A stretch of 64,000 nt of DNA from Candidatus Ancillula prorhinotermitis (lineage in GTDB: Bacteria; Actinomycetota; Actinomycetes; Actinomycetales; Bifidobacteriaceae), in the NCBI GenBank assembly GCA_031280795.1, contig JAITGF010000017.1, positions 19,613-83,612 of the forward strand, in the 5' to 3' direction. The translations under genes and the position numbers were made by a program. The notes beneath the pieces were generated by a model. That model was not told the origin of the DNA and ran no database searches. It saw only the letters and a program-made list of their open reading frames with translations. Of the stretch, positions 1-64,000 are shown one piece after another. Numbering within the stretch: the stretch's first letter is position 1; each line of letters starts with the position of its first letter.

Positions 1-7
1 CTTTCAT
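1..7 (-). CDS. 5' end of a leftward gene cut by the window edge
   Basis: Only the first two codons (ATG AAA) and one further base are inside the window. The call rests on the promoter geometry: on the minus strand a TATAAT box at 14-19 is followed by 6 nt and then ATG at 7-5, the same leaderless arrangement seen at many other genes here. No product can be inferred. Confidence 0.4.
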
Positions 8-13
8 GTCTAT

Positions 14-19
14 ATTATA
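14..19 (-). promoter_or_regulatory. -10 box of the left-edge gene
   Basis: TATAAT on the minus strand, 6 nt before ATG. A GCGCG sequence lies 16 nt upstream of the hexamer, matching the GC-rich box found at the same distance before xylB and uxuB. No TTGACA -35 is visible. Confidence 0.45.
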
Positions 20-37
20 CATCATTTTCTAACTTCG

Positions 38-68
38 CGCACATATGGAAATAAATTCCATATGTGCG
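38..68. repeat. near-perfect palindrome, candidate operator or hairpin
   Basis: GCACATATGGAA (39-50) and TTCCATATGTGC (56-67) are perfect 12-bp inverted arms around a 5-nt loop, extended by a C-G pair. It lies just upstream of the left-edge promoter and has no T-tract, so a protein-binding site for the leftward gene is as likely as a transcript hairpin. Confidence 0.6.
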
Positions 69-95
69 TTCAGAAGAAAATGTGCATTACACTTA

Positions 96-131
96 GTTTT
101 GATTGCCGTTCGCTTTGCGAACTATCAAAAC
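96..131. repeat. two-step hairpin upstream of tRNA-Arg
   Basis: Outer arms GTTTTGAT (96-103) and ATCAAAAC (124-131), and inner arms GTTCGC (108-113) and GCGAAC (117-122) around a TTT loop, with a small asymmetric internal loop. There is no U-run, so it is not a standard terminator. Its function is unknown. Confidence 0.55.
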
Positions 132-169
132 GGGTTCTAACTTCGCGTGCATACCAAAAACATCTATGC

Positions 170-175
170 TATAAT
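170..175 (+). promoter_or_regulatory. -10 box of tRNA-Arg
   Basis: TATAAT preceded by TGC, that is an extended -10 (TGN). The tRNA begins 14 nt downstream of the hexamer, leaving a short 5' leader. Confidence 0.6.
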
Positions 176-189
176 ATAGATGTTGTAAT

Positions 190-262
190 CCTCCCGTAGC
201 TCAGTGGATAGAGCACAGGTTTCCGGTACCTGGTGTCGCACGTTCGATTCGTGTCGGGAGGA
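190..262 (+). tRNA. tRNA-Arg(CCG)
   Basis: A complete cloverleaf can be folded: acceptor CCTCCCG/CGGGAGG, D-arm GCTC...GAGC, anticodon stem CAGGT/ACCTG with loop TTCCGGT (anticodon CCG), T-stem GCACG/CGTGT with loop TTCGATT, and discriminator A. CCA is not encoded. A partial second copy follows at 369-432. Confidence 0.93.
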
Positions 263-263
263 C

Positions 264-286
264 AAGTCATGAGCTACGACTTTTTT
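264..286 (+). terminator. tRNA-Arg terminator
   Basis: AAGTC (264-268) pairs with GACTT (278-282) and runs into a T-tract (281-286). The stem is short, but it sits directly behind the tRNA. The same sequence recurs at 434-456. Confidence 0.55.
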
Positions 287-362
287 CAACAAAGAAATGT
301 CAGGGCTTTGCCGTGACTTTCGACTTGAAAAATGGTGGGGTACAGAGGAGTTACTCCCCGAG
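282..362 (+). repeat. dispersed structured repeat, copy 1
   Basis: An ~80-bp element whose inverted copy is at 34541-34621. It folds as TTTTTCAA (282-289)/TTGAAAAA (325-332), then GAAA (294-297)/TTTC (318-321), then a 7-bp stem with one G-G mismatch and a TTT loop (299-317). A second palindromic block ending ACTCCCCG follows. Between the copies the inner stem differs by compensatory changes while the outer arms are identical. Copy 1 lies between the intact tRNA-Arg and its broken duplicate. Confidence 0.8.
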
Positions 363-368
363 AGATAT

Positions 369-432
369 GCTCAGTGGATAGAGCACAGGTTTCCGGTACC
401 TGGTGTCGCACGTTCGAAACGCGATGGGAGGA
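369..432 (+). pseudogene. broken tRNA-Arg(CCG) copy
   Basis: Bases 369-427 repeat the intact tRNA (offset 170 nt) from the D-stem to the T-loop, including the CCG anticodon arm. The 5' acceptor strand is replaced by unrelated sequence and the 3' T-stem/acceptor carries changes (AACGCGATGGGAGG instead of TTCGTGTCGGGAGG), so no acceptor stem can form. The trailer with its terminator is duplicated too (to 456). I infer a relic of a duplication or insertion event. Confidence 0.8.
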
Positions 433-433
433 C

Positions 434-456
434 AAGTCATGAGCTACGACTTTTTT
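434..456. terminator. duplicated terminator between converging transcripts
   Basis: An exact copy of the tRNA-Arg trailer hairpin (AAGTC/GACTT plus T-run). On the minus strand it encodes the final Lys-Lys-Ser and the TAG stop of the methyltransferase gene that ends at 444. Confidence 0.45.
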
Positions 457-1760
457 AGCACGCACAAGCATTCTATGTGTGGCGTTTTAGGGAAGAAATT
501 GAACCCTTGGAGGTGTTCCATTTCGTATACTCCCAGAAGCTTCGCGACATCGCGTGCTTGAGTCGAGGGGTTGCAGCTTAAATAGATGACATTCGAAGGT
601 TTTGCTGTCAAGATTTGCTGAACGACTTCTTTAGCTAGACCATTTCTGGCAGGGTTGACAATTAGTGTGGAGTCCGCAGTGATTTTCTCAAGCGCTTTGG
701 AGGCCGATGCGCAAATCACCTTAACGCGTTTAGTGTTGCCTTTTGCACCGTCTTCTAGCGCATCACTTCCGAAGTGTGCCAAAGCGTTATCTTTCGCAAA
801 TGCGTAGTTATCTTTATCGATGTCAACCAAGGTGATATTTTTGATAGCGCCCTTCACTCCTAGCCCAAGCGATATACCAATAGTTCCAACCCCGGAGTAA
901 AAATCAACTAGGTTTCCAGATGAAACGTACTCTCGCATCTTCAGAAGTGCATTTTCATATGCGGGTACGTTCACTTGGAAGAAGGAGTTAACCCCGTAGC
1001 TAAAATCAATTCCGTTTATAGAGTCGCTAAGCATAATCAAACCATTCTCAAAAATTACTCGAGATTTGTGACGGTTCTTTTTTGATAAGGTAGCGACTTG
1101 AATATTTGGTAGTTCTCCAATCGCTTTAAGTCCATTATTGAAGCGCTTTAGCAAATCAAGATCTTCAATCAGGTTCAACCTTGAAGCCGTTACTCCTTCA
1201 GCGTTACTGCGCACAATTATCGAGTGCACGCATTCCGGTGAAACATTATCCCTTTTAAGCGCCCTGGCAATACCGTTTGCAGCTTCCACGATTTCGGGTT
1301 TCGTGAGCGAGAATTCATCAGTCGCGATAATTTCCCCATCACCACGGGCTTTAATGCCAAGCTCCCCGTTAGGCGAAATGTAAAAGGTATATTTTGCGCG
1401 GTAATGGTATTCATTTCCGGTAAAAGTTACTGGTGGAACTCTCACGTCAATGCCACTTAAGCGGTATGCGTCGATGATTAGACTAGATTTAAGTTCATTT
1501 TCATAATCTATAGTCATTATTTGCCAAGGCGATGTGTGCAAATACGTTGAATCCTGAGGTGGGACGCGATATTTTGATGGTTTTAAGACTGACTGCACAA
1601 TACCTTCATCATATTTGGCGAGCATTTTAGTAGTTTTGACAGTGACTTCTTCATTTGGCAACGCTCCGAGTATAAAAATCTTCTTACCATTTGGCAAGTT
1701 CCCTATACATGCTCCAGTATTGGTCATATTACCAGCCGTTAGTGTTTGTATATCAGACAT
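444..1760 (-). CDS. 23S rRNA/tRNA uracil-C5 methyltransferase (TrmA/RlmD family)
   Basis: A 438-aa SAM-dependent RNA m5U methyltransferase. An N-terminal TRAM-like RNA-binding domain (about residues 1-65) precedes the Rossmann methyltransferase domain. Motif I is DFYSGVGTIGISL, NPARNGL is motif IV-like, and the catalytic Cys lies in YLSCNPSTQ. The C-terminus FPKTPHIECLCVL is typical. The four cysteines of the RlmD Fe-S cluster are not present, so the exact target (U747, U1939 or tRNA U54) cannot be fixed. It starts 2 nt after the antiporter stop and is presumably cotranscribed with it. Its last codons and stop lie inside the duplicated tRNA-Arg trailer. Confidence 0.88.
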   Translation of the reverse strand: MSDIQTLTAGNMTNTGACIGNLPNGKKIFILGALPNEEVTVKTTKMLAKYDEGIVQSVLKPSKYRVPPQDSTYLHTSPWQIMTIDYENELKSSLIIDAYRLSGIDVRVPPVTFTGNEYHYRAKYTFYISPNGELGIKARGDGEIIATDEFSLTKPEIVEAANGIARALKRDNVSPECVHSIIVRSNAEGVTASRLNLIEDLDLLKRFNNGLKAIGELPNIQVATLSKKNRHKSRVIFENGLIMLSDSINGIDFSYGVNSFFQVNVPAYENALLKMREYVSSGNLVDFYSGVGTIGISLGLGVKGAIKNITLVDIDKDNYAFAKDNALAHFGSDALEDGAKGNTKRVKVICASASKALEKITADSTLIVNPARNGLAKEVVQQILTAKPSNVIYLSCNPSTQARDVAKLLGVYEMEHLQGFNFFPKTPHIECLCVLKKS

Positions 1761-1762
1761 TT

Positions 1763-3421
1763 CTATTTCGCCGTATAGCTCGCTAATCTTAAATCAAGTC
1801 GGTTTAGAAATTCTCTAGCCACGCTCGGGTGCAGCTCACCATTTTGGGCAGCTCTTTGAATGTCTTCACGCTGAGTTCGCACTATTTCTATCAGTAGATT
1901 TGACACGAATGATATATCACGCTTATTTTTGGCAATCGAAACAGAGTCTAGTGACTTCCAAACGCGTATTATATGCTCCTTATCGAATGATTCAGGTGAG
2001 GCGTCATGCTCCTTATTAATTACCATCAGTGCGGAATCTTCCATAATTCGCCGAGCTTTTCCATATTGACCATCGAGCGGGTTTTTGCCAGACAATTCCT
2101 TAAGGCCAGGCTCGAGTTTGCGTATCAGTATCGGCAGTGTTAATCCTTGAAGTAATAGTGTGCCAATTGCCACAATTAACCCCACCACCTGTATGAAGAT
2201 GTGTATCTTGAACGCATCAGAATGGTAGTTGATAACTTCGTCACTGGCAAATTTAGTTGGTATTGAGCTCGCAGCCGCTAAAGTTACCACACCGCGCATA
2301 CCTGTCCAAGAAAGGATCAAGTACTCTCGCCAAGAAACGGCAGCACTTTGCAGGCGGTCGCTAGCTTTGGAGTACATTTTTTTACCGTATGGCTTAGAAG
2401 AGATGAAGTGTGAGAGGTGTTTATACTGCATTCGATACCAAATTAGTCTAGAAGCGTTATATCCAAGCACGCCAAAGGGGCGCACTGCAATCACTACGAA
2501 CAGCACTGCGAACCCTGAAAGAATCGTGAGCGATGTGCTAAGTGTGGAGTTTATAAGGTCTGTAATGATAAAGCGAAGTTGCAGACCGATATACGCGAAG
2601 ACAAAAGAGTCGATGAGAGTCTCAATCGAATGCCAAAGTGCTTGCTCTTGGAGGCGGGTCGTGTGGTTTGAGCGGAAGGAGTTCTTTTCGATCACAAACC
2701 CGGCTGCAACTACTGCTAAAACGCCAGATGCATGCATTTTTTCGGCGCCGATATATATCGCCCAAGGCATTAGAGCAGTGAAGACGGCAATTATTTGCGA
2801 ATCATCAAGAAGTTTGCGTACTAAAACCGTAACGCCACCGCTAAGTAGACCTACACCCACACCCGATATGCTTGCATAAACAAGTAGCCAAAACGGGTTT
2901 TCGATGGGGTTATGCTCGCCATACGTTATCCCTACTGAAAAGGTGAAGAGTGTTAAAGCGGCAGCATCGTTAATGAGCGATTCACCAGTTAGGATAGTCA
3001 TGACACGGTCTGGTAACCCCAGCTTTTTACCAATCGATACTGATGATACAGCATCTGGTGGCGCAACCACTGATCCCAAAATAAGTCCAGCTGAAAATGT
3101 CATGAATCCCGTCATAGCGTCCACTACTAGTGCTACAATTACAGCCGTCACGATTATGAGCCCAACACCTAACCATATGATTGGGTTTCGCATCTGGCGA
3201 AATTTGTATCCTGAGAGATTCTGGGCAGCCGAAAAAAGCATGGGCGGTAAAATTAACTCAAGTAGTAAGTGTCCATCAATTTGCACCCGCTCTAAGAAGG
3301 GGGCAAACGAGACGACACCGAGTAGCAAGACTAAAAAAAGCTCTGATGAAAAGTGCAAGCGTTTAGCAATTGCGGAAAAAACAAGTCCACAAAAGGCAAC
3401 AATAATTATCGAAACTGACAC
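1763..3421 (-). CDS. Na+/H+ antiporter, CPA1 (NhaP) family
   Basis: 552-aa polytopic membrane protein that would exchange Na+ (or K+) for H+. About 12 hydrophobic segments fill the first 430 residues, with CPA1 signatures such as GSVVAPPDAVSS and TGESLINDAAALTLF (the Asp pair region) and SWTGMRGVVTLAAA. A ~110-residue charged cytoplasmic tail follows. I chose GTG at 3421: an in-frame ATG at 3430 lies inside the -10 box (3429-3434) and cannot be used, whereas GTG is 7 nt after the box, fitting a leaderless mRNA. The gene is divergent from the aminotransferase and upstream of the methyltransferase. Confidence 0.9.
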   Translation of the reverse strand: MSVSIIIVAFCGLVFSAIAKRLHFSSELFLVLLLGVVSFAPFLERVQIDGHLLLELILPPMLFSAAQNLSGYKFRQMRNPIIWLGVGLIIVTAVIVALVVDAMTGFMTFSAGLILGSVVAPPDAVSSVSIGKKLGLPDRVMTILTGESLINDAAALTLFTFSVGITYGEHNPIENPFWLLVYASISGVGVGLLSGGVTVLVRKLLDDSQIIAVFTALMPWAIYIGAEKMHASGVLAVVAAGFVIEKNSFRSNHTTRLQEQALWHSIETLIDSFVFAYIGLQLRFIITDLINSTLSTSLTILSGFAVLFVVIAVRPFGVLGYNASRLIWYRMQYKHLSHFISSKPYGKKMYSKASDRLQSAAVSWREYLILSWTGMRGVVTLAAASSIPTKFASDEVINYHSDAFKIHIFIQVVGLIVAIGTLLLQGLTLPILIRKLEPGLKELSGKNPLDGQYGKARRIMEDSALMVINKEHDASPESFDKEHIIRVWKSLDSVSIAKNKRDISFVSNLLIEIVRTQREDIQRAAQNGELHPSVAREFLNRLDLRLASYTAK

Positions 3422-3428
3422 TATACAC

Positions 3429-3434
3429 ATTATA
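3429..3434 (-). promoter_or_regulatory. -10 box of the antiporter gene
   Basis: TATAAT with TGC just upstream (extended -10) on the minus strand, 7 nt before the GTG start. It is only 13 bp from the -10 of the divergent aminotransferase, so the two promoters overlap. Confidence 0.6.
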
Positions 3435-3447
3435 GCATAGTTTGTGG

Positions 3448-3453
3448 TATAAT
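3448..3453 (+). promoter_or_regulatory. -10 box of the aminotransferase gene
   Basis: TATAAT preceded by TGG (extended -10). ATG follows after 8 nt, so the transcript has at most a one- or two-base leader. It overlaps the divergent antiporter promoter. Confidence 0.65.
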
Positions 3454-3461
3454 GTATATAA

Positions 3462-4673
3462 ATGGTTTATTACTCATTTTCCAGTGCAGCGCTCTCAATG
3501 CGTCCTAGTGAGATTCGCTCACTTTTCTCTGTGGTAAATCGCCCGGAGGTTATCTCCCTAGCAGGGGGCATGCCAAACTTGAAACATATGCCTTTCAACG
3601 AAATCGCGTCAACAGTTGGTAGCGACATCCGCGAGCACGGTGAGAAGATGTGGCAATATAGCAATGCCCAAGGCGATAAGCGCTTGCGCGAGCAGATTCT
3701 AGAGATTACCGCGTTAGAAGAGGTTGAATCTGATGTAGACAACATTATCGCCTGCACCGGATCTCAGCAAGCACTTGATTTTGTGACTAGAGTTTTCATA
3801 AATCCAGGTGATGTAATACTCTCTGAAGCGCCAAATTACGTTGGTGCATTGGGGGCGTTTTTGGCTTATAACGCCGAGATTCGCAACTCGCCAATGGATG
3901 ACCAAGGCCTCATACCATCTGAGCTTGAGAAGACGATCAATCAGGTGCACAGTGAAGGCAAGACTATTAAATTCCTTTACACGATCCCGAATTTCCACAA
4001 CCCTGCTGGTGTCACAATGTCGCTTGAGCGGCGCCCGCAGATTTTGGAGATTTGCAAGCAAAATAACATCTTGATTTTAGAAGACAACCCCTACGGATTG
4101 CTCGGTTTTGAATCTCAAACTCTGCCCGCCATCTACTCCTTTGATTATGATGCAAGTTTAGGGTATGCCCCAAGCGTTATATATCTTGGTTCATTCTCCA
4201 AAATCATTGCCCCAGGTCTACGCGTGGGTTGGATTATTGCACCGGACTTGATACGCGACCGCCTAGTGCTGTCTGCTGAGTCGGCCCTGCTCTGCCCATC
4301 TCAATTTGCCCAAATGACGGTTTCTTCATATCTTGAGCATTTTGACTGGAAAGCGCAGATAAATGAGTACCGCTCAATGTATAAGTCGAACTTTCAGGTC
4401 ATGAAGCGAGCACTTAACGACTTCCTGCCTGATTTGCACTACAATGAGCCTCATGGTGGGTTTTATGTCTGGCTTGAGCTTCCCAATGGCGTTGATGCGA
4501 AAAAACTGCTTCCAATCGCTGTGGAAAAAGGCGTTGCATTTGTGCCTGGTACGGGATTCTTTTCTAACGGTGAAGGTAGCAATTACGTACGCCTATCCTT
4601 TTGTTATCCTAATGAAGACGAGATTTACGAAGGAATACGACGACTCGCCGATGCTTTAGTTGCATACAAGTAG
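3462..4673 (+). CDS. PLP-dependent aminotransferase, class I/II (MocR/2-aminoadipate type)
   Basis: 403-aa fold-type I aminotransferase. The PLP lysine lies in SFSKIIAPGLRVGW, the cofactor-binding Asn/Asp in PNFHNPAGV and EDNPYG, and the arginine that binds the substrate carboxylate in YVRLSFCYP. It resembles the LysN/ARO8-like group that moves amino groups between 2-oxoglutarate and aromatic, branched or 2-aminoadipate-type amino acids. The exact substrate is not readable. There is no Shine-Dalgarno; the ATG lies 8 nt after the -10 box, so translation is probably leaderless. Confidence 0.85.
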   Translation: MVYYSFSSAALSMRPSEIRSLFSVVNRPEVISLAGGMPNLKHMPFNEIASTVGSDIREHGEKMWQYSNAQGDKRLREQILEITALEEVESDVDNIIACTGSQQALDFVTRVFINPGDVILSEAPNYVGALGAFLAYNAEIRNSPMDDQGLIPSELEKTINQVHSEGKTIKFLYTIPNFHNPAGVTMSLERRPQILEICKQNNILILEDNPYGLLGFESQTLPAIYSFDYDASLGYAPSVIYLGSFSKIIAPGLRVGWIIAPDLIRDRLVLSAESALLCPSQFAQMTVSSYLEHFDWKAQINEYRSMYKSNFQVMKRALNDFLPDLHYNEPHGGFYVWLELPNGVDAKKLLPIAVEKGVAFVPGTGFFSNGEGSNYVRLSFCYPNEDEIYEGIRRLADALVAYK

Positions 4674-4682
4674 ATTTTATGT

Positions 4683-4688
4683 TATAAT
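4683..4688 (+). promoter_or_regulatory. -10 box for the 4722-8241 gene group
   Basis: TATAAT preceded by TGT. A 5' UTR with the ribosome binding site GAAAGGA (about 4706-4712) follows before ATG 4722, so this transcript, unlike many here, has a leader. Confidence 0.55.
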
Positions 4689-4721
4689 ATAGTTGTAATT
4701 CACGAGAAAGGACCATATTAA

Positions 4722-5501
4722 ATGGCAGATAGTAAAGATACAAAGGTGGAAGCTGCGAAAGGCAATAGCTCTAAAAGCACATCAGTCACGCCTGCTCCAG
4801 CGGCAGAGGTGGCTACTCCTACTCCCGCTCCAGCTGTAGCAAAAGATGCTGATACTACGGCAGCGCCTTCTACCACAGATAGACTTAAGTCAGTGAGCCA
4901 TCGCGTAAAGCAGAGCGCTTCGAAAGATGGTAAAGTCAATCCAGTGGTGATTGGTGTTATTGCTGCTGTGGCTGTAATAATTATTGCGCTGATACTATTC
5001 TTTACAGTGTTTAATGGCAATTTTGCTAAAGGTGACATCCGTAGCGTTGACTTCTACCAAAGCAAGAGTACTAAGGACGTCCAAGAGGGCACTGCAAAGC
5101 CTATGTCTTCGTTTAAGCATGGTGAGCCGATCCTAGTGAAGATTAGTTACGGTATTTCTGATAATGCCTTCACTAAAAAAGATGCTGATTCGACTATAGA
5201 ATTGCCTGAAGGTGGCGAGATGACAGTCATTCCTGAGGCAAACGAAAGTGCACCAACCACATCAGTGACTTTTACGTATGAGATTTATAAAGATAAAAAC
5301 ACTGAAAGTCCTGTGCGCAGAGGCTCTCTTCCTGTGACAGTAACTCCTGATACCAAAGATGGTGACCGCTATATTTCAGTAGTATCTTCTGCAAGAACTG
5401 CTTTAGAAGCCGGTAACTACACTTTAGAGATTCGTAACACTGCCGAGGATGGCTCGCGTGGTGAAATCATTGCAAAGAAGACTCTAAAAGTCACTGAGTA
5501 A
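4722..5501 (+). CDS. single-pass membrane protein of unknown function
   Basis: 259 aa. The first ~80 residues are cytoplasmic-looking, rich in Ala, Pro, Thr and Lys. One transmembrane segment follows (VIGVIAAVAVIIIALILFFT, about 84-103), then an extracellular domain of ~155 residues without cysteines. I do not recognise a family. The gene lies 29 nt upstream of the PASTA kinase and probably shares its transcript. The Thr/Ser-rich cytoplasmic tail would be a reasonable kinase substrate, but that is inference only. Confidence 0.75.
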   Translation: MADSKDTKVEAAKGNSSKSTSVTPAPAAEVATPTPAPAVAKDADTTAAPSTTDRLKSVSHRVKQSASKDGKVNPVVIGVIAAVAVIIIALILFFTVFNGNFAKGDIRSVDFYQSKSTKDVQEGTAKPMSSFKHGEPILVKISYGISDNAFTKKDADSTIELPEGGEMTVIPEANESAPTTSVTFTYEIYKDKNTESPVRRGSLPVTVTPDTKDGDRYISVVSSARTALEAGNYTLEIRNTAEDGSRGEIIAKKTLKVTE

Positions 5502-5530
5502 GGCTTTGAAAGCTACCTGCCTTTATAAAG

Positions 5531-7765
5531 ATGACGTCTAAAGATGATGAACGTGTCGGCCAGACAATTGATGGTCGATACGTTATCATCGAAAAAATCG
5601 CCCACGGTGGCATGGCGACAGTCTATCGCGCCCTTGATCGGCGTCTAGATCGTGAAGTAGCCCTCAAGCTCATGCACCCTCACTTGGCCAACGGCCCGGA
5701 AGGTGCAACTTTCGTCTCACGCTTCCGTCGTGAAGCCCGCGCTGCTGCCAGATTACATCACCCCGGTATCGTCACTGTCTTCGACCAGGGCTTAAGCGAA
5801 GGGAGCGATGGTGTAAGTTACCTTACGATGGAATATGTGCGTGGCACCAATCTCCGCCGGCGACTCAAAGATGTGGGGACATTTTCAGTTGGCGATGCGT
5901 TAAAGAATATGGAGCACATCTTGCGCGCGTTAGCAGCTGCTCATCGCGCTGGTCTTGTGCATCGTGACGTAAAGCCGGAAAACGTGTTGATTAATCACCG
6001 TGGGCAGCTCCAGATTACCGACTTTGGCCTAGCGCGTGTGGCGACGGAAATGTCAACTTCCACCACTGGGACAGTTTTTGGCACAGTAGCCTACTTAGCG
6101 CCCGAGATTATTGAAACCGGTCAGTCGGACGCACGTAGCGATGTGTACTCAGTAGGCATCATGCTTTACGAACTGATCGCCGGTCAGCAACCCTATGAGG
6201 GCACTACACCGATTCAGATTGCATTCAAACATGTCAATGAAGATATTCCAGTGCTTTCAGACCTTCACCCCGAAGTTCCGCGCAGTGTTTCATTGCTTAT
6301 GGAAGTCTTCAGTGCACGAGATAAGACTAAACGACCCCCTGATGCTGCTAAAGCTTTGGAGTTACTCAGTAAATTGGCTCGCTCACTTTCGGCAGCTGAC
6401 CTTGCCGTAAAGCTACCACCTCCGATCAACCCAAGTGGTCTTATCGATGATCAGTTGAATCTTGTGCCCGAATCACCCCCTGAAGACATAAGCCCTAATG
6501 ACATGTTCAATGATGAAAATGTTTTGACCAGTAGTGAGTTAGACAGCTCTGAGATCTACGCAGTAGAAGGGGCGAGTGAAGAAGTGTCTCTTGCTGGAAA
6601 GCACATCGCGCCTTATGATGCCGATTTGTCGCCGATGGACACTGATTTTGAGCACATCCATGAAGCTCAAGATCACACATTGCATATGAGTGGCCAAGAC
6701 GCTATCGAAACTAACGTTTTATCACTTGAAGAGTTGCAGAGTGTGCGTGCAGGTGGCGGTGGAATGAACTCTGCCGGCAATTCTACCCTTGGAGCTATAT
6801 CGTCCGAAGACACCAGAGGTGAGCAAAACACACCTGATGAGGTAACCAAAAAGAAGAAACGCAAACGGTTACGAATCATTTTGCTTACCACTATCACAGT
6901 ACTTGCTTTACTGCTTGCCGGAGTGACATTTTGGTGGTATGAAGCTGTGGGCCCAGGTTCCTACACAACAGTACCCTATGGTCTCGATGGTAAAACCGCT
7001 GATGACGCTAAGGCTGACCTAGATGCTGTACATCTAAAGTACAGCGTTGAGGAGATATTTGATGATACTGTCCCAGTGGGGATGGTGGTGCGAACCGACC
7101 CTTACGCCGGTGTTTCAGTTTCAAAAAATGGTGATGGTGTAAAGATTTTCATATCCAAAGGCATTCAAAAGCTGAATATCCCAGTGGGGCTTACCGGAAA
7201 TGATGTCAATGACGTAAGCACAGCTCTTAAGACTGCCGGGTTTAGCAATGTGAAGATAACCCGTACTTACAATCGTGATGTGCCAAAGGATATTGTGATA
7301 TCGCTTGACCCAGAGCAAGGTACTCTAGAGATTCCATACAATACGGAAATAACCTTGCTAGTTTCTGATGGGCCAAAGCCGGTGAATCTTCCAAGTCTGC
7401 AAGGCATGAATATCGAGGATGCGATTGCGATTATCGATGAGTATGGGCTTAAGTATTCACGAGTTGATACATTTTCTGATAACGTGGCTGCGAATGTGGT
7501 GATTTCCCAAGATCCTGCCAGAGATGCGTCGGAACCGTATTTTGAAGGTGAGACTATCCGGTTGACAGTTTCAAAAGGTCCGGAAATGACTGTAGTGCCT
7601 TCAGTGGAGCGTTTGCATTTAGAAGAAGCGAAAAAGCTTTTGCAAGACGCTGGTTTAGAGGTCCAGATCCAGGGCGAAGCTGATTTCGGGCTGGTTAAAA
7701 AGCAAAATGTTCCGGCAGGCACAAAAGCTAAGCGCGGTTCTGTAGTCATTCTCACGGTGGTGTAG
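5531..7765 (+). CDS. Ser/Thr protein kinase with four PASTA repeats (PknB/StkP type)
   Basis: 744 aa. The kinase domain (about 15-280) has the glycine loop AHGGMATV, catalytic loop VHRDVKPENVL and DFG in ITDFGLAR, followed by a Ser/Thr-rich activation loop. A long acidic juxtamembrane linker (about 285-440), a basic stop-transfer KKKKRKR and one transmembrane helix follow. Four ~65-residue PASTA repeats lie outside the membrane. Such kinases sense peptidoglycan/lipid II and control growth and division. The ATG lacks a clear ribosome site; a small AAGGC/GCCTT inverted repeat precedes it. nrdR follows after 2 nt. Confidence 0.95.
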   Translation: MTSKDDERVGQTIDGRYVIIEKIAHGGMATVYRALDRRLDREVALKLMHPHLANGPEGATFVSRFRREARAAARLHHPGIVTVFDQGLSEGSDGVSYLTMEYVRGTNLRRRLKDVGTFSVGDALKNMEHILRALAAAHRAGLVHRDVKPENVLINHRGQLQITDFGLARVATEMSTSTTGTVFGTVAYLAPEIIETGQSDARSDVYSVGIMLYELIAGQQPYEGTTPIQIAFKHVNEDIPVLSDLHPEVPRSVSLLMEVFSARDKTKRPPDAAKALELLSKLARSLSAADLAVKLPPPINPSGLIDDQLNLVPESPPEDISPNDMFNDENVLTSSELDSSEIYAVEGASEEVSLAGKHIAPYDADLSPMDTDFEHIHEAQDHTLHMSGQDAIETNVLSLEELQSVRAGGGGMNSAGNSTLGAISSEDTRGEQNTPDEVTKKKKRKRLRIILLTTITVLALLLAGVTFWWYEAVGPGSYTTVPYGLDGKTADDAKADLDAVHLKYSVEEIFDDTVPVGMVVRTDPYAGVSVSKNGDGVKIFISKGIQKLNIPVGLTGNDVNDVSTALKTAGFSNVKITRTYNRDVPKDIVISLDPEQGTLEIPYNTEITLLVSDGPKPVNLPSLQGMNIEDAIAIIDEYGLKYSRVDTFSDNVAANVVISQDPARDASEPYFEGETIRLTVSKGPEMTVVPSVERLHLEEAKKLLQDAGLEVQIQGEADFGLVKKQNVPAGTKAKRGSVVILTVV

Positions 7766-7767
7766 CA

Positions 7768-8241
7768 TTGCATTGCCCATTTTGCAAGAATCCTGACTCA
7801 AAAGTTGTCGACTCACGTCTCCTTGAAGATGGATTTACCATCCGCAGGCGCCGAGTTTGCACAAATGAAAGCTGTGCAAAACGTTTTTCCACTTTGGAAA
7901 CCACTACGCTTTATGTGCAGAAGCGCTCGGGCGTGCTTGAGCAATTCGATAAGTACAAGCTTATCTCAGGTGTGCGCAAAGCCTTCCAAGGCCGGGCAGT
8001 CGATGAAGACGTTCTGCTTAAACTCGCTGGTCAGATCGAAGATGATATCCGCGGGAGAGGCGTTTCTCAGATCGACTCATATGACATCGGCCTAGCGCTA
8101 CTTTCACCACTTTTCGCCATTGACGAAGTGGCATATCTGCGTTTCGCATCCGTCTATCAGAATTTTGACTCACTTGAAGATTTTGAAAAGGAAATCGCTA
8201 AAATACGCGCCACCGCTAAAGAAACTGTAGAAAGTGAATAG
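7768..8241 (+). CDS. nrdR: transcriptional repressor NrdR
   Basis: 157 aa. The N-terminal zinc ribbon has CPFC at residues 3-6 and a second pair in RRRVCTNESC; an ATP-cone domain follows (about 47-137). NrdR binds NrdR boxes and represses ribonucleotide reductase genes when dATP is high. The start is TTG, as the protein must begin MHCPFC; it lies 2 nt after the kinase stop, suggesting translational coupling. The C-terminal AYLRFASVYQNFDSLEDFE resembles actinobacterial NrdR. No nrd genes are present in the window. Confidence 0.96.
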   Translation: MHCPFCKNPDSKVVDSRLLEDGFTIRRRRVCTNESCAKRFSTLETTTLYVQKRSGVLEQFDKYKLISGVRKAFQGRAVDEDVLLKLAGQIEDDIRGRGVSQIDSYDIGLALLSPLFAIDEVAYLRFASVYQNFDSLEDFEKEIAKIRATAKETVESE

Positions 8242-8299
8242 CGGTTGTGTGCTCGCAGGCAATCTCGCGCAGGTTAATTATGCGCACAGAAAACACTAA

Positions 8300-8327
8300 C
8301 TAGATCTTTGAGTGTTCCAAGTCTAGG
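8300..8327. terminator. hairpin between converging nrdR and pgm
   Basis: CTAGA-T-CTT pairs with AAG-TCTAG around a 10-nt loop with one bulged T. It lies in the 97-bp gap between the 3' ends of two converging genes. The T-runs are poor, so it is a weak terminator candidate. Confidence 0.35.
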
Positions 8328-8338
8328 TCGGTTAACTT

Positions 8339-10147
8339 TTACGAAATTGCTTTAGCGACTACCTCCTTTGCTTGGGTCTGGACCTGGGCAAGATGCTCAG
8401 GGGAGATGAAACTTTCAGCGTAGATTTTGTAGACATTTTCCGTGCCGCTAGGTCTAGCCGCAAACCAGGCGTTATCAGTCACCACTTTTAAGCCTCCAAT
8501 GCCGGCGTCGTTTCCAGGGGCTTTAGTGAGCTTGGCGGTTATTTTTTCGCCGGCTAACTCAAGTGCTGAAACGTCTTGGGGAGAAAGCTTCTTGAGCTTG
8601 TCCTTTTCTTCTAGGCTAGCGGGCGCATCAATGCGTTCATACCAAGATTCACCATACTTACCGATCAGTTCACGGTGATGCTCAGCGGGGTTCTTGCCGG
8701 TGCTAGCGGTAATTTCAGAAGCGAGTAGGTCGAGTAGTAAACCATCTTTATCAGTCGTCCACACCTTGCCATTCTTGCGCAAAAAGCTTGCCCCAGCTGA
8801 CTCTTCGCCGCCAAATCCTAGCTCACCACTGATAAGCCCTGGCACAAACCACTTTAACCCGACTGGAACTTCTACTAGTTTGCGCCCGATACCACCACTG
8901 ATGCGGTCGATTAGAGAACTTGATACTAAGGTCTTCCCAACGGCGACGCTACTTGGCCAGTTCGCGCGCGCGCCTGAGAAGAGGTAGTCTATGGCGACGG
9001 CAAGAAAATGATTCGGATTCATCAGCCCTGGAGTGTAAGCATTGTTAGGGTCTACTCCAGCAGCTCCGGTCGACTTCGCATGCGCGTTGGGCACCACAAT
9101 TCCGTGTCGGTCAGAGTCAGCGTCATTACCAGTGCCGATATCGTATCTACTGGCATCCTCTAGGAAGCGATTCACTAACCCCTGCATTGAATAAGGCGAT
9201 GAGCAGTCCATACGAATCTTTTCGTCCCAATCCAGAGTCATGAAAGGCCATCTTGGGTCGACAGTTTCATTCACTACTGTTAAGTTTAGGCCATACTTCT
9301 CAGCAATTACGCCCCAGTACTCAGTGGCAGCACCCCCGAGCGGGTCAGCGCCGATTTTCACTCCAGAATTTCTAATCGCCTCCATATCGATAATGTTCTC
9401 CAAATCATCTACATAATGCGTTCTGAAGTCGTAACGGTGGGTGGTATCTAAATCTAACGCTCGCTCAAATGGTATGCGTGGAACATCTTTATAACCACCA
9501 CTAAGCAGCTCATTGGCACGTGATGCAATCCAAGCAGTAGCGTTCGTGTCAGCTGGGCCACCATGGGCGGGGTTGTATTTATATCCGCCATCGCTCGGAG
9601 GGTTGTGCGAAGGCGTTATAACAATACCATCCGCTAAGCCACCAGCTCTAGAAGGTTCTTCAATCGAAGCAGCGAAGGCGTCGGCACGCAAATTACCCGA
9701 AGTGTCAGAGTTAGCGCGCAAAACAGCATGTGAAATCGCCGGAGTAGGTGTCCAAATCGGCAAATTAGTCGATTGATTACCATCTAATGCCCGGTTGATA
9801 GTGCCAAGAGTTACATGAGAGTCGATGCAGACATCGACCCCAGCTGCACCTAATACTTCTAAAGTGGTCATAAAGGCAGGTAAAGACAGCAAATGCGTAT
9901 CGAACCCCAAGAAGAGCGCTCCAGTGATGCCAGAGCGGTTGCGGTATTCGATAATTGCTGCTGTGATAGTGATTATGTGCGCCTCATTGAAAGCCGAGTT
10001 AAGCGATGCTCCACGGTGCCCTGAAGTGCCAAAAACGACCTTTTGGGAGGGGTCGTCAACATTGGGTTGAAGTTGATAGTAGGCGTCGAGAACTTGCTTA
10101 ACGTCGATTAAATCGCTTTCGATAGCGACCTGGCCTTTTCTGCTCAT
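8339..10147 (-). CDS. pgm: phosphoglucomutase (alpha-D-glucose-phosphate specific)
   Basis: 602-aa cytosolic enzyme that interconverts glucose 1-phosphate and glucose 6-phosphate. The phosphoserine loop is TPSHNPPSDGGYKYN, the Mg2+ loop is DADSDRHG, the sugar-binding loop is GGEESAGASF, and the phosphate-binding loop is ARPSGTENVYKIY. It belongs to the E. coli Pgm subgroup and is slightly longer because of an insertion near residue 370. I chose ATG 10147 (MSRKGQ) because GAAAGGGG lies just upstream; the longer frame to 10213 would overlap accD by 53 nt. It is the last gene of the accBC-accD-pgm run. Confidence 0.93.
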   Translation of the reverse strand: MSRKGQVAIESDLIDVKQVLDAYYQLQPNVDDPSQKVVFGTSGHRGASLNSAFNEAHIITITAAIIEYRNRSGITGALFLGFDTHLLSLPAFMTTLEVLGAAGVDVCIDSHVTLGTINRALDGNQSTNLPIWTPTPAISHAVLRANSDTSGNLRADAFAASIEEPSRAGGLADGIVITPSHNPPSDGGYKYNPAHGGPADTNATAWIASRANELLSGGYKDVPRIPFERALDLDTTHRYDFRTHYVDDLENIIDMEAIRNSGVKIGADPLGGAATEYWGVIAEKYGLNLTVVNETVDPRWPFMTLDWDEKIRMDCSSPYSMQGLVNRFLEDASRYDIGTGNDADSDRHGIVVPNAHAKSTGAAGVDPNNAYTPGLMNPNHFLAVAIDYLFSGARANWPSSVAVGKTLVSSSLIDRISGGIGRKLVEVPVGLKWFVPGLISGELGFGGEESAGASFLRKNGKVWTTDKDGLLLDLLASEITASTGKNPAEHHRELIGKYGESWYERIDAPASLEEKDKLKKLSPQDVSALELAGEKITAKLTKAPGNDAGIGGLKVVTDNAWFAARPSGTENVYKIYAESFISPEHLAQVQTQAKEVVAKAIS

Positions 10148-10160
10148 ATTTCCCCTTTCG

Positions 10161-11843
10161 TTAGAGCGGACGGTTGTCATGCTTTTTGGCAGTGGTATTA
10201 TTCTTCTTGCCACGTAGTAATTCTAAAGCATTGACAATGTGGTTACGCGTTTCATCTGGTGATATCAGAGCGTCAATCGCACCTTTTTCTTGGGACATAT
10301 TCGCATTGATGGTAGTTTTAGTGTACTCATCGATGAGCTTTTGGCGTAGTATATGCTCTTCGCCACGCAATTTTGCTTTAGCAAGGGCTTTGCGGTGAAT
10401 TATCTGCACAGCGCCTTCAGCTCCAAGTACTGCAATTTGAGCACCTGGCCAAGCTAAATTGATGTCTGCACCGATCTCCTTTGACCCCATTACAATATAT
10501 GCACCACCATACGCCTTTCTAAGGACTACGGTGATTAGCGGAACAGTAGCTGTAGCGTAAGCAGTGATTACCTTTGCTCCACGGCGAATGATACCCGCTC
10601 TTTCTTGCTGTAAACCCGGGCGATACCCTGGTACATCTACAAGAGTGATCAGCGGAATGTTGAATGCATCGCAGAAATTCACGAAGCGAGCAATCTTTTC
10701 GGAAGCATCAATGTCAAGCGTTCCAGCATTAAAAGCCGGCTGATTTGCCACAATACCGACCGTTTCGCCGTTAATACGAGCTAGCCCAACCACGCAAGAT
10801 GGTGCAAATAAAGCGTGCACTTCGATAAACTCTTCATAGTCCACGAGTGCATAGATAACGTCAAGCACATCATAACCTTGTTTAGGGTTCTCAGGCACCA
10901 AATCGTTCAAGAATTTAGCATTGGCCTCATCGTTCGCATCGGGGATATAGTCATAACGCTGGTTGGGTTGCTCGGAATTTGGCGGCAGGTAGGAGAGTAG
11001 TACACGTGTATATTCAAGTGCCTGAGCTTCGTCATCGGCTAAGTAGTGGCATACGCCTGACGTTTCAGAATGCATCAGACCTCCACCTAAATCATCGGCT
11101 GAAACATCTTCTCCGGTCACGGACTTCACCACATCTGGTCCAGTCACGAACATGTTGGAATTCTCGCGCGTCATAATGATGAAATCAGTTAGCGCAGGGC
11201 AGTAAACCGCGCCTCCAGCACATGGACCAAGTATCAGCGAGAATTGCGGAATTACGCCCGATGCCTCAGCTGTTTTGCGGAATATTTTGCCGTAAAACCC
11301 GAGTGCCCCAACGCCTTCTTGGATGCGTGCACCACCCGAGTCAAGTAGGGCGATGACCGGCACACGCTCTTTCAAAGCGATGTCTAAAATGTTGCAGATT
11401 TTCTGACCTTCAGCCTCGCCTAGCGACCCTCCTCGATTGGGGAAATCTTGGGCATATACACAAACTTTTTGCCCGTTTACGTTACCAAATCCAGTAATAA
11501 CTGCAGCTGGCATAAATTGCTCTTCGCTTAAGTTGGCGCCAACTAGCGTACCGACTTCAATAAAGGTACCTTCATCAAGAAGTAGATCAATGCGCTCTCT
11601 GGCAGAAAATTTATCTTTCTCGTGTTGTTTTTCACTCGAGTTTTTGTTGAGATCATCCATATGCTCATGTATTTTTGAGTCATGGCTAACTTTCTGCTTG
11701 CGCTTAGCAATCCTAGACTTCGTGGGAGATATAACACCTCTACTACGTACAATTTTACGTGTAATCTTCTTGACGTGTCGCTCAACTTCACTAAGTGTTC
11801 GACCCCTAGGTCTTCTAGTTCCAAACAGGTTCAAAATGCCCAT
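10161..11843 (-). CDS. accD: acyl-CoA carboxylase carboxyltransferase (beta) subunit
   Basis: 560-aa member of the PccB/AccD carboxyltransferase family. With biotinylated AccBC it makes malonyl-CoA or methylmalonyl-CoA. The two crotonase-like halves are present (ARIQEGVGALGFYG for acyl-CoA binding, RAGIIRRGAKVITAY for biotin binding). The residue known to set substrate choice in Streptomyces PccB/AccB (Asp422 against Ile) is Ile here (GGAYIVMGSK), favouring the acetyl-CoA-accepting type. A basic N-terminal extension of ~70 residues before KFSARERIDLLLD is unusual and of unknown role. The ATG directly abuts the accBC stop (TAAATG). Confidence 0.9.
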   Translation of the reverse strand: MGILNLFGTRRPRGRTLSEVERHVKKITRKIVRSRGVISPTKSRIAKRKQKVSHDSKIHEHMDDLNKNSSEKQHEKDKFSARERIDLLLDEGTFIEVGTLVGANLSEEQFMPAAVITGFGNVNGQKVCVYAQDFPNRGGSLGEAEGQKICNILDIALKERVPVIALLDSGGARIQEGVGALGFYGKIFRKTAEASGVIPQFSLILGPCAGGAVYCPALTDFIIMTRENSNMFVTGPDVVKSVTGEDVSADDLGGGLMHSETSGVCHYLADDEAQALEYTRVLLSYLPPNSEQPNQRYDYIPDANDEANAKFLNDLVPENPKQGYDVLDVIYALVDYEEFIEVHALFAPSCVVGLARINGETVGIVANQPAFNAGTLDIDASEKIARFVNFCDAFNIPLITLVDVPGYRPGLQQERAGIIRRGAKVITAYATATVPLITVVLRKAYGGAYIVMGSKEIGADINLAWPGAQIAVLGAEGAVQIIHRKALAKAKLRGEEHILRQKLIDEYTKTTINANMSQEKGAIDALISPDETRNHIVNALELLRGKKNNTTAKKHDNRPL

Positions 11844-13697
11844 TTATGCCTCACTTTCCAATTGTAACTTTATTAATACTTGACCTTGCTTTACAGAGTC
11901 GCCAGCAGTGATGTTAACCTCTTCAACCACGCCGTCTTTGGTGGCAGTGATAAATTTCTCCATCTTCATAGCTTCTAGAACCGCAACTAAATCGCCACTC
12001 TTAACAGTAGTCCCAGGTTCTACAGGTACTGAAACCACAATACCTTGCATAGGTGAAGTGATAACGCTCGGGTCTGAAGTGTCAATGGGGGTGTCATCAG
12101 CATTTTGACGCCGTGAAAGTAGGGAAGAGCGCCTAGGTGCAAGTGCTTGACGAGTAGACGTTGAAGATTGGCCAAATGACCCTAGCAAGCTTTCAGGAAG
12201 CTTTAAAACACTACGCTTTCCATCTATTTCGACAGTGAACGACTTTAGCTTCTCGTCTCGCTTTGCTTCACTTTCATTATTACCTTTACTAGGAGATTGC
12301 TTGAGCTCATCTGGAATTTCTGAAGATTCTTCGAATTGGGGTATGATTTTGTTTTCTAGCCATTTCGTAGAGACTTTGAAACCCATCGCTTCTTGGCTCG
12401 TGAAATCACTATCATCAAACACCACATCAAAGAGGTCGTGAGGTGTGGAAATGCCTACTAGCTCAAACTCTTTAAGAGCACGTTTAGTGCGTGCGATGGC
12501 TTCTTGGCGACTTCTTCCAGTTATGATAATCTTTGCCACCATCGAGTCGAAATCAGTAGTCACTACATCGCCCACCTGAATGCCGGGCTCTAAACGAATA
12601 CCATGACCACACGGCCAGTTGATTTTCTCGATAGTCCCACCAGTTGGTGTCATTCCATTATATGGGCTTTCGGAAGTGATGCGAAGTTCGATAGAATGCC
12701 CGAAATTATCGTTAAGTGCTAAGTTACCACTTTTGCTAAGTGCTTCGCCTTCTGCTATGTGGATTTGCTCAGCCACTAGATCAATTCCAGACACTTCTTC
12801 GGAAACAGTATGCTCTACTTGCAGGCGCGGATTCACTTCTAGGAAGTAGAGTGCTTTAGTGCCATCGGATTTAGTTTCTAGCAGGTACTCACAAGTGCCA
12901 AGACCTTCGTAGCCTACAGTTTCAAAAAGGGACTTCGACCACGTGTAAAGTCGCTCGAGCATTTCGTCATCTACAAAAGGCGCTGGGGCTTCTTCGATAA
13001 GTTTCTGGTTGCGCCTTTGTACTGAGCAGTCACGCGTAGATATTACAGCGAAATTGCCATGAGTATCGCGCGCGCTTTGAGTTTCGACGTGACGTGCGTT
13101 CTCGACGAACCTTTCGATAAAGTAGTAGGATATATCGTGAGAATGAGCACTTAAGAACACGTCAAGGCCGGACTTATCGCGCACGACAGTAATGCCTTGA
13201 CCGCCGCCACCATCGGCACGTTTCAGGATTACTGGGTAACCATGCTCGTCGATGAATCGTTTTACCACATCAGCACTCTCGATGAAGTCGGAAATTCCCG
13301 GGACTGGTGAAACTTTGGCCGCCTCAGCGACTTTGCGCGCTTTTACTTTATCTCCGAGCGCATTTATTGCATCACTGCTTGGGCCTAGCCATTTCACGCC
13401 AGCGTCAGTGCAGGCCGCAGCGAATTCGGCGTTTTCAGAGAGAAACCCGTAGCCCGGGTGCAGAGCATCAGCACCACTTTTGGTAGCGATTTCTAAGACT
13501 TTAGTGCCATTTAGGTACGTGTCAGCGAAATTGTCGCCTTCAAGCGAGTAGGCTTCGTCAGCAAGTTTTACGTAGGGGGCATTACGATCTTGATCAGAGT
13601 AGATAGCCACTGATAAGATTCCTAAATCGCGTGCAGTTCTTACGACCCTCAAAGCAATCTCGCCACGATTAGCAATGAGTATCTTAGATATCTTCAT
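11844..13697 (-). CDS. accC: acetyl/propionyl-CoA carboxylase, fused biotin carboxylase and biotin carrier
   Basis: 617 aa. The biotin carboxylase ATP-grasp part (about 1-450) starts with ILIANRGEIALRV and includes the glycine-rich loop KRADGGGGQGI and VNPRLQVEHTVSEEV. A lower-complexity linker follows, then a C-terminal biotinyl domain with the acceptor lysine in LEAMKMEKF. It carboxylates biotin with ATP and bicarbonate for the adjacent transferase. ATG 13697 is right because MKISKILIANRG is the family start and it lies 6 nt after a TATAAT box; this means a leaderless mRNA. The longer frame reaches through the promoter and is not used. Confidence 0.95.
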   Translation of the reverse strand: MKISKILIANRGEIALRVVRTARDLGILSVAIYSDQDRNAPYVKLADEAYSLEGDNFADTYLNGTKVLEIATKSGADALHPGYGFLSENAEFAAACTDAGVKWLGPSSDAINALGDKVKARKVAEAAKVSPVPGISDFIESADVVKRFIDEHGYPVILKRADGGGGQGITVVRDKSGLDVFLSAHSHDISYYFIERFVENARHVETQSARDTHGNFAVISTRDCSVQRRNQKLIEEAPAPFVDDEMLERLYTWSKSLFETVGYEGLGTCEYLLETKSDGTKALYFLEVNPRLQVEHTVSEEVSGIDLVAEQIHIAEGEALSKSGNLALNDNFGHSIELRITSESPYNGMTPTGGTIEKINWPCGHGIRLEPGIQVGDVVTTDFDSMVAKIIITGRSRQEAIARTKRALKEFELVGISTPHDLFDVVFDDSDFTSQEAMGFKVSTKWLENKIIPQFEESSEIPDELKQSPSKGNNESEAKRDEKLKSFTVEIDGKRSVLKLPESLLGSFGQSSTSTRQALAPRRSSLLSRRQNADDTPIDTSDPSVITSPMQGIVVSVPVEPGTTVKSGDLVAVLEAMKMEKFITATKDGVVEEVNITAGDSVKQGQVLIKLQLESEA

Positions 13698-13703
13698 ATT
13701 GAT

Positions 13704-13709
13704 ATTATA
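13704..13709 (-). promoter_or_regulatory. -10 box of accBC-accD-pgm
   Basis: TATAAT preceded by TGG on the minus strand, 6 nt from the accBC ATG (leaderless). A GCGCGCA box lies 16 nt upstream of the hexamer in place of a TTGACA -35. Confidence 0.6.
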
Positions 13710-13747
13710 CCACATACATTTGATGTGCGCGCAGGTGTTTTGCGGCC

Positions 13748-13771
13748 GGTTTTGCATAGAGAATGCAAACC
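13748..13771. promoter_or_regulatory. inverted repeat in the permease promoter, candidate operator
   Basis: GGTTT-T-GCAT and ATGC-AAACC form an interrupted inverted repeat in the spacer/-35 zone just upstream of the -10 at 13775-13780. A regulator bound here would block or assist the permease promoter. The cognate regulator is unknown. Confidence 0.35.
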
Positions 13772-13774
13772 TGA

Positions 13775-13780
13775 TATAAT
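13775..13780 (+). promoter_or_regulatory. -10 box of the permease gene
   Basis: TATAAT preceded by TGA. The ~58-nt leader contains a hairpin GTGCGG (13802-13807)/CCGCAC (13818-13823) and then AAAGGA before ATG 13844. The leader hairpin sits close to the ribosome site and could modulate translation. Confidence 0.5.
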
Positions 13781-13843
13781 GGTTATATATAATGAACGAT
13801 GGTGCGGTCGATGAGCTCCGCACATAAAGGATGGTGAAGATTT

Positions 13844-15376
13844 ATGCCAAGTGCAAAAAAGGGGAGCAACCCTACCGCAGAATCCGGAAAAAGCGCCGGA
13901 AAAGTTGCCGGGGAAGTAGGTAGTAAAGGCGTTGGTAGCAAGGGCAATGAAGGAGTAAATCCCTTGCAACACGGCGAGCTCAAGCGCGCCCTAAGTAGTC
14001 GCCAATTACAGCTGATTGCTATCGGCGGCACAATTGGCACATCGCTTTTTCTTGGCACTTCAAAGACGATATCTTTGGCAGGCCCTTCCATCATCATTGA
14101 CTACTTGATTGCCGGCGTGGTCGTCTTCTTAACAATGCGCGTGCTAGGGGAGATGCTGATATCAGATTTGCGTTTCCGCTCATTTCGCGACCTAGTGACG
14201 CATTATCTAGGCCCGTGGGGAGGGTTTATCACAGGCTGGATGTACTGGGGGTTCTGGATCGTCACCGGTATGCAAGATTCGGTGGCGGTAAGTGTCTACT
14301 TGGAGGATTACTTCCCGGGCATGCCTCGCTGGCTACCAGGTCTATCAGTAGTGTTAATCATCTTCTTGCTCAACTCGGTGGCAGTGAATGTCTTCGGAGA
14401 AATGGAATTTTGGCTATCAATCATTAAGATTGTCGCTATCATAACACTTATTCTAGTCGGCCTGGTAATGGTGTTTTCTGGGCAGCATTTTGTGTATCAA
14501 ACTGTTGATGCAAACGGTTTACAGAGCTCCCTAGATATGCAATCAAGTTTCAATAACCTGTTTGATTACGGCTTTTTTGGGCATGGTGCATCAGGATTTC
14601 TGCTCGGATTCCAGATGGCGTTTTTAGCGTACACTGGTGTAGAAGTGATTGGTACCACTGCTGCTGAAGTTAAAAATCCGCTTGTAACTTTGCCGCGGGC
14701 GATTAACTCTATACCACTGCGTATTTCCATCTTCTACATCGGGACAGTCTTCGTGATCCTTTGTGCAGTGCCTTGGAACACCATTGCCTCACTTCGTGGG
14801 TCGCCGTTTGTGAACATCTTCACTACCATCGGAATCCCCGCCGCCGGTGTCATTATGACCTTTGTGCTCATAACCGCTGCAGTTTCGGGGGCGAACTCTG
14901 GTCTCTACTCAACTTCGCGTATGCTTTTCGGGTTGTCGATTGATGGTCATGCACCGCGCGCGTTTAGCAAGACTTCGAGAAGCCAGGTGCCGCAAAGTGC
15001 CCTTACTTTTGGCTTGCTTGTGATTGCTATCCCTGTGGTTTTGGTGACCATTTTTGACGACAATCCAATGGATGCCTTCATGATTTTTGCATCATGGTCG
15101 ACCGGCTGTATACTTTGCGTATGGATTCTGGTGCTAGTCTCATATTTCGTCTACGTCAGTAAACACGCCGATCTGCACAACGCATCTACGTTCAAAGCAC
15201 CATTTGGTCGCATTTCCGCTGGGCTTTGCATCGCTTTCTTAAGCTTTATCATAATCATCATGTTCTTTGATACAGTGCCACGCCTTGGCATTATACTCGC
15301 CATCGCATCATTGCTCATCCTGTTCGCCGTCTACCGCTTCAAAGTCCATAAAATTGAACATCTTGAATATGAATAA
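13844..15376 (+). CDS. amino-acid permease, APC superfamily (CycA/LysP-like)
   Basis: 510-aa membrane transporter with ~12 predicted helices. The signature IAIGGTIGTSLFLGTSKTI (start of TM1) and the conserved E in TGVEVIGTTAAEVKNP place it in the AAT family of H+-coupled amino-acid importers. The substrate cannot be read from sequence. A Lys/Gly/Ser-rich tail of ~45 residues precedes the transporter core. The gene stands alone, transcribed away from accBC. Confidence 0.88.
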   Translation: MPSAKKGSNPTAESGKSAGKVAGEVGSKGVGSKGNEGVNPLQHGELKRALSSRQLQLIAIGGTIGTSLFLGTSKTISLAGPSIIIDYLIAGVVVFLTMRVLGEMLISDLRFRSFRDLVTHYLGPWGGFITGWMYWGFWIVTGMQDSVAVSVYLEDYFPGMPRWLPGLSVVLIIFLLNSVAVNVFGEMEFWLSIIKIVAIITLILVGLVMVFSGQHFVYQTVDANGLQSSLDMQSSFNNLFDYGFFGHGASGFLLGFQMAFLAYTGVEVIGTTAAEVKNPLVTLPRAINSIPLRISIFYIGTVFVILCAVPWNTIASLRGSPFVNIFTTIGIPAAGVIMTFVLITAAVSGANSGLYSTSRMLFGLSIDGHAPRAFSKTSRSQVPQSALTFGLLVIAIPVVLVTIFDDNPMDAFMIFASWSTGCILCVWILVLVSYFVYVSKHADLHNASTFKAPFGRISAGLCIAFLSFIIIIMFFDTVPRLGIILAIASLLILFAVYRFKVHKIEHLEYE

Positions 15377-15387
15377 TGCATGAGCTT

Positions 15388-15435
15388 GTGCAGGTAAGGT
15401 TTTTGAGGGGCTAAGTTGCCAAGATGCGCCTGCAC
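15388..15435. repeat. inverted repeat between permease and xylB
   Basis: GTGCAGG (15388-15394) and CCTGCAC (15429-15435) are perfect 7-bp arms 34 nt apart. The right arm runs into the GCACGCG box upstream of the xylB -10. It could be an operator or a loose terminator. Confidence 0.35.
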
Positions 15436-15454
15436 GCGCAAGGAAAATTTGTGG

Positions 15455-15460
15455 TATACT
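15455..15460 (+). promoter_or_regulatory. -10 box of xylB
   Basis: TATACT preceded by TGG, 6 nt before ATG 15467 (leaderless). GCACGCG (15432-15438) lies 16 nt upstream. Confidence 0.6.
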
Positions 15461-15466
15461 TAGAGT

Positions 15467-17038
15467 ATGAGTAATAATGTTCTAGTGGCTGGTGTTGACA
15501 CTTCAACCCAGTCTTGTAAAGTTGTTGTGCGTGAACTTGAAAGCGGCAAGCTCGTACGTTCTGGTAGTGCCGCTCACCCTGATGGCACCGAATGTCATCC
15601 TGATCACTGGTGGAATGCCTTTAAAGATGCTGCCTCGTGTGCTGGTGGCCTCGATGACGTTGCGGCGATTTCCGTAGGGGGGCAGCAACATGGTATGGTG
15701 CTCTTAGACGAAGACGGTGAAGTGATAAGGCCAGCTTTGCTCTGGAACGACACCCGCTCAGCCGTGGCCGCCGAAGACCTTATCGCGGAGTTCGGCGCAC
15801 GCTCTATTGAAAAAAGCCCAGCTGCAGCTTATGATGGTCGCCACATCTCCGAGATTGGCGCCAAAGCATGGGCGGACGCAATCGGTTCGGTACTAGTGGC
15901 TTCAATCACAGTTACGAAGATTCGTTGGGTGGCGGCAACGGAACCCGAAAACGCTAAGCGCATCCGCGCGATTTGCTTACCGCATGATTGGCTTTCTTGG
16001 CGTTTGGCTGGATATGGACCAAAGTCACAAGGTCTCAACCCCGACTTAAACGCCATTTTCACCGATCGTTCGGACGCGTCAGGTACTGGTTATTTTGACG
16101 CAACTGCCGAAAATGGTCTTGGCGCTTACCGTCGCGACTTGCTAGACATGGCGTTGCGACCTGCAGGCATTACTTCGGAAAACATAATCCTTCCACGCGT
16201 CCTTCAGCCAACTGAGCACGCCCTAACCACTACACCTGCGAATTCGGCAGAGAAGGTGATCCCTGAAGATGTGCTGATCGGCCCTGGTGGTGGCGATAAT
16301 GCTGCAGCAGCGTTTGGGCTCGGTCTTAGCACTGGGGAAGTCTCAGTATCGCTGGGCACCTCAGGTGTGGTAGCAGCTATTTCAGCTACACCGACCGCCG
16401 ACCGCACTGGCGCTATCAACGGCTTTGCTGATTGCACTGGAAATTATTTACCACTTGCTTGCACGCTCAATGCTTCACGCGATATCGACGCTGCAAACGC
16501 TATCCTAGGCGTTTCATACGAAGAGCTTTCTGACCTAGCGCTTAAGGCTGAGCCTGGGGCTGGTGGCATTACACTAGTGCCGTACTTCGAAGGGGAGCGC
16601 GTTCCAAACCGCCCAACCGCGAATGCGTCACTCTTTGGGTTGACCTTACAGAATTCCACTCGTGAAAACATCGCTCGCGCATTTGTCGAAGGCATGTTGC
16701 TTGGTCAAAACGACGGGTTAGTTCAGATGCAGAAGATGGGGGTTACGATCCGCAAAGTCTACATGATTGGTGGCTCGATGAAGTCTCCAGCAGTTCGTGA
16801 AATTGCTCCAGCTATCTTTGGGCGCGACATTACCCTTCCAGAAATTGATGAGTACGTTGCTAATGGCGCTGCTCGCCAAGCCGCTTGGGTGTACAATGCG
16901 AAAAATGGCAAGCCAGATGCGCCGCAGTGGAAGTTAAAATCTGAGGAGGTGATTACCGCCCCCGAAACACAAGAAGTCGTTGATAACTATGAAGCTGTCA
17001 AAGATCTTCCGACTAAGGGGGAATTGCTGAATAAATAA
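15467..17038 (+). CDS. xylB: xylulokinase (FGGY family)
   Basis: 523-aa sugar kinase phosphorylating D-xylulose. The N-terminal phosphate loop is AGVDTSTQSCKVVV, the substrate segment is GGQQHGMV and LLWNDTRS, the catalytic Asp lies in GPGGGDNAAAAFGLG, and the C-terminal ATP motif is MIGGSMKSPAVREIAP. Xylose isomerase and a xylose transporter are not nearby, so the gene may also act on xylulose from pentose interconversion. It is leaderless: ATG starts 6 nt after the -10 box. Confidence 0.92.
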   Translation: MSNNVLVAGVDTSTQSCKVVVRELESGKLVRSGSAAHPDGTECHPDHWWNAFKDAASCAGGLDDVAAISVGGQQHGMVLLDEDGEVIRPALLWNDTRSAVAAEDLIAEFGARSIEKSPAAAYDGRHISEIGAKAWADAIGSVLVASITVTKIRWVAATEPENAKRIRAICLPHDWLSWRLAGYGPKSQGLNPDLNAIFTDRSDASGTGYFDATAENGLGAYRRDLLDMALRPAGITSENIILPRVLQPTEHALTTTPANSAEKVIPEDVLIGPGGGDNAAAAFGLGLSTGEVSVSLGTSGVVAAISATPTADRTGAINGFADCTGNYLPLACTLNASRDIDAANAILGVSYEELSDLALKAEPGAGGITLVPYFEGERVPNRPTANASLFGLTLQNSTRENIARAFVEGMLLGQNDGLVQMQKMGVTIRKVYMIGGSMKSPAVREIAPAIFGRDITLPEIDEYVANGAARQAAWVYNAKNGKPDAPQWKLKSEEVITAPETQEVVDNYEAVKDLPTKGELLNK

Positions 17039-17169
17039 CGGATTTCAATCAGGTAGCAGTTTCAAAGCAAACTGCTGAAAAGGGTGCGCGCAAAAAACTT
17101 GCACGTAGTAGGAGTTTACGCGCTCCAAAGCCTAGGGAGCTTAACCTAAAGAGTAGCAATCGTTCATGG

Positions 17170-18516
17170 GTGATTGTTTTTGCAAGGCAGCGCCCCGCTC
17201 TTTTTGTATCCGAATTATTCTTAGCGGTAGTCTTATTCTATACCTCACTACTATCACTACCTTTTGCCACAGCTTCAGGTAAGAGCGCCTCGTTTGGCGT
17301 AGCATTTTTCACTACTACATCGGCCATTTCTGGTACTGGTTTAATCGTTGAGCCAACTGGAATCTTCTGGTCTGATTTTGGTAAAGTAGTCATTATGCTT
17401 ACCATGCAAACCGGCGGCTTAGGAGTTATGACTTTAGCGTCATTGCTTGGCATTTTCGTATCGAAGCAACTTGGGTTAACTACTCGCATATTAACTGCAT
17501 CAGACATCAAAGAATCGCGTTTCGGTGAGATCGGTGCACTGCTTAGAGTGGTTGTAATAACCACTTTCACTATTGAAGCAGTGGTCGCGGTGATGTTAGT
17601 ACCTCGCTTTATGGAAATGCATCTGAACTTGCCCCGTGCACTTTGGCACTCTGTATTCTTCGCTGTATCAGCCTTCAATAATGCAGGTTTTGACCTCTCT
17701 GAAAGCAATTTCATTACGTGGGGGTCGCATTGGGGGGTCGTCATCCCTATGGCAATCGGCATGACTATGGGCGCAATCGGCTTCCCGGTAATACGTAATC
17801 TGGTCGACGTTGTCAAGCATCGCAAACTGAAACTCTTGAATCTAAACACGAAGCTAGTCTTAACAGTTTTCTTCATCATGGACGCGATCATTTTGCTGTG
17901 GTTCTTTGCAATCGAGCGCGATAACGCTGGGCTTTTCCCACCTGAGGTAATTGATAACACGTCTGACCATTTCGCTGGGCTTACGTTTGGTGCACTTACT
18001 ACGCGCGCTTCAGGTTTTGGTGTACTTAACGCTGCGAACTTGACTCAACCCACCCTTCTCCTTGCCCAAATCTGGATGTTCGTTGGTGCTGGGCCCGCTT
18101 CAACCTGTGCCGGTATCAAAGTCACCACTGTTGCAGTACTCTTCATCGCCGCCTGGGCAGAGTTCAAAGGTCGAGGCGACTTGACAGCCTACGGGAAACG
18201 GCTTCCCCCAGGGGCACTAAAGGTTGCCGTGACAGTCTTAATCTGCGGTGTCATCGCCATATTCACATTCACACTGATCATTGACCAGATGACCGAAGCG
18301 CCTTTGGAGGTCGTCCAGTTTGATGTGATTTCCGCTTTTGCCAACTGCGGTCTTTCTCTAAGCCTGGCACCACTTCTAAATGACGTAGGGCTTACGATGA
18401 TGGGCATGTTGATGTTCATCGGGCGTTTGGGTACTATGACCGTCGCCGCAGCTCTAATGAAGCGCGACCGCAGTGATTTAGTGCGCTACCCTGAGGAAAA
18501 CCTCATCATCGGCTAG
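17170..18516 (+). CDS. TrkH/KtrB-type K+ transporter subunit
   Basis: 448 aa from GTG 17170. Four membrane-pore-membrane repeats can be followed by their filter loops: SAISGTGL, FNNAGFDLS, TTRASGFGVL and FANCGLSLS. Such proteins import K+ with a regulatory TrkA/KtrA RCK partner, which is absent here. The frame is open upstream to 17035 (45 more codons, basic and coding-like), where an ATA overlaps the xylB stop (A-TA-A). The real start may therefore be ATA 17035, giving 493 aa. Otherwise 131 nt would be untranslated with no visible promoter. Confidence 0.88.
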   Translation: MIVFARQRPALFVSELFLAVVLFYTSLLSLPFATASGKSASFGVAFFTTTSAISGTGLIVEPTGIFWSDFGKVVIMLTMQTGGLGVMTLASLLGIFVSKQLGLTTRILTASDIKESRFGEIGALLRVVVITTFTIEAVVAVMLVPRFMEMHLNLPRALWHSVFFAVSAFNNAGFDLSESNFITWGSHWGVVIPMAIGMTMGAIGFPVIRNLVDVVKHRKLKLLNLNTKLVLTVFFIMDAIILLWFFAIERDNAGLFPPEVIDNTSDHFAGLTFGALTTRASGFGVLNAANLTQPTLLLAQIWMFVGAGPASTCAGIKVTTVAVLFIAAWAEFKGRGDLTAYGKRLPPGALKVAVTVLICGVIAIFTFTLIIDQMTEAPLEVVQFDVISAFANCGLSLSLAPLLNDVGLTMMGMLMFIGRLGTMTVAAALMKRDRSDLVRYPEENLIIG

Positions 18517-18588
18517 ATTTGGTTGGCTTAGATTCGGTAGGGCTAGATTTGGGTAAACTGGATTTAACAAGCAGGATTCGGCGGGCAA
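18514..18588 (+). repeat. degenerate 15-bp tandem repeat behind trkH
   Basis: From the trkH stop codon the sequence runs in 15-bp units: TAGATTTGGTTGGCT, TAGATTCGGTAGGGC, TAGATTTGGGTAAAC, TGGATTTAACAAGCA and a fifth, weaker unit. The first four share the A/GATTTGG core. It looks like a decaying minisatellite; read in frame +1 from 18515 it would give RFG-type repeats. Confidence 0.5.
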
Positions 18589-18623
18589 GGCTCGAAGGGT
18601 AGGGTTTATAAGGGGGGACCGGC

Positions 18624-19259
18624 TTAGGCTAGGCGATTTTCACCAAAGGCTCTCGAAAAGTGTACAGAGCTCTGGTTAATACGCTCTTCTAGGCCTTTGA
18701 TGTATTCGTCGCGGAACTCCTTGTACGGTACGTTTACTAGTGAATCATTGGTAAAATCAGAATTATCAGTAACCTCTTCGATGCAAAACTTGGGTATCTC
18801 CAGATCGACTACAGGGCTCATCCGCTCGCACTCTGCAATGATCAGTCCAGCGTTATCACCACCAAAAATATCGATCACCCAACCATCTTGGCCGATCCAA
18901 GCTGAGTAACGGTTCTTAATGATGGTTTTGCCGCCCCGTTTCACGAGCTCAATGGCAACATATGGGTCTAAAGTGTGTTCGACCTCATAGCGTGTACCGC
19001 CTAAGCTCGGTCCCTTTACTGTCATAGTCGCTAAGTCAAACGAGTCTTGATGTTCACTTAAGACTGCTAAGGGGTCAGTTTCGGAGCCGATGGTTACTTT
19101 TATGTCGGACTGAACTCGGATGCGTATAGCATAGCCGTCGCTAGATAGGTAATAGTTCTGAATTATCAAATTTGGGGGCAGACCACTATCGTACTCCTCT
19201 GGAAATTCAAAGCAGAAGAAACGCCTCTCAAATTCGAAATCGGAAAATATTTCGCTTAT
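18624..19259 (-). CDS. CYTH-domain (triphosphate tunnel) protein with apparent ATA start
   Basis: 211 aa if started at ATA 19259. The CYTH hallmark ExExR/K is present as EFERRFF, but it lies upstream of the first TTG (19169). Between an in-frame TAA in the promoter and this motif there is no ATG, GTG or TTG. ATA 19259-19257 sits exactly 6 nt after a TAAAAT box, the usual leaderless geometry here. Later residues fit the CYTH tunnel: YAIRIR, KGPSLGGTRYEVE, and EIP near the C-terminus. Family members hydrolyse inorganic or organic triphosphates (CyaB/ThTPase/PPPase); the substrate is unknown. Confidence 0.75.
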   Translation of the reverse strand: MSEIFSDFEFERRFFCFEFPEEYDSGLPPNLIIQNYYLSSDGYAIRIRVQSDIKVTIGSETDPLAVLSEHQDSFDLATMTVKGPSLGGTRYEVEHTLDPYVAIELVKRGGKTIIKNRYSAWIGQDGWVIDIFGGDNAGLIIAECERMSPVVDLEIPKFCIEEVTDNSDFTNDSLVNVPYKEFRDEYIKGLEERINQSSVHFSRAFGENRLA

Positions 19260-19265
19260 ATCCCT

Positions 19266-19271
19266 ATTTTA
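19266..19271 (-). promoter_or_regulatory. -10 box of the CYTH gene
   Basis: TAAAAT preceded by TGG on the minus strand (TGG-TAAAAT, extended -10). The sixth base downstream is followed by ATA, the apparent start codon. Confidence 0.5.
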
Positions 19272-19348
19272 CCATATTTTTATTGACATCTAGCACGACA
19301 CACCGGAAATTTCGCAAAGAATAAGTTGCACGCGATACTCATTTAGTG

Positions 19349-19354
19349 TATAAT
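19349..19354 (+). promoter_or_regulatory. -10 box of map
   Basis: TATAAT, 6 nt before ATG 19361. GCACGCG (19328-19334) lies 14 nt upstream. The GTG at 19346 that would lengthen the ORF is within the promoter. Confidence 0.6.
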
Positions 19355-19360
19355 AGTGTT

Positions 19361-20149
19361 ATGATAGAAATTCGCTCAAGAAACGATATTGAGCAGATGA
19401 GGCCGGCAGGCAAGTTTGTTGCAGAAATACTTCAGACTTTACATGATTGCGTCAAAATCGGCACAAATCTACTAGAAATCGACGAGATAACGCGGAAGAA
19501 GATTCTTAAGAAGGGCGCTACTTCTTGCTACGTCGACTATGCGCCATCTTTTGGGGAAGGTCCTTTTGGTTATTATATCTGCACTTCAGTGAATGATGCT
19601 GTACTGCATGGGCGTCCTTATGACTACGATTTAGTGGCCGGTGATGTCCTTTCGCTTGACTTGGCAGTTTCACTAAATGGATGGGTGGCTGACTCAGCTT
19701 TCACAATGGTGGTCGGCTCAGAAACTGATGCCAACCTTACTACCCCAGAAGTCGAGCACCTAATGAACACTACTAAAACCGCCCTAGAAATAGCTATCGG
19801 AGCTGCTCGAGTTCCAAATCGAATCGGGGATATTTCAGCAAGCATCGGCGATTTTTGCCATGACCAAGGTTTTTTGGTGAACACGGACTATGGTGGTCAC
19901 GGTGTTGGGCGAATTATGCATGCCGACCCACACGTACCTAACGACGGAAAGCCGGGGAGGGGTTTCAAGGTAAGGCCAGGGTTAGTGGTGGCGCTTGAGC
20001 CGTGGTTGCTCATGGGCACTGATGAAATCTACACTGATGATAGCGATGGTTGGACGATTCGCTCTGAAGATGGTTCGATCGGCGCACATTTTGAGCACAC
20101 CATCGCAGTAACTGACGCAGACCCTATTGTTTTGACGGCTTGGGATTAA
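19361..20149 (+). CDS. map: methionine aminopeptidase, type I
   Basis: 262-aa metallo-aminopeptidase that removes the initiator methionine. The five metal ligands can be seen: Asp in SLDLAVSLNGWVADSAF (two Asp), His in GGHGVGRIMH, Glu in ALEPWLLMG, and Glu in the final HFEHTIAVT. ATG 19361 is chosen, 6 nt after the -10 box, so the mRNA is probably leaderless. Its 3' end overlaps the converging lgt gene by 26 bp. Confidence 0.95.
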   Translation: MIEIRSRNDIEQMRPAGKFVAEILQTLHDCVKIGTNLLEIDEITRKKILKKGATSCYVDYAPSFGEGPFGYYICTSVNDAVLHGRPYDYDLVAGDVLSLDLAVSLNGWVADSAFTMVVGSETDANLTTPEVEHLMNTTKTALEIAIGAARVPNRIGDISASIGDFCHDQGFLVNTDYGGHGVGRIMHADPHVPNDGKPGRGFKVRPGLVVALEPWLLMGTDEIYTDDSDGWTIRSEDGSIGAHFEHTIAVTDADPIVLTAWD

Positions 20150-20930
20150 CCCGCTTTGCTTCGAATATCAACCACACTGCTGAAACGACCAGTAATGTGA
20201 TGGCAAACCAGATGTTGACACGCACTCCTAGGATATACTCGGAGTTGTCGATGCGTAGTGTTTCGATGAAGACGCGCCCAAAGGTGTAGAGAGCTAAGTA
20301 GGCAGGAATCACTACTTTGCTTTCAAATAAGGTTTTCCGAAAAATAACGAGCAGAACACTAAAAACAATTAGATTCCAGAGCATCTCGTACAAAAAGGTG
20401 GGGTGATAAAAGGTTACTGCTTGGTATTGACCTCTAGAAATGTCCAGCTTCCAAGGCAAATCAGTCTCTTTACCGTAAAGCTCAGCATTAAACCAGTTTC
20501 CGAGTCTGCCCACGCTTTGGGCAAGTGGAATTCCGGGCACGACGCACCAAAGAAAGTGGTTGAAGTCAATTTTGCGCACTCTACAAAACGCCCACGCTGC
20601 GACTACGCCAAAGATGATACCGCCCATAATGCCGAGCCCACCTTGCCAGATCTTGAAAATGCTTTGCGGGTGGTTGAGGTAAAATCCCGGTAGTGTCAAA
20701 ACGTAGTACAATCTTGCACCAATGACCCCGCAAGGGAGTATTACTAGTAGTGCGTCCCAGATAACCCCAGGTGCCATTTTTGTATTTGGCGCAAGCGCAT
20801 GTAGCTTTCTAGAACGCAAGACTCCGACTAGGCAGGCAAGCATTGCGCCACTTAAGACGCAGAGCGCATAAAAATGTATAGTGAAAGGACCGATGGTGAA
20901 TTCACTGATGGGTGGAGTTGGTATGCTCAT
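20124..20930 (-). CDS. lgt: prolipoprotein diacylglyceryl transferase
   Basis: 268-aa inner-membrane enzyme that moves diacylglycerol from phosphatidylglycerol to the lipobox cysteine. About seven hydrophobic segments and the Lgt signature GRLGNWFNAELYG, with the catalytic-region HPTFLYEMLWN, are present. ATG 20930 is 4 nt after a TGT-TATAAT box that overlaps the end of the upstream pit gene, so it may have its own leaderless transcript as well as read-through from rpsA-DUF47-pit. The stop codon lies inside the map 3' end. Confidence 0.94.
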   Translation of the reverse strand: MSIPTPPISEFTIGPFTIHFYALCVLSGAMLACLVGVLRSRKLHALAPNTKMAPGVIWDALLVILPCGVIGARLYYVLTLPGFYLNHPQSIFKIWQGGLGIMGGIIFGVVAAWAFCRVRKIDFNHFLWCVVPGIPLAQSVGRLGNWFNAELYGKETDLPWKLDISRGQYQAVTFYHPTFLYEMLWNLIVFSVLLVIFRKTLFESKVVIPAYLALYTFGRVFIETLRIDNSEYILGVRVNIWFAITLLVVSAVWLIFEAKRVNPKPSKQ

Positions 20931-20934
20931 GATA

Positions 20935-20940
20935 ATTATA
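20935..20940 (-). promoter_or_regulatory. possible -10 box of lgt
   Basis: TATAAT preceded by TGT on the minus strand, overlapping the pit stop codon; only 4 nt separate it from the lgt ATG. Confidence 0.4.
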
Positions 20941-21961
20941 ACACAAATGATACGACTTGGTGCACAGCAAAGGCAAGCACCCCTGAAGCAGGTATCGTTA
21001 GAAACCAGGCTCGCATTATGTTGCCTGCTACCTGCCAGCGCACGGACTTGACGCTTTTTGTCGCCCCTGATCCGAGTATCGCGGAAGTTACTGTGTGCGT
21101 GGTCGAAATCGGTGCGTGGACAAAAAAGGCTGTCACGTAAAGCACAGCTGCTGAAACTGCTTCAGCTGCAAACGCGCGCGTTGGGTCGATATCGACGATT
21201 TTAGTACCCAGTGTCTTCATAATACGCTTTCCACCTGCGAAAGTGCCAGCACCGATGGCTAGTGCGCACATCACCATGATTATAAAGGGTATGGTTTCGT
21301 CGGTGTGTGAAACGCCGAAAATCCCCGTAGCTGCACAGGCCATGAAGATGATACCCATGGATTTTTGAGCATCTTGCAGACCATGTCCAAGCGCAAGGGC
21401 GGCTGAGGAGAAGATTTGCATTATGCGAAACTTCCCGAAAATGCGTTCAGGGTTCCGGCGCCGCAGTGCCCACTGAAAAACGAGCATCAATATGTATGCT
21501 AGCAGAAACCCGACTAGTGGGCTTAAGAACATCGGCTCAATCACTTTGTCGACAATTTTAGTCCACTTGATATGTACAGTGTCCGAAAAAAGCATTGCCG
21601 AAAGACCTGCGCCGGTTAAGCCTCCGATTAACGCGTGCGAAGAAGATGAGGGGAGTCCAAACCACCAAGTGATCAAGTTCCATCCGATCGCGCCAATTAG
21701 GGCCGATATAACCAGCTCGAGTTGCATTATCGAGCTCAAACCAGTTAAGTCTACAATATCTTTAGCTATAGTGGTCGCCACAGCAGTGCCCAAAAGAGCG
21801 CCTAGAAGATTCATAACCGCCGCTAAACTAAGGGCTACCTTAGGGGACATTGCTCTTGTCGAGACAGATGTAGCGATAGCGTTCGCAGCATCGTGAAACC
21901 CGTTGGTGAAGTCAAAAACAAGCGCGACTAGGATTACGAGAATCGCGATAGTTAATTCCAC
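20936..21961 (-). CDS. pit: low-affinity inorganic phosphate transporter (PiT family)
   Basis: 341-aa membrane transporter. Both PiT signature repeats are visible: FDFTNGFHDAANAIATSVSTRA near the N-terminus (given here only as a motif region, residues ~16-37) and the second copy around ITTHTVTSAILGSG. GLPSSSSHALIGGLTGAG follows TM3. It starts with GTG directly behind the DUF47 stop, with GGAGAG as ribosome site. PiT-DUF47 pairs are common, and the DUF47 partner is thought to regulate transport. Confidence 0.93.
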   Translation of the reverse strand: MELTIAILVILVALVFDFTNGFHDAANAIATSVSTRAMSPKVALSLAAVMNLLGALLGTAVATTIAKDIVDLTGLSSIMQLELVISALIGAIGWNLITWWFGLPSSSSHALIGGLTGAGLSAMLFSDTVHIKWTKIVDKVIEPMFLSPLVGFLLAYILMLVFQWALRRRNPERIFGKFRIMQIFSSAALALGHGLQDAQKSMGIIFMACAATGIFGVSHTDETIPFIIMVMCALAIGAGTFAGGKRIMKTLGTKIVDIDPTRAFAAEAVSAAVLYVTAFFVHAPISTTHTVTSAILGSGATKSVKSVRWQVAGNIMRAWFLTIPASGVLAFAVHQVVSFVL

Positions 21962-22579
21962 TTAGCTCTCCTTGATGGCGATTTGCTCAACGGCAGCTGC
22001 CACTGATTTGAAGCTTTCGGCGATATCGACTAGCGCGTCGGAAATACCCTTAGTTTTAATAATTTCCACAGCGTCACTTTTTCCCGAAAATAACTTCGCT
22101 AAGAGCGCACGGTGGGCCTTTTCGGAGTCGATCACCAATTCGCGTAGTTGCTCAAGATCAGCTGAATGAGCGCGAACATCAGACATACCAGAGATGATAG
22201 CAAAAGTGCGCACAGCTAAGTCTTCAAGTAATGATACTTGTTTCTCGGCTTTTTTTGGCAAGTCGCGAATATCGTACAAGTAGATGATATCAATCGCTTT
22301 GTCATATCCATCAATCACATCGTCAATACGTGACGAAATCACGTACATATCGTCGCGGTCAAAGGGGGTTACAAAGGTGTTAGCAATCCACTTCGCAATA
22401 TCGCGCTTTTTACCGTCTGCTAGCTCCTCAAGCTCACGCATTGAGTCCGAAATTTTCTTATACTCAGAAGCATTAGCCGAAACCATCTTGACCAACAGTT
22501 TTGAGCTGTCGATCAAGTGGTTTGCGAGCTGCTTATAAAGATTAAGGTAGGATTTATCTTTGGGTGAAAAAATCCCCAT
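21962..22579 (-). CDS. DUF47 (PhoU-like) phosphate-transport accessory protein
   Basis: 205-aa all-helical cytosolic protein of the PhoU-like DUF47 family. The conserved core FVTPFDRDDMYVISSRIDDV with acidic clusters, typical of metal binding in PhoU folds, is present near residue 70. Directly adjacent to pit (stop and GTG touch), so the two are almost certainly coexpressed. ATG is 1 nt after the rpsA stop. Confidence 0.9.
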   Translation of the reverse strand: MGIFSPKDKSYLNLYKQLANHLIDSSKLLVKMVSANASEYKKISDSMRELEELADGKKRDIAKWIANTFVTPFDRDDMYVISSRIDDVIDGYDKAIDIIYLYDIRDLPKKAEKQVSLLEDLAVRTFAIISGMSDVRAHSADLEQLRELVIDSEKAHRALLAKLFSGKSDAVEIIKTKGISDALVDIAESFKSVAAAVEQIAIKES

Positions 22580-22580
22580 C

Positions 22581-24041
22581 TTAGCCTTTCAGTGAGTCTT
22601 TTAGGGCAGCCAAGTCAGCATTGCCCTCAAGAGATGTTACAGTTTGAATATCATCTCCAAAGGTCTGGCTTGCAGACCCGGTCTTTTTGCGAGCGCGCGA
22701 TTTAGCAGGCTTTGAGTCTTCGGTTTCAGTGATCTGAGCCTCGGCTTCCGCTAGTTTCTTTACGTACTCCTTATGCTCTTCCCAAGTTTCGCGAGCCTTC
22801 ATGTAGCCCGCTTCCCAGGCAGCTTTCTCATCTTCGAAGCCTTCTTTCCACTCATTAGTTTCAGAATCGAACCCTTCAGGGAAGATGTAGTTGCCATTGC
22901 TATCGAAGTCTTGGGCAGCACCGTAGAGAGCTGGGTCAAAATCGTCGGATCCCATATCCACTAGCTCAGACGCTTGCTTGATCGAAAGCGAAATGCGACG
23001 ACGCTCCAAATCGATATCTACAATCTTTGCGAAGACATTGTCGCCAACTTTACCAACTTGGTCAGCTGAAGAGATGTGCTTACCTGAAAGCTCGGAGATA
23101 TGCACTAGGCCTTCGATACCGTCAGCAACTTTAATGAAGGCACCAAAGGTAACAATCTTAACGATTTCTCCAGGCACGACTTGACCGATAGCGTGATTAC
23201 TTGCAAATACTTGCCATGGATCCTCTTGGGTGGCCTTGATCGAGAGTGAAACGCGTTCACGATCATCTTCGATACCAAGTACTTCTACAGTCACTTCTTG
23301 ACCAACTTTAACGACCTCTGATGGGTGGTCGATGTGATGCCATGAAAGCTCTGAAACGTGTACTAGACCATCGGTTCCGCCGATATCGACGAAAGCACCG
23401 AAGTTAGTGATTGATGAAACGATGCCCTTATAAATCTGGCCCTTCTGTAGGCTAGCAAGGAATTCGCTCCGGTTTACAGCTACGCTTTCTTCAATGATAG
23501 CGCGGTGCGAAAGTACCACATTATTACGATTCTTATCTAGCTCAATGACCTTGAACTCCATGGTTTGACCGATATATGGCGTGATATCGCGCACACGGTG
23601 GGTTTCTATCTGTGAAGTTGGCAAGAATCCTCGAAGCCCGATGTCAACAATTGCGCCACCTTTAACGCTTTCGATAATCTTACCCTCAATAGTTTCGTTA
23701 TTTTCTTTGACTTTTGCAACATCTTCCCAAGCCTTTTCGTACTGGGCGCGCTTCTTTGAAAGAATTAAGCGACCTTCTTTGTCTTCCTTTTGGATGACTA
23801 ATGTTTGGACTACTTCACCCATAGACACGATTTCTTCAGGTTTGGCATTGCGAGCCACAGAAAGCTCTTTAGTTGGGATTACACCCTCAGTTTTATAGTT
23901 TACATCGACTAAGACTTCGTCGCGAGCAATATTTACTACACGCCCTTCAATGATATCTCCATCTTTGAAGTACTTAATTGTTTTGTCGATTTCATTAATC
24001 AAGTCTTCTTTTGATTTGAAATTGTTTTCAATTACTGACAT
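22581..24041 (-). CDS. rpsA: 30S ribosomal protein S1
   Basis: 486 aa with four S1 RNA-binding (OB-fold) repeats at roughly residues 33-105, 120-187, 205-273 and 290-358 (repeat hallmarks GIVSSITNFGAFVDIGG and GEIVKIVTFGAFIKVADG). An acidic, Lys/Ala-rich tail follows. This four-domain layout is the actinobacterial type, shorter than the six-domain E. coli S1. A ribosome site (AAGGAAGG) precedes the ATG and overlaps the stop of a 32-codon upstream ORF. It leads a run with DUF47 and pit. Confidence 0.96.
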   Translation of the reverse strand: MSVIENNFKSKEDLINEIDKTIKYFKDGDIIEGRVVNIARDEVLVDVNYKTEGVIPTKELSVARNAKPEEIVSMGEVVQTLVIQKEDKEGRLILSKKRAQYEKAWEDVAKVKENNETIEGKIIESVKGGAIVDIGLRGFLPTSQIETHRVRDITPYIGQTMEFKVIELDKNRNNVVLSHRAIIEESVAVNRSEFLASLQKGQIYKGIVSSITNFGAFVDIGGTDGLVHVSELSWHHIDHPSEVVKVGQEVTVEVLGIEDDRERVSLSIKATQEDPWQVFASNHAIGQVVPGEIVKIVTFGAFIKVADGIEGLVHISELSGKHISSADQVGKVGDNVFAKIVDIDLERRRISLSIKQASELVDMGSDDFDPALYGAAQDFDSNGNYIFPEGFDSETNEWKEGFEDEKAAWEAGYMKARETWEEHKEYVKKLAEAEAQITETEDSKPAKSRARKKTGSASQTFGDDIQTVTSLEGNADLAALKDSLKG

Positions 24042-24052
24042 TATTTACTTTT

Positions 24053-24151
24053 TTACCTTCCTTGTACCCTATTAGGCACAAATAGTGGTTCACCGCATAT
24101 CACAAGAGCAAAAATAGCATCCTCAATATGAAGCTCCACATCAACGAACAT
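24053..24151 (-). CDS. 32-aa leader ORF upstream of rpsA
   Basis: ATG 24151 is preceded at 6 nt by AAGGAG and lies close behind the -10 box (24165-24170). The ORF encodes 32 residues, MFVDVELHIEDAIFALV plus a hydrophilic end, and stops with TAA only 11 nt before the rpsA ATG. The rpsA ribosome site is made of its last codons. This layout fits a translated leader coupling or regulating rpsA. No similarity is recognised and it could be fortuitous. Confidence 0.5.
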   Translation of the reverse strand: MFVDVELHIEDAIFALVICGEPLFVPNRVQGR

Positions 24152-24164
24152 AACTTACTCCTTA

Positions 24165-24193
24165 ATTATACCACACAATCACCTACCTGTCAA
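24165..24193 (-). promoter_or_regulatory. promoter of rpsA
   Basis: TTGACA (24193-24188) and TGG-TATAAT (24170-24165) with a 17-nt spacer, a full consensus sigma-70-type promoter on the minus strand. Together with the tRNA cluster and ptsI it is one of the few here with a perfect -35. Confidence 0.8.
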
Positions 24194-24254
24194 GTTTGAG
24201 CGACATTTTTTCCGCCCAATAATAAAACCGCCCACACGCGAAGCTAAAAGGTGG

Positions 24255-24260
24255 TATAAT
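24255..24260 (+). promoter_or_regulatory. -10 box of the HAD phosphatase gene
   Basis: TATAAT preceded by TGG, 6 nt before ATG (leaderless). CACGCG (24235-24240) lies 14 nt upstream. Confidence 0.6.
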
Positions 24261-24266
24261 AAGGAT

Positions 24267-24902
24267 ATGACTCAAGTAAAAAATGTGGTATTCGATATAG
24301 GTAATGTTTTAGTGGTGTGGGATCCGTACGCATCAATAAGTGCACGCTACACAAAAGAGGAGTTTGAGAAATTTAAGACTGAAGTTAAGTTCGATGAGCT
24401 GATAGAGCTATGGGATTCCGGCGTTCTCCACCATGAAATCGCTATGAAAATAGAAGATATTGACCGCAAACAAGGCACTCACTGGGCAGATTTGTATTCC
24501 TACTACGTCCCGCGCTTCGCACACTCCATCCAAGGCTTCATACCGGGCATGGCCCAAATCATCGCCGACCTTAAAGCGCGTGGCATAAATGTATATGGAC
24601 TCACCAACTGGGCGGCTGAAGATATCGAAACTGCTAAACGGATTATCCCTGGGCTAAAGCAGATGGATGGTATAGTTGTTTCAGGCATTGAGCAGACAAA
24701 GAAGCCAGACGCTAAGATATATGAGATCCTACTAGAGCGATATAACTTAACTCCCGGTGAGTCTGTATTCATCGATGATCGTGAAGATAATATCGAAACT
24801 GCACGCAATTTAGGGATGCACGGGTTCGTGCAAGAAGCCCCTCTCGAGCAAGGCGCACCACGTTTTCGTGAATATCTCAAAAGTTTGGGGGTCGATTTAT
24901 AA
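24267..24902 (+). CDS. HAD-superfamily phosphatase (YihX-like)
   Basis: 211-aa haloacid-dehalogenase hydrolase. Motif I is FDIGNVLVVWD, with Gly two after the nucleophile Asp as in the YihX/epoxide-hydrolase N-domain group, motif II is YGLTNW, the lysine is in TKKPDAKIY, and motif III is FIDDREDNI. E. coli YihX releases glucose from alpha-glucose 1-phosphate; a sugar phosphate is a fair guess here. It is leaderless and lies 20 nt upstream of acnA. Confidence 0.85.
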   Translation: MTQVKNVVFDIGNVLVVWDPYASISARYTKEEFEKFKTEVKFDELIELWDSGVLHHEIAMKIEDIDRKQGTHWADLYSYYVPRFAHSIQGFIPGMAQIIADLKARGINVYGLTNWAAEDIETAKRIIPGLKQMDGIVVSGIEQTKKPDAKIYEILLERYNLTPGESVFIDDREDNIETARNLGMHGFVQEAPLEQGAPRFREYLKSLGVDL

Positions 24903-24922
24903 GTTCAGGACCCCATAACGCT

Positions 24923-27733
24923 ATGAAACGCTACCTTATACCCGGACTCTACGCCGAACACCCAAGTGTCCGAACACTGCCGTACTGCCTCAAAGTCCTG
25001 CTTGAAAATCTGCTCCGCAATTTCGACGGCGTAAATGTGACAGCAGAGCAGATCGAAGCACTTTGCAATTGGGATGAGCATTCAAGCACTCAAGGCGAGA
25101 TTCAGTTCACACCGGCGCGCGTCATCATGCAAGATTTTACTGGTGTTCCATGCGTTGTAGACCTTGCCTCAATGCGTGAAGCTGTGCAGTCCATGGGTGG
25201 GTATGCTTCAAAGATTAACCCTATCAAAACTACACAAATGGTCATCGATCACAGTTTGCAAATTGATAAAGCCGGCTCATCAGACGCGCTAGAAAGCAAT
25301 ATGCTACTCGAATTTGAGCGCAATCGTGAGCGCTACGAATTCTTGAAGTGGGGGAGTCAAAGCTTTGATAATTTCACCGTAATTCCGCCTGGTGTTGGCA
25401 TCATTCATCAAGTCAATATCGAAAAGCTCGCCCAAGTGGTCATGCACGAAGACCCTCAAGAAGATGCCAGAAAAAATGAGGAAGAAGGAAGTGGCGCAAG
25501 TGGCAGCAAATATGGCGCTGAGTTTTTCGACACTTGCGTTGGCACTGATTCTCACACTACAATGGTAAATGGTCTTGGCGTATTAGGCTGGGGAGTTGGT
25601 GGTATTGAGGCTGAAGCCGCGATGCTTGGACAGTCAATTTCAATGCTGATACCACCAGTTTTAGGTGTCAAATGCGTAGGTACACCTAAACCGGGCGTTT
25701 TAGCAACCGATATCGTCTTGACTTTGACTCAAAAGCTTCGTGAAATCGGCGTGGTCGGAAAGTTCGTGGAATTCTTTGGTGATGCTGTCAAAGACTTCTC
25801 CTTGCCCCTTAGAGCGACGATTTCTAATATGTGCCCTGAGTTCGGCGCCACTTGTGCTATCTTTGCTCCTGACGAAACAACTCTAGAATATTTAAGGTTG
25901 ACTTCAAGGTCTGAAGAGGCAGTCAGACGCGTGCAAGAATACTGCACTGCCCAAGAAGTGTTTGATGTACCTGCAGACGATACGCGCTATAGTCAGGTGC
26001 TTGAATTCGATTTAAGCGAAGTTAGAGCATCGATTGCCGGGCCAAAACGACCTCAAGATAGAATCAGCCTAGATGAGGCTAAAGAGCAGTTTGAAAAAGA
26101 TGTGTTAAACTATTTGCCTGATTCATCTTCGTCAAACCCACTTCAAAGTGACATTATCGACGAAAGTCGCCTCCAAGATGATGGGGGTATGCCTGAAGGC
26201 GAGTCATTAAAAGATGGTGACATCATCATTGCAAGCATAACTTCGTGCACTAATACTTCTAACCCAGAAGTGCTGATTGCAGCTGGCCTCATCGCCAAGA
26301 AAGCTTATGAGCTAGGGCTTCAAGTGCCTGAACATGTCCGCACATCTTTTGCCCCAGGCTCAAGAGTGGTAAGCGCCTATCTAGAGAACGCCGGTCTGCA
26401 AGAATATCTGGACCAACTTGGTTTTAATGTGGTTGGCTATGGTTGTGCAACGTGTATTGGTAATTCTGGACCAAATGATGAGGCGATTCGTCGTGCAGTT
26501 AGTCGTGATGATTTGGCAGTTTGTGCTGTTTTGAGTGGCAATCGCAACTTCGAAGGTCGTATCAACCCCGATGTCAAAATGAACTACTTAGCTTCTCCGG
26601 CATTAGTTGTTGCATACGCTTTAAGCGGCACGATGGACATTGACTTAACTAGAGAGCCGCTCGGAAATGGTAAGAATGGCCCCGTTTATCTGAAAGACCT
26701 CTGGCCAAGCGCTTCCGATATTGAGTCGATAAGTAACGAGTACATAAACTCGAAGCTTTATGAATCAGAGTACGAAAAAGTCATCGGCGGTAACACTTCT
26801 TGGAAGGAACTGCAGTCAAATAGCTCTAATATCTTCAGCTGGGATGATACGTCAACTTACATCCGCAAAGCCCCCTACTTCGACGGTATGAAACCAGGCC
26901 TTACTCCGGTGGAAAATGTTCGAAATGCCCGCGTTTTAGCCTTGCTTGGTGATTCGGTAACAACTGACCATATTTCGCCAGCTGGTAGTATTAAAGCTGA
27001 CTCCCCAGCTGGGCGCTACCTTAGAGAAGCAGGTGTTTTAGAAAAGGACTTCAATTCTTATGGCTCAAGGCGTGGCAACCATGAAGTGATGGTGCGTGGT
27101 ACTTTTGCTAATATCCGCTTGAGTAATTTACTAGTTGAACGCTTTACAGGAAATGCGTTAGCAGGTGGTTGGACAGTTAATTTCACGACTGATTCCCCTG
27201 GCTATTTAACTGGTGGCTCCTCTGGTAAGCCGTCCGTAAGCAGTGCTTATACGCCGGTAAGCATTTTTGATGCAAGTCGAAGTTACCTTGCCCAAAGTAC
27301 GCCACTTGTAGTGTTTGCCGGTCGTGAATACGGTACAGGCTCTAGTCGTGACTGGGCTGCAAAAGGCACTGCATTACTCGGCGTAAAAGCTGTCATCGCC
27401 CAGAGCTTTGAGCGCATCCATCGTAGCAATTTGATTGGTATGGGTGTGTTGCCTCTTGAGTTTGAACTAGGGGATACCTTTGACGGGTTAGGCTTGCGTG
27501 GAGATGAAAAGTATGATATACTTGGAATAGATGCTCTAAACAGGGGTGAGATTCCTGATCTATTTGAAGTCGTCGTCAAAAGTGCTGATGCGAGTGGAGA
27601 CGTTAGTAATGAAAACGATGATAGCAGTGTTTTGCGCCGTTTTAAGGTGAAGGTGCGTATAGACACTCAGATGGAATTACAGTACTACTTGCATGGTGGT
27701 ATTTTGCAGTACGTTCTAAGGGGCTTAGTATAG
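24923..27733 (+). CDS. acnA: aconitate hydratase
   Basis: 936-aa [4Fe-4S] enzyme interconverting citrate and isocitrate. The three cluster cysteines are in ITSCTNTSNP and GYGCATCIGNSGP; active-site loops VGTDSHTTM, GDSVTTDHISPAGSI and AGREYGTGSSRDWAAKG are intact, as is the C-terminal swivel domain. It is slightly longer than the usual ~890-900 aa owing to hydrophilic insertions. The ATG has only a weak AGGA upstream; an in-frame ATA overlapping the preceding stop (24899) is a conceivable alternative. gltA follows 23 nt later, so citrate synthesis and isomerisation are coexpressed. Confidence 0.95.
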   Translation: MKRYLIPGLYAEHPSVRTLPYCLKVLLENLLRNFDGVNVTAEQIEALCNWDEHSSTQGEIQFTPARVIMQDFTGVPCVVDLASMREAVQSMGGYASKINPIKTTQMVIDHSLQIDKAGSSDALESNMLLEFERNRERYEFLKWGSQSFDNFTVIPPGVGIIHQVNIEKLAQVVMHEDPQEDARKNEEEGSGASGSKYGAEFFDTCVGTDSHTTMVNGLGVLGWGVGGIEAEAAMLGQSISMLIPPVLGVKCVGTPKPGVLATDIVLTLTQKLREIGVVGKFVEFFGDAVKDFSLPLRATISNMCPEFGATCAIFAPDETTLEYLRLTSRSEEAVRRVQEYCTAQEVFDVPADDTRYSQVLEFDLSEVRASIAGPKRPQDRISLDEAKEQFEKDVLNYLPDSSSSNPLQSDIIDESRLQDDGGMPEGESLKDGDIIIASITSCTNTSNPEVLIAAGLIAKKAYELGLQVPEHVRTSFAPGSRVVSAYLENAGLQEYLDQLGFNVVGYGCATCIGNSGPNDEAIRRAVSRDDLAVCAVLSGNRNFEGRINPDVKMNYLASPALVVAYALSGTMDIDLTREPLGNGKNGPVYLKDLWPSASDIESISNEYINSKLYESEYEKVIGGNTSWKELQSNSSNIFSWDDTSTYIRKAPYFDGMKPGLTPVENVRNARVLALLGDSVTTDHISPAGSIKADSPAGRYLREAGVLEKDFNSYGSRRGNHEVMVRGTFANIRLSNLLVERFTGNALAGGWTVNFTTDSPGYLTGGSSGKPSVSSAYTPVSIFDASRSYLAQSTPLVVFAGREYGTGSSRDWAAKGTALLGVKAVIAQSFERIHRSNLIGMGVLPLEFELGDTFDGLGLRGDEKYDILGIDALNRGEIPDLFEVVVKSADASGDVSNENDDSSVLRRFKVKVRIDTQMELQYYLHGGILQYVLRGLV

Positions 27734-27756
27734 ACTTTACTAGTACCAGCGAAATA

Positions 27757-29070
27757 ATGCGATTAGCCAAGGAGCGCGCTAGCCTAAATATCGAAGGGCG
27801 CGAATATGATCTTCCACTCGTAAAGGCTTCCCAAGGTCCTGATGGCATTCTTATATCTTCAATGCGAAATGATGAATTCGTCACGTTAGACCCAGGGTTT
27901 TTAACTACTGCCCAATGCGAATCAAAGATAACCTACATTGATGGCGATAAGTCGATTTTGCGCTACCGTGGCTACCCGATAGAGCAACTTTGCGAAAGTG
28001 CCACCTTTTTAGAGGTAGCTTTTTTGATAATCTTCGGCAACCTTCCCAAAGAAGACGTTCTACGCGATTTTATAGCCAACATTTTACAAAGAACTATAGT
28101 TGGCGAAGATTTTCAGACCTTTCTCGGCTCATTTCCGCGCGATGCTCACCCCATGTCCATGCTAGCATCGTCCATCAATGCGCTCGAATCATTCTTACCT
28201 CAAACTGTCGACGTTAATGATGAGATGCAGTTTCGCGACGCGGCAATGCATATCATGGCGAAAGTTCGTACTATCGTTTCATTTTTGCTACGCCGCCGTC
28301 GTAATGAACCACTTTTGTACCCCAATGGTAAGAACGGGTATGTAGACGATTTCATGCGCCTATGTTTCGGGCGCCCTTATGAAGAGTATGTGCCAGACCA
28401 AGTGCTAATCACTGCGCTAGATAAGTTATTGATCCTGCAGGCCGACCATGAGCAAAACTGCTCGACATCGGTAGTACGCGTTACCGGCTCTTCAAATGCA
28501 TCACTTTATGCTTCGATTGCGTCTGGTGTGAATGCACTTTCTGGGCCTCTACATGGGGGGGCAAATGAAGCGGCGTTCAAGCAGCTTCTTGAGATACAGA
28601 AGCAGAAAAACGATTATGGGATGTCCGTCAAAGCCTTTGTGGAAGGTGCTAAAGTAAATTCAAAGCGTATTATGGGGCTTGGTCATCGTGTATACAAATC
28701 ATATGACCCTCGCGCAGCAATTGCTAAGCAGCAGCTTCTAGCCATTCATAAAAAGGGTATTGGTGATGCTGCGCTTTTAGAGATTGCTTTAGAGCTCGAA
28801 AGTATCGTTTCTACTGATGAGTACTTCTTAGAGCGAAAACTCTACCCGAATATCGACTTCTGGACAGCGCTTTGTTACCATTGCCTCGGTTTTGATTCGG
28901 AAATGTTTACTGCTCTTTTTGCTTTAGCGCGCATCCCAGGGTGGATTGCACACTGGCGAGAAATGCATCAAGACCCGCTCAGTAAAATCGGGCGTCCAAG
29001 GCAAGTGTATTCTGGGTACACTCTTCGTGAATACCCCAAAAAAGCACGTTTCTCATTTAAGAAAGGATGA
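27757..29070 (+). CDS. gltA: citrate synthase
   Basis: 437-aa enzyme condensing oxaloacetate and acetyl-CoA. Active-site residues are present: His in GPLHGGANEA, His in GLGHRVYKSYDPRA and Asp in NIDFWTAL. The N-terminal domain with LDPGFLTTAQCES and TYIDGDKSILRYRGYP is the type II, hexameric bacterial kind. It follows acnA in the same direction. No isocitrate dehydrogenase gene is in the window. There is no obvious ribosome site before ATG. Confidence 0.95.
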   Translation: MRLAKERASLNIEGREYDLPLVKASQGPDGILISSMRNDEFVTLDPGFLTTAQCESKITYIDGDKSILRYRGYPIEQLCESATFLEVAFLIIFGNLPKEDVLRDFIANILQRTIVGEDFQTFLGSFPRDAHPMSMLASSINALESFLPQTVDVNDEMQFRDAAMHIMAKVRTIVSFLLRRRRNEPLLYPNGKNGYVDDFMRLCFGRPYEEYVPDQVLITALDKLLILQADHEQNCSTSVVRVTGSSNASLYASIASGVNALSGPLHGGANEAAFKQLLEIQKQKNDYGMSVKAFVEGAKVNSKRIMGLGHRVYKSYDPRAAIAKQQLLAIHKKGIGDAALLEIALELESIVSTDEYFLERKLYPNIDFWTALCYHCLGFDSEMFTALFALARIPGWIAHWREMHQDPLSKIGRPRQVYSGYTLREYPKKARFSFKKG

Positions 29071-29071
29071 T

Positions 29072-30409
29072 ATGAGCTTTATAGATATTTTTGTACGCGA
29101 TTTTTCGAAGCAGAGCTTCGAAGGCGTTTCAACTTTCGATATCACCAAATTATTGCCAAGAGCTACTTTCGATATCACTTCAGCTATTGAAAAAGTGCAG
29201 CCGATGTTAGATAAGGTTAAAACTGATGGCGAAAAGGCACTTTGGGAGTTTGCAAAAGCATTTGATGACGTCGATCAAAACCCCCAAAATGGCGGAAGTG
29301 GTACAAAGGTGCCTAATAGCGCCTTGAAACAAGCTTACGATGAACTTGACAAAGATGTTAGAAGTGCATTAGAAGTGGCTAAAGCGCGCATAGAGAAGGT
29401 GCATCGCGACCAAATGCCGTCCGAACACGTTACGGAAGTCGATGAAGGCGCTAAGGTGTCTCAACGTTGGCTTCCCGTGAAGCGAGTGGGATTATATGTG
29501 CCCGGTGGTCTTGCAGTGTACCCTAGCTCAGTCTTAATGAACGTGATTCCCGCCAAAATTGCTGGAGTAAAGTCCATCATGGTGGCAACTCCCGCCCAGA
29601 AAGAGTTCGGCGGTTTGCCACACCCGACAATTTTGGCTGCTTGCTACATGTTAGGTGTGGAAGAAGTGGTGGCAGCCGGGGGGGCAGGTGCAGTCGCGCT
29701 GATGGCATATGGAGTTGAAGGTATCGACCCAGTTGACGTTATAACTGGACCTGGTAACATTTATGTTGCTGCAGCTAAGCAGCTAGTGCAAGGCGTTGTT
29801 GGTATCGATGCAGTTGCAGGGCCGACCGAGGTGGGAATTATCGCTAGCCGAGCTGCCAACCCGAAATACGTTGCAGCGGACATGATTTCCCAGGCTGAGC
29901 ATGACCCCTTCGCAGCATCAGTGCTTTTTACGGACTCGCCTTGGCTGATTGAAGAGGTTAAGCGGGAGCTAAACCTCCAGGCTGAGCGTACCAAGCACTC
30001 TGTGCGTGTGCAAGAGGCGCTAAATGGTGTGCAAAGCGCCCTGATATTGACAAAGGATTTAGCTGATGCGATACGTTTGGCTAATGCGTACGGGGCAGAG
30101 CATTTGGAAATTCATACCGAAAATCCCGAAGCGACTGCTAGGGCTATTGATAATGCTGGTGCTATTTTTGTAGGCTCCTACTCGCCGGTCCCGCTTGGTG
30201 ATTATATCGGAGGTTCAAACCATGTCTTACCCACTGGTGGTACATCTCGCTTCTCTTCAGGGCTATCTGTCTTCGCGTTTTTGCGCTCAGTACAGCAGAT
30301 AGAGTATTCGAAGGAAGCGCTCTTAAGCGTTGCGAAAGATTTGAATGCGTTAGCTGAAGATGAGAACCTTCCTGCCCATGGGATGGGCGTTTTGGCTCGT
30401 TTTGAGTGA
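29072..30409 (+). CDS. hisD: histidinol dehydrogenase
   Basis: 445-aa NAD-dependent zinc enzyme doing the last two steps of histidine synthesis. Zinc and catalytic ligands are in SQAEHDPFAASVLFT, in GSNHVLPTGG and in EHLEIHTENPE; NAD-binding VITGPGNIYVAAAK is present. ATG 29072 is chosen because GAAAGGA lies just upstream and it begins 1 nt after the gltA stop; a longer frame inside gltA is spurious. Other his genes are not nearby, so this is a lone copy attached to the citrate genes. Confidence 0.95.
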   Translation: MSFIDIFVRDFSKQSFEGVSTFDITKLLPRATFDITSAIEKVQPMLDKVKTDGEKALWEFAKAFDDVDQNPQNGGSGTKVPNSALKQAYDELDKDVRSALEVAKARIEKVHRDQMPSEHVTEVDEGAKVSQRWLPVKRVGLYVPGGLAVYPSSVLMNVIPAKIAGVKSIMVATPAQKEFGGLPHPTILAACYMLGVEEVVAAGGAGAVALMAYGVEGIDPVDVITGPGNIYVAAAKQLVQGVVGIDAVAGPTEVGIIASRAANPKYVAADMISQAEHDPFAASVLFTDSPWLIEEVKRELNLQAERTKHSVRVQEALNGVQSALILTKDLADAIRLANAYGAEHLEIHTENPEATARAIDNAGAIFVGSYSPVPLGDYIGGSNHVLPTGGTSRFSSGLSVFAFLRSVQQIEYSKEALLSVAKDLNALAEDENLPAHGMGVLARFE

Positions 30410-30470
30410 AAAATTGTAGATTTCACGTGTTTTTACCGGTGTGTCATGTGCACGCGTGCTTGTAATGTGC

Positions 30471-30476
30471 TATAAT
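30471..30476 (+). promoter_or_regulatory. -10 box of the HU gene
   Basis: TATAAT preceded by TGC. GCACGCG (30450-30456) lies 14 nt upstream. The ~58-nt leader carries an ATTGCTAG/CTAGCAAT hairpin and a GAAAGGA ribosome site. Confidence 0.6.
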
Positions 30477-30540
30477 ACAGGTAGTTCATCAAAGTGGTGG
30501 GCGTATTGCTAGAAGTCCTAGCAATGAGAAAGGAAAATAT

Positions 30541-30819
30541 ATGGCATTGACAAAAGCAGATATCGTAGCAGCAGTTGCGGACAACGCAGGAATCACTAAA
30601 GCTGACGCTGAGCGCGCTGTAAACGCTTTCACTGAGGTTTTCATCTCAGAAGTTAAGAAGAGCGGCGAATTCGGTATTACAGGTCTTTTCAAAGCTGAAG
30701 TTAAGAACACTGCAGCACGCGAAGGTCGTAACCCAGCAACTGGAGCAACTATTAAGATTCCAGCTGGCAAGACTGTACGCATCAAAGCTGGTTCTGTATT
30801 GAAGAACTCTGTAAAATAA
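30541..30819 (+). CDS. hup: HU family DNA-binding protein
   Basis: 92-aa nucleoid protein that bends and compacts DNA. The arm motif is GRNPATGATIKIPAGKTVRI with the intercalating Pro, preceded by the helical dimer body (LTKADIVAAVADNAGITKAD). It is a short HU without the Lys/Ala-rich actinobacterial tail seen in mycobacteria. Monocistronic, with its own promoter and a strong terminator. Confidence 0.96.
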   Translation: MALTKADIVAAVADNAGITKADAERAVNAFTEVFISEVKKSGEFGITGLFKAEVKNTAAREGRNPATGATIKIPAGKTVRIKAGSVLKNSVK

Positions 30820-30839
30820 TTTACAGCATATAATATTAT

Positions 30840-30871
30840 ATAGCCTCCATTAATTTGGGGGCTATTTTTTT
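30840..30871 (+). terminator. terminator of the HU gene
   Basis: ATAGCCTCCA (30840-30849) pairs with TGGGGGCTAT (30856-30865), 10 bp with one G-T, around a 6-nt loop and followed by a T-run to 30871. Confidence 0.88.
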
Positions 30872-30953
30872 GCCGTTTTTAATTACGGCAGTATGAAAGG
30901 TGGGTTTCTATAACATCTTCGTCATTTAATTTGCGCAAAATGATAAATTGTGT

Positions 30954-30959
30954 TATAAT
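30954..30959 (+). promoter_or_regulatory. -10 box of hppA
   Basis: TATAAT preceded by TGT. A ~70-nt leader follows with an ATTAC/GTAAT stem and the ribosome site AGGAGA before ATG 31037. A nine-codon ORF (30983-31009, without ribosome site) lies in the leader and is probably accidental. Confidence 0.6.
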
Positions 30960-31036
30960 GTAATTATAAGTTGCGCTACCTTATGGTTTGCGTATTACTT
31001 TTGTTGTAGTTATTTGTAATGAATAGGAGAAAATAG

Positions 31037-33145
31037 ATGACTAATTTGCTTTGGATGGCTCCAGTTTCTGGTGTGCTTTCAATTATTGCAGCTGCTTTAA
31101 TCGCTGCTATGGTGCTAAAAGCCGATGCTGGCGATGCGAAGATGAAGGAAATTGCAGGCTTTGTGCAAGAAGGCGCGATGGCATATTTGAATAAGCAGTA
31201 TACTGTGATTGGTATTGCTGCTATCATTCTTGGTGCAATCATTTGGCCTGTGCTTGGCTGGCAGCTCGCGCTTACATTTTTAGTCGGTGCTGTTTTTTCT
31301 GGTGTTGCTGGTTATGTTGGCATGAATGTGTCTGTACGCGCTAATGTACGTACTGCGGCCGCAGCAAAGAAGAGCCTTAAGGACGCGCTAAACGTGGCTT
31401 TCCGCGGTGGTTCTGTCACAGGCCTAGCCGTAGTTGGTCTTTCAATGCTTGGCGTATCGTCAATGTACATCATCTTCGGTGATGTTCAATATGTCGTTGG
31501 TTTCGGTTTTGGAGCGTCGCTCATTTCACTTTTTGCCCGCGTCGGTGGAGGTATTTTCACTAAGGCTGCCGATGTCGGAGCTGATATTGTCGGTAAGGTC
31601 GAAGCTGGCATTCCAGAAGATGATCCACGTAACCCAGCGACTATTGCGGACAACGTCGGCGATAACGTAGGCGACTGTGCTGGTATGGGTGCTGACTTGT
31701 TTGAAACTTATGCGGTAACTTTGCTTGCCTCAATGTTGATTGGTGCTGTAATGGCAGTTAACGGTGGTCTTGCTCCCGTTAAAGGGCTTAACCCAGCTCA
31801 GCTTTCCGTGAATTCCGGCATTCCAGTTGACCCTAAAGCGTATATTATCTTCCCACTTCTACTCGGCGCAGTAGCAATTGTGGCTTCAATCATTTCTGTA
31901 TTTGCTGTACGTCTTGGCTCGAAGAACAACATCATGGGCGCGCTTTATAAAGGCGTAGGCGCTTCTGCAGTTATCTCAACTGTTGCATTTTTGTTAGTAA
32001 CTCTTGGCGTATTCAATGACCTTAAGTACTTCTGGGTTTCACTCGTGGGTATCGTAATCACTGTATTGATGGTAGTGGTAACTGAATACTATACAGGCAC
32101 AAAGTACCGCCCAGTACGCGCGATTGCTAAAGCATCTGATACTGGCGCTGGCACAAATGTGATTTCCGGTCTAGCATTTGGATTTGAATCAACTATTCTT
32201 CCAGTGATTATCATCATCGTAGGTATTTTGACAGCATTCACACTCGGTGGAGGTTCGATCGAACACCCGACGAACGGTCTTTATGCAATCGCGATTGCAG
32301 CAGTTTCAATGCTTTCTACAACTGGCATGATCGTTGCCCTTGACTCATATGGACCTATTACTGACAATGCTGGTGGTATCGCTGAGATGTCTGAGCAACC
32401 AGAGTCTGTACGTGCGATCACCGATGAGCTTGATGCAGTCGGTAATACTACTAAGGCTGTGACGAAAGGGTACGCTATCGGTTCGGCAGCGCTTGGTGCA
32501 CTAGCATTATTCTCTGAGTATCACGACAAAGTGTCAGCTGCTGCGGCTAAGGTCGGTACAGCTGTAGACTTCTCAATCAATAACCCAATCGTTCTAGTAG
32601 GCTTGTTGATTGGTGGTCTTCTGCCGTTCGCATTCACATCTGTGACGATGCGTGCAGTTTCGAAAGCTGCTGAAGCCGTTGTAATTGAAGTTCGTCGCCA
32701 GTTCAAAGAGATTCCTGGCATCTTAGAAGGCAAGGCGCGCCCAGAGTATGGCAAGTGCGTGTCAATCGTGACTGGAGCAGCTCTTAAAGAGATGATCGTT
32801 CCAGGGGCGATGGCAGTGCTTGTGCCCATACTAGTTGGCTTCGTCTTTGGTTCTGAAGCTTTGGCTGGTACTTTGATTGGTATCATCGTCGTTGGCTTAA
32901 TGCTAGCAATGACGCTCAACAATGCTGGTGGAGCTTGGGATAACGCCAAGAAAGCTATCGAGACTGACGGTCTTTACGGTGGAAAAGGCTCTGAAGCGCA
33001 CAAAGCGGCCGTGACAGGCGATACTGTTGGTGACCCGACTAAGGACACCTCAGGTCCTGGCTTAAACGCTTTGATTAAAGTTGTGAACATGATTGCGATT
33101 CTTACGCTTACACTGTACACAACTACTGGAATCTTCCACTTTTAA
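31037..33145 (+). CDS. hppA: proton-translocating membrane pyrophosphatase, K+-independent type
   Basis: 702-aa integral membrane pump coupling pyrophosphate hydrolysis to H+ export. The catalytic loops are GGGIFTKAADVGADIVGKVE and ADNVGDNVGDCAGMGADLFE, and the last is VGDPTKDTSGPGLNALIK. In GNTTKAVTKGYAIGSAAL the residue after GNTT is Lys, the hallmark of K+-independent H+-PPases, whereas K+-dependent (including Na+-pumping) enzymes have Ala. The pump recovers energy from PPi made in biosynthesis, fitting a fermentative cell. Confidence 0.95.
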   Translation: MTNLLWMAPVSGVLSIIAAALIAAMVLKADAGDAKMKEIAGFVQEGAMAYLNKQYTVIGIAAIILGAIIWPVLGWQLALTFLVGAVFSGVAGYVGMNVSVRANVRTAAAAKKSLKDALNVAFRGGSVTGLAVVGLSMLGVSSMYIIFGDVQYVVGFGFGASLISLFARVGGGIFTKAADVGADIVGKVEAGIPEDDPRNPATIADNVGDNVGDCAGMGADLFETYAVTLLASMLIGAVMAVNGGLAPVKGLNPAQLSVNSGIPVDPKAYIIFPLLLGAVAIVASIISVFAVRLGSKNNIMGALYKGVGASAVISTVAFLLVTLGVFNDLKYFWVSLVGIVITVLMVVVTEYYTGTKYRPVRAIAKASDTGAGTNVISGLAFGFESTILPVIIIIVGILTAFTLGGGSIEHPTNGLYAIAIAAVSMLSTTGMIVALDSYGPITDNAGGIAEMSEQPESVRAITDELDAVGNTTKAVTKGYAIGSAALGALALFSEYHDKVSAAAAKVGTAVDFSINNPIVLVGLLIGGLLPFAFTSVTMRAVSKAAEAVVIEVRRQFKEIPGILEGKARPEYGKCVSIVTGAALKEMIVPGAMAVLVPILVGFVFGSEALAGTLIGIIVVGLMLAMTLNNAGGAWDNAKKAIETDGLYGGKGSEAHKAAVTGDTVGDPTKDTSGPGLNALIKVVNMIAILTLTLYTTTGIFHF

Positions 33146-33154
33146 AGTGTAGAT

Positions 33155-33194
33155 AAAAAAAGCGCTGCTACTGAAATGGTGGTGGCGCTTTTTT
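33155..33194. terminator. bidirectional-looking terminator after hppA
   Basis: AAAAAAGCGC pairs with GCGCTTTTTT, and the inner part TGCTACTG pairs with TGGTGGTG mostly by G-T wobbles, leaving a tiny loop. A T-run ends it and an A-run starts it. Confidence 0.85.
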
Positions 33195-33206
33195 GTTGAG
33201 GAAAAT

Positions 33207-33857
33207 ATGGTAAAACTAGTCATCGCATCGCATAACCCTAAAAAAATCGCCGAGCTAAGAACGCTTGTTCAGGGAAGTGGTCTTGATATGAGTGCTGGCG
33301 ACATTGTGTCTGCTAGCGACTTGGGAGTCGCAGAGCCGGTTGAAGATGGTGCCACCTTTGAAGAGAATGCCTCAATCAAAGCCCGCGCTATTTTTGAGCA
33401 GACGGGGTATGCGGCACTAGCTGACGATTCTGGGCTAATTGTCAACATCCTAATGGGTGCCCCCGGGGTGCTGTCAGCACGTTGGTCAGGCAAGCATGGT
33501 GATGACAAGGCAAACAACCAGTTATTATTAAACCAACTCGAAGGTCTTCCAGACGTCCTCCGTAAAGCCCATTTCGTCACTACCTGTGCGTTGGTCTGGC
33601 GCGATTCTTCCGGTAGCGTTAAGGAGGCCGTGGTTCACGGCAAAATGCATGGGGAGATAATTCGCGAGGCACGTGGCGATAAAGGGTTTGGCTACGATGC
33701 TATTTTTGTACCATCCGCTTATGCTGGTAGCGATCTAGAGGGGCTCACGTCTGCAGAGCTTACGCCCGACCAAAAGAATTCTATTTCCCACCGCGCTAAG
33801 GCTTTGCAAAAGATTTTACCACACATTGGCACTATAAGATACGCCTACTCAACTTGA
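33207..33857 (+). CDS. rdgB: dITP/XTP pyrophosphatase (RdgB/HAM1)
   Basis: 216-aa house-cleaning nucleotidase that hydrolyses dITP, ITP and XTP. Typical motifs are SHNPKKIAELR, ALADDSGLIV (metal-binding Asp), GAPGVLSARWSG, GDKGFGYDAIFVP and SHRAKALQKI. A GAGGA ribosome site precedes ATG, and the terminator of hppA lies just before it. The tRNA cluster follows. Confidence 0.94.
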   Translation: MVKLVIASHNPKKIAELRTLVQGSGLDMSAGDIVSASDLGVAEPVEDGATFEENASIKARAIFEQTGYAALADDSGLIVNILMGAPGVLSARWSGKHGDDKANNQLLLNQLEGLPDVLRKAHFVTTCALVWRDSSGSVKEAVVHGKMHGEIIREARGDKGFGYDAIFVPSAYAGSDLEGLTSAELTPDQKNSISHRAKALQKILPHIGTIRYAYST

Positions 33858-33882
33858 CAAGCTAGCATCTCTGTGGTATAAT
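33854..33882 (+). promoter_or_regulatory. promoter of the Lys-Glu-Lys tRNA cluster
   Basis: TTGACA (33854-33859), 17-nt spacer, TATAAT (33877-33882) with TGG before it: a full consensus promoter. It overlaps the rdgB stop codon. Confidence 0.85.
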
Positions 33883-33933
33883 ATGTGTGTAGTAACTGCA
33901 TCTGCGGTATAGTTTGTGCTGTGGACTGAAGTT

Positions 33934-34005
33934 GCCCCTATAGCTCAGTGGTAGAGCTACGGCCTTTTAAGCCGCAGGTCCTAGGTTCGAATCCTAGTGG
34001 GGGCA
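33934..34005 (+). tRNA. tRNA-Lys(TTT)
   Basis: Acceptor GCCCCTA/TGGGGGC, D-arm GCTC..GAGC, anticodon loop CTTTTAA (anticodon TTT) and T-arm CTAGG-TTCGAAT-CCTAG; discriminator A, no encoded CCA. The outer pair of the anticodon stem is an A-C mismatch. Confidence 0.93.
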
Positions 34006-34058
34006 CTGCCTTCTAAAGCATTGACTTTGCTATGGGAGCACAATTGAATATAGTTCTA

Positions 34059-34131
34059 GCCCCCATCGTCTAGAGGCCTAGGACGTCGCCCTCTCACGGC
34101 GGTAACACGGGTTCAAATCCCGTTGGGGGTA
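34059..34131 (+). tRNA. tRNA-Glu(CTC)
   Basis: Acceptor GCCCCCA/TGGGGGT, D-stem GTC/GAC, anticodon stem TCGCC/GGCGG with loop CTCTCAC (anticodon CTC), T-stem ACGGG/CCCGT; discriminator A, no CCA. Confidence 0.92.
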
Positions 34132-34197
34132 CGCATCGCACAGACTGCAAAATTGAATAAAATGTAATGAACCTGCACATGATTCATTACACAACAC

Positions 34198-34271
34198 GCC
34201 TCCGTAGCTCAGTTGGTTAGAGCACCTGACTCTTAATCAGGGTGTCCTGGGTTCGAATCCCAGCGGGGGTA
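34198..34271 (+). tRNA. tRNA-Lys(CTT)
   Basis: Acceptor GCCTCCG/CGGGGGT, D-arm GCTC..GAGC, anticodon stem CCTGA/TCAGG with loop CTCTTAA (anticodon CTT), T-stem CTGGG/CCCAG; discriminator A, no CCA. A second lysine tRNA in the same cluster. Confidence 0.93.
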
Positions 34272-34283
34272 CTTTAATGAGAA

Positions 34284-34309
34284 GTGATAAATAATTTATT
34301 ATTTATCAC
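34284..34309. repeat. perfect AT-rich palindrome after the tRNA cluster
   Basis: GTGATAAATAAT and ATTATTTATCAC are perfect 12-bp arms with TT between. There is no T-run, but the position suggests a 3'-end or processing hairpin of the tRNA transcript. Confidence 0.5.
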
Positions 34310-34400
34310 GAGCATTTAGAAGTACCCCAATAGGGATTGCGCAGCAAGACCGTGCGAGCGAAGCGAGTGGGATTTGAAGATAATCCCAGCGGTGGCACTC
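34310..34400 (+). other. possible tRNA relic
   Basis: Contains GTGGGAT...ATCCCAGCGGTGGCAC, resembling the T-arm and 3' acceptor of the tRNAs upstream (compare CTGGG...CCCAGCGGGGGTA), but without a foldable anticodon or 5' acceptor. I read it as a decayed tRNA 3' end. Confidence 0.35.
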
Positions 34401-34540
34401 TTACTCGGGGTTCCCCGCACGCGTAGCAAAAAATTAGTCGTGTGAAATTAAATAATTTTACTCCCAACTTGTGCCTCGCAGAGCTCCGAGTTAAGGCGCG
34501 GAGCAGCGCCTTTAATTAGTTGTGGTATTACCACACTTTT
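34399..34540. repeat. repeat-rich gene-free stretch upstream of uxuB
   Basis: No coding signal is seen. It holds CGGGGTTCCCCGCACGCG (34406-34423 region), the half-repeat also found before uxuB and adhE. It also contains a hairpin AAGGCGC/GCGCCTT near 34493-34512 and the palindrome TGTGGTA-T-TACCACA near 34521-34535. Confidence 0.5.
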
Positions 34541-34621
34541 ACTCGGGGAGTAACTCCCCGTACCCCACCATTTTTCAAGTCGAAAACCACCGGAAACCGC
34601 TGGTATTTCTTTGTTGAAAAA
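34541..34621 (-). repeat. dispersed structured repeat, copy 2 (inverted)
   Basis: Reverse-complement copy of 282-362. It has the palindrome CGGGGAGT-A-ACTCCCCG, then TTTTTCAA (34571-34578)/TTGAAAAA (34614-34621) enclosing GAAA/TTTC and a 19-nt hairpin (34586-34604). Outer arms match copy 1 exactly; four of seven inner base pairs are changed on both sides so that pairing is kept. Confidence 0.8.
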
Positions 34622-34641
34622 AGATGTACACGAGGTTCCCT

Positions 34642-34670
34642 GCACGCGTAGCGAAAAGATGTGGTACAAT
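34642..34670 (+). promoter_or_regulatory. promoter of uxuB with GCACGCG box
   Basis: GCACGCG (34642-34648), 16 nt, TGG-TACAAT (34665-34670), then 6 nt to the ATG. The stretch GTAGCGAAAAGATGTGG is nearly identical to the one before the adhE -10. Confidence 0.65.
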
Positions 34671-34676
34671 AGAGAT

Positions 34677-36308
34677 ATGGTTAACATAAGTGATGATTAC
34701 AATGTGAATCGGGCAGCGTTTGAAGCGGCAGCGATTAAAGTTCCTTCTGGATATTTGATGCCGGAAGTTATTGAGAACACTTCCCAAAACCCCACTTGGG
34801 TTCACTTTGGCGGTGGTAACCTCTTCCGATGCATGCAAGCAGTGCACAGTCAAACTCTACTAGAAAAGGGCTTATCAAACACTGGAATCATCTTAGCTGA
34901 AACCTGGGACGACGGTCTTATCGAAGGTATTTACGACCAGTATCAAAATCGTACGTTAGATGTAATCTTAAAGAGTGACGGCACTTATGATTTGGAGCTA
35001 ATTGACTCAGTGACTGAAGCACATTACGTAAATGCGAATGATGAAAAAGGCAAAGCAGGCTTTATGCGCATGAAGGAGATTTTCCAAAACCCCTCCTTGC
35101 AGCTAGCGACTTTCACCGTCACTGAAAAAGGCTACAACATCAAAGACCTCCAAGGGCAGTTTTTCCCGCCGGTCGCGGAAGAAATTGAAGATGGACCCGA
35201 GAACCCCGTGTCATTAATGGGTGTCGTAACTGCACTAATGCTAGCCCGCTTTGAAGCTGGCGCACTGCCGATTGCTTTAGTGTCCACAGATAATTTTTCG
35301 CACAATGGTGATAAACTCAAAGCTTCCATAACGCAGATTGCTTCAGCGTGGCAGGAAAGGGGCTATGTCTCCGCAGGATTCATTGCCTACTTAAATGACG
35401 CGCAAAAGGTCGGATTCCCGTACTCCATGATTGATCGCATTACTCCTGCGCCTAGCGAAGATATTGCCAGTAAGTTAAGCGAGCAAAGCATCTCCCCAGT
35501 AGATATTTTGAAAACGGATAAATTTTCCACTTCTGCAGCCTTCGTCAATACTGAAGAAACCAATTATCTAGTCATTGAAGACAACTTCCCCGCTGGGCGC
35601 CCACCGCTAGAAGAAGCAGGGGTTATCTTCACATCGCGCGAAAAGGTAGACGAAGTTGAGCGCATGAAGGTATGCACCTGCCTGAACCCACTGCATACCG
35701 CTCTGGCAGTCACTGGCTGTTTGCTTGGGTTTACCAAGATCTGGCAAGGAGTCGGCGATGATGCACTTTTGAACTTGATTCGTAAAATCGGATACACTGA
35801 AGGCATGCCAGTGGTTACTGACCCAGGCATTATTTCGCCAATCGATTTCATAGATGAAGTGATTAAAAAAAGACTTCCTAACCCCTATATACCCGATACC
35901 CCACAGCGTATCGCTACCGACACTTCCCAAAAGCTACCGATTCGCTTCGGAGTGACTATTTCATTGTATAAGGACTCGTTACATCTTGACGTTAAGAATT
36001 TGCAGGCGATTTCATTTACTCTAGCAGCTTGGCTTCGTTATCTACTTGGTGTCGATGATGAGGGCAATGCTTTTGAGCGCTCACCAGACCCGATGTTTCC
36101 TGAGCTTGACCCAGTTTTTAGTACGCTCAAGTTGGGCGATAACGCTTCTAAACTTGAAGTTGTTAAGCCTTTCTTGAAAGATTCCAACATCTTTGGGGTG
36201 GATTTAGAAGCTGCTGGTCTCAGCGAAAAGGTGTTCAAATTCTTCGTCAGGATGGCAGAAAAGCCTGGTGCAGTTCGTGAAGTTTTAGAAGAGGTTGCAT
36301 TTTGCTAG
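34677..36308 (+). CDS. uxuB: D-fructuronate reductase / mannonate oxidoreductase (mannitol dehydrogenase family)
   Basis: 543-aa NAD-dependent long-chain polyol/uronate dehydrogenase. The Rossmann part opens with WVHFGGGNLFRCMQA; the active-site lysine region is ERMKVCTCLNPLHTALA. It would reduce D-fructuronate to D-mannonate. Length (~540 aa) and neighbours eda and kdgK match the Thermotoga-type UxuB cluster (uxuB-kdgK-eda) better than E. coli UxuB (486 aa). ATG 34677 is 6 nt after the -10 box (leaderless); the longer TTG frame includes the promoter. UxuA and UxaC are not in the window. First gene of the uxuB-eda-kdgK-argG-adk run. Confidence 0.86.
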   Translation: MVNISDDYNVNRAAFEAAAIKVPSGYLMPEVIENTSQNPTWVHFGGGNLFRCMQAVHSQTLLEKGLSNTGIILAETWDDGLIEGIYDQYQNRTLDVILKSDGTYDLELIDSVTEAHYVNANDEKGKAGFMRMKEIFQNPSLQLATFTVTEKGYNIKDLQGQFFPPVAEEIEDGPENPVSLMGVVTALMLARFEAGALPIALVSTDNFSHNGDKLKASITQIASAWQERGYVSAGFIAYLNDAQKVGFPYSMIDRITPAPSEDIASKLSEQSISPVDILKTDKFSTSAAFVNTEETNYLVIEDNFPAGRPPLEEAGVIFTSREKVDEVERMKVCTCLNPLHTALAVTGCLLGFTKIWQGVGDDALLNLIRKIGYTEGMPVVTDPGIISPIDFIDEVIKKRLPNPYIPDTPQRIATDTSQKLPIRFGVTISLYKDSLHLDVKNLQAISFTLAAWLRYLLGVDDEGNAFERSPDPMFPELDPVFSTLKLGDNASKLEVVKPFLKDSNIFGVDLEAAGLSEKVFKFFVRMAEKPGAVREVLEEVAFC

Positions 36309-36339
36309 GGTAGTGAAATGGTTTTGGAAAGGTGATGAT

Positions 36340-36993
36340 ATGAAAAAAGTTGATATTTTGAAACGACTAGAAGCGGCAGGCGTTATCGCTGTTGTGCGTG
36401 GTAGTAATCGAGCGGACGTCCTTGGCGTAGTAGATGCACTAATCGATGGTGGTGTGGTTGGCATCGAACTTACCTTTACAGTTCCGCACGCTGACGAGAT
36501 TATCGAAACTATTTCCGAAAAATACGCCGACGATTCACGAGTGATTCTAGGTGCTGGTACAGTTTTGGAGCCGATTACTGCACGTATCGCTATTCTAGCG
36601 GGTGCCCAATATATAGTGTCACCGCATTTCGATGCTGAAATTGCGCAGATATGCAATCTATATCAGATCCCATATCTACCTGGTTGCGAAACGATTCGCG
36701 AAGTAACCCTAGCGCTTAAGTCGGGCGCTGATATCATCAAGCTATTCCCAGGCTCAGCTTTTGGCCCAAGCTACGTGAAGGCTTTGAAGGCTCCACTACC
36801 ACATGCGAACATCATGCCTACAGGAGGCGTTTCTTTGGAGAATATGGCCGACTGGTTTGCTGCTGGAGTGGTTACTGTAGGTGCTGGCGGCAATCTAACT
36901 ACACTTGGTCCAGATAAAGACTTCGAGGCAATCAGCGAAACTGCTTCGAAGTGGATTGCCAAACTAAATGAGATCAGAGGAGGTGCAAACTAA
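36340..36993 (+). CDS. eda: KDPG/KHG aldolase
   Basis: 217-aa class I aldolase cleaving 2-keto-3-deoxy-6-phosphogluconate to pyruvate and glyceraldehyde 3-phosphate. Catalytic Glu lies in IELTFTVP, the Schiff-base Lys in DIIKLFPGSAFGP, and the phosphate site in PTGGVSLENMADWFAAG. ATG 36340 follows GGAAAGGTGATG; the frame upstream is not needed. It is the last enzyme of the uronate route and is paired with kdgK. Confidence 0.94.
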   Translation: MKKVDILKRLEAAGVIAVVRGSNRADVLGVVDALIDGGVVGIELTFTVPHADEIIETISEKYADDSRVILGAGTVLEPITARIAILAGAQYIVSPHFDAEIAQICNLYQIPYLPGCETIREVTLALKSGADIIKLFPGSAFGPSYVKALKAPLPHANIMPTGGVSLENMADWFAAGVVTVGAGGNLTTLGPDKDFEAISETASKWIAKLNEIRGGAN

Positions 36994-36998
36994 ACTAG

Positions 36999-38090
36999 TT
37001 GTCAGATAGTATTCTAAGTGGTCAGGGTAAGCGTATGTTGACCATTGGTGAGCCTATGGCTGTTTTTGCCTCAGGTGATACTGATGAACACTTAAAAGAT
37101 GTCCGTAACTGGAGCATGCACACTGCCGGAGCTGAGCTTAACGTTGCCATCGGGGTGGCGAGATTGGGTCTAGAATCTGAATACATCTGCCAAGTTGGAG
37201 ATGATCCCTTTGGACACTTCCTGCTAGAGGAAACTCAAAAGCTCGGGGTTGGAACTGACTACTTCAAAATCTCAAACGAGTACCCCACAGGTATCTACTT
37301 CAAGCAACGGGTTTCAAAAGGAGATCCAGAAGTGTTTTACCGCCGTCAAGGCTCAGCGGCCAGTCATTTTGATGGTGAAATACTAAATCAAGTTGATTTT
37401 TCCAAGTACAAAATTGCACACCTTTCGGGCATCTTCCCAGCACTTTCTGACACTTCTAACCAGGTGTTTGGTGACCTCATAAATAGACTTCGCACCCAAG
37501 GTGTTTTCATAACTTTCGACCCCAACATCCGCCTGCCACTTTGGAGTGATAGGCAGAAAATGATACAAGTATTGAATGAGCATGCGGCTAAGGCAGATCT
37601 TGTACTCCCAGGTGTAAATGAAGGCGAAATTCTGTTTGGCACGCGCGATCCTGAGGAAATTGTTTTAGAGTACTTCAAGAATTCCACAACAACACGATAC
37701 GTTTTGGTCAAGCTTGGGGAAAAGGGTGCACTACTTGGTGAGCGCTCGACTGTCAATACCACCCCGCGTGAGGAGCAGGATGAAGAACGGGCAAAAAGGC
37801 AGACAGAAGAGAAGAATAGCCAGGACAGTGAAGTCGGTTTAGTCAGCCACAATGATATAAAATTCACGCAGATACCAGGTTTTAGGGTCGACCACGTCGT
37901 CGACACTGTCGGTGCTGGGGATGGTTTTGCAGTCGGGCTCATTACCGGATTGATGGACGGTCTTAGCATCGAGGAGTCTGCTAAGAGGGCTACTGCGATT
38001 GGAGCACTGGCAGTGCAAGTAGCTGGCGATAATGAGGGATACCCAACGCGCGAAGAATTAGAAAGATTCATGAGAGGAGATACAAAATAG
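36999..38090 (+). CDS. kdgK: 2-keto-3-deoxygluconate kinase (PfkB family)
   Basis: 363-aa ribokinase-like enzyme making KDPG for Eda. Family marks: [11 protein letters not shown] at the start, [11 protein letters not shown], the lid region, and the catalytic loop [14 protein letters not shown] charged insertion of ~35 residues (about 250-285, [15 protein letters not shown]) is not typical. Start is TTG 36999, 14 nt behind GAGGAGG; ATG 37035, which directly opens the conserved MLTIGE, is equally possible. Its stop TAG overlaps the apparent ATA start of argG. Confidence 0.9.
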
Positions 38091-39331
38091 TACGTTCAGT
38101 AGCATTAGCATATTCAGGTGGACTTGACACTTCGGTAGCGATTGAGTGGATAAAGGAAGCGACTGGTGCAGACGTTTTTGCAGTAGCAGTAGATGTAGGT
38201 CAGCAAGGTGAGGATCTAGAAACGATTCGTGAGCGAGCGATTGCTTGTGGGGCTAAGGAAGCCTATATTGCGGATGCTAGAGACGAGTTCGCAAAAGAAT
38301 ATTGTTTCCAAAACATCAAGGCCAACGGTATGTACGAAGGTGAGTACCCACTAGTTTCCGCACTCTCTAGGCCAGTAATTACGAAGCATCTGGTAAAAGC
38401 TGCTAAGGAATTCGGGTGCGACACATTAGCTCATGGGTGCACGGGCAAAGGTAATGACCAAGTGCGCTTTGAGGTCTCTATCCAATCGCTAGCGCCGGAT
38501 CTAGAATGCCTTTCACCGATTCGCGACCTTGCCATGACGCGCGACAAGGAAATCGCCTTTGCAAAGCAGAAGAATTTGCCCATCACCATTAAAGAGGAGA
38601 AAAACCCCTTTTCCATCGACCAGAATGTGTGGGGGAGAGCCATTGAAGCAGGTTTCTTAGAAGACATCTGGAATGCGCCTGATCATCCAGATATTTATAC
38701 TTACACCCAAGATGTTGATTCAAACAAACCGGCTGAAGAAGTCGTGATTAGCTTTGAAAAGGGCGAGCCGGTAGCGTTAAATGGAGTTGCGCTTTCACCA
38801 CTCGCACTTATCGAACAGATGAACGCTCTGGCAGGTGCACATGGCATCGGGCGTATCGACATCGTTGAATCACGCTTGGTAGGGATTAAATCACGCGAGA
38901 TATACGAAGCTCCGGGGGCGATTGCACTCATTACAGCGCATCGTGAGCTAGAGCGAGTAGTGCTTGAACGCGAGCAAATGCGTTTCAAAAAGCAAGTTGA
39001 GGCGCGCTGGGCAGATTTAGTATACGATGGTCGTTGGTACTCGCCATTAAAGCAATCGCTGGATGCGTTCATTAATGATACCCAGGAATATGTAACCGGC
39101 GACGTGAGAATGCGTTTGCAAGCAGGTAAAGCCACTCCGGTTGGTAGGCGCTCTGATTCTGGGCTTTACGACTACAATTTGGCTACTTACGAAGCTGGCG
39201 ACCAATTCGATCAGCATTCGAGCAAAGGTTTTATTCAAATTTACGGTCTACAGGATAAGCTTTCCGCTGCCAGAGCTCAACGTGTGACAGCTGGTAATAC
39301 TAACACAAAAGATAAGGAGAGTAATGGTTAA
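38087..39331 (+). CDS. argG: argininosuccinate synthase with ATA start codon
   Basis: 414 aa. The enzyme joins citrulline and aspartate with ATP in arginine synthesis. The N-terminal ATP loop [11 protein letters not shown] is complete, followed by [24 protein letters not shown] and [13 protein letters not shown]. The frame has no ATG, GTG, TTG or CTG between its upstream TGA and the ATP loop; the first ATG (38330) is 80 residues inside the protein. ATA 38087-38089 lies 7 nt behind GGAG (GAGGAGA, 38074-38080) and overlaps the kdgK stop (ATAG), a perfect position for a coupled start. Its 3' end overlaps adk by 8 bp. Confidence 0.9.
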
Positions 39332-39899
39332 GAGATTATTGATTATGGGGCCCCAAGGGGTTGGAAAAGGTACTCAAGCAGCTGTCTTGGGCGAGCATTT
39401 TGGCATTCAGCCCATTTCGACAGGGGATATATTCCGCTATAACATCAAGAATGCGACCGAATTAGGCGAGAAGGTTAAAGCCATCATTGATCGAGGTGAG
39501 CTAGTGTCTGATGAGTTAACTGGTGAGCTTGTACGCGACGCTCTAAGCTTAAAGAATTCCAATCAAGAAGGCTTTATCTTAGATGGTTACCCGCGCAATC
39601 ATAACCAAGTTGTTGATTTGGATGCAACGCTTTCAGAGCTAGGCATAACCTTAGATGCAGTGGTTACTCTGCAAGCCGACCGAGATGTTTTACTTGAGCG
39701 TATGCTTAAGCGTGCACAAATTGAAGGGCGTGCAGACGACACTGAAGAAGCCATTAAAAAGCGCCTAGAGATATACGAGCTAGAAACGGCGCCATTGGTA
39801 AACGAATATCGCTCACGTGGTATCCTTGTACCAGTTGATGGCACTCCACCTATTGAAGATGTCACTAATGCAATCATAACTGCTATCAAAGAGCTTTAA
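39324..39899 (+). CDS. adk: adenylate kinase
   Basis: 191-aa nucleotide kinase (AMP + ATP = 2 ADP), short-lid actinobacterial size. P-loop [13 protein letters not shown] (Gln instead of the usual Pro), AMP-binding [10 protein letters not shown] and [11 protein letters not shown], and the lid region [20 protein letters not shown] without the zinc ribbon. The ATG overlaps the end of argG, so it is translated from the uronate-argG transcript as well. Adk is usually with secY or map; this coupling is uncommon. The stop codon is part of the repeat 39894-39937. Confidence 0.93.
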
Positions 39900-39937
39900 G
39901 CTAGCGTGCGGGTTTCCCGCACACATAGCGAAAATAT
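39894..39937 (+). repeat. palindromic repeat, copy A
   Basis: CTTTAAGCTAGCGTGCGGG-TTT-CCCGCACACATAGCGAAAA: stem GCTA/TAGC plus CGTGCGGG/CCCGCACA with one mismatch (39900-39929). It includes the adk stop codon. Repeats at 39986 with a 92-bp period. Confidence 0.75.
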
Positions 39938-39951
39938 GCTGTCAATAGGCT

Positions 39952-39969
39952 AAAATGCAAAGCATTTTT
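39952..39969 (+). terminator. terminator of the uxuB-adk operon
   Basis: AAAATGC (39952-39958), loop AAA, GCATTTT (39962-39968) continuing into a T-run. Confidence 0.6.
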
Positions 39970-39985
39970 CCTTATCGATACCACA

Positions 39986-40029
39986 CTTTAAGCTAGTGTG
40001 CGGGTTCCCCGCACACATAGCGAAAAGAT
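39986..40029 (+). repeat. palindromic repeat, copy B
   Basis: CTTTAAGCTAGTGTGCGGG-TT-CCCCGCACACATAGC: 9-bp perfect stem GTGTGCGGG/CCCGCACAC extended by GCTA/TAGC (39992-40021). It runs straight into the adhE promoter. The right half (GTTCCCCGCAC..TAGCGAAAAGATGTGG) is shared with the uxuB promoter region. Confidence 0.8.
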
Positions 40030-40033
40030 GTGG

Positions 40034-40039
40034 TATAAT
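40034..40039 (+). promoter_or_regulatory. -10 box of adhE
   Basis: TATAAT preceded by TGG, with GCACACA (a variant of the GCACGCG box) at the -35 distance inside repeat copy B. A short leader with GAAAGGA (40063-40069) precedes ATG 40075. Confidence 0.65.
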
Positions 40040-40074
40040 ATAGGTGTAGAGTCGTATTTGATGAAAGGAATATA

Positions 40075-42789
40075 ATGAGTCACATGGATATACCGAATCC
40101 CGAAGGCATTGCTGGTGTGGATGAAGTGAACGCTATGGTGCCCAAAGCATTAGTAGCACTTGATAAGTTTCGCGAGCTAAATCAGGAGCAAGTTGACTAT
40201 ATCGTCAAGAAAGCGTCTGTTGCCGCACTAAACCAACACGCCCCTCTTGCTAAAATTGCCGTTGAGGAAACTGGGCGTGGGCGCATTGAAGATAAGGCTG
40301 TGAAAAACATCTTTGCCTGCGAACATGTAACCAACTACTTGGCAAAGCAAAAAACTGTCGGTATCATCTCTCGCGACCCGATTTCTGGAGTTATCGAAGT
40401 AGCTGACCCAGTGGGCGTCGTAGCTGGAATCACTCCAACCACGAATCCAACTTCTACTGCAATCTTCAAGTCGCTGATTGCACTCAAGACTCGTAACCCA
40501 ATCGTCTTCGCATTTCACCCCTCGGCGCAAAAGTGTTCAGCTGAAGCAGCCCGCGTTGTGCGTGATGCAGCCATCAAAGCTGGCGCCCCTGAAGACTGCA
40601 TCCAGTGGATTGACTCACCATCTATGGAGGGCACTTCTGCACTGATGAACCACGAAGGCGTAGCAACGATTCTCGCCACCGGTGGTAACGCTATGGTTAA
40701 GGCGGCTTACTCCTGTGGAAAGCCTGCGCTCGGAGTTGGAGCTGGAAACGTGCCCGCCTACGTGCATAAATCAGCTAATGTGAAGCGAGCAGCGAATGAT
40801 ATAGTCGTTTCAAAGAATTTCGATTACGGAATGATTTGCGCTTCAGAGCAAGCGGCGATTGTAGATGATGAGGTTTGGGATGAGTTCATGACTGAAGCAC
40901 AAAAGCTTCACGCCTACATCTGCAATGATGATGAAAAGGCCAAGCTTGAGCACTACATCTTTGGTGTTAACGCCTGTCAAGACAATTGTGCACTTAACCG
41001 CAAGCTTAACCCAGACGTAGTGGGAATGTCACCGGAAAAGATTGCCGAAAATGCCGGTTTTAGCGTTCCGGAAGGTACTTCTGTCATCTTCGCGGAAATC
41101 CCCGAAATTGGCGCTAATGAGCCACTTTCTTACGAAAAACTCAGCCCAGTGCTCGCCATTATCCGTTCGCATTCAGATGAAGACGGCTTCGATAAAGCTC
41201 GTAAAATGCTTGAAAATGGCGGTTTAGGGCATTCTGCCTGCATCCACGCTGGAGATCAAGACCTAATCGAAGCTTATGGCACCCAGATGCAAGCAGTGCG
41301 CATTTTGGTTAATTCACCAACTTCACTCGGCGGTGTTGGTGACATCTATAATGGCATTATTCCATCGCTGACTTTGGGCTGTGGAAGCTATGGGCGCAAT
41401 TCCGTAAGCAATAACGTTCAAGCAATTAATCTTATCAATATCAAACGAATCGGCAGGAGGAACAACAATATGCAGTGGTTCAAAGTACCAAACAGAATTT
41501 ATTTCGAGCCCAACGCTATCCAATATCTACGCGATATGCGCGAAATGGATAAACGTGTAGCGATTGTGACTGATAAGGTCATGAACGAAATCGGCGTAGT
41601 TCAAAAAATCGTTGACCAACTGCTCGCACGTGAAAACGGTGAGCAAATTCGCTATAAAGTGATTGATTATGTTGAGCCTGAGCCAAGCGTTGAGACTGTA
41701 CAAAAAGGTGCAGTTGAGCTTCGGGAGTTCCAGCCAGACACAATCATCGCCGTTGGTGGAGGCTCTCCGATGGACGCTGCAAAAATTATGTGGTTGCTTT
41801 ATGAACATCCTGAAATTGACTTTGCAGATCTGCGTGAGAAGTTCTTCGACATCCGTAAGCGCGCCTTCCGGCTCCCTAAGCTTGAAAAAGCTCGCTTAGT
41901 CTGCATTCCAACCACTTCTGGTACTGGTTCGGAAGTGACACCATTTGCAGTGATTACCGACCATGCTACTGGTTATAAATATCCAATTGCTGACTACACC
42001 ATCACTCCTTCGGTAGCGATTGTGGACCCTGAATTAGCATATTCACAGCCTACACGCGTAGCGACTGACTCAGGTCTAGATGCATTGACGCACTGCATTG
42101 AGTCGTACATATCAGTGTATGCAAATGATTACACTGATGGTCTAGCCTTACACGGCATCCGTTTAATCTGGCGTAATATCGAAAATGCTATCGTAAATGG
42201 TGACAAAAAAGCTAAAGAAACTATGCATAATGCTGCCACTATTGCGGGTATGGCGTTTGCTAATGGATTCTTAGGGGTTTGCCATGGCATTTCACACACC
42301 TTAGGTGCACTTTATCATGTGGCACACGGTCGTATGAACTCACTACTTCTGCCTTCGACTATTCGCTACAATGCTGAAACTCCAGTTAAACCAACTTCTT
42401 GGCCGAAATATGACCGTTACGTTGCTGGTGAGAAGATTCAGGATATTGCTTGGGCAATTGGTGTTGATAATTCGACCCCAGAAATTGCCGCTGAAGCTGT
42501 AGCGAGAGCTATCGAAGAGCTACGCACGCGTTTGGGCGTCGAGCACTGCCTTAAGGACTTCAATGTGGACGAAAATGAGTTCATGCGTTCGCTCGACCGA
42601 GTGGCAATGCGCGCTTATGAAGATCAATGTACTCCAGCTAACCCGCGTGTGCCACTTCTAGATGAAATAAAGGACATCTCAGTAGCCGTGTACCATGGTA
42701 CTACAATTGCTGAAGGGCGACGCATACGTTTAGAGTGGGAAGCCGCAAACCCTATCGACCATACCGGAAAGGTAGATACCGCTTTTTAG
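40075..42789 (+). CDS. adhE: bifunctional acetaldehyde-CoA/alcohol dehydrogenase
   Basis: 904-aa fermentation enzyme reducing acetyl-CoA to ethanol with two NADH. The aldehyde dehydrogenase half (1-440) has the catalytic Cys in DYGMICASEQA; the iron-type alcohol dehydrogenase half (from about 465) has NAD loop VGGGSPMDAAK, the ADH signature and His ligands in CHGISHTLGALYHVAHG. A second internal Shine-Dalgarno-like GGAGGA lies just before MQWFKVP (41471), at the boundary of the halves. It has a strong promoter next to a palindromic repeat, suggesting high expression. Confidence 0.96.
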   Translation: MSHMDIPNPEGIAGVDEVNAMVPKALVALDKFRELNQEQVDYIVKKASVAALNQHAPLAKIAVEETGRGRIEDKAVKNIFACEHVTNYLAKQKTVGIISRDPISGVIEVADPVGVVAGITPTTNPTSTAIFKSLIALKTRNPIVFAFHPSAQKCSAEAARVVRDAAIKAGAPEDCIQWIDSPSMEGTSALMNHEGVATILATGGNAMVKAAYSCGKPALGVGAGNVPAYVHKSANVKRAANDIVVSKNFDYGMICASEQAAIVDDEVWDEFMTEAQKLHAYICNDDEKAKLEHYIFGVNACQDNCALNRKLNPDVVGMSPEKIAENAGFSVPEGTSVIFAEIPEIGANEPLSYEKLSPVLAIIRSHSDEDGFDKARKMLENGGLGHSACIHAGDQDLIEAYGTQMQAVRILVNSPTSLGGVGDIYNGIIPSLTLGCGSYGRNSVSNNVQAINLINIKRIGRRNNNMQWFKVPNRIYFEPNAIQYLRDMREMDKRVAIVTDKVMNEIGVVQKIVDQLLARENGEQIRYKVIDYVEPEPSVETVQKGAVELREFQPDTIIAVGGGSPMDAAKIMWLLYEHPEIDFADLREKFFDIRKRAFRLPKLEKARLVCIPTTSGTGSEVTPFAVITDHATGYKYPIADYTITPSVAIVDPELAYSQPTRVATDSGLDALTHCIESYISVYANDYTDGLALHGIRLIWRNIENAIVNGDKKAKETMHNAATIAGMAFANGFLGVCHGISHTLGALYHVAHGRMNSLLLPSTIRYNAETPVKPTSWPKYDRYVAGEKIQDIAWAIGVDNSTPEIAAEAVARAIEELRTRLGVEHCLKDFNVDENEFMRSLDRVAMRAYEDQCTPANPRVPLLDEIKDISVAVYHGTTIAEGRRIRLEWEAANPIDHTGKVDTAF

Positions 42790-42802
42790 AAAGGAGTAGG
42801 TT

Positions 42803-43588
42803 ATGAGTGGACATTCGAAGTGGGCGACCACTAAGCACAAGAAAGCCGCTAACGACGCTAAGCGCTCAAAGCTTTGGGCAAAATTGGTCAAAAACATCGA
42901 AATTGCTGCTAAGATTGGTGGGCCTGACCCTGAAGGTAACCCTTCATTAGCTGATGCTTTAATTAAGGCGCGCAAGCAGTCTGTGCCAAAGGACAATATC
43001 GACCGAGCAGTAAAACGCGGGGCTGGTATTGGTGGCGAGTCGATTACGTACGAAGAGTTACGCTATGGTGGAATGATCCAAGGTGTAGCATTAATCATCG
43101 AATGCCTGACAGATAACAAGAATCGCGCTGCCACTGATGTGCGCACAGCGCTTTCTAAAAATGGTGGGCAGCTCAGCGAGGTGGCATCAGTACAGTTTCA
43201 GTTTGACCGTAAAGGCGTGGTGATTGTCCCTAAAGAAGCTGATGTCGAAGTTGAGGGGCAAAAAAAGCCTGTGCATAAATCAACGGATTTCGATACAGTT
43301 TTCGAAGTGGCTTTAGAAGCAGGTGCTGAAAATGCTGAAGAGATTCAAGGTGAAAACGGTGATGGCGATTTGGAAGACCAATTCGAAATTGTCTCCGACC
43401 CAAACGACCTAGGTGCAGTGCGTAACGCTATCAAAGCCGCTGGAATCGAATATAACTCTGCTGAAGTGGTTTGGTATGCTAACACTAAAGTTGACGTCGA
43501 TGAAAAGACTGCTGAAAAAGTTTTGAACTTGATTGATGTCCTTGAAGATCTTGACGATGTGCAAAACGTCTTCTCAAATCTAGCATAA
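42803..43588 (+). CDS. yebC: YebC/PmpR family protein (TACO1-like)
   Basis: 261-aa member of the widespread YebC family, reported to act as transcription regulator or as ribosome factor at polyproline stretches. Hallmarks: MSGHSKWATTKHKKAANDAKR at the N-terminus (read here from residues 1-21) and NNIDRA-like KDNIDRAVKRG; acidic C-terminal domain with VWYANTKVDVDEKTAEK. AGAAAGGAG ribosome site. In actinobacteria it usually precedes ruvC; here glyS follows instead. Confidence 0.95.
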   Translation: MSGHSKWATTKHKKAANDAKRSKLWAKLVKNIEIAAKIGGPDPEGNPSLADALIKARKQSVPKDNIDRAVKRGAGIGGESITYEELRYGGMIQGVALIIECLTDNKNRAATDVRTALSKNGGQLSEVASVQFQFDRKGVVIVPKEADVEVEGQKKPVHKSTDFDTVFEVALEAGAENAEEIQGENGDGDLEDQFEIVSDPNDLGAVRNAIKAAGIEYNSAEVVWYANTKVDVDEKTAEKVLNLIDVLEDLDDVQNVFSNLA

Positions 43589-43615
43589 ATATAGACGTGC
43601 AGACAGGAGTGTAAT

Positions 43616-45058
43616 ATGGGCAAGTTAGAAGATGTAATCAGCTTAGCTAAACGCCGTGGCTTCGTGTTTCCTTGTGGAGAAATCTACGGTGGTACGCGTT
43701 CAGCTTGGGATTACGGCCCGCTTGGGGTGGAGCTGAAAGAAAATATCAAGAAGCAATGGTGGCGCTTCATGGTTCAGAGCCGTGAAGATGTGGTTGGTCT
43801 GGATTCATCAGTCATTTTGCCCAGTCAAGTCTGGGTGGCTTCTGGTCATGTCGGCGTTTTTAACGACCCTCTTACAGAGTGCTTGAACTGCCATAAACGC
43901 CAGCGTGCCGATCACCTAATCGAAGCATACAAGGAAAAGCATGGTCGCATCCCCGAAGGCAACACCGAAGAAGAGCAGCTCCGTAGTGTTTCTTGCCCGG
44001 AGTGCGGAGCAAAAGGGGTTGATAAGTCTGGAAGTTCAAACTGGACGACTCCAAAGGACTTCAATATGATGCTCAAAACTTATCTTGGCCCGATCGAAGA
44101 TGAAAGCGGTTTGCATTATCTTCGCCCCGAAACTGCCCAAGGCATTTTCATCAACTTTTTAAACGTTATGGGTGCAGCTAGAATGAAACCACCATTTGGT
44201 ATCGCTCAGATTGGTAAATCCTTCCGAAACGAAATCACGCCTGGAAATTTCATCTTCCGCACACGTGAGTTCGAGCAGATGGAAATGGAGTTCTTTACAC
44301 CGCCCGAAGACGATGAGAAGTGGCACCAATACTGGATCGACCACCGCTTAAAGTGGTACACCGATTTAGGTATTGCTAAAGACAATCTCCGCCTTTACGA
44401 GCACCCAAAGGAAAAGCTTTCACACTACTCTAAGCGAACGGTAGACATAGAATATCGCTTCGGTTTTCAAGGGTCTGAGTGGGGAGAGCTTGAAGGTGTG
44501 GCAAATCGTACAGATTTTGACCTTTCAACCCACTCTGAGCATTCTGGAAAGGCGCTCAAATATAAGCAAGCTGTGCAAAAGGATCAAGATGGAAATGTCA
44601 TCAACCCCGAGCAAGATTATACACCATATGTCATAGAGCCGGCTGCCGGGCTTACTCGCTCCTTGATGGCGTTCCTAGTTGATTCGTACGTGGAGGATGA
44701 AGTGCCTAATGCTAAGGGTGGTGTTGATAAACGCGTCGTTTTACGTCTAGACTACCGTCTGAGCCCCTTCAAAGCGGCTGTCTTACCACTTTCGCGCTCG
44801 AAGGATTTATCGCCTAAAGCTAAAGAAATCGCCAGCAAATTGCGCGAGTTCTGGAATGTCGACTACGATGATGCGGGGGCAATCGGTAGGCGATATCGCC
44901 GACACGATGAGATAGGCACACCGTATTGCATCACATTTGATTTTGATTCACTTGAAGATGAAGCAGTAACGATTCGGGAGCGCGATACTATGGAGCAAGT
45001 CCGCGTGCCCATTGCTGAGCTTCAAAGCTGGCTCGCTAGCAAATTACTCGGCGCCTAA
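43616..45058 (+). CDS. glyS: glycyl-tRNA synthetase, eukaryote/archaeal-type alpha2
   Basis: 480-aa class II synthetase charging tRNA-Gly. Motif 1 region [12 protein letters not shown], motif 2 [25 protein letters not shown] (read across 205-229), and motif 3 [17 protein letters not shown] zinc-ribbon insertion, CLNCHKRQ with SCPECGAKG, lies at about 95-130. Anticodon-binding domain at the C-terminus. This homodimeric type is standard in actinobacteria, unlike the alpha2beta2 enzyme of most bacteria. Confidence 0.95.
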
Positions 45059-45072
45059 GAGAGTGCCGACGG

Positions 45073-45090
45073 ACACCTTACTTTTGGTGT
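45073..45090. terminator. small hairpin at convergent glyS/sanA ends
   Basis: ACACC (45073-45077) and GGTGT (45086-45090) around an 8-nt loop; overlaps the last codons of the leftward gene. Weak evidence. Confidence 0.3.
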
Positions 45091-45902
45091 AGTAATTTAT
45101 TCACTTGCTGATTCGACTGGTTAAGCAGACGATTCAAGTACCCTTGCGGATCATTCAAGAATTCGTTCAATGCTGTACGAGAAGTGTCTACAGTGTTGCC
45201 GATCACTTGAGTAACGCTATTGTCGGGCACAGTAGGCAGCTTCGGCTTTGCACGCGTTACAACTTCGAAGACGGATTTATCAGAGGCGGCGATTTCGCGA
45301 ACATTATACCACGCCCAGGAAATCGGGTCAGTCGGAGAGGTGATGGCTGCAACTCCTTGGACATTAATGCCCTGAGACCCGCAAAGGAATGTGGCTCTAC
45401 GTAGGTGGTAGTCTTGAGTCACGAGGATAGCTTTAGCCACCCCAAAGACTTCCTTTGCCCTCACGCATGAGTTATAAGTGTCAAATCCAGCAAAATCGCG
45501 TACGATAGCCTCTCTGGGGATTCCCAGGCCAGCTAAGTAGTCGGCCATTGCTTGTGGTTCGTTATGTGAATGCTCAGCATTATCACCACTGACTAACACT
45601 ACGCGCACTTTTCCCTCCTTATAAAGGCGAGCACCGACGTTGAGGCGTTCTTTTAGGTAGGGGGTTGGAGTCCCATCCGCATAAAGGCCAGCACCGAATA
45701 CAACTGCGACATCAGAAGGCTTTAAGTTCTCATATTGGACTACACTCCAGCCACCGATCCACTGGACAAGTAGCCAAATCAAAATGGTTATGCCGACTAT
45801 GATACCGATAATCTTACCAACTATTTGGCTGAGCAGGAACGTGAATACCCATTTTATAGGGGTTAGGATTAGTTTAAGCGGGGCTAGTAGTAAATTCATC
45901 AT
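45078..45902 (-). CDS. SanA/YdcF-like DUF218 envelope protein
   Basis: 274 aa: an N-terminal membrane anchor (hydrophobic 15-48), then a DUF218 domain with VVFGAGLYADGTPTPYLKERL, VVLVSGDNAEHSHNEPQAMADYL and VTQDYHLRRA, the conserved loops of the family, and a helical C-terminal tail. SanA/ElyC relatives act in envelope integrity or vancomycin tolerance; the reaction is not known. AAGGAAG precedes ATG. Overlaps the upstream phosphatase gene by 29 nt, so translation is probably coupled. Confidence 0.85.
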   Translation of the reverse strand: MMNLLLAPLKLILTPIKWVFTFLLSQIVGKIIGIIVGITILIWLLVQWIGGWSVVQYENLKPSDVAVVFGAGLYADGTPTPYLKERLNVGARLYKEGKVRVVLVSGDNAEHSHNEPQAMADYLAGLGIPREAIVRDFAGFDTYNSCVRAKEVFGVAKAILVTQDYHLRRATFLCGSQGINVQGVAAITSPTDPISWAWYNVREIAASDKSVFEVVTRAKPKLPTVPDNSVTQVIGNTVDTSRTALNEFLNDPQGYLNRLLNQSNQQVNKLLHQK

Positions 45903-47235
45903 TCACTTCCTTTCTGATTGTTTTATTAGCAAATACCAAACTTGAATGCAAACCGTCTTTTGTATTCCAGGCATTACCTTCGATGTCAGTAAAAATACCA
46001 CCTGCACCCTCCACGATTGGAACCAGCGCTGCTATATCGTAGAGCTCCAAATCAGGTTCGAATGCTAAGTCGACACTGCCACCAGCAAGTAGCATATATG
46101 AGTAAAAGTCTCCAAAACCACGCACACGCTTTGCGCTTGACGTTATTTTATCGAACCACTTTAGATAGGCCTCACCTTTTTGCCCCCAAGAGCCACGTGA
46201 AGATATTGAAATGTTCGCTTCTTTTACACTAGTTACATTAGACGTACTTAGTGCTACGGGTGCTTTGCCAGCGTACTGAACCCAAGCATTCGGCCTAACA
46301 TTCGGTTTTGCGGATACATCTCCCCACCACCTGGTTTGTAGCATAGGTGCAGAAACTACGGACTTGACAATGCGAGTCGTACTAGTACCGTCAGCATTAA
46401 AAGAGGTCTCTTCAAGGGCAATCAGAGTTGCGAAAATCGGCACTTTGCGGATGAAGTTTTTAGTACCATCGATCGGGTCGATAATCCAACGCCTGCTTAC
46501 CTCCTTGACACTTGCATCACTATTTGCTTCAATATCGTGCCCCCCGTCGCCGGATTTTTTGTCCATCTTGTCTCTGGTCTTACCTACGACTTCGCTACCG
46601 ATTTTATTTCCGAACTCTTCGCCAAGTATCTCGTCTTCAGGATATCGTTTAGAGATGTGTTTACGTATGAATTGCTCAACTTTTTGGTCGAGTTTAGTTA
46701 CTGGAGTACCATCTTCTTTCATTGTGGCAGCGTTTTTAGTGAAATTCGGGTTTAAGAAGGCTTCCTCAAGTAGTTGGTCAGTTATATTTACGAGTGATAG
46801 CATGAAGTCGATTTCAGAGTCTTTGGTCCGCCAAACTGGCATCGATAAGCGTTCTGCGAAGAATTTCGATGGTAAAAGCGTAGCGATAAAGGGGAGTAGA
46901 AAGGATGACACGATCAGCACAGTCCCAAGGCGCCCTGCCCAAGGTTTTTCTCCAGGTATAGTCATACCAACTATCAGGATCGTACCATTTGAGATGGTCG
47001 CTAAGTAGTACGCCGCCAAACTACAAGCCAATGCGAAGGCGTAGGTAGGTATACGCCCGAAATACGTTCTCATGACAATGCCGCAGCAGAGAAGAAATAA
47101 TACCGAAACGATAAAACCGATGGGCAGGAAGGCATTTATCCAGGTGCGGTGAAGGAGTATAGCAATTAGGCACGCGAAAAGGCCTAATACCACTGCTGTA
47201 ATAATCCGCACTGGCATACTGTTAATTATCTTCAA
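45874..47235 (-). CDS. membrane-anchored inositol-monophosphatase-family phosphatase
   Basis: 453 aa. About four transmembrane helices occupy the first ~125 residues. A cytoplasmic FIG/IMPase domain (about 150-450) follows with metal ligands in LGEEFG, IIDPIDGTKNF and LYDIAALVPIVEGAGG. Family members dephosphorylate inositol phosphate, histidinol phosphate or PAP; the substrate is not readable. The membrane fusion is uncommon. Start TTG 47235 with GGAGG 14 nt upstream; ATG 47217 is an alternative. Lies between typA and sanA on one leftward transcript. Confidence 0.82.
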   Translation of the reverse strand: MKIINSMPVRIITAVVLGLFACLIAILLHRTWINAFLPIGFIVSVLFLLCCGIVMRTYFGRIPTYAFALACSLAAYYLATISNGTILIVGMTIPGEKPWAGRLGTVLIVSSFLLPFIATLLPSKFFAERLSMPVWRTKDSEIDFMLSLVNITDQLLEEAFLNPNFTKNAATMKEDGTPVTKLDQKVEQFIRKHISKRYPEDEILGEEFGNKIGSEVVGKTRDKMDKKSGDGGHDIEANSDASVKEVSRRWIIDPIDGTKNFIRKVPIFATLIALEETSFNADGTSTTRIVKSVVSAPMLQTRWWGDVSAKPNVRPNAWVQYAGKAPVALSTSNVTSVKEANISISSRGSWGQKGEAYLKWFDKITSSAKRVRGFGDFYSYMLLAGGSVDLAFEPDLELYDIAALVPIVEGAGGIFTDIEGNAWNTKDGLHSSLVFANKTIRKEVNDEFTTSPA

Positions 47236-47267
47236 ACTGTTTTGCTCTTGCCTCCCCTCATGCTACT

Positions 47268-49211
47268 CTAAGCGCCCTTCTTGCTGCGCGACTGAGCTTT
47301 GAGGCGCTCACTTGTGTCTAGAATAACTTTACGAATGCGTACAAACTCAGGCGTTACTTCCACGCATTCATCATCTGCGGCAAACTCTAAGCTCTCCTCA
47401 AGCGTGAAGTGGATCGGAGGTGTCAAAGTTTCAGTAACATCTGCTGAAGCGGCGCGCATATTAGTCAATTGCTTCTCTTTGGTGACATTCACAATCATAT
47501 CTTCATTGCGTGAGTTTTGCCCGACGACCATCCCTTCGTAGACCTCATCGGTAGGGTCGAGGAAGAACTTACCGCGCTCTTGTAGCTTAATCATTGCGTA
47601 CGGGCTAGCACTCCCGGCGCGGTCTGCCACGAGTGAGCCGACATTGCGAGTCTCGATATCACCTGCCCACTCTTTATAGTCATCGCTGATTGAAGCTAAG
47701 ATTCCAGTGCCACGTGTTAAAGTCATGAAATTAGTGCGAATTCCGATGAGCCCGCGCGATGGTATCGAAAACTCAAGTCGTATCCAGCCTGAGCCATGAT
47801 TCACCATCGATTGCATCTGGCCTTTACGCTCGGCCATGATTTGAGTGACGTCGCCCATATATTCATCTGGAATGTCGATGGTCGCCCATTCGAACGGCTC
47901 CATCAACTTTCCGCCAACTTTTTTGGTGACGACTTGCGGTTTGCCGACGGTCAACTCAAAGCCTTCTCTACGCATTTGCTCCACCAAGATTGCCAAAGCT
48001 AGCTCGCCTCGCGCCTGAACCTCCCAAGTATCTGGCCTAGGAGTGGGGGAGACGCGCAAAGAAACGTTACCAATCAGCTCTCGGTCTAAGCGGTCTTTAA
48101 TCTGGCGTGCAGTGACTTTACGGTCTTTAGGGTTGATTACCGCCTCCTTAGGCGCTCTACCAGCTAAAGGTGAAGTGTTGATACCAATGGTGGCGCTTAT
48201 GGCTGGGGCGTCCACTGTGATTGGCGGTAAAGCTATAGGGTTTTCTAAGTCCGCTAACGTGTCACCGATGGAAATGTTAGGAATGCCGGCGATGGCGACG
48301 ATATCACCAGCACTTGCGCTCTGAGCTGGTACACGGTCTAAGCCCTGCGTTTTAAGAAGTTCAGTAATCTTCACACTAGCAATGCCTGCTCCAGGCCCAT
48401 CACCGTGTCCATTTTTCATCCAGGCAACATTTTGACCTTTTTGAATCTCACCATTGAAGATACGCAGTAGCGCTAGGCGCCCTAAGAATGGGGATGCATC
48501 CAAGTTGGTTACATGTGCTTGTAGCGGTGCGCCTTCTTCAAAGCTAGGGGCAGGTATGAAGTCGAGAATCGCTTTGAAAAGTGGCTCAAGGTCGGCGTTA
48601 TCAGGTAATGTAGCATTTTCCGGAGCATTTTCCGAGCTTGCCCCCGCTTTGGCTGCAGCATAGATAACGGGTGCAGAAAGAATTTTGTCGAGGTCTAAGT
48701 CGATACCATCATCGGTAATGTCAGAGGCGAGCGAAAGCAGAAGGTCAGTGGTTTCGTGCACGACTTCTTCAATCCTAGCGTCACTGCGGTCAGTTTTATT
48801 CACTACTATAATCACCGGGAAAGCAGCCTCTAACGCTTTTCGAAGCACAAAGCGGGTTTGGGGAAGTGGACCCTCTGAAGCGTCTACTAATAAAACGACA
48901 CCATCGACCATTGAAAGCCCGCGTTCAACTTCACCGCCAAAATCAGCATGCCCTGGAGTGTCAATAACGTTTATCAAAACCGGCTCTTTAGTGTTCTTGC
49001 CTTCATATCGGACAGCTGTGTTCTTAGCGAGGATAGTGATACCCTTTTCGCGCTCTAGATCTCCGGAATCCATCACACGGTCAGTGCTAGCTTCATTACT
49101 TCGCTCTCCAAAAGTACCAGTTTGGCGTAGCATTGCATCGACCAAAGTAGTCTTCCCATGGTCAACATGAGCTACAATCGCCACATTTCTTATATCGTTA
49201 CGTATTTTCAT
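47268..49211 (-). CDS. typA: ribosome-associated GTPase TypA/BipA
   Basis: 647-aa translational GTPase. G1 AHVDHGKTT, G3 DTPGHAD, G4 NKTD; EF-G-like domains III and V and the TypA-specific C-terminal domain (GSASPYAMIKLQERG, VVGQNSRNEDMIVN) are present. It assists 50S assembly and stress adaptation. ATG is 8 nt after a TGG-TATAAT box, so the leader is 0-2 nt. Divergent from the CHAP gene; promoters are only ~10 bp apart. Confidence 0.96.
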   Translation of the reverse strand: MKIRNDIRNVAIVAHVDHGKTTLVDAMLRQTGTFGERSNEASTDRVMDSGDLEREKGITILAKNTAVRYEGKNTKEPVLINVIDTPGHADFGGEVERGLSMVDGVVLLVDASEGPLPQTRFVLRKALEAAFPVIIVVNKTDRSDARIEEVVHETTDLLLSLASDITDDGIDLDLDKILSAPVIYAAAKAGASSENAPENATLPDNADLEPLFKAILDFIPAPSFEEGAPLQAHVTNLDASPFLGRLALLRIFNGEIQKGQNVAWMKNGHGDGPGAGIASVKITELLKTQGLDRVPAQSASAGDIVAIAGIPNISIGDTLADLENPIALPPITVDAPAISATIGINTSPLAGRAPKEAVINPKDRKVTARQIKDRLDRELIGNVSLRVSPTPRPDTWEVQARGELALAILVEQMRREGFELTVGKPQVVTKKVGGKLMEPFEWATIDIPDEYMGDVTQIMAERKGQMQSMVNHGSGWIRLEFSIPSRGLIGIRTNFMTLTRGTGILASISDDYKEWAGDIETRNVGSLVADRAGSASPYAMIKLQERGKFFLDPTDEVYEGMVVGQNSRNEDMIVNVTKEKQLTNMRAASADVTETLTPPIHFTLEESLEFAADDECVEVTPEFVRIRKVILDTSERLKAQSRSKKGA

Positions 49212-49219
49212 CTACTACT

Positions 49220-49225
49220 ATTATA
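49220..49225 (-). promoter_or_regulatory. -10 box of typA
   Basis: TATAAT preceded by TGG on the minus strand, 8 nt before the typA ATG; no TTGACA. Confidence 0.6.
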
Positions 49226-49232
49226 CCACATC

Positions 49233-49261
49233 TTGACATTTTGGTGGGAATATGCTATAAT
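49233..49261 (+). promoter_or_regulatory. promoter of the CHAP-CHAP-ftsH genes
   Basis: TTGACA (49233-49238), 17 nt, TGC-TATAAT (49256-49261): full consensus plus extended -10. GTG 49268 follows after 6 nt. Confidence 0.88.
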
Positions 49262-49267
49262 ATTCAT

Positions 49268-49894
49268 GTGAGAGGTTTACGTATTGTTCCTGTACTTTTT
49301 GGTGCCCTTTTTCTGTGGGTTATACTTTTTGGCGTCCTGCATTTTGCGCGTGCAAACGAGTCTGCTGGAAACACTGAAGATTTAGTAGCTGCCCGTAGCT
49401 TTCAACTTCAGACAAAAGCTTCGTCTCTTGCTGATGAGAGTGTAAATGTCGTTACTAAAGGTGGCGAGTGGCGTATATCAAATGCTGCACTACCTATGAC
49501 ACGCTATGCAATGCCATTCCGCAATTCTGGTGGAGAGATCAGCCAAGCCGACTATCTTGAAGGCAAAGCCGCACCGATTGCACCTCGAAATACTTATGTG
49601 CCCGGACAATGCACATGGTACACTTTCAACCGCAGGATGATGTTTGGGCGCCCAGTCGGCAATTTTTGGGGGAATGGCGGAGGGTGGCACATCTCAGCGG
49701 CGAGTCAAGGCTATTTAGTGAACCATACTCCTGAAGTGGGTGCGATTTTCGAGGAGGCTGGTCATGTTGCGTTCGTGGAGGAAGTGGGGCTTGATAACTC
49801 TGTGCACATCTCCGAAATGAACTGGGGTTATATACCATATCGCTATTCTGAACGCTGGGTTAAAGATGCAAGTAAGTACTGGTATATCCACTAG
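49268..49894 (+). CDS. secreted CHAP-domain peptidoglycan hydrolase, copy 1
   Basis: 208 aa. An N-terminal signal/anchor (IVPVLFGALFLWVILFGVL), a ~70-residue linker with SLADESVNVVTKGGEW, then a CHAP domain with catalytic Cys in PGQCTWYTF, His in GHVAFVEEV and the third residue in ISEMNWG. CHAP amidases/endopeptidases cut peptidoglycan stem peptides or cross-bridges. GTG 49268 lies 6 nt after the -10 box (leaderless); the longer TTG frame runs through the promoter. Paired with a paralogue 12 nt downstream. Confidence 0.88.
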   Translation: MRGLRIVPVLFGALFLWVILFGVLHFARANESAGNTEDLVAARSFQLQTKASSLADESVNVVTKGGEWRISNAALPMTRYAMPFRNSGGEISQADYLEGKAAPIAPRNTYVPGQCTWYTFNRRMMFGRPVGNFWGNGGGWHISAASQGYLVNHTPEVGAIFEEAGHVAFVEEVGLDNSVHISEMNWGYIPYRYSERWVKDASKYWYIH

Positions 49895-49906
49895 AATAAG
49901 GAAAAT

Positions 49907-50644
49907 ATGGAGAGAGAAAACATAGACAAGACAAAGGAGTCAGCGCGACTTAAAGTGCGCGTTTTTGCATCGGTAATCGTAACGCTAGCTTTGCTCATCA
50001 CTGGCTACACAACTGTGCAGGCACTGAATAAGAGTGGGGAAGAGGCAAGTGGGGATGCCATAATCGCTACCAAAACGTTTGAAGTTGCTACGCCGACAGC
50101 CAACTCCTTAACCGATGAGTCAGTGAATGTGTTCACAAAAGACACCAGCTGGACTCCGATAAATTATACCCTGGGGTTTTCCGATAAAGCCGAGCGCGAA
50201 GCTAGAGCTCAAGCCCAAGCCCAAGCCGCGGCAAATCGCTTAGCACTTTCACGTGCAGCGATTCAGTCATATAGCTCAGTTGCTTCTGCCTCAGGAAGTC
50301 CTGGAAATGCGCCTGCCGGGCCCGCGCCTTTAGCCCCTGGAAACAGATATTCACCAGGATATTGCACATGGTATGCTTATAACCGTCGTTACCAGATTGG
50401 GCGGCCAGTGCATTCTCTGTGGGGAAATGGTGGTGCTTGGCATAATTCAGCGATACGCGATGGGTTTACTGCTGACCACACCCCGGAAGTTGGCGCCGTT
50501 TTTGAAGAGCGTGGGCATGTCGCAGTAGTTGAGGCTGTTGGTGATAATAATACTGTTTTCATTTCGGAAATGAATTATGGGCAGCTTTGGAAATATAATA
50601 CGCGTTGGGTAGCAAACGCAAATAGCTATTGGTATATACACTAA
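49907..50644 (+). CDS. secreted CHAP-domain peptidoglycan hydrolase, copy 2
   Basis: 245 aa. N-terminal membrane segment (VFASVIVTLALLITGYTTV), linker with SLTDESVNVFTKDTSW shared with copy 1, an Ala/Gln-rich helical stretch (about 100-125), a Pro/Gly/Ala spacer, then CHAP with Cys in PGYCTWYAY, His in GHVAVVEAV and SEMNYG. It ends SYWYIH, as copy 1 ends KYWYIH, showing a tandem duplication. AAGGA precedes ATG. ftsH follows immediately. Confidence 0.88.
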   Translation: MERENIDKTKESARLKVRVFASVIVTLALLITGYTTVQALNKSGEEASGDAIIATKTFEVATPTANSLTDESVNVFTKDTSWTPINYTLGFSDKAEREARAQAQAQAAANRLALSRAAIQSYSSVASASGSPGNAPAGPAPLAPGNRYSPGYCTWYAYNRRYQIGRPVHSLWGNGGAWHNSAIRDGFTADHTPEVGAVFEERGHVAVVEAVGDNNTVFISEMNYGQLWKYNTRWVANANSYWYIH

Positions 50645-50658
50645 AAGGAGTCTTGAAA

Positions 50659-52698
50659 ATAAAAGATAATAACAAAGACAGTGAATCGAAAGATCCAAAA
50701 AAGCTTAAGCACGATAGCACTTCTGATAAAAAGCCCAATGTGAAGCCGAAGGAAAATTCAGGGTTAAAGTCTGGACCTATGTCAGTTATGCCAAATAAAA
50801 CCAGCATCTTCAAACTCATCAGCTGGGTTCTACTGTTGATGATTATTGGGTATTTTATTGCTGGCTTCTTCAATAATGACCGACCATCACACATCAACAC
50901 TTCTGATGGTATTGAGATTTTAAAAGGCGACAATGTTAAGCATGTTGAAATTACTGAGTTTGAACAAAGGGTCAATCTTGAGCTAAATAGCAAATACGAA
51001 AAGGACTACCCTGACGATGTGCACGTCGATAATGATAAAGTGTTCTTCAATTATGTGCGTGACCAAGGGGCAAGCATATGGGAAATAATACGCGAAAAAG
51101 ACCCCGCATATGCTGAAGGGTTTAATTCTACTGTACCACAATCTTCTATATGGGATTCGATACTTTCTATAATGATATCGATGTTGCTAATTCTTGGTAT
51201 TTTCTATTTCGCAATGTCTCGTATGGGCGGTCAAGGTCAAAATCCATTCACATTTGCCAAGTCCAAAGCTAAGAACACCATGCTTGAAGGTAAGACACCA
51301 GATGTTACATTTGAAGACGTGGCAGGTGCAGATGAGGCCACTGAAGAAATGGGTGAGATTCGTGACTTCATGATGCATCCGGAAAAGTATCGCAAGATTG
51401 GCGCTAAGATCCCCAAAGGTGTTCTACTATACGGCCCTCCAGGTACTGGAAAAACACTGCTTGCTAGAGCCTTAGCTGGTGAGGTAAAGGCACCGTTCTT
51501 CTCACTATCAGGATCTGATTTTGTGGAGATGTTCGTTGGAGTCGGCGCCTCAAGGGTGCGTGATTTATTTAAGAAAGCCAAGCAAGTGGCGCCTTCAATC
51601 ATCTTCATCGACGAGATTGATGCAGTTGGAAGGCATCGCGGGTCTGGTATCGGTGGCGGTAATGATGAACGTGAGCAAACTCTGAATCAAATTCTAGTCG
51701 AAATGGACGGTTTTGATGGTGAAACTAATGTGCTTCTAATAGCATCCACTAACCGTCCAGATATTCTAGACCCTGCTTTACTAAGGCCAGGGCGTTTCGA
51801 TCGCCAAATCGCTGTAGACGCGCCTGACCAAAAGGGTAGGGAGGCAATACTGAAGGTTCACTCTAAAGATATGCCATTTGCTGATGATGTTGACCTTGCG
51901 ATGATTGCAAAGCGTACACCTGGCTACACCGGAGCCGATTTGGCTAATGTTGTCAATGAGTCCGCATTGCTCAGTGCAAGGGAAGGCAAAGATGTCATCA
52001 CCATTGCTGAAGTCGATGAATCGATCGACCGCGTTATGGCTGGACCACAGCGCAAGAGCCGTAAAATGAATGAGCGCGACCTGCGCAATACAGCCTACCA
52101 TGAGGGAGGTCATGCATTAGTGGCAGCGGCGATGCACTACACTGATCCAGTCACTAAGGTAACGATTTTGCCACGTGGGCGTGCACTTGGATACACCTCA
52201 GTGATGCCTCAAGAAGATAAGTATTCCGTCACTAGAAATGAGCTACTTGACCAAATGGCGTACGCAATGGGTGGTCGAGTCGCTGAAGAGATTGTTTTCA
52301 AAGACCCCTCTACTGGTGCTAGTAATGATATCGAAAAAGCTACTGATATCGCCCGCAAAATGGTCACGCAATACGGCATGAGCTCGAAGATTGGGCCGGT
52401 TAAAGTATCTCCTAATGAAGATGACCAAGCGATGGGGGCTGCGAAGACCAGCAAGTATTCTGTGTCTGCCACTATTTCAAGTACTATCGACAGTGAAATA
52501 AGTAACCTTTTGGAAAATGCTCACCGTGAAGCTTTTATAGTGATTAATGAAAATCGCGAAGTGCTAGATCGTTTAGCGAATATCCTACTAGAAAAGGAGA
52601 CTCTACTTGAAGATGAACTTACCGAGATATTCAAGGACGTTCGCTTCTGGGGTGAGCGACCGGTTTGGAATTCCCTAGAAGGTAAAGCCGCGGGCTAG
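50659..52698 (+). CDS. ftsH: ATP-dependent zinc metalloprotease FtsH
   Basis: Membrane-bound AAA+ protease for quality control. Charged N-terminal tail (~45 aa), TM1, periplasmic domain, TM2 ([14 protein letters not shown]), then Walker A GPPGTGKT, Walker [12 protein letters not shown], and protease motif HEGGHALV. Start is uncertain. AAAGGAG (50644-50650) is a strong ribosome site: TTG 50653 lies only 2 nt behind it, whereas ATA 50659 lies at the ideal 8 nt. I use ATA 50659 (679 aa), matching argG; TTG 50653 remains possible. Confidence 0.93.
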
Positions 52699-52713
52699 GT
52701 TACGGGTTAAGCT

Positions 52714-53271
52714 ATGCAAGATTTGAATCTAACCGTTTTAGCGGGGCCGACTGCAGTTGGAAAAGGTACGATTTCGCGCAAGCTGATCGAAAAGTACCCT
52801 AATGTTTACCTTTCGATTTCAGCCACTACAAGGCCTGCGCGCGAAAATGAGCTACCAGATGTGCATTACCACTTCCTAAGCCGTGATGAGTTTGAGCACC
52901 GCATCAACCAAGGCGACTTCTTAGAGTGGGCTGTAGTACACGGTTTGAATATGTATGGCACACTAAAGGAGCCGATTTTAGAAGCGAATGCTGCTAGTAG
53001 GCCTGCCCTTTTGGAAATTGATTTACAAGGCGCTCGTGCAGTTAAAAAACTAGTGCCAAATGCAAACTTCGTCTTTCTTGCACCGCCTAGCTTTGAAGAG
53101 CTGATCACCCGCCTTGGTATCCGTGGTACTGAATCACGCGATGAGCGAGAAAAACGGCTCGAAACTGCTCGTGAAGAGCTTAGCGCAAAAGATGAATTCG
53201 ATCACATCATCGTTAACGACAGCATAGACGTTGCAGTAGAAGAGCTTGCCAAAATCATGAACCTCAAGTGA
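52714..53271 (+). CDS. gmk: guanylate kinase
   Basis: 185-aa enzyme phosphorylating GMP to GDP. P-loop LAGPTAVGKGT, GMP-binding SATTRPARENE and HYHFLSRDEFE, lid region and HIIVNDSIDVAVEEL near the C-terminus. Lies 15 nt after ftsH with no strong ribosome site. Usually located near rpoZ or ihf-type genes in actinobacteria; here it closes the CHAP-ftsH group. Confidence 0.95.
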   Translation: MQDLNLTVLAGPTAVGKGTISRKLIEKYPNVYLSISATTRPARENELPDVHYHFLSRDEFEHRINQGDFLEWAVVHGLNMYGTLKEPILEANAASRPALLEIDLQGARAVKKLVPNANFVFLAPPSFEELITRLGIRGTESRDEREKRLETAREELSAKDEFDHIIVNDSIDVAVEELAKIMNLK

Positions 53272-53320
53272 GGTACGCTTGCTCTTCTACTTGATGCGTA
53301 CGCGTAACTGAATTCTATGG

Positions 53321-53326
53321 TACAAT
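53321..53326 (+). promoter_or_regulatory. -10 box of the 53334 gene
   Basis: TACAAT preceded by TGG, 7 nt before ATG 53334 (leaderless). An inverted repeat GTACGC/GCGTAC lies upstream, between 53273 and 53302. Confidence 0.5.
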
Positions 53327-53333
53327 ATAGATA

Positions 53334-53948
53334 ATGCTTCAGATTGTGTTATCAATCATCTCTTGTGGTATAGGTGTGTATGCCTATGGTAATAATGCTT
53401 GCGCAATTTTCACCGGCAAAATGCAGACGTCGTTTTGGGGTAGGTTAATCTGGCTTGGGACTAATACTGTAGTTCTTTTAGCCCTTTTCGGTGGTAATGC
53501 TAGTATGCTAACTATCATCCCGATGATTTTTAACGTTTCATTTATGGTGTTGATTCAAATTGCTTGCGCATATCGCCGGCTCTTCACTATCACGAAAATC
53601 GATATAGTTTGCCTGGTAATAGTGGCAGTTGGTATGGCCTATTACGTCTTCGCTAGTGAAATCGGTGGTCTCGTCATAACCTTAGTTGCCGATGCCATTG
53701 GTGGCGCGCTTGTGATACTTGGCATGTTCAAACGCCTTCATACTGGTGGCAAGCCTGAAAATCGCCGTCAATACGTGTTGTCAGGAGTGCGTAATGTGAT
53801 GATGCTTTTTGCAAATGACAGCGCCCCCACCTTCCTTTCAGTATTCGGATTGGCATTTCAGACCTTCGAAGCGTTAGTGTTAGCTATCTGTGCACATATC
53901 ACCAAGAAGTCCTCTCTAGCCAAGCAAGGAGATGATACATCTGCCTAA
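53334..53948 (+). CDS. polytopic membrane protein of unknown function
   Basis: 204 aa with about six or seven hydrophobic segments (e.g. VVLLALFGG, IPMIFNVSFMVLIQIACA, GLVITLVADAIGGALVIL) and short loops. No family is recognised with confidence; size and spacing would fit a small transporter or PQ-loop-like protein. It overlaps the next gene by 17 nt and heads the pectinase-type group, which hints at a carbohydrate-related role. Leaderless start. Confidence 0.7.
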   Translation: MLQIVLSIISCGIGVYAYGNNACAIFTGKMQTSFWGRLIWLGTNTVVLLALFGGNASMLTIIPMIFNVSFMVLIQIACAYRRLFTITKIDIVCLVIVAVGMAYYVFASEIGGLVITLVADAIGGALVILGMFKRLHTGGKPENRRQYVLSGVRNVMMLFANDSAPTFLSVFGLAFQTFEALVLAICAHITKKSSLAKQGDDTSA

Positions 53949-55878
53949 AAACGACTCGATTAAAAAGTATAACCCCACATTTCTAGCAGTCGATTTTGAA
54001 AGTGTTATCAGTGTCGGAAACGGTGATTTTGCCTTCAATTGTGACGCTACGGGCTTCCAAACACTTTTTGATGAATATCTCAAGCATAATAACCCTTTAA
54101 CGACTATGTCGAATTTTCACTGGGGAAGCTATGGTGGCAATGATCGATATCAACTAGGTAATTTGACGATGGATGAGTTTGTGCGCGCCGACGGGAAAGT
54201 GGTTCGATACCCACAGAATGCTGTGCCCAAACGCTTCAAGGCTGAAGATTATTGCGGAGCCACACCGATAAAGCCTGCGGAACCCATCCTTAAAGATGAA
54301 GCATCAATTATACATAATTCTGAAAGATATGAATGGCTACGAAAGGATCCGCACCGAGCAAATATGGGTATCCTTCAGCTTGAAGTGGGTGGTCGTGTCC
54401 CAAGTGCTAGCGAAATCGAGAGCATTCACGCTGAGCTCAATCTGCTTTCTGGGGTCTTTAGGTCTCGCTACAAAATCGATGGTATTCAGTTTGAGGTTAT
54501 GGTGACTTGCCAAGATAACACATCAAAAGCGCAGTTCAAAGTTATATCCACAGCCTTTCACGCAAGGAAAGCCAAGTTGAAGCTACTGCGTGCGCCAGCA
54601 AGCCACACTATAGCTGGGGCTGATTTCCAAAACGCTACAGTCAGCTATTTAGATGTCGATGCTATTTCGGGGGGAAGCGCTGGTGATAGGCTAGAGTTTG
54701 AAGTGGATTTCAAAGGTGGTGCTTTTAGTGAATGCACATTCAAAGGTGAGAACCCCTATGTCCAAAACTTCTGGAAAAACGTTGAGGTGATTCCACTTGG
54801 TGACGTCTCCTATTCTAGAGAAGATTTGCAAGAGCTTGAGCGCCGTGAAGTCCTATCTCTCTACAATCTTGCGATTCATTCCTCAGGGTCAATTCCACCA
54901 CAGGAGACAGGCCTGATGTGTAACTCTTGGTATGGTAAGTTTCATCTTGAGATGCATCTTTGGCATAGCGCTTGGGCTCCGTTATATGGTGTTCCGGAGT
55001 TGATAGAAAAATCCTTTGACTGGTACTTAGAAATCCTACCCCAGGCACGCGAAAATGCGATGCGAAATGGTTTTAGTGGATGTCGTTGGCCTAAGATGGT
55101 GGGGCCAAAAGGGGTTGACTCACCATCGATCATTGCTCCGCTTTTGTGCTGGCAACAGTCACACATTATCTTTTTGCTCCATCTCGTTTACGGGAAAAGC
55201 CTACCTAAAAAATACCGCGTTTTAGTTAAGGAAACTGCTGATTTCATGTGCGATTTTCTTGTGTATAATGCAAAAGAAGATGTTTACGATATGATTGGAC
55301 CAGTGATACCCGCCCAGGAAGAGTTTGACCCCATGACAGTCTTAAACCCCACCTTCGAAATGGTGTATTGGAAATACTGCTTACAGCTGGCTCTAGGCAT
55401 GCTAGGAGAAAATGATTCATCAAGGCAAGATAGTTTTGCACTCTGGCAAGAAGTTCATGAAAAAATCGCTGTGCCAAAGCCTGTTTCTAGTCTTTTTCCG
55501 AGCCACCAAAATGCACCCGACACCTTCCCGAACTTCATGAAAGACCACCCCATGCAGTTAGCTATTCTAGGTCTATTTGAAAGTGCTGATATGCAAACTA
55601 TAGAAAACAAAGCGGCGCTCAAGAGTACTTTGGAGCGAGTTCTAGAAGATTGGGATGAAGCTAGTATGTGGGGGTGGGATTATGGATATATGGCAATGCT
55701 TGCGCATGCATTGGATGACGATGACTTGGCTGTCCAAATACTGCTAAAGCCTTCACCGAAGAACTACTACGCTGCTAATGGACATAATTTTCAGCTAGGT
55801 AGAAGCGATTTACCAAGCTACTTACCAGGTAACGGAGCGCTACTCTGGGCAATACACACGATATGGAAAGGAAAATGA
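53932..55878 (+). CDS. predicted six-hairpin glycosidase-like protein
   Basis: 648 aa without a signal peptide. The N-terminal ~280 residues are beta-rich; from about 320 the sequence looks like an (alpha/alpha)6 barrel with LMCNSWYGKFHLEMHLWH, GCRWPKM and NPTFEMVYWKY segments. This layout resembles GH65/GH78/GH95-type intracellular glycosidases, but I cannot name the family. WHFWH-like Trp/His clusters and Glu in PAQEEFDP may be catalytic. Adjacent to a GH28 gene, so it may finish degradation of a pectin- or rhamnose-containing oligosaccharide. That role is inference. Confidence 0.68.
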   Translation: MIHLPKNDSIKKYNPTFLAVDFESVISVGNGDFAFNCDATGFQTLFDEYLKHNNPLTTMSNFHWGSYGGNDRYQLGNLTMDEFVRADGKVVRYPQNAVPKRFKAEDYCGATPIKPAEPILKDEASIIHNSERYEWLRKDPHRANMGILQLEVGGRVPSASEIESIHAELNLLSGVFRSRYKIDGIQFEVMVTCQDNTSKAQFKVISTAFHARKAKLKLLRAPASHTIAGADFQNATVSYLDVDAISGGSAGDRLEFEVDFKGGAFSECTFKGENPYVQNFWKNVEVIPLGDVSYSREDLQELERREVLSLYNLAIHSSGSIPPQETGLMCNSWYGKFHLEMHLWHSAWAPLYGVPELIEKSFDWYLEILPQARENAMRNGFSGCRWPKMVGPKGVDSPSIIAPLLCWQQSHIIFLLHLVYGKSLPKKYRVLVKETADFMCDFLVYNAKEDVYDMIGPVIPAQEEFDPMTVLNPTFEMVYWKYCLQLALGMLGENDSSRQDSFALWQEVHEKIAVPKPVSSLFPSHQNAPDTFPNFMKDHPMQLAILGLFESADMQTIENKAALKSTLERVLEDWDEASMWGWDYGYMAMLAHALDDDDLAVQILLKPSPKNYYAANGHNFQLGRSDLPSYLPGNGALLWAIHTIWKGK

Positions 55879-57191
55879 TGAATATACAAGATGCTATAAA
55901 TAACGTAAAAGAAAACGGTGGTGGGGAGGTTATAATACCGGCTGGAGAGCATATGACCGGACCTTTGGAGCTCTGCTCAAACCTAATCTTAACCCTAGAA
56001 GATGGTGCGCACATCAAATTTGACACCGGCCCAAATGCTTACCCGCCAGTTTGGACGCGCTGGGAAGGTATTGAGTGTTGGGCGATGCATCCGCTCGTCT
56101 GGGGTAACGAAGTGGCAAATGTCATCATCCGCGGAAAAGGAATGCCATGGAAGAGTGGTGATGACCAGAAGATTCGAGATGACGCACGCGGTATCATAGA
56201 TGGCCAAGGAGATGCTTGGTGGGAGAAGTTTAGAGTCATCGAGAAGATTGAGGATCGACACAGCCCCAAAATGGACTACGAATTGCGACTAGCTGAGCTG
56301 AATCCTGATTACAAAACTCGCCCAGGAGGTGGTGCACGCCCTGATACGCAGTTTTTGCGGCCACCACTTATGCAATTCTTCAAGTCTAAGAACATCACCA
56401 TCCAAGGTTTCACTTTGCAAAACTCTCCCTTCTGGACATTCCACACCGTATATTCGGAAGATATAAAAATACTAGACATGAAAATACTTAACCCCGAAGA
56501 TGCCATCAATACGGATGCAATTGATATTGATTCAAGCTCTAACGTCACTATAGAAAATTCATTGCTCGATATCGGTGATGACGCTGTAACGCTTAAGTCA
56601 GGGTCTGGTGAGCAAGGCCTAAAGATTGGCATCCCCACCCAAGATGTAAGAGTTAGCAATTGTAAAATCTTTGCCAGCCACGGAGGTATTGCTATCGGCT
56701 CGGAAACTGCTGGTGGCATTGCCAATGTTGATGTGAACTCTTGCGAGTTTGAAGGCACTCAGCGCGCAATCCGCTTGAAAAGCCGCCGCACAAGGGGAGG
56801 GGTGATTGAAAACATCACAATTTCTAACGCAAAAATGGATAAGTGTTGGAGTGCGATTGTACTTAGCCAATATTTTTACCCTGGCGTTTTGCCGTTTGAA
56901 GAAGATTTCATCATGTCAACTTCAGCGCAGGAACTATCTGAAACAACGCCTAGAATCAAGAATGTCGTAATCGAGAATGTAACGGCAACCAATTTGCGCT
57001 CATCAGCTGCTTTTATCGTTGGACTACCTGAAGCACCGATAGAAAACGTTTCAGTGAAAAATTTCCAATGGTCACTGGCAGATAAGGAAGAGCTAATGGA
57101 GACATGCAATTCAGAGGTGACAAATGGTCTCTTTCATGACGATGATCGTGGCATAAAAATTATCAATGCCATCAATGTCAGCGTTGAGTAA
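55878..57191 (+). CDS. GH28 family polygalacturonase-like glycosidase
   Basis: 437 aa, right-handed beta-helix. All four GH28 motifs occur in order: NTDAIDIDS (NTD), DIGDDAVTLKSG (DD), SHGGIAIGSE (HG) and IRLKSRR (RLK). These give the three catalytic Asp and the His and Lys of the site. No signal peptide, so it probably acts in the cytoplasm on imported oligogalacturonides. I chose ATG 55878 with GAAAGGA 5 nt away; ATG 55875 is possible. It overlaps the upstream stop, and together they form a sugar-acid catabolic pair. Confidence 0.88.
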   Translation: MNIQDAINNVKENGGGEVIIPAGEHMTGPLELCSNLILTLEDGAHIKFDTGPNAYPPVWTRWEGIECWAMHPLVWGNEVANVIIRGKGMPWKSGDDQKIRDDARGIIDGQGDAWWEKFRVIEKIEDRHSPKMDYELRLAELNPDYKTRPGGGARPDTQFLRPPLMQFFKSKNITIQGFTLQNSPFWTFHTVYSEDIKILDMKILNPEDAINTDAIDIDSSSNVTIENSLLDIGDDAVTLKSGSGEQGLKIGIPTQDVRVSNCKIFASHGGIAIGSETAGGIANVDVNSCEFEGTQRAIRLKSRRTRGGVIENITISNAKMDKCWSAIVLSQYFYPGVLPFEEDFIMSTSAQELSETTPRIKNVVIENVTATNLRSSAAFIVGLPEAPIENVSVKNFQWSLADKEELMETCNSEVTNGLFHDDDRGIKIINAINVSVE

Positions 57192-57209
57192 TGTAGGCTG
57201 TTAAGTAGA

Positions 57210-57231
57210 TGCAGCTAGTGCGAAAGCTGCA
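57210..57231. terminator. hairpin at convergent GH28/cutC ends
   Basis: TGCAGCT (57210-57216) and AGCTGCA (57225-57231) are perfect 7-bp arms with an 8-nt loop, spanning the cutC stop codon. No T-run. Confidence 0.4.
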
Positions 57232-57889
57232 CAATCTGAGTGCCGTGCACGGAGTCTGCACTAGAACGCGTAAGTATCTGATCAAGATTACTGAAGTTAA
57301 CACCACCACCTGCCATGATTTCGATGCGTCCGGATGCTAAATCAACAACTTCTTTAATGTGGTTCGTATCTATCGCTCCATCAGTAGTACCATGTGTTAA
57401 AATGCGGATATAACCTTGCTCGATAAGCTCTTCGACTGCGCGCTCTTGGTCGCCAATCAAGTCAAATGCCATGTGGAAGACCAGCTCTGGGATGCGTCCG
57501 CATTTAACGAGAAGTTGCGTTTTCATACGCAGTATCGCCTCTAGCTCTACGGCGATTTGGGTATGAGTTGAGTCATTTTCACTAGAAACTTCTTTAAGCG
57601 GACCAAAAACCAAGCCGTCAGCGCCTAGATCAGTTGCCATCACAGCAAATTCCTCCATACTCACAAGGTCAACGTCATTGTAGAAGAAATTTCCACCCCG
57701 GTTTCGCACCATAGCGTAAACTTTCTTGCCCTTCGCGTGGCAAGTTTCAAGTGCACGTTTCAAAACATCTTCGCTTACCTGAACGCCCCCGATGCTAAGG
57801 TCGCTACACAGCTCAATCCGGGTGATGTCAGTTTCCACAGCTTTCTCTAAGTCACGCAGCTCATCGGCGCAGAATTCTTTAACAACCAT
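57215..57889 (-). CDS. cutC: CutC family protein
   Basis: 224-225 aa TIM-barrel CutC. Recognisable parts: ITRIELCSDLSIGGVQVSEDVL, VYAMVRNRGGNFFYND, MATDLGADGLVFGPL, VFHMAFD and the C-terminal RILTHGTTDG. Historically linked to copper tolerance, but its enzymatic role is unsettled. Placed last in an amino-sugar PTS operon, which favours a sugar-related function. ATG 57889 is used; TTG 57895 overlaps the nagA stop and is possible. Confidence 0.85.
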   Translation of the reverse strand: MVVKEFCADELRDLEKAVETDITRIELCSDLSIGGVQVSEDVLKRALETCHAKGKKVYAMVRNRGGNFFYNDVDLVSMEEFAVMATDLGADGLVFGPLKEVSSENDSTHTQIAVELEAILRMKTQLLVKCGRIPELVFHMAFDLIGDQERAVEELIEQGYIRILTHGTTDGAIDTNHIKEVVDLASGRIEIMAGGGVNFSNLDQILTRSSADSVHGTQIVQLSH

Positions 57890-57891
57890 CT

Positions 57892-58992
57892 TCAACTCGT
57901 TTCATTTTTGCCACTTGATGCACTTTTGAAAAGGCGCAGTGGATTTCTCCAGCATGCTTGGTCAATTAGTGCAGGATCCACTCCTAGGTCAGCAGTATTT
58001 CGAACACCTTTAGCCAGGGTTAAGGTTGATCCAGCTATAGTGTCAGTGCCTGCTAGAACGGCTTTCCCACCTTTGACTTCAACGTCGAGCGAACCCAGGC
58101 GGTATTTACCATCGCCAAGGAGGGTGGCTGACATTGAGTCCGTTATCAAAACCACACCGGTTTGAGGGCGTTCATCCACTTGATTCTCCGACGAAATACT
58201 CGGCGTTTGGTTTGATGAATCTAGTTCGTCTGTGCAACTCAAGTTCGCCTTATCTTGAATGCTAAAGTTGTTGAACGCCCATTTAACGATGCTCGAGTGA
58301 AGATGAACGCCGTCGTTAATAACTTCTACAGTGATGTCCTTACCTTGCCGATATGCTTCGAGGGCGGCGATTATCGGCCCAGGCTTACGGTGGTGGATAG
58401 GGTTCATAGCGTTAAATAGATGCGTAAAATGCTTCTGGCCAAGCGATATGCTCTCCCAAGTGGTATCATAATCAGCATCGGAATGACCAAACGCTGCCAC
58501 GACTCCGTGCTTAGTAAGCGTTTCGACAGCTTCTAGACCATATTTGAGCTCTGGTGCGACTGTAATCATCCGTAAATGCCCTCTGGCAGCGTCGAGTAGC
58601 TCTTTGATGCGATCGAGAGCTGGGTCAATTAGCGCTGAGGCGTCATGGGCGCCTTTGTGTTGGGGGGATATAAAAGGCCCTTCTAGGTAGATACCGTGGC
58701 ACTGTGCCTTCTTAATTTGTTGCTCCGAAGCACTTTCCTCAGCGATGACTTTATCACAGTAGTCCGCAGCAATGCGCACAGCTTCTAGCATATCGTCCCA
58801 CGGTTTAGTGATCAGTCCAGCGAGATAGTCGGTAGTACCAGCTTCAAAGAGCTTGGAAGAGATGGTTTCAAGTGGCTCGAAGGGTAGGGAAGAGTGACTT
58901 AGGATATCGTCAAAGGCGAAACCTGCAATCCCGTGAAGGTGTATATCAAATTTACCTTCTACATTCAGTCCTTCTGGCGATTCTTTTAACAA
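57892..58992 (-). CDS. nagA: N-acetylglucosamine-6-phosphate deacetylase, short N-terminus
   Basis: 366 aa from TTG 58992. The enzyme removes acetate from GlcNAc-6-P. Metal and catalytic residues are present: HxH in FDIHLHG, Glu in YLEGPFISP, His in AFGHSDA, His in THLFNAM, Asp in VLITDSMSATL. The usual ~50-residue N-terminal beta-strands before the PGFIDIHxHG motif are missing. The frame can extend to TTG 59067 only by overlapping nagB. A strong AAAGGAGG sits 19 nt before TTG 58992 without a start at normal distance, so the true start is unclear. Confidence 0.83.
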   Translation of the reverse strand: MLKESPEGLNVEGKFDIHLHGIAGFAFDDILSHSSLPFEPLETISSKLFEAGTTDYLAGLITKPWDDMLEAVRIAADYCDKVIAEESASEQQIKKAQCHGIYLEGPFISPQHKGAHDASALIDPALDRIKELLDAARGHLRMITVAPELKYGLEAVETLTKHGVVAAFGHSDADYDTTWESISLGQKHFTHLFNAMNPIHHRKPGPIIAALEAYRQGKDITVEVINDGVHLHSSIVKWAFNNFSIQDKANLSCTDELDSSNQTPSISSENQVDERPQTGVVLITDSMSATLLGDGKYRLGSLDVEVKGGKAVLAGTDTIAGSTLTLAKGVRNTADLGVDPALIDQACWRNPLRLFKSASSGKNETS

Positions 58993-59035
58993 TCTCTTTT
59001 TTTGGGGTGCGCCTCCTTTCCTTGTCCTTCGGGTG

Positions 59036-59830
59036 TTAGATTCTTTGCCAATCGGGCTTATTTGCAAAGGTGTACTCGTAGTAGTCCTTAAGCTTCAGCA
59101 TGCTCGCAGCCGCTTCGTCAATGATGTACGTTGCATGCGGGTGTAATTGCAGAGCGGAAGCCGGGCAAAGAGCAGAAACCGGACCTTCAATAGCGTCTCG
59201 CACCGCTTCGGCCTTATTTTCACCAAAGGCGAGTAGAAGCACATGTTTCGCTTCTAGAATGGTGCCAATACCTTGGGTAATGCAGTGAAGAGGGACTTGA
59301 TCTGGTGAATCAAAAAAGCGGGCGTTATCTTCGCGGGTTTGCTGAGTGAGCGTTTTGATGCGGGTGCGGGACGCTAAAGAGGAACCGGGCTCATTGAATC
59401 CGATGTGACCGTCAGTGCCGATACCTAGTATCTGGACGTCAATACCTCCGCTTGACCTAATCATAGCCTCGTAGACCTTACCTGCCGTTTGAATCGATGC
59501 GATATCACCGCTAGGCACATGTATCAAACCGGGGGTAAAACCAATTGGCTTAGTTACGTGCTTGTCGATGATGGAGAAGTAGCTTTCGGGATGCGATTTT
59601 TCAAGACCAACATACTCATCTAAAGCAAAGCCTTGCACATGCGAAACATCAACCTTTTGGCTAGAGACTTCTTTTGCAAGATGTTCGTAGACCTTTAGGG
59701 GGGTGGATCCAGTCGCTAGACCGATGACAGCAGTAGCTTTGCGTTTAAATAGCTCAATGAAGACACTAGATGCCATTTGGGCAGCTTGACTGCTGGCCTG
59801 GGCGCCTTTGCAAATGATAACTTCTGCCAT
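59036..59830 (-). CDS. nagB: glucosamine-6-phosphate deaminase
   Basis: 264-aa isomerase/deaminase giving fructose 6-phosphate and ammonia. Phosphate loop LATGSTPLKVYEHL, catalytic Asp in FALDEYVGL, and GIGTDGHIGFNEPGS with Asp, His and Glu of the ring-opening site. The ATG shares its A with the ptsH stop (TGATG), a sign of translational coupling. Allosteric-site residues were not checked. Confidence 0.95.
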   Translation of the reverse strand: MAEVIICKGAQASSQAAQMASSVFIELFKRKATAVIGLATGSTPLKVYEHLAKEVSSQKVDVSHVQGFALDEYVGLEKSHPESYFSIIDKHVTKPIGFTPGLIHVPSGDIASIQTAGKVYEAMIRSSGGIDVQILGIGTDGHIGFNEPGSSLASRTRIKTLTQQTREDNARFFDSPDQVPLHCITQGIGTILEAKHVLLLAFGENKAEAVRDAIEGPVSALCPASALQLHPHATYIIDEAAASMLKLKDYYEYTFANKPDWQRI

Positions 59831-60087
59831 CAGAGATTACCTTTCAAGAATGCTTCAACGCTATCTTTAGCAACTTTTTCATCCACACCTTCGAAGGTTA
59901 CTGAAAGGGTATCGCCATATTTAGCGCCAAGTTGCATCACGCTTAAGATGCTTTTTGCATTGGCAGTTTTGTTATACAGGGTGATTTGAATATCGGACTC
60001 AAACGAACCTGCATTTTTGACTAACTCAGCGGCGGGGCGGGCGTGAATCCCGACTTTATCTTTGATTGTATACTCTAGAGTTTGCAT
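59830..60087 (-). CDS. ptsH: phosphocarrier protein HPr
   Basis: 85-aa PTS phosphocarrier. Phospho-His15 lies in VGIHARPAAELV. Ser in NAKSILSVMQLG occupies the position that HPr kinase phosphorylates in Firmicutes, although no HPr kinase gene is in this window. Located between nagE and nagB, making a self-contained PTS cassette. Confidence 0.96.
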   Translation of the reverse strand: MQTLEYTIKDKVGIHARPAAELVKNAGSFESDIQITLYNKTANAKSILSVMQLGAKYGDTLSVTFEGVDEKVAKDSVEAFLKGNL

Positions 60088-60095
60088 ATTTCCTC

Positions 60096-62030
60096 CTACT
60101 TTATCTGTTTTCCTGCAATTGTTACACTTTCAAAATCATCAGCATTTAACGCTATGATTGGGGTTACGGTATTATAACCAGATGAGCTAATTTTAGCTAA
60201 ATCGACTTCGATCAGCGCCTGTCCAGCTTTGATGGTATCGCCAGTTTTGACGAGCTGAGTAAATCCGTCACCCTTAAGATTGACGGTATCGATGCCAAAA
60301 TGCGTCAAAATCTGCAGCCCGTCAGCGTTAGATACCACTACAGCATGTCCAGTATCAAACATTTGCTCGACTGTACCGTCAAAAGGCGCTTTAACTTCAC
60401 CTTTGGAAGGTTTTACTGCCACACCAGGCCCCATAATGCCTTCTGCGAAAGTGGCGTCAGGCACATCTTTTAAGTCAATAACATCGCCTTCAATGCTTGA
60501 TGAAACATCTTGGGCAGGCTTTTTGGCGCCACTAGGGCTCGCAGATGATGTTGTAGCATTACTAGGCGTATCAGGGGAGGAATCTTCGGGGATATTACCA
60601 GCCATGATGTCCTTCATGCCGTCAGCAACGAATTGGACATTTGTGCCGATAATCACTTGAACACCAGTGGCACCCATTTTCATAACCCCACGTGCACCGC
60701 CGCGTTTGATGGCTCCTTCATCAATCAAAGCGGTATCCTTTACCTGAATGCGGAGGCGGGTGGCACAGTTGTCAAGCTCTGTGATATTTGCTTTGCCGCC
60801 GAGACCTGCAAGTACATCGCGCGCGAGCTGGGCAAAATCATTGGAGATGTTTTTGATGTCGTCGCTGATGGCTGTATCATCCTCACGGCCTGGAGTCTTG
60901 AGGTTGAACTTCGTAATCACAAAGCGGAATATCGCGTAGTAGATACCGAAATAGACGATACCAATTGGTATGACCATCCAGGGGTTTTCTGCCATAGGGG
61001 AGTTCCAGTTTAGCACTAGATCCATTAATCCGGCAGAGAATCCAAAACCGGCACGTACTGGTAAAATCGTACAAATAAAGAGTGAAAGACCAGTTAGAAC
61101 TGCATGCACACCATAAAGAGCTGGTGCTAAGAACATGAATGAGAACTCGATTGGCTCAGTAACGCCTACTACAAATGCTGTTACCGCTGCAGAAAGCATA
61201 AGTCCGGCAGCGATTTTCTTATTGCGCGTTTTAGCAGTGTGGTACATTGCCAAGCAGGCAGCTGGTAAGCCGAACATCATAATCGGGAAGAAGCCAGTCA
61301 AGTACTGACCGGTGACACCATAAGTTCCCGTACCATTTAAGAAGTTGGTTAAGTCATTGATACCTGCTACATCGAACCAGAATACGGAATTGTGCGCGTG
61401 ATGGAGGCCAAATGGTATGAGCAAACGGTTGAAGAAGCCGTACAGTCCAGCCCCAACTGCTCCAAGCCCAGAAATGAACTCTCCAAAGTTTACAAGCCCC
61501 GTATAGCAAATAGGCCACACGAAATAAAGAATAAGCCCCACAATCAGCGACGCTAGACCCGTTACAATTGCCACTGAGCGTTTCCCCGAAAAGAAAGCCA
61601 GAGCGTCGGGCAGTTTAGTATCTTTGAAGCGGTTATAGCATGCGGCGCCGATCAGACCGCAGATGATACCAATAAAAGCATTCTCAATCTTGTTGAATGC
61701 AGGGTTGACAGCTAATTCATCAACACCTTGCAAAACGCCGACTGAAACAGGGTTCAAGAGCTTCGTAATCATCAACCACGATACAAGACCGGCTAGAGCA
61801 GAAGTTCCGTCACTTTGCTTTGCCATACCTATGGAAACACCGATCGCAAATAGCAATGGCATATTATCTAGGATGGCACCACCTGCACCTTTGATGAAGA
61901 TGACTGCGAAATTGTCAGTACCGGTCGCCATTTCGATCCAGTAACTAACCCCCACAAGAAGGGCGGCGATAGGTAGCACTGCTACAGGCAGCATCATGCT
62001 CTTACCTAAATTTTGTAAAAATCTCATCAT
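60096..62030 (-). CDS. nagE: PTS N-acetylglucosamine/glucose permease EIICBA
   Basis: 644 aa. EIIC domain with ~10 membrane helices (start MMRFLQNLGKSMMLPVAVLP; GLHHAHNSVFWFDVAG; VTEPIEFSFMFLAP). EIIB follows with phospho-Cys in ELDNCATRLR, then a Ser/Pro/Ala-rich linker and EIIA with phospho-His in QILTHFGIDTV. The domain order C-B-A and the gene context with nagA and nagB favour GlcNAc over glucose. GAAAGGA precedes the ATG. It is 21 nt behind ptsI. Confidence 0.92.
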   Translation of the reverse strand: MMRFLQNLGKSMMLPVAVLPIAALLVGVSYWIEMATGTDNFAVIFIKGAGGAILDNMPLLFAIGVSIGMAKQSDGTSALAGLVSWLMITKLLNPVSVGVLQGVDELAVNPAFNKIENAFIGIICGLIGAACYNRFKDTKLPDALAFFSGKRSVAIVTGLASLIVGLILYFVWPICYTGLVNFGEFISGLGAVGAGLYGFFNRLLIPFGLHHAHNSVFWFDVAGINDLTNFLNGTGTYGVTGQYLTGFFPIMMFGLPAACLAMYHTAKTRNKKIAAGLMLSAAVTAFVVGVTEPIEFSFMFLAPALYGVHAVLTGLSLFICTILPVRAGFGFSAGLMDLVLNWNSPMAENPWMVIPIGIVYFGIYYAIFRFVITKFNLKTPGREDDTAISDDIKNISNDFAQLARDVLAGLGGKANITELDNCATRLRIQVKDTALIDEGAIKRGGARGVMKMGATGVQVIIGTNVQFVADGMKDIMAGNIPEDSSPDTPSNATTSSASPSGAKKPAQDVSSSIEGDVIDLKDVPDATFAEGIMGPGVAVKPSKGEVKAPFDGTVEQMFDTGHAVVVSNADGLQILTHFGIDTVNLKGDGFTQLVKTGDTIKAGQALIEVDLAKISSSGYNTVTPIIALNADDFESVTIAGKQIK

Positions 62031-62051
62031 TTTAAATCCTTTCGACCATTT

Positions 62052-63677
62052 TTACATTTCCACTATGTTTTTACGTATTTTCAAAATTTTATTACTGCTC
62101 ATCGATAACTCTTTGAATCCAGTATCTAAGAAGAACTTAGTTAAGGCTTCATCCCCTCCAAGCTCTCCGCAGATTCCTGCCCAAATACCAGCTTCATTAG
62201 CAGCTTTTGCAATATTTTCTAGTAGTCTCAGGATTGCCGGGTGGTGTGGGTCAGAGTACTTCTCAAGCTCTGGGGTACTTTGCCTATCAACAGCTAATGT
62301 ATACTGAGTTAAGTCGTTGGTACCCACTGAAAAGAAGTCAGAAACTTTGGCCAGATCATCAGCGATGACAGCAGCAGCGGGGGTTTCGATCATGATGCCA
62401 ATCTCGGCGATATCAAAAGGGGCGCCAACTTCTGTTGCTGCCTTTTGGCAAAGTTCGCGACACTTCTCAACCTCCCAGCGTGATGCGATCATTGGAAACA
62501 TTATCGCAATGTGCGTTTCAAAATTCACCGCTTCTTTAGCCGCGCGATAAATGGCACGCAGTTGAGTTAGAAACAGCTCTTCACGATCAAGCATAAAGCG
62601 GGTAGCGCGATACCCTAAGGCAGGGTTTTCTTCATCAGGCAGATTTAAGTAGTCTACTTTCTTGTCAGCTCCAATATCGCAAGTACGTATCACTAACTCG
62701 GCATTTTTGGTTTGAGAGACTACTTTAGCAACATCGCGATAAATTTCAAACTGCTCATCTTCACTTGGGGCGTCATCTTTACCTAGATACAAGAACTCCG
62801 TCCTAAAGAGCCCAATACCTTCAGCATCATTCTCGACAGCTTTTTGAGCATCTTCAAGTGAACCGATGTTCGCATACAGCTTCACGCTTTTACCGGTGGT
62901 GGTTTTTGAGTCAACACCTTTGAGTGCATTCAAGCTGTTTTTAGCTGCAACTTGCGTTTGAATCTTCTGCATGGCGTCTTCGAGGGCTGCACCATTTGGA
63001 GAAGTCGTAAGCTTTAGGGTCGAAGTGTCGATGATAGCGGTAGCTCCAGATTCGATTTGGTCAGTATTCGCCACCTTTATCAGGGCAGGAATGCCAAGCG
63101 AGCGCGCTAAAATGGCAGTGTGACTAGTTTGGTTACCACCGCTTAAAACAAACCCGGCGATTTTAGATTTATCCATACTTAACGTCTGAGAAGGTGTGAT
63201 ATCTTCGGCGACGATGATGGCGCTATCAGGCATATCTGATGTGTCTTCAGCCTTCCCACTCAAAATGTTATTTAGCCGAACTTTTAAGTCGCGGACATCG
63301 GCTGCGCGCGCACTGAAATACTCATCCTCCATCAAGTCAAAAGTTGACGCCACCTCTTCAAAAGCCATCTCAACTGCATCGCTAAGAGCTAAGTTGTCGT
63401 TTAGTTTTGCCTCCACAGCTGAAGTTATGCTAGGATCTTCGAGCATGATTCGTTGTACATCAATGATTCCAGCCTTTTCTTCTCCGAGCGAGGAGAGTGT
63501 CTTTTGATAAATATCATCTAGCTGCTTTTTCGCCACATTTTTCAAGGATTCGAAAGTATGAGCATCAGCCAAAGGCGCCGTATCTAGGTCAGCCACAGAA
63601 GGATCAGATTGCACCATTAAGTATACTGTTCCAACAGCGGTGCCATCAGAACAGTTTTCGCCATAAAACTCGTTCAT
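62052..63677 (-). CDS. ptsI: PTS enzyme I
   Basis: 541-aa phosphoenolpyruvate-protein phosphotransferase. The phospho-His lies in GGNQTSHTAILARSLGIPA (two residues differ from the usual GGRTSHTAI context), the PEP site in FRTEFLYLG and SVGTNDLTQY, and the Cys in GICGELGGDEAL. ATG 63677 is right: MNEFYGENCS lies 6 nt after the -10 and the longer frame reads through the promoter. It leads the ptsI-nagE-ptsH-nagB-nagA-cutC operon. Confidence 0.95.
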   Translation of the reverse strand: MNEFYGENCSDGTAVGTVYLMVQSDPSVADLDTAPLADAHTFESLKNVAKKQLDDIYQKTLSSLGEEKAGIIDVQRIMLEDPSITSAVEAKLNDNLALSDAVEMAFEEVASTFDLMEDEYFSARAADVRDLKVRLNNILSGKAEDTSDMPDSAIIVAEDITPSQTLSMDKSKIAGFVLSGGNQTSHTAILARSLGIPALIKVANTDQIESGATAIIDTSTLKLTTSPNGAALEDAMQKIQTQVAAKNSLNALKGVDSKTTTGKSVKLYANIGSLEDAQKAVENDAEGIGLFRTEFLYLGKDDAPSEDEQFEIYRDVAKVVSQTKNAELVIRTCDIGADKKVDYLNLPDEENPALGYRATRFMLDREELFLTQLRAIYRAAKEAVNFETHIAIMFPMIASRWEVEKCRELCQKAATEVGAPFDIAEIGIMIETPAAAVIADDLAKVSDFFSVGTNDLTQYTLAVDRQSTPELEKYSDPHHPAILRLLENIAKAANEAGIWAGICGELGGDEALTKFFLDTGFKELSMSSNKILKIRKNIVEM

Positions 63678-63683
63678 ATTTGC

Positions 63684-63712
63684 AGTGTACCACACACTCG
63701 ACCCAATGTCAA
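63684..63712 (-). promoter_or_regulatory. promoter of the ptsI-nag operon
   Basis: TTGACA (63712-63707), 17-nt spacer, TGG-TACACT (63689-63684) on the minus strand, then 6 nt to ATG: consensus -35 and leaderless start. Confidence 0.85.
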
Positions 63713-63904
63713 GCAAATTCTTCAAAAATCTGTATGCAACGTGTTCAACTTCGCGCAAGCAAAGCTCACGCTCGTTTCACACAAGCATATTATGCAACTA
63801 AATAAAGGCGCGAAATAGAACCACTTCTGCGTAGATTTCCACGTATTTCAAAATGGAAACTTTTCGGCACGCTCACTCTCAAATCGAAAATTCGCTAGGT
63901 TGTC

Positions 63905-63962
63905 AATAGATTTATTTATAGGAACTAAAATTTGGCTACGCAAATTGTAGCATAAATCTATT
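63905..63962. repeat. large nested inverted repeat near the right edge
   Basis: AATAGATTTAT (63905-63915) and ATAAATCTATT (63952-63962) are perfect 11-bp arms. Inside, AATTTG and CAAATT form a second stem around GCTACG. The flanks of the 63713-64000 stretch hold no coding frame that I can support. It could be an operator, a hairpin RNA or the end of a small element. Confidence 0.6.
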
Positions 63963-64000
63963 TTCCAAACTACCTCAAAGTTTATTTTGAAAACACGTGT

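Follow-up and report, generated by a model that had tools for sequence, protein, structure and literature searches.

A conserved argG frame without a usual start codon

How might argG be translated when its frame offers none of the usual start codons ahead of the ATP-binding loop of the enzyme? The question is raised by a 64,000-nt stretch of DNA from Candidatus Ancillula prorhinotermitis, which in its entirety we call the window; Candidatus Ancillula are endosymbionts of termite-gut flagellates. All features of the argG locus described here lie on the forward strand. argG, encoding argininosuccinate synthase, spans positions 38087–39331 (414 aa if read from an ATA start). It follows a kdgK-like sugar kinase gene of the PfkB family (37035–38090, 351 aa), whose NCBIfam matches all fall under the curated cut-offs and for which the public protein P0121 begins at ATG 37035, and it precedes the adenylate kinase gene adk (39324–39899; window protein P0241), the start of which overlaps the argG end by 8 nt. 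Upstream and in the same direction lies an eda-like gene for KDPG aldolase (36340–36993; NF005119, 298 bits against a cut-off of 238), which, together with the GlcNAc phosphotransferase, nagB and nagA-like (under cut-off) genes of the window, fits the Ancillula metabolism outlined in PMC11707648. The window also holds a fructuronate reductase/arabinitol dehydrogenase-like ORF 5' of the aldolase gene (34554–36308; matches listed under the curated cut-offs) and, in a relative of intracellular symbionts, a polygalacturonase-like glycoside hydrolase gene (55833–57191; NF051860, 223 bits, cut-off 600).

After the in-frame stop TGA 38033, the argG frame reads GGG ATA CCC AAC GCG CGA AGA ATT AGA AAG ATT CAT GAG AGG AGA TAC AAA ATA(38087) GTA CGT TCA GTA GCA TTA GCA TAT TCA GGT GGA. 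From 38036 to 38329 it contains no ATG, GTG, TTG or CTG; the earliest canonical codons are ATG 38330 (38330–38332), CTG 38390, GTG 38462 and TTG 38576, the first of them already within the gene and past the codons for the ATP loop SGGLDTS (38114–38134). The initial annotation had stated that no such codon exists between the upstream TGA and the loop, and this is borne out. Four near-cognate AUN codons occupy the stretch where the start must lie, namely ATA 38039, ATT 38057, ATT 38066 and ATA 38087, and by eye only the last has a Shine-Dalgarno site at the usual distance. This ATA (38087–38089) follows an AGGAG site (38075–38079) with a gap of 7 nt after its GGAG (38076–38079), overlaps the kdgK stop TAG (38088–38090) as ATAG, and in translation stands 8 residues ahead of SGGLDTS. 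Spacing, overlap and distance to the loop are thus all as first described.

By our own rough estimate, a run of ~19 codons devoid of NTG is not rare per se (about 1 in 3), and GGAG-N7-ATA was found four times on the two strands of the window versus 5.8 expected, so that the motif by itself proves nothing. The candidate ATA start stands out from a chance gap in NTG codons because it coincides with the beginning of a conserved protein: in the ATA frame, the match to the NCBIfam argG model sets in at residue 4, which is 234 nt 5' of the first canonical start. The 12-residue beginning of a public ArgG protein (P0001) places M at the ATA codon, indicating that some annotation already reads ATA as M. 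Predicted RNA structure at the argG start was not above that of shuffled sequences (z 0.43), and a 20-base pattern spanning the kdgK/argG junction returned 0 matches in viral_contigs.

The homologous codon in relatives

Among named genomes, those of Candidatus Ancillula carry the argG loci most similar to that of the window (L001, L002 and L003, with 83%, 72% and 72% protein identity, respectively); L012, the argG of genome G007, is 75% identical, and the genus of L001 comprises four genomes (G001, G002, G003 and G007). When the sequences are anchored on AYSGG, ATA 38087 falls 7 codons before the A, exactly like the GTG of L001, L002 and L003 and the ATG of L012. Canonical starts at the homologous position in 4/4 genomes indicate that ATA 38087 was the right codon to pick. 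The accompanying suggestion that close relatives would show ATG at this place held as far as a canonical codon is concerned, with ATG in one of them and GTG in three.

More broadly, a canonical start lies 5' of the ATP loop in 38/38 argG loci (30 distinct contexts), three of which stem from distant bacteria of other phyla or orders (L005–L007). The family-wide search found argG in 80 genomes, with loci taken from 30; for this and for the corresponding kdgK and infC searches the family was taken as Bifidobacteriaceae, following PMC11707648. A non-canonical argG start common to relatives was found in 0/38 loci. The nearest relative is represented by its protein sequence (P0008, 89% identical), which is called from an internal ATG and at first suggested that another argG lacks its start; it was dropped, its source contig being doubtful. 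Both P0008 and the adk protein P0310 are listed with a 2,549-base contig and called from internal starts, and the P0310 sequence is contained in the full-length adk protein P0242, so that the contig may be cut short or contain errors and P0008 is no evidence on starts.

The solitary ATA could also reflect a single-base consensus or assembly error, in which case either 38087 or 38090 would be a canonical codon in the living organism. Consistent with such an error, ATA and the following GTA are each one base off a canonical start, all 38 loci have a canonical start and no relative examined has ATA, and the exact window ArgG protein is listed from one contig only. On the other hand, no two neighbouring ORFs match parts of one family among 40 window ORFs (32 with a match), an unsystematic survey that sets a weak bound on substitution errors. 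We consider an error somewhat unlikely; it is the main rival to a working AUA start.

The order kdgK-argG-adk (37035–39899) is itself unlike that of relatives, since argG precedes argH in G002, G003 and G007. In L001, argG is preceded by a frame that we take to resemble bioY.

Start regions across the window

The interval from the upstream stop to the first canonical start amounts to 98 codons in argG, the largest among the 48 main window ORFs. Ten other ORFs, all of which were scanned, have intervals of at least 17 codons; eight of these yielded a family match (E ≤ 1e-15), and in none of the eight does the best match begin 5' of the first canonical start. For the XTP pyrophosphatase ORF, one lower-scoring model begins 3 codons before it. 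Thirty further window ORFs were scanned, 24 of them with a match at E ≤ 1e-50.

Shine-Dalgarno-like matches precede 19/46 other window ORFs at spacings of 4 to 11 nt (measured to the GGAG end), two of them at 11 nt. AGGAG-type sites occur in five of the 46, with spacings of 4, 6, 6, 6 and 7 nt, a range into which the 7 nt to the ATA fits. These figures derive from a rough scan, in which 27/46 ORFs had no site and several sites preceded doubtful internal codons.

A probable displaced start in a sister species

A kdgK protein from a sister species (P0122; 65% identical, 265,759-base contig) has the C-terminus ...EGYPTRPELDQFMKGERAVCVQ. Aligned gaplessly to the window DNA, it continues for 4 residues beyond the last lysine of the window protein and ends at the TAG of window position 38100, inside argG. 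Where the window has GTA 38090, the cysteine codon of P0122 requires an NTG in the argG frame; argG of this species most likely starts one codon later than the ATA position, at a canonical codon or CTG. The adk protein P0242 (82% identical) is also listed with the 265,759-base contig, which supports the order kdgK-argG-adk; no argG is listed with this contig among the 120 matches listed, and it may be among the three members behind P0001. A kdgK search of 189 family genomes (E ≤ 1e-30) gave a match in 50, the best of them only 47% identical (G003), so none of these genomes is that of the close relative from which P0122 comes. The alignment suggests that the argG start position moved within a small lineage, and an ancestral start at either of the two codons could underlie the window sequence. 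Given the NTG implied one codon later in the sister species, the ATA position may not be that of the immediate ancestor. The same implied NTG at 38090 is in line with a consensus error.

These observations also bear on initiation at some other non-canonical codon, above all GTA 38090 (38090–38092), which aligns with the NTG proposed for the P0122 species. A precedent is the GTC start of Streptomyces sigR (GTC/GTT; PMC5472188), and the 10-nt spacing of the GTA is within the 4 to 11 nt of the 19 window ORFs with a Shine-Dalgarno-like match. It nevertheless exceeds the 4–7 nt of the five AGGAG-type genes, and the start in 4/4 genus genomes is at the ATA position. By eye, neither ATT 38057 nor ATT 38066 has a suitably spaced Shine-Dalgarno site. 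We consider a start at any of these codons very unlikely.

The junction might alternatively dispense with a separate argG start, if a −1 slip on AAAA (38084–38087) produced a KdgK-ArgG fusion. This tetranucleotide abuts the kdgK TAG on its 5' side, and a ribosome shifted to the −1 frame would read on into argG, but a full slippery heptamer is absent, and in known −1 sites the GGAG is farther off than here. Furthermore, three genomes with argG (G001, G002 and G007) gave no kdgK match at E ≤ 1e-30, and G003 carries the two genes on separate contigs. We regard a fusion as extremely improbable.

Integrity of argG

The window ArgG is full-length and scores above the curated cut-offs of NF001770 (566 bits, cut-off 334) and TIGR00032 (491 bits, cut-off 268). 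Its ATP loop SGGLDTS is present and the frame is intact over 414 codons. The protein departs at 1/168 invariant columns (residue 210), and the same change occurs in its nearest relative, P0008; these columns were defined on 14 relatives hand-chosen from 120 listed proteins, to which P0008 was added. With P0002 as the outgroup, the window ArgG accumulated 6 lineage changes versus 14 in P0008, a comparison that covers the remainder of ArgG, as P0008 is without the first 81 residues. Signs of a pseudogene, that is, a broken frame or relaxed constraint, were not seen in argG, bearing in mind that a very recent loss would leave none. Judged by these comparisons, the window argG is intact and under constraint.

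A pseudogene could still have arisen by loss of the start codon in an eroding endosymbiont genome, with argG yielding no useful protein and decay not yet begun. Termite-associated Bifidobacteriaceae are reported to be eroding, with 26 ± 19 pseudogenes per Ancillula genome (PMC11707648), and AUA can be a mutant allele, as ATG>ATA is described for bd0108 of Bdellovibrio (PMC3818213). Moreover, G001, which has the most similar argG among the genomes reached and may be incomplete, has no argH above the family cut-off. Against this explanation, the 414-codon ORF and the ATP loop are intact, the Shine-Dalgarno site has been kept, and there is no acceleration relative to P0008; the few changes in ArgG argue against function having been lost long ago, whereas a very recent loss would not show in them. 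Ancillula are also reported to have kept most amino acid pathways (PMC11707648). An early pseudogene is unlikely, and ranks next after a consensus error among the rivals of a working AUA start.

Unlike in G001, argH adjoins argG in G002, G003 and G007.

Candidate near-cognate starts at infC

The infC gene is the standard case for near-cognate start use. Its start region was readable in 28/34 loci, 24 of them outside the Ancillula genus. GGAG followed by an in-frame ATC or ATT, a candidate start, was found in all 24 of the latter, some of which also have canonical codons farther to the 5' side. Within the genus, a canonical start is absent in 2/4 genomes (G003 and G007): the G007 locus (L064) has an ATT candidate, and that of G003 (L061) has no ATG, GTG or TTG before the conserved N-terminus. 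G001 (L062) and G002 (L063) have TTG, in G002 right behind AAGGAG, and the arrangement AAGGAG-6 nt-ACG is common to G003 and G002. The genus may have replaced the start codon customary for IF3, perhaps by ACG. Near-cognate starts seem to be usable in the family, as these infC candidates suggest.

Weak initiation at AUA as the preferred reading

With a probability of slightly under one half (~0.48), we favor the reading that the canonical start of argG disappeared recently and that the gene is now translated at a reduced level from AUA, aided by the Shine-Dalgarno site and by termination of kdgK translation. The loss would have left ATA as the codon at the genus start position. AUA differs from AUG in the third base only; the ribosome would initiate there at a lower rate, pairing with fMet-tRNA being imperfect. 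The AGGAG site and ribosomes ending at the overlapping kdgK UAG could partly offset this weakness, and IF3 discrimination would hold ArgG output low.

Published figures set the scale of such an effect. ATA reached up to 1% of ATG according to Hecht et al. 2017, as cited in PMC12864459, and weak third-base pairs, other than AUA with the CAU anticodon, are reported to give very little product in vitro (PMC10158994). The coupled start through ATAG put forward by the initial annotation is plausible but weakly backed: an AUAA junction without a Shine-Dalgarno site is reported to be inactive in E. coli, where a UAAua junction yielded 0.4% of upstream reading versus 24.7% for UAAUG (PMC9955659). Unlike that inactive junction, the window does have a Shine-Dalgarno site, which makes low-level AUA initiation the most economical reading. 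Barring a sequencing error at the ATA, weak translation of argG probably continues. As to the proposal that argG starts with ATA, the absence of a usual start and the choice of ATA 38087 as the best candidate (homologous position in 4/4 genomes, Shine-Dalgarno spacing, lack of decay) hold up, while initiation at the AUA itself stays a prediction.

A bolder version of AUA initiation assumes that the AUA is real and under selection. The weak start would then throttle argG and tie its use to ribosomes finishing kdgK, so that arginine synthesis would follow hexuronate catabolism and the IF3 level in a protist endosymbiont, with sister species swapping start codons at the overlap. This we deem distinctly unlikely.

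If the AUA start is real, a biosynthetic gene of an endosymbiont joins the few natural AUA starts, and genome erosion may proceed via start-codon downgrading ahead of visible pseudogene formation. Such a start would further point to a class of genes truncated by callers that accept only ATG, GTG and TTG; here, the truncation removes 81 codons and the ATP loop is lost.

Comparison with known systems

AUA starts are already known, and argG here, read in this way, is a further case. Among the matches listed, judged on titles and the beginnings of abstracts, no report of an AUA-started argG was found, and argG combined with 'non-canonical start codon' gave none. A reconstruction of 61,358 AUG starts reports switches to GUG, UUG, CUG and AUU, with none to AUA among those it describes (PMC5622118).

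The nearest parallels are infC, ccpN and citZ of S. aureus, for which ribosome profiling is reported to have revealed AUA starts (PMC13009471). As in the window, AUA replaces a canonical start in these genes, with extended Shine-Dalgarno sites at infC and ccpN, and output is reduced for ccpN and citZ: their AUA reporters reached ~10% of AUG in poor medium, and in rich medium that of ccpN gave as much as 30% (PMC13009471). Whereas the S. aureus starts were mapped by profiling and two of them backed by reporters, the window start is predicted from sequence. The non-canonical start of ccpN is kept as far as B. subtilis and that of citZ within one strain lineage, in contrast to the window ATA, which is shared by no relative examined.

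The ATG>ATA allele of E. coli rpoS, which lowers RpoS up to 5-fold (PMC12864459), resembles the window in being a single transition in the start of an otherwise intact gene, that is, a knock-down allele. It arose in laboratory culture from a known parent, whereas the ancestor of the window argG has to be deduced from other species. sigR of Streptomyces likewise belongs to an actinobacterium and has a non-canonical start, which had been misplaced in annotation (PMC5472188), but the codon differs (GTC), is kept in 32/34 species and is backed by Edman sequencing and stop-codon tests. Finally, argG of the Candidatus Ancillula genus itself (L001, L002, L003 and L012) shares with the window a 72–83% identical protein and the same aligned start position, and differs in having GTG or ATG there and no neighbouring kdgK, where the window has ATA overlapping the kdgK stop.
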